This document shows, piece after piece, positions 1 through 8,374 of a stretch of 8,374 nt of DNA. Origin of the DNA: a bacterium (GTDB lineage: Bacteria > B130-G9); contig JAGHCW010000104.1 of the NCBI GenBank assembly GCA_021160245.1, positions 1 to 8,374 on the forward strand. Reading direction: 5' to 3'. How positions within the stretch are numbered: position 1 is the first letter of the stretch; every line of letters begins with the position of its first letter. The notes below the pieces were generated by a model that did no database searches, was not told the origin of the DNA, and saw only the letters and a list, made by a program, of their open reading frames with translations. The translations under genes and the position numbers were made by a program.

Positions 1-231
1 AGCATAGACCACATAGAGGAACTCGCTAACGGGCGGGGTATGTTTGTCGGTCTGGGTGAGGATGTGTTCGACGAATACTGGATGAATTATGGTAGAATGA
101 TAATCAAGGGCAAGACAGGGAGCACAAAGACGCTGTCGAACCTAACAGACTTCTTAAATGCGAAAGGAATCGACACGGGGTTGATCAATCACCGCAGAAG
201 AAAAGCGAAGAGCCTGCCCCATGACAAGTGA
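1..231 (+). CDS. 3' end of an unidentified gene, possibly the partner of the downstream DNA methyltransferase
   Basis: The frame is open from the first base of the window to a TGA at 229-231, so this is the last 76 codons of a gene that begins outside; an internal ATG at 40 is probably not the true start. The visible part is hydrophilic, contains an acidic stretch (GEDVFDEYW), and ends in a basic tail (NHRRRKAKS). I do not recognise a family. The only clue is context: its last 11 bp overlap the start of a Dam-family adenine methyltransferase in the same direction, the tight coupling expected of paired restriction-modification genes. A cognate type II endonuclease or accessory protein is therefore a reasonable guess, but no catalytic motif is visible in this fragment. 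It is confidently coding because of the long open frame and the coupled downstream start. Confidence 0.6.
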   Translation, partial: SIDHIEELANGRGMFVGLGEDVFDEYWMNYGRMIIKGKTGSTKTLSNLTDFLNAKGIDTGLINHRRRKAKSLPHDK

Positions 232-1138
232 ACGAGTGCGCGTGCCGCCGATCAAGTGCCAGGGCATAAAGACGAAGCTCGTTGATTGGATTAGGGAGAA
301 TCTCCCTGGACAGATGCAGGGCACTTACTTCGAGCCATTCTTGGGTTCCGGAGTCGTCGCGTTTAACGTCCGTCCAAAGCGAGCCTTTCTAACAGACTCA
401 AATCCCCACATCGTGGCCTTCTACGAGCAGATAAAAAGAGGGCAGATAACCCCTCTCTTAGTATCGAAGTTCTTGGCAACCGAGGGGGGAAAACTGCGCA
501 CTTATGGAGCCGACTATTATTATGAGGTGAGAGATAGGTTCAATTCGCAGAAGGACCCACTGGATTTTCTTTTCCTCTCAAGGTCATGTTTCAATGGTCT
601 GATCAGATTCAATAGAAGCAAATCGTACAACGTGCCTTTTGGTCACAAACCCAATAGGTTCACAAAGTCCTACATCACGAAAATCTGCAATCAGGTAAAA
701 TGGGTTTCTCTATTGCTCAGGCGTAACGAAGACTGGACGCTGGCCTGTATGGACTTCAGAGAAGCGCTCTCGAGAGCGATGGCAACGGATTTTGTGTATT
801 GCGATCCGCCCTATTTGGGCAGACACATCGATTACTTCAATTCTTGGTCCGATATGGAAGAGAAGCAATTGAGAGAGACGCTAGACCAATCAGGGGCCAA
901 GTTCACGTTATCCACTTGGCTAAAAAACACGTATCGGACCAATGAATGTATTGACACTATCTGGGCTGGATTCCGAATGGTAACCCGAGAGCATTTCTAT
1001 CACATTGGTGCGAAGGAGACCAACAGGAATTCGATGACCGAAGCCTTGATTCTCAATTATGAGCACTCTATGAGCGAGAATAAGCCCATCAACAAAGTGG
1101 AACAGCTAGGTCTCTTCGAGTCGCTCATCCCGGCGTGA
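221..1138 (+). CDS. Dam-family (D12 class) DNA adenine-N6 methyltransferase
   Basis: This 305-residue protein should transfer a methyl group from S-adenosylmethionine to the N6 of adenine in a short DNA site. The D12-class order is complete. An N-terminal motif X region carries the KCQGIKTKL segment (residues 12-20). Motif I for SAM binding is FEPFLGSG (37-44), followed by an acidic ribose-binding stretch ending TDSN (58-61). The family signature FNGLIRFN is at 124-131, followed by YNVPFG (136-141). Catalytic motif IV is DPPY (195-198), and the C-terminal TEALILNY is at 273-280. Length is normal for Dam/DpnM relatives, many of which methylate GATC, but the target cannot be read from the sequence. 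The ATG at 221 lies inside the upstream frame (11 bp overlap), suggesting translational coupling; only a weak purine-rich ribosome site precedes it. Since an unrelated gene seems to precede it directly, it is more likely part of a type II restriction-modification pair than an orphan methylase, though the partner is unseen. It ends 66 bp from convergent leuS. Confidence 0.9.
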   Translation: MTSERVRVPPIKCQGIKTKLVDWIRENLPGQMQGTYFEPFLGSGVVAFNVRPKRAFLTDSNPHIVAFYEQIKRGQITPLLVSKFLATEGGKLRTYGADYYYEVRDRFNSQKDPLDFLFLSRSCFNGLIRFNRSKSYNVPFGHKPNRFTKSYITKICNQVKWVSLLLRRNEDWTLACMDFREALSRAMATDFVYCDPPYLGRHIDYFNSWSDMEEKQLRETLDQSGAKFTLSTWLKNTYRTNECIDTIWAGFRMVTREHFYHIGAKETNRNSMTEALILNYEHSMSENKPINKVEQLGLFESLIPA

Positions 1139-1204
1139 AAACGCCTGAACTCGACACCTAAGAGCTGGTCCATCCCCTTGGCTATTCGCTGAGCCCATAT
1201 TGCC

Positions 1205-3646
1205 TTACCCAACGACAATCGAGACAATGCGGCCTTTCACGTAGCGCTGGGTCTTGACGGTCTTGTCATCTACGTGGCGCTTCACGTTGGCGTCCCCGAA
1301 CGCAAGCTCCAGTATCTCGCCTTCTGAGACGTCACTTACGACCTCGAGCTTCGCCCTAATCTTGCCGTTGACCTGCACGGGCACAACGATCATCTTCGCC
1401 TTCGTCAGCGCCTCGTCAAACTCTGGGAAGCTCGCGTCAAAAACGCTTTTCTCATGCCCAAGTTGCTCCCAGAGCTCCTCCGATAGATGAGGCGCGAGTG
1501 GGGCGAGTAGTTTGATGAGGGCCTCGACCGCATCGCGATTCTTGTGCGCGTCGGATTTTGCGAGCGCAGTTTGCAGCTCCATGAGAGCGGATAGAGCCGT
1601 GTTGAAGTGGTAATGCTCAAAGTCATGGCGCACGCGTTTTATCGTAGTGTGCAGAGCGTGCAGATCGTCATCTGAGAGTTGCGGCTGCTTCCGCTCGCCC
1701 TGATAGCTCTTGATGTGTTTCTGGATGAGATTGAAAACCTTCTGCAGAAAGCGCGATATGCCGATGAGTCCGCCCTCAGACCACTCGCCGCCCTCGCGGA
1801 ATGGCCCCATGAAGAAGAGGGAGAGCCGTAGAACGTCGGCGCCATGCTGCTTTATTGTGGCGTCAGGATTGACTATATTGCCAAGTGATTTGCTCATCCT
1901 CTTGCCGCCGAGGTTGATGTCGCCCTGGTGACGAAGGCGAAGCGCCGGCTCGTCAAAAGGTAGATGGCCCAAATCGTGAAGGACTTTCGTTATGAATCGG
2001 AAGAATAGGAGATGCCCAACGGTATGCTCCGGCCCTCCGGTGTATTGATCGATGGGCAGCCAACGCCTCGTTAGGTCAGGATCGAACGGATGCGCATCGT
2101 CATGCGCGGAGGGATATCTCAGGTGATACCAAGACGAGCAGACGAACGTGTCCATTGTATCCGGCTCGCGCGTCGCCTCACCTCCGCACTTGGGGCAAGT
2201 CGCTCGCATAAACTCCGGCGAGCGGATAAGAGGAGACCTACCCGAACCGTCCGGCTCAAAGTTCGCCTCAATCGGCAGTTTGACCGGCAGATCGCTTTCT
2301 GGGACGGGGACCTCGCCACATTTGTCGCAGTAGATGATCGGAATCGGCGCGCCCCAGTAGCGCTGCCTGGAGAGAAGCCAATCTCGCAATCGGTATTGAA
2401 TCCTGAACTTGCCCAGGCCTTTGGAGGACAGCTCCTCAATGATTGCTTTCTTGAACTCATCGGAGGCCATTCCGTCGTTGTCACCGGAATTGACCATCGT
2501 TCCCTCGCCAGTATAGGCCTCATCGAATGGCGCTCCTGGTTCCTTCCCAGGCGCCAGGACGACCTCGCGAATCGGCAGGCTAAATTTCGTGGCGAACTTA
2601 AAGTCGCGCGTGTCGTGCGCGGGAACGCTCATAACTGCCCCAGAGCCGTAAGAGGCGAGGACGTAATCCGCAGTCCAGATCGGTATCCGGGCGCCATTTA
2701 CGGGATTGATGGCGTGGCTCCCCAGAAAAACGCCCGTCTTCTCCTTGTCGAGATGGACTCGCTCCAGCTCGCTCTTCCTCGCCGCCTGCTTGATGTATCC
2801 CTCGACATCAGCCCTCTGATCGGGGGTTGTAAGCGTATGAATGTCAGGATGTTCAGGCGCCAAGACCATGTAGGTTGCGCCAAAAAGCGTGTCCGGCCTT
2901 GTCGTGAAGACGGTTATCTTGATGTCGCTGTCGGCCAGATCAAACGTAACGTCCGCGCCCTCGCTACGACCGATCCAGTTTCGCTGCATAAGCTTCGTCG
3001 TGTCGGGCCAATCGACTTTATCGAGGTCGTCAATCAACCTCTGCGCGTAGTCCGTTATCGCAAAGAACCATTGGAGCATGTTCCTTTTGACGACAACGGA
3101 GCCGCATCGCTCGCACTCTCCGCCGACGACCTGTTCGTTAGCAAGCACGGTCATGCAGGAATCGCACCAATTGACGGGCGAATCCTTGCGATAGGCAAGT
3201 CCTTTCTTGTAGAGCTGCAGGAATAGCCACTGCGTCCATCGGTAGTACTCGGGCGTCGAGGTGTTGATCTCCTTCGTCCAGTCGAACATCGTGCCCAACA
3301 TGCGGAGCTGCTTCTTGATGAATTCAACGTTATCATGCGTCGAGACAGATGGATGGACACCGTGCTTGATTGCGAAATTCTCAGCTGGAAGGCCAAACGC
3401 GTCGTAGCCCATCGGCTGGAAGACGTTGTAGCCGCACATCCGCTTGAAGCGGCCGTAAGTGTCGCAGCCGGAATAGCAGTAAGCGTGGCCCATGTGCATC
3501 TTGGCGCCTGATGGATAGATGAACATCGCTAGGTTATAGAATTTGGGCTTCTCCGACCGCAAATCCGTCTCGTAAAGCCCCGATTTAGCCCATCGAGCCC
3601 GCCATTTCTTCTCAATCTTAACCTGGTCGTATTCATTCTCTTTCAT
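1205..3646 (-). CDS. leuS: Leucyl-tRNA synthetase
   Basis: This cytosolic class I aminoacyl-tRNA synthetase charges tRNA-Leu with leucine using ATP. The 813 residues are full length for a bacterial LeuRS. The HIGH signature appears as HMGH (51-54), after YPSGAKM; the KMSKS loop appears as RMSKS (583-587), after LGGK. The CP1 editing domain is recognisable from TTRPDTLFG (248-256) to GSGAVMSVPAHD (334-345), whose final Asp345 matches the conserved editing aspartate. Two four-cysteine clusters, C161/C164/C178/C181 and C440/C443/C484/C487, look like zinc-binding knuckles. The GGPEHTVGHLLFFRF segment (537-551) is typical of LeuRS, and the C-terminal domain holds VQVNGKIRAK. The ATG at 3646 gives the standard N-terminus. 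The gene starts only 3 bp after the stop codon of a methyltransferase remnant, so its promoter must lie inside or beyond that remnant. Its ribosome site is weak. No T-box-like leader can be accommodated immediately upstream. Confidence 0.98.
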   Translation of the reverse strand: MKENEYDQVKIEKKWRARWAKSGLYETDLRSEKPKFYNLAMFIYPSGAKMHMGHAYCYSGCDTYGRFKRMCGYNVFQPMGYDAFGLPAENFAIKHGVHPSVSTHDNVEFIKKQLRMLGTMFDWTKEINTSTPEYYRWTQWLFLQLYKKGLAYRKDSPVNWCDSCMTVLANEQVVGGECERCGSVVVKRNMLQWFFAITDYAQRLIDDLDKVDWPDTTKLMQRNWIGRSEGADVTFDLADSDIKITVFTTRPDTLFGATYMVLAPEHPDIHTLTTPDQRADVEGYIKQAARKSELERVHLDKEKTGVFLGSHAINPVNGARIPIWTADYVLASYGSGAVMSVPAHDTRDFKFATKFSLPIREVVLAPGKEPGAPFDEAYTGEGTMVNSGDNDGMASDEFKKAIIEELSSKGLGKFRIQYRLRDWLLSRQRYWGAPIPIIYCDKCGEVPVPESDLPVKLPIEANFEPDGSGRSPLIRSPEFMRATCPKCGGEATREPDTMDTFVCSSWYHLRYPSAHDDAHPFDPDLTRRWLPIDQYTGGPEHTVGHLLFFRFITKVLHDLGHLPFDEPALRLRHQGDINLGGKRMSKSLGNIVNPDATIKQHGADVLRLSLFFMGPFREGGEWSEGGLIGISRFLQKVFNLIQKHIKSYQGERKQPQLSDDDLHALHTTIKRVRHDFEHYHFNTALSALMELQTALAKSDAHKNRDAVEALIKLLAPLAPHLSEELWEQLGHEKSVFDASFPEFDEALTKAKMIVVPVQVNGKIRAKLEVVSDVSEGEILELAFGDANVKRHVDDKTVKTQRYVKGRIVSIVVG

Positions 3647-3649
3647 AGT

Positions 3650-3826
3650 CTATCCGTTGACCTCAAATACTCTCATCACCTCATCACCATAGTGATTGAT
3701 GACTTTCACCGCAATTTTGCCACTTTCAGGAGCGGCGAATGGGCGGCTTTCGGTTGCATATAACGCCGACCACGCCTCCTCGTCTATATCCGCCTTCAGC
3801 GCCCGCTTGAGTTTATTGTATCGAAT
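3650..3826 (-). pseudogene. C-terminal remnant of a type III-like (Mod) adenine DNA methyltransferase
   Basis: On the minus strand, between the DUF262 gene and leuS, a frame runs 58 codons from just after a TGA (3827-3829) to a TAG (3650-3652) and has no ATG near its start. Its translation includes YNKLKRALKADIDEEAW, ESRPFAAP, and GKIAVKVINHYGDEVMRV, ending FEVNG. I recognise this as the conserved C-terminal tail of COG2189-type site-specific adenine methyltransferases (Mod subunits); the closing INHYGDEV segment is characteristic. The SAM-binding and catalytic DPPY domains are absent, so it cannot be functional and is best read as the stub left when the rest of the gene was replaced. It begins 10 bp after the end of the DUF262 gene and stops 3 bp before leuS. 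A TACAAT (+ strand ATTGTA, 3815-3820) at its 5' end could serve as a -10 for leuS, but no good -35 accompanies it. The family call rests on memory of the motif and should be tested by a profile search. Confidence 0.65.
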
Positions 3827-3836
3827 TCAGGCCCAT

Positions 3837-5654
3837 TCATTCCCTGCTTTCCGTGCATTTGCTTTCCATCCCCCATACTTCGAATGCAAGTCTGGTCAAC
3901 ATTTTCTGACGGTTCTCAATCGCTCTTGAATCCCACTCATAGAATTGTATAAGGCCTTCTACAGCCCTATTTAGACGGCTATTCTGGCCAACATGAGGCC
4001 TTTCCACTAGAGATTCTGTGAGTAAGAAGTTGGACTGCGAATAATAGTCTCTCTTCTCCGCGTATTCTTTATTCGATGCTGAAATGTTGTGAGGCTCTTC
4101 TAATAGAGCTAGATTGCCGAGTTTGATAGCATATTCTCCATATTCATCCCGTTTGTCGAATTCACTTCTCTGTTTCTGCGATGGTGTCTGCGGCAGAATA
4201 TGCTCTACATGGACGGTCTTGGCGATATACTGCTTTAACCCAGTGCCCTTGTCCCCGTATGCTCTTCTGTCGATGTGCTCTGTGAGTTTAGCCAGAATGT
4301 ATCTCATCCGATACTGCTGAATGCGATCCTGAGCCAATTCTCTGAAAGCCAGCTCAAACCTATCTCTTCGACTATTCATATCCTGGACAAAGTTTGTCTC
4401 TACGAATGATTTAAGGTGCTGGGCGCTTTTGACATCTCGCAGCTGTCGGGCCCATCGGGCGAAGTTTCGTTCCAGCGTCTTAGTGGGTTCACGAGTGATG
4501 ATATAGCAGAATAGGAGTTTTTCGATCGCCTCACATAGCGGTCCGAACAAGTCTGGCGGCAGTTTCCTGCCCGCCATCAGCAGTATAAACTGCTGTCGAA
4601 GAGCCCCTCCGAGTAATGAGAGATCGTACAAATGCTGATTCCATTCTCCCCAAGCGTCTCTCTGGGACAGGAAGTTTGCATGGGCAGCGGCGCATTCGAT
4701 TAGTCGGTCAACGAATCCCAAAGGGTCGCTATCGATCCCACATCGGTTTGAATTCCTCGTAAACCACTCATGTATCTCATCCTCGCGAATGCCCCGACGC
4801 GAGTCAATCTCGTGATGAGCCATAATGAAATAACGCAGAAACCTAAGGGGCTTCTCTTTGCAGCTATCAAGTCTGTCAACCAGAGTTTTCCATCTATCTT
4901 TCAGCTTAGGATAGTCCTTACTCTCGACTTTCATAAACAGCATGTTTTTCAGAAGGTCCATTGCATTCAAACCCACGCCCCGGTCATTAATCGTCTCAAA
5001 GACCTTAAGTGCATTTGCTATGGTGGGCGTGACAATGCGTATCAATTTGACTCTTGTAGTAAGCACACCATGAAATTGTCGAAGTCGTTGTCCATCCGTA
5101 TCCAGGAAATCATGGAGAAAGATGGATACGCTTTGATAGGCCGATTTGATATTCCTGACGGATGCGGTCGTATCGGGGATATCGTCAACAGGGCAAGCTC
5201 CGGCAGCAATGCGCTCCAAAACTCCCTCGCTATCTTCATATTGAAGCGTAATCCTATATCTCTCGACCACCTCAAATGTCCTAGGATCGATCGCTGCGTC
5301 TGAGATCATAGCGTTAAGAACCTTATTCTGTTTCTTGCAGATTCTGTCAAGGGCGTCCCTTATTGCGCATAGAACCAAATAAAGAGTTGTCATGCGCTGT
5401 TGACCATCAATGAGCTGATAAGTTCCATCCGGGGCCTGACAAGCGACGACGCTGCCTAGAAAGTACTCTGCGCCAGGAATTATGTTCCCAGCCTCATCAT
5501 AGAACTCGTCATACACGTCCTGGAGCAGCCTTTCCACTTGCTCTTGTTGCCAGACATACTCTCTCTGGAAGTCTGGGACCGAGAAAAAGTCCTTAAAAAG
5601 GTCCCCGACGGAAAGATCTCTAGACTCGATTTTTATGTTATTTAGATCATTCAA
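3837..5654 (-). CDS. DUF262-DUF1524 (GmrSD-like) nuclease, candidate type IV restriction enzyme
   Basis: This 605-residue protein has the two domains of the GmrS/GmrD fusion family. The N-terminal DUF262 domain (about 10-260, ParB-like fold) shows FSVPDFQREYVW (24-35), FLGSVV (65-70) and the signature DGQQR (83-87), followed by a FETINDRG...DLLKN segment. The C-terminal DUF1524 domain (about 480-545) is a His-Me (HNH-like) nuclease. It has VEHILPQ with His485, LGNLAL (512-517) and N523 with SNKEY...K. Characterised members cut phage DNA bearing modified bases and use nucleotide hydrolysis through DUF262; whether this one senses hydroxymethyl/glucosyl cytosine, phosphorothioate or something else cannot be told. 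The start is TTG at 5654: no in-frame ATG lies nearby, the TTG overlaps the TGA stop of the preceding 54-codon ORF (TTGA), and the frame is closed by a TGA a few codons upstream. It is flanked by stubs of restriction-modification genes on both sides, which supports a defence role. No frameshift or missing signature is visible, so it appears intact. Confidence 0.88.
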   Translation of the reverse strand: MNDLNNIKIESRDLSVGDLFKDFFSVPDFQREYVWQQEQVERLLQDVYDEFYDEAGNIIPGAEYFLGSVVACQAPDGTYQLIDGQQRMTTLYLVLCAIRDALDRICKKQNKVLNAMISDAAIDPRTFEVVERYRITLQYEDSEGVLERIAAGACPVDDIPDTTASVRNIKSAYQSVSIFLHDFLDTDGQRLRQFHGVLTTRVKLIRIVTPTIANALKVFETINDRGVGLNAMDLLKNMLFMKVESKDYPKLKDRWKTLVDRLDSCKEKPLRFLRYFIMAHHEIDSRRGIREDEIHEWFTRNSNRCGIDSDPLGFVDRLIECAAAHANFLSQRDAWGEWNQHLYDLSLLGGALRQQFILLMAGRKLPPDLFGPLCEAIEKLLFCYIITREPTKTLERNFARWARQLRDVKSAQHLKSFVETNFVQDMNSRRDRFELAFRELAQDRIQQYRMRYILAKLTEHIDRRAYGDKGTGLKQYIAKTVHVEHILPQTPSQKQRSEFDKRDEYGEYAIKLGNLALLEEPHNISASNKEYAEKRDYYSQSNFLLTESLVERPHVGQNSRLNRAVEGLIQFYEWDSRAIENRQKMLTRLAFEVWGMESKCTESRE

Positions 5655-5815
5655 GACGAGGCCTCCACATCTTCAAAGAGCTTTCGCAGATCGTCCTCAA
5701 TCTGCATCTCAACCGCAAGCGTCTCCCGAATCGGTTCCAAGGGCTCCCAACCAGCCTGTCTCAGCAGGTCATCATAGATGATCCTGGCATCCGCCTCGGT
5801 CGAATAGTCCTTCAC
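5651..5815 (-). CDS. Small 54-residue protein translationally coupled to the DUF262 nuclease
   Basis: A GTG at 5815-5813 opens a 54-codon frame ending in TGA at 5653-5651. A very strong Shine-Dalgarno, AAGGAGG at 5829-5823, stands 7 bases before the GTG, and the stop codon overlaps the TTG start of the DUF262 gene in the arrangement TTGA. Both facts argue that it is translated and coupled to the nuclease. The product is acidic and helical-looking, with EADARIIYDDLLRQAGW at residues 7-23 and an acidic end (IEDDLRKLFEDVEASS, 39-54). The first part resembles the short N-terminal helix (EA-x-R...LL..AGW) of type I/III restriction subunits, but the similarity is too short to infer descent. It could be a dedicated partner or regulator of the nuclease, or a leader peptide whose translation opens the nuclease start. 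It has no recognised domain. Confidence 0.7.
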   Translation of the reverse strand: MKDYSTEADARIIYDDLLRQAGWEPLEPIRETLAVEMQIEDDLRKLFEDVEASS

Positions 5816-5822
5816 AGTCGGT

Positions 5823-5829
5823 CCTCCTT
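5823..5829 (-). promoter_or_regulatory. Shine-Dalgarno of the 54-residue ORF
   Basis: The minus strand reads AAGGAGG here, complementary to the 16S 3' end over all seven bases, with 7 bases before the GTG start. It overlaps the TAA stop (5830-5828) of the upstream remnant frame. It is the best ribosome site in the window and decides the GTG start. Through the stop/start overlap it may also set expression of the DUF262 gene. Confidence 0.75.
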
Positions 5830-6031
5830 AAAGCCCACCGGACGTCTGCCACTCGGGAAAGCGGTCCGCAAGACTCTTGTTCCTGGAATAAACTTCGCAG
5901 ACCAGACGCCCTCGGTCGATCTTGTTAGCCGTCCGGAGTTCGACTTGCTCCTTGAAGATGAGCCTCCACAATTTGTCATTAGCTGCTTTGAGCCTCGTTT
6001 TCGCGGCTTGGCGATTGGGACCAAGTAGGAG
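5828..6031 (-). pseudogene. C-terminal remnant of an unidentified gene upstream of the DUF262 module
   Basis: This frame opens after a TAG (6034-6032) and runs 67 codons to TAA (5830-5828). It has no obvious start codon with a ribosome site, yet its second half looks like real protein: LKAANDKLWRLIFKEQ (residues 14-29), then RTANKIDRGRLVCEVYSRN (33-51) and SLADRFPEW (53-61). I do not recognise the family. It stops 12 bp before the GTG of the 54-residue ORF, the spacing of operon neighbours, so it is probably the tail of the gene that once preceded the small ORF and the DUF262 nuclease. It overlaps, in a different frame, the Res N-terminal stub; the two switch over near 5980-6001. A one-base slip or indel in the run of four A residues on the minus strand (5998-6001) would join both into one protein of about 109 residues. 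Confidence 0.5.
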
Positions 6032-6180
6032 CTAATTCGCCGTCCATCGACTATTTCGTCGGTGATACCCTCTTCGCCAAACTTGAAATGACGCGTCGGC
6101 TCATTGTAAGGCGAATTGATAATCGGATTCTCGATTGTGATATCTGTCATTCGCATCGTCGCCTATGCACATTCGGACAC

Positions 6181-6240
6181 AAGGGATTCAGTTCAAGAAC
6201 ACAGGATGCCTGGGGGATACAGGTTCTTGAATCGCCCTTT
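6181..6240. repeat. Imperfect palindrome with a 9-bp perfect core stem
   Basis: TTCAAGAAC (6192-6200) and GTTCTTGAA (6223-6231) form a perfect stem around a 22-base loop. The symmetry continues imperfectly outward, with AAGGG at 6181 facing CCCTT at 6235-6239. The loop itself contains a smaller palindrome, CAGG/CCTG (6203-6212). It lies in the non-coding gap between the BMC operon and the Res remnant. It may be a terminator, a REP-like intergenic repeat or an operator; no U-run follows on either strand to make it a classical terminator. Confidence 0.55.
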
Positions 6241-6260
6241 CTGTGAGCCGACGCGGTTAG

Positions 6261-6284
6261 TTACCCCATGTGTATATGGGGTAA
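6261..6284. repeat. Perfect 9-bp inverted repeat downstream of the BMC operon
   Basis: TTACCCCAT (6261-6269) and ATGGGGTAA (6276-6284) are exact inverse complements separated by GTGTAT. It lies 34 bp beyond the stop codon of the minus-strand BMC shell gene, where a terminator for the aldolase-BMC transcript would be expected, and the stem is strong. No T-run follows on either strand, so it may instead act as an mRNA 3'-end stabiliser or a protein-binding site. The sequence evidence for the repeat is certain; its role is not. Confidence 0.6.
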
Positions 6285-6318
6285 ACGCCAGTGTCATCCA
6301 GACACCACGTCTGATAAA

Positions 6319-6615
6319 TTATTTCTTAGGAGCGGTCGTCTTGCCGATGGGCAGAACGTCCTCCAGGCTCGTGTGAGGCCTCGGGATAACGTGAACCGCA
6401 ACCAGCTCGCCAACACGCTTCGCCGCCTCGGCCCCGGCGTCAGTCGCGGCCTTTACAGCAGCAACGTCCCCGCGAACAAGCGCCGTAACATAGCCGCCAC
6501 CGATCTTCTCATACGTAACCAGCTTAACGTTGGCCGCCTTAACCATCGCATCCGACGCCTCGATCATAGCCACAAGGCCCTTAGTCTCTATCATTCCAAG
6601 CGCTTCACCATACAT
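6319..6615 (-). CDS. Bacterial microcompartment shell protein, single-domain hexameric BMC-H (PduA/EutM/CcmK type)
   Basis: This 98-residue protein is the standard hexagonal tile of a bacterial microcompartment shell. The BMC fold is visible from start to end: [18 protein letters not shown] (5-22), Lys26 at the position of the hexamer-edge lysine, [14 protein letters not shown] (37-50) and VHVIPRPH (74-81), with Arg79 matching the conserved inter-hexamer arginine. The pore loop K37-I38-G39-G40-G41 has glycine where PduA has serine at 40, predicting an open, uncharged pore. The ATG at 6615 gives the usual short N-terminus; the ribosome site is weak (GAGAG). It starts 54 bp after the class II aldolase stop on the same strand, so the two are almost certainly co-transcribed. 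Only one shell gene is in the window. A closed compartment also needs pentamers (BMC-P) and usually trimers, which must be elsewhere. Confidence 0.95.
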
Positions 6616-6669
6616 CGTCTCTCACTGCTCCCACTTATGATCAAGCAAAATGCTCATTATGAACAACAA

Positions 6670-7539
6670 CTATATCTCAGCAAATTCTCGCTTAATGGCC
6701 GCCAAAACTTCCGCTACAAGCTCGCCTGAAACGTCCCCCTTGACCGACGATCCTGTTATCGAGGCCGAAGACCCTTGCGGGCTAGCAGAATCGGAGCCCA
6801 AGCCGCACGAAGCCGAACCATCCGGGCCAATCTTACACGCAACGGTTGGCATCTTCGCGCCCGCCTCTCTCTGAACCTCGGAGATACGCTCAATATCATT
6901 CGCAGTCAATAGCTTTTCACCGCCCAACAGCCTCGCAACCAGCGAGATATTGGCGAAGTGCTCAATTCGCTCCATTGTATAATGCGCCTCAAACACATCT
7001 TTGCCCACACTAACCGCCCCGTGATTCGCAAGGAGTACGGCATTGCAGTCTTTCATTTTGGCGGCGACCGCCTCCGCAAGCTCATCGGTCGAAGGAGGCG
7101 CGAATTCTGCGATTGGGATGACGCCTAGTGTCATGACGACCTCTGCGAGCACGCATTTGTCCAGCGGGATGCCAGCGACGGCGAAACCCGTGCATATTGG
7201 CGGATGAGCGTGATCGATGGCCAAAACGTCAGGTCTGGTTTTATATATTGCGAGGTGCATCAGAATCTCGGAAGACGGCCTAAGCGGACCTTCGAGCTTC
7301 TCGCCCGCGAGGTTTATCTTGACCAGTTCATCCTCTCGAATAAAGCCCTTGCTCCGACCGGTTGGCGTCGCCAAGATAATATCGTCGCCTATTCGAGCGC
7401 TGATGTTGCCATCGTTCGCCGCCACAAAGCCCCTAGCGAATGTCCGACGGCCGACCTCGACAATGGCCGCTCTAGCAAGCGATTCCGGCAGATATTTGCC
7501 GAAATACTCCCCAACCATCGATTCTATTGCTTCCTGCAT
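6670..7539 (-). CDS. Class II aldolase (fuculose/rhamnulose-phosphate aldolase-like) with probable encapsulation tail
   Basis: The 289-residue protein belongs to the zinc-dependent class II aldolase/adducin family. By analogy with FucA it would split a sugar-1-phosphate such as L-fuculose-1-phosphate to dihydroxyacetone phosphate and lactaldehyde. Expected active-site parts are present: GNIS (44-47) and TPTGRSKG (58-65) for phosphate binding, PSSE with catalytic Glu91, zinc ligands His110 and His112 in DHAHPP, and His173 in ANHG. The enzyme domain ends near 230. It is followed by a Ser/Gly/Ala-rich linker (about 238-268) and a short amphipathic C-terminal helix (SGELVAEVLAAIKREFAEI, 271-289). 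Ordinary FucA (about 215 residues) lacks this, and it looks like a microcompartment encapsulation peptide. The BMC-H gene follows in the same operon, supporting enclosure of the toxic aldehyde product. ATG 7539 is preceded by GGGAGCGGAG. The exact substrate cannot be fixed. Confidence 0.9.
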   Translation of the reverse strand: MQEAIESMVGEYFGKYLPESLARAAIVEVGRRTFARGFVAANDGNISARIGDDIILATPTGRSKGFIREDELVKINLAGEKLEGPLRPSSEILMHLAIYKTRPDVLAIDHAHPPICTGFAVAGIPLDKCVLAEVVMTLGVIPIAEFAPPSTDELAEAVAAKMKDCNAVLLANHGAVSVGKDVFEAHYTMERIEHFANISLVARLLGGEKLLTANDIERISEVQREAGAKMPTVACKIGPDGSASCGLGSDSASPQGSSASITGSSVKGDVSGELVAEVLAAIKREFAEI

Positions 7540-7584
7540 ACTCCGCTCCCTTTCAAAGCGACCTCAAGCCGAAGTCAATATGCG

Positions 7585-7614
7585 AATCTACATAGAAAGC
7601 CCCCCAGCTGTCAA
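7585..7614 (-). promoter_or_regulatory. Candidate sigma-70 promoter of the aldolase-BMC operon
   Basis: The minus strand has a perfect -35 TTGACA (7614-7609) and, after 18 bases, a -10-like TAGATT (7590-7585, four of six matches). Transcription would start near 7578, leaving a leader of about 40 bases before the aldolase ATG at 7539. The position suits the operon. The -10 is weak, which would fit a regulated promoter. A small inverted repeat AATCCC/GGGATT (7626-7645) lies just upstream. Confidence 0.4.
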
Positions 7615-7712
7615 GGAAGCGTGAAAATCCCCTGAGAATGGGATTGAGTCAGAAATCGAGTATGAAGATCGAGCAATCCATTGGGCAAGATAAGTTGTCT
7701 AAATGAAGCTAC

Positions 7713-7741
7713 TTGAAACATACTCCGTTCCTATATATATT
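7713..7741 (+). promoter_or_regulatory. Strong candidate sigma-70 promoter facing the IS element
   Basis: TTGAAA (7713-7718) and TATATT (7736-7741) are each five of six matches to consensus and are spaced exactly 17 bases apart, in an A+T-rich stretch. Transcription would begin near 7748 and run rightward into the insertion sequence. It lies outside the apparent left end of the IS, so it is probably a host promoter, perhaps of a gene that the IS interrupted. Confidence 0.45.
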
Positions 7742-7806
7742 AGGGGAGCATTCACAGATAATAGCTGTAGAATGAGCTCACCCCAAAAGGTGTGTAAATT
7801 AGGTTA

Positions 7807-7867
7807 GGCGGTGTTTACCTTAGTTGTGCAAGAAAGACAGTTAAGGTGAAGAAAGGATAACACCGCC
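7807..7867 (+). promoter_or_regulatory. Long inverted repeat enclosing the transposase ribosome-binding site
   Basis: GGCGGTGTT (7807-7815) is the exact inverse complement of AACACCGCC (7859-7867), which abuts the ATG at 7868. Inside it, ACCTTA (7817-7822) pairs with TAAGGT (7842-7847). The Shine-Dalgarno-like GAAAGGA (7851-7857) falls in the bulge between the two stems. A transcript containing both arms would fold the translation start into a stem-loop. Comparable structures in IS10 and IS50 limit transposase translation from outside transcripts; the same role is inferred here. Confidence 0.55.
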
Positions 7868-8374
7868 ATGAGCAAGAAGAGCACAGAGAATGATAGAGAG
7901 TCAAGCCCGTGTTGGGATGGTCTTGAGGCGTGGATTCGGGGCCAGATTCAAAGATGTTTTCAGGACGTGTTGGAAGAGGAAGTGACAGAATTTCTAGGCA
8001 GGTCAAGATACGAGCGGCGGGACGCTATCGATGCGTCCTTAGGCAGCCGCAATGGCTACGGTAAGCCTCGGAATGTAACGTTGAGTTGCGGGACTATAAC
8101 GGTTCGTCGTCCACGAGTTCGGGAGGTTGAGGAGCGTTTCGAGAGCCGTCTTTTGCCGTTTTTTCAGCGTCGCACGAAAGAAGTGAACGAGTTGATACCC
8201 GAGCTGTACTTGCACGGTCTTGCCGAGGGCGATTTCGACCTAGCACTTCGGGGCCTCTTGGGTGCCGATGCGCCGATCTCGGCCTCGACCGTTGCGCGTC
8301 TGAAGACGAAATGGCAGGCGGAGTTTCGGGAATGGTCCTCGCGTCCGCTGGATGACCTTGAGGTGGTGTATCTC
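7868..8374 (+). CDS. IS256-family (Mutator-type) transposase, N-terminal part, truncated by the window end
   Basis: An open frame of 169 codons runs from ATG 7868 to the last base. The N-terminal region shows the IS256 pattern. It has EEEVTEFLGRSRYERRD (38-54), then a NGYGKPRNV stretch with conserved basic residues, TVRRPRVRE, the RRTKEVNELIPELYLHGLAE helix and ISASTVARL (about 139-147). The frame ends SRPLDDLEVVYL, just before the segment where the first catalytic Asp of the DDE triad is expected. None of the catalytic residues can therefore be judged. GAAAGGA, 10 bases upstream of the ATG, serves as ribosome site. The frame is undamaged as far as it can be read, so the element may be active. 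Confidence 0.92.
   Translation, partial: MSKKSTENDRESSPCWDGLEAWIRGQIQRCFQDVLEEEVTEFLGRSRYERRDAIDASLGSRNGYGKPRNVTLSCGTITVRRPRVREVEERFESRLLPFFQRRTKEVNELIPELYLHGLAEGDFDLALRGLLGADAPISASTVARLKTKWQAEFREWSSRPLDDLEVVYL

Follow-up and report, generated by a model that had tools for sequence, protein, structure and literature searches.

How did an intact defence gene come to lie between the severed ends of two restriction genes, beside leuS? The window analyzed here is an entire contig (C31, 8374 bp) of a 3.43-Mb genome in 244 contigs, and its minus strand reads from a class II aldolase gene through a BMC shell gene and an insert to leuS. The first-pass annotation saw in this insert a gutted type III restriction-modification locus whose core had been swapped for a DUF262 nuclease module. 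The features of the insert and its borders, in the order of the minus strand, are:

6319–6615, minus strand: BMC shell gene (PF00936), one border of the slot
5980–6156, minus strand: Res head, codons 1–59 of a BPTD_3080-family type III-like restriction helicase (NF046055)
5828–5989, minus strand: C-terminal half of a small SNase-like gene, in another frame
5735–5815, minus strand: HsdR head, 27 codons, EcoEI-type, GTG start (VKDYSTEADARIIYDDLLRQAGWEP, compared with HsdR of G027)
5651–5746, minus strand: HsdM tail of 31 codons, continuing the frame of the HsdR head
3837–5654, minus strand: intact GmrSD/DUF262 gene, 605 aa (Pfam GmrSD_N and GmrSD_C)
3650–3826, minus strand: Mod tail, last 58 codons (3826–3653) and stop (3652–3650)
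1205–3646, minus strand: leuS, the other border of the slot, with orthologues in G001, G002 and G003

The slot between the BMC shell gene and leuS

Only three genomes in the collection belong to the same family (G001, G002 and G003), and in all of them the orthologue of the BMC gene is 93–95% identical and lies beside leuS. G001 and G003 have an empty slot, with less than 200 bp between the two genes. In G002 it contains 26 codons of the Mod tail, interrupted by a stop, ending 4 nt before leuS, and the rest is filled by REP-like repeats and a REP-transposase-like ORF, both named by eye (L137, contig C388, 600–1700). A fixed chromosomal slot beside leuS had been proposed, with a comparison of the region upstream of leuS as the means to check it; with two empty slots and one that keeps Mod codons at the same place, the slot is real. 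The leuS of G002 is the closest to that of the window (82.5%, versus 76.6–79.5% for the others). Since the Mod tail is common to the window and G002, it predates the split of these two genera, which is the most likely reading of the four genomes compared by sequence. At the G002 junction, GGCAAGAT is common to the end of a repeat and the Mod tail, which suggests a junction formed at short homology.

The stubs of a type III-like locus

The Res head aligns with positions 1–54 of the 970 of the NCBIfam profile NF046055 (restr_BPTD_3080) with an E value of 1.3e-11, and a full-length Res with helicase and nuclease domains is not present. In a tblastn search of 7.3 Gb of plasmids it is 63–71% identical to annotated BPTD_3080 restriction genes (best E 5e-17), and it shares 71% identity with residues 4–52 of the Methylomagnum Res. 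Its ORF continues out of frame to 5812. Similarly, the Mod tail matches the last 54 positions (930–983 of 983) of the PADLOC MTase_III profile PDLC03632 with an E value of 2e-16, and is 74% identical both to the last part of a protein annotated as a site-specific DNA-methyltransferase (E 1e-20) and to residues 931–984 of the Methylomagnum Mod. The N6_N4_Mtase domain occupies residues 148–475 of that Mod and is absent from the stub. The stop codon of the tail lies 3 nt ahead of the leuS ATG (3646). Controls with shuffled sequences give z values of 35 for the Res head and 46 for the Mod tail, and both stubs match annotated full-length plasmid genes that are paired in many records. The first-pass annotation had named these stubs correctly, as a Res N-terminus of about 59 residues upstream and a Mod C-terminus of 58 codons downstream; the profile searches it proposed find Res and Mod homologues for them, and the two are what is left of one gutted type III-like pair.

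No second copy of either stub was found elsewhere in the genome, no Res C-terminus between the Res head and the DUF262 gene, and no match to the Mod tail in phage records. That the Mod tail might itself be a Res C-terminus was ruled out, as it matches the ends of Mod proteins only. The 174-bp spacer upstream of res was considered as a genome-wide repeat and rejected, being single copy. A promoter and terminator scan upstream of the Res head gave nothing reliable.

Gene order and cargo in related loci

The order res head first, mod tail last had been taken as a puzzle, to be explained by a res-mod ancestor or by two separate events. Gene order was compared in 77 loci from genomes and plasmids. 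All 27 order-scorable loci whose Res head matches that of the window with at least 50 bits run res to mod, and mod to res is confined to divergent relatives. The stubs lie res to mod on one strand, and the agreement of all 27 close loci argues that both come from a single ordinary locus, as its outer ends. The res-mod ancestor stands; two events are not needed, since this order is native to the clade.

The stubs span 2.5 kb, as against a median of 6.85 kb in 37 loci. Between res and mod, an interval of 0.5–3.8 kb is found in 17 of 24 same-strand res-to-mod loci, and it mostly holds cargo whose genes vary from locus to locus; HEPN-like, BRO-like, AAA, TcmP/gp37-like and other types were recognized by eye. 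Plasmid loci carry toxin-antitoxin, DUF4209 or hypothetical genes between res and mod or beside mod. In one genome, G540, a DUF262 gene (596 aa) lies between a res and a mod that are both full-size. The closest known systems to the outer part of the insert are such BPTD_3080 loci (Methylomagnum ishizawai pRS11DPr6 and G540:C11, with NF046055 Res and PDLC03632-type Mod), which share with it the Res head, the Mod tail, the order and the habit of cargo. The window, however, lacks all of res after about codon 59 and all of mod before about codon 930. No published description of the BPTD_3080 family was found in the literature searched. The res-mod interval of these loci is a rich hunting place for defence genes.

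Several other loci were noted in the comparison. Many BPTD_3080 loci (L087, L089, L092, L173, L175 and L181) have a recurring cargo of two genes in the res-mod interval, a TcmP-like gene (about 277 aa) and a phage gp37-like gene (about 250 aa), both named by eye. L100 (G227:C22, 3517–7809) combines a full-size res and a cargo gene with only a short match to Mod near the end, possibly an independent truncation of mod. The genome of the window has a second type III-like pair (L138, G000:C28, 3254–8751, minus strand) in the order mod to res; its mod is cut by the contig end, and its res (892 aa) is distant from BPTD_3080.

Remnants of a type I locus

Between the Res head and the DUF262 gene lies what is, by its alignments, a third gutted system overlooked in the first pass, left over from an EcoEI-type type I locus. 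It consists of a SNase-like tail and an hsdR'-'hsdM fusion ORF at 5651–5989, with shuffle z values of 22 for the former and 18 and 12 for the two parts of the latter. The SNase-like tail (z 22–24 against the copies in G027 and G069) ends with TAA at 5830–5828, followed by AAGGAGG in front of the next ORF. Its name comes from a weak Pfam match (E 0.012) of the G027 protein; in G027 the SNase-like gene lies directly upstream of hsdR. In the 54-codon ORF that follows (5651–5815), residues 1–27 resemble the start of HsdR, with z 18–21 against G027 HsdR and 13–17 against HsdR of contig C228 of the same genome, and residues 24–52 resemble positions 524–552 of the 554-residue C228 HsdM (z 12). The switch from one alignment to the other falls at an EP/DP step that HsdR and HsdM share. 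The TGA stop of the HsdM tail overlaps the TTG start of the DUF262 gene.

The insert thus has three joins, res to SNase-like gene near 5980–5992, hsdR to hsdM near 5740, and DUF262 to mod at 3826–3837. The closest known systems to its middle part are those of EcoEI type (hsdR-hsdM-hsdS), such as the ones on C228 and G027:C41. The order from HsdR to HsdM is the same, and the SNase-like gene precedes hsdR in G027 as it does here. The window differs in that only about 27 and 31 codons are kept, fused in frame, with no hsdS and with DUF262 directly after the hsdM tail.

The C228 locus (L139, G000, 2142–7946, plus strand) is an intact EcoEI-type hsdR-hsdM-hsdS set. Its HsdM shares 76% identity with the HsdM of G027, a distantly related genome, which suggests horizontal transfer.

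The DUF262 gene

The first reading held that the intact centre is of a different defence type, and the gene is indeed a full-length GmrSD/DUF262 with its motifs in place. GmrSD_N (3.9e-36) and GmrSD_C (6.1e-24) occur in one chain, above gathering scores. Of the DGQQR and E/D-H-N-N motifs (defined in PMC4619093), the first is at residues 83–87; the second is present as EHILPQ at 484–489 (E484-H485), followed by N514 and later Asn residues. In single-gene profile matches, the PADLOC candidate profiles Orf5 (4e-127) and HEC-06 (3e-82) cover nearly its full length; HEC-06 presumably stands for "Hma-embedded candidate", a meaning for which PMC8565338 gave no confirmation. A full-length relative from Evansella tamaricis is 44% identical, and among the relatives of solved structure are SspE and further DUF262 proteins. 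A search of a database of genome contigs gave one relative, with neighbours unrelated to those of the window, and the whole insert has no match in E. coli genomes.

This gene is the sole survivor of the locus and probably still acts as a stand-alone modification-dependent (type IV) nuclease, an activity predicted from its domains. It resembles the GmrSD/RloF type IV enzymes in being a single chain with GmrSD_N, GmrSD_C, DGQQR and E-H-N-N, and its association with type I genes is shared with RloF. It differs in that its closest relatives found are only about 40–44% identical. GmrSD/DUF262 genes most often neighbour type I RM genes, and "RloF", a DUF262 protein, is located inside type I loci (PMC4619093).

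Origin of the locus

The reading that we find the most probable, with moderate confidence, is that the type I and DUF262 genes were nested as cargo in a res-mod operon and that deletions followed, which would explain the locus without a swap. A type III-like res-mod operon of the BPTD_3080 family would have occupied the slot, with the end of mod close to the start of leuS, and would have carried between res and mod a type I cassette (SNase-like gene, hsdR and hsdM) followed by a DUF262/GmrSD gene. One deletion would then have joined res to the SNase-like gene, another hsdR in frame to hsdM, and a third the end of DUF262 to mod at about codon 930, leaving DUF262 alone intact. We infer both the arrival of these genes as cargo and the number and order of the deletions. 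Nesting is preferred because the interval holds type I ends and because the res-mod interval normally carries cargo; with cargo in a host operon and deletions, no special exchange mechanism is needed. It is a reconstruction, since no intact res-[type I and DUF262]-mod locus was found. Other points also count against it. The G+C of the DUF262 gene is 0.47 and thus below the 0.55 of the hsd remnant, a piece of just 165 bp, a hint that the two arrived separately; hsdS must have been lost or never been present; and among the few related HsdM loci examined, none had hsdM next to DUF262.

Alternatively, the res-mod core may have been lost first, and a type I/DUF262 fragment may then have landed in the scar. 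G002 gives a parallel, as it lost the core, kept the Mod tail and has a REP/RAYT-like element in the slot, and the different G+C of DUF262 fits as well. Nevertheless, all the pieces point in the same direction and 4-nt start/stop overlaps link the ORFs from Res head to DUF262 as in an operon, and intact loci hold cargo while res and mod are full-size, which makes sequential insertion unlikely. An exchange, homologous or site-specific, by which a DUF262 module replaced the res-mod core between conserved ends is similarly improbable. In its favour, an intact foreign gene is flanked by preserved outer ends of res and mod, yet the SNase-like and hsdR'-'hsdM remnants are unexpected from a clean swap of modules, cargo between res and mod is normal with DUF262 included, and the insert showed no integrase gene. 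The part of the first-pass annotation that finds no support as stated is the replacement itself, as the interval also holds gutted type I ends and its counterpart in related loci normally carries cargo, in one genome DUF262; nested cargo with deletions fits better. It is very hard to credit that the ORFs of 54 and 114 aa are functional small genes of a new compact system with DUF262: ORF 5812–6156, ORF 5651–5815 and DUF262 are connected by overlaps of the GTGA/TTGA type and have good Shine-Dalgarno-like sequences, but each residue of these ORFs can be assigned to the end of a larger gene, in part out of frame, and the fused 54-aa protein has no homologue as such in plasmids or 116 genomes.

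Under nesting and deletion, the locus represents the common decay of a defence island, with remains that are unusually easy to read, and no new kind of system. It offers a readable case of restriction systems nested in one another and then lost, down to gene ends and one survivor. It shows that a host-and-cargo reading, rather than a swap, is available where short stubs flank an intact defence gene on its own strand.

The gene ends might have been retained for a role in leading translation, in which the Mod tail would serve as the initiation region of leuS and the hsdR'-'hsdM mini-ORF would feed ribosomes into DUF262, an idea that we regard as doubtful. The Mod stop lies 3–4 nt before the leuS ATG in two genera (window and G002), and the last 25 or so nt before it are identical in both. 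This identity is not significant evidence of selection, because there are only about six differences in the 78 nt overall.

Outside the insert, the plus strand of the window at 1–1138 carries the end of an EcoRV-like endonuclease gene (PF09233, E 2.5e-12) overlapping a Dam-type methyltransferase gene, convergent with leuS. In G001 the methyltransferase gene occupies the corresponding position (70% identity) but no EcoRV-like neighbour was detected, so that it may be an orphan there. At the other end (7868–8374, plus strand) lies an IS256-family transposase gene, cut by the contig end.
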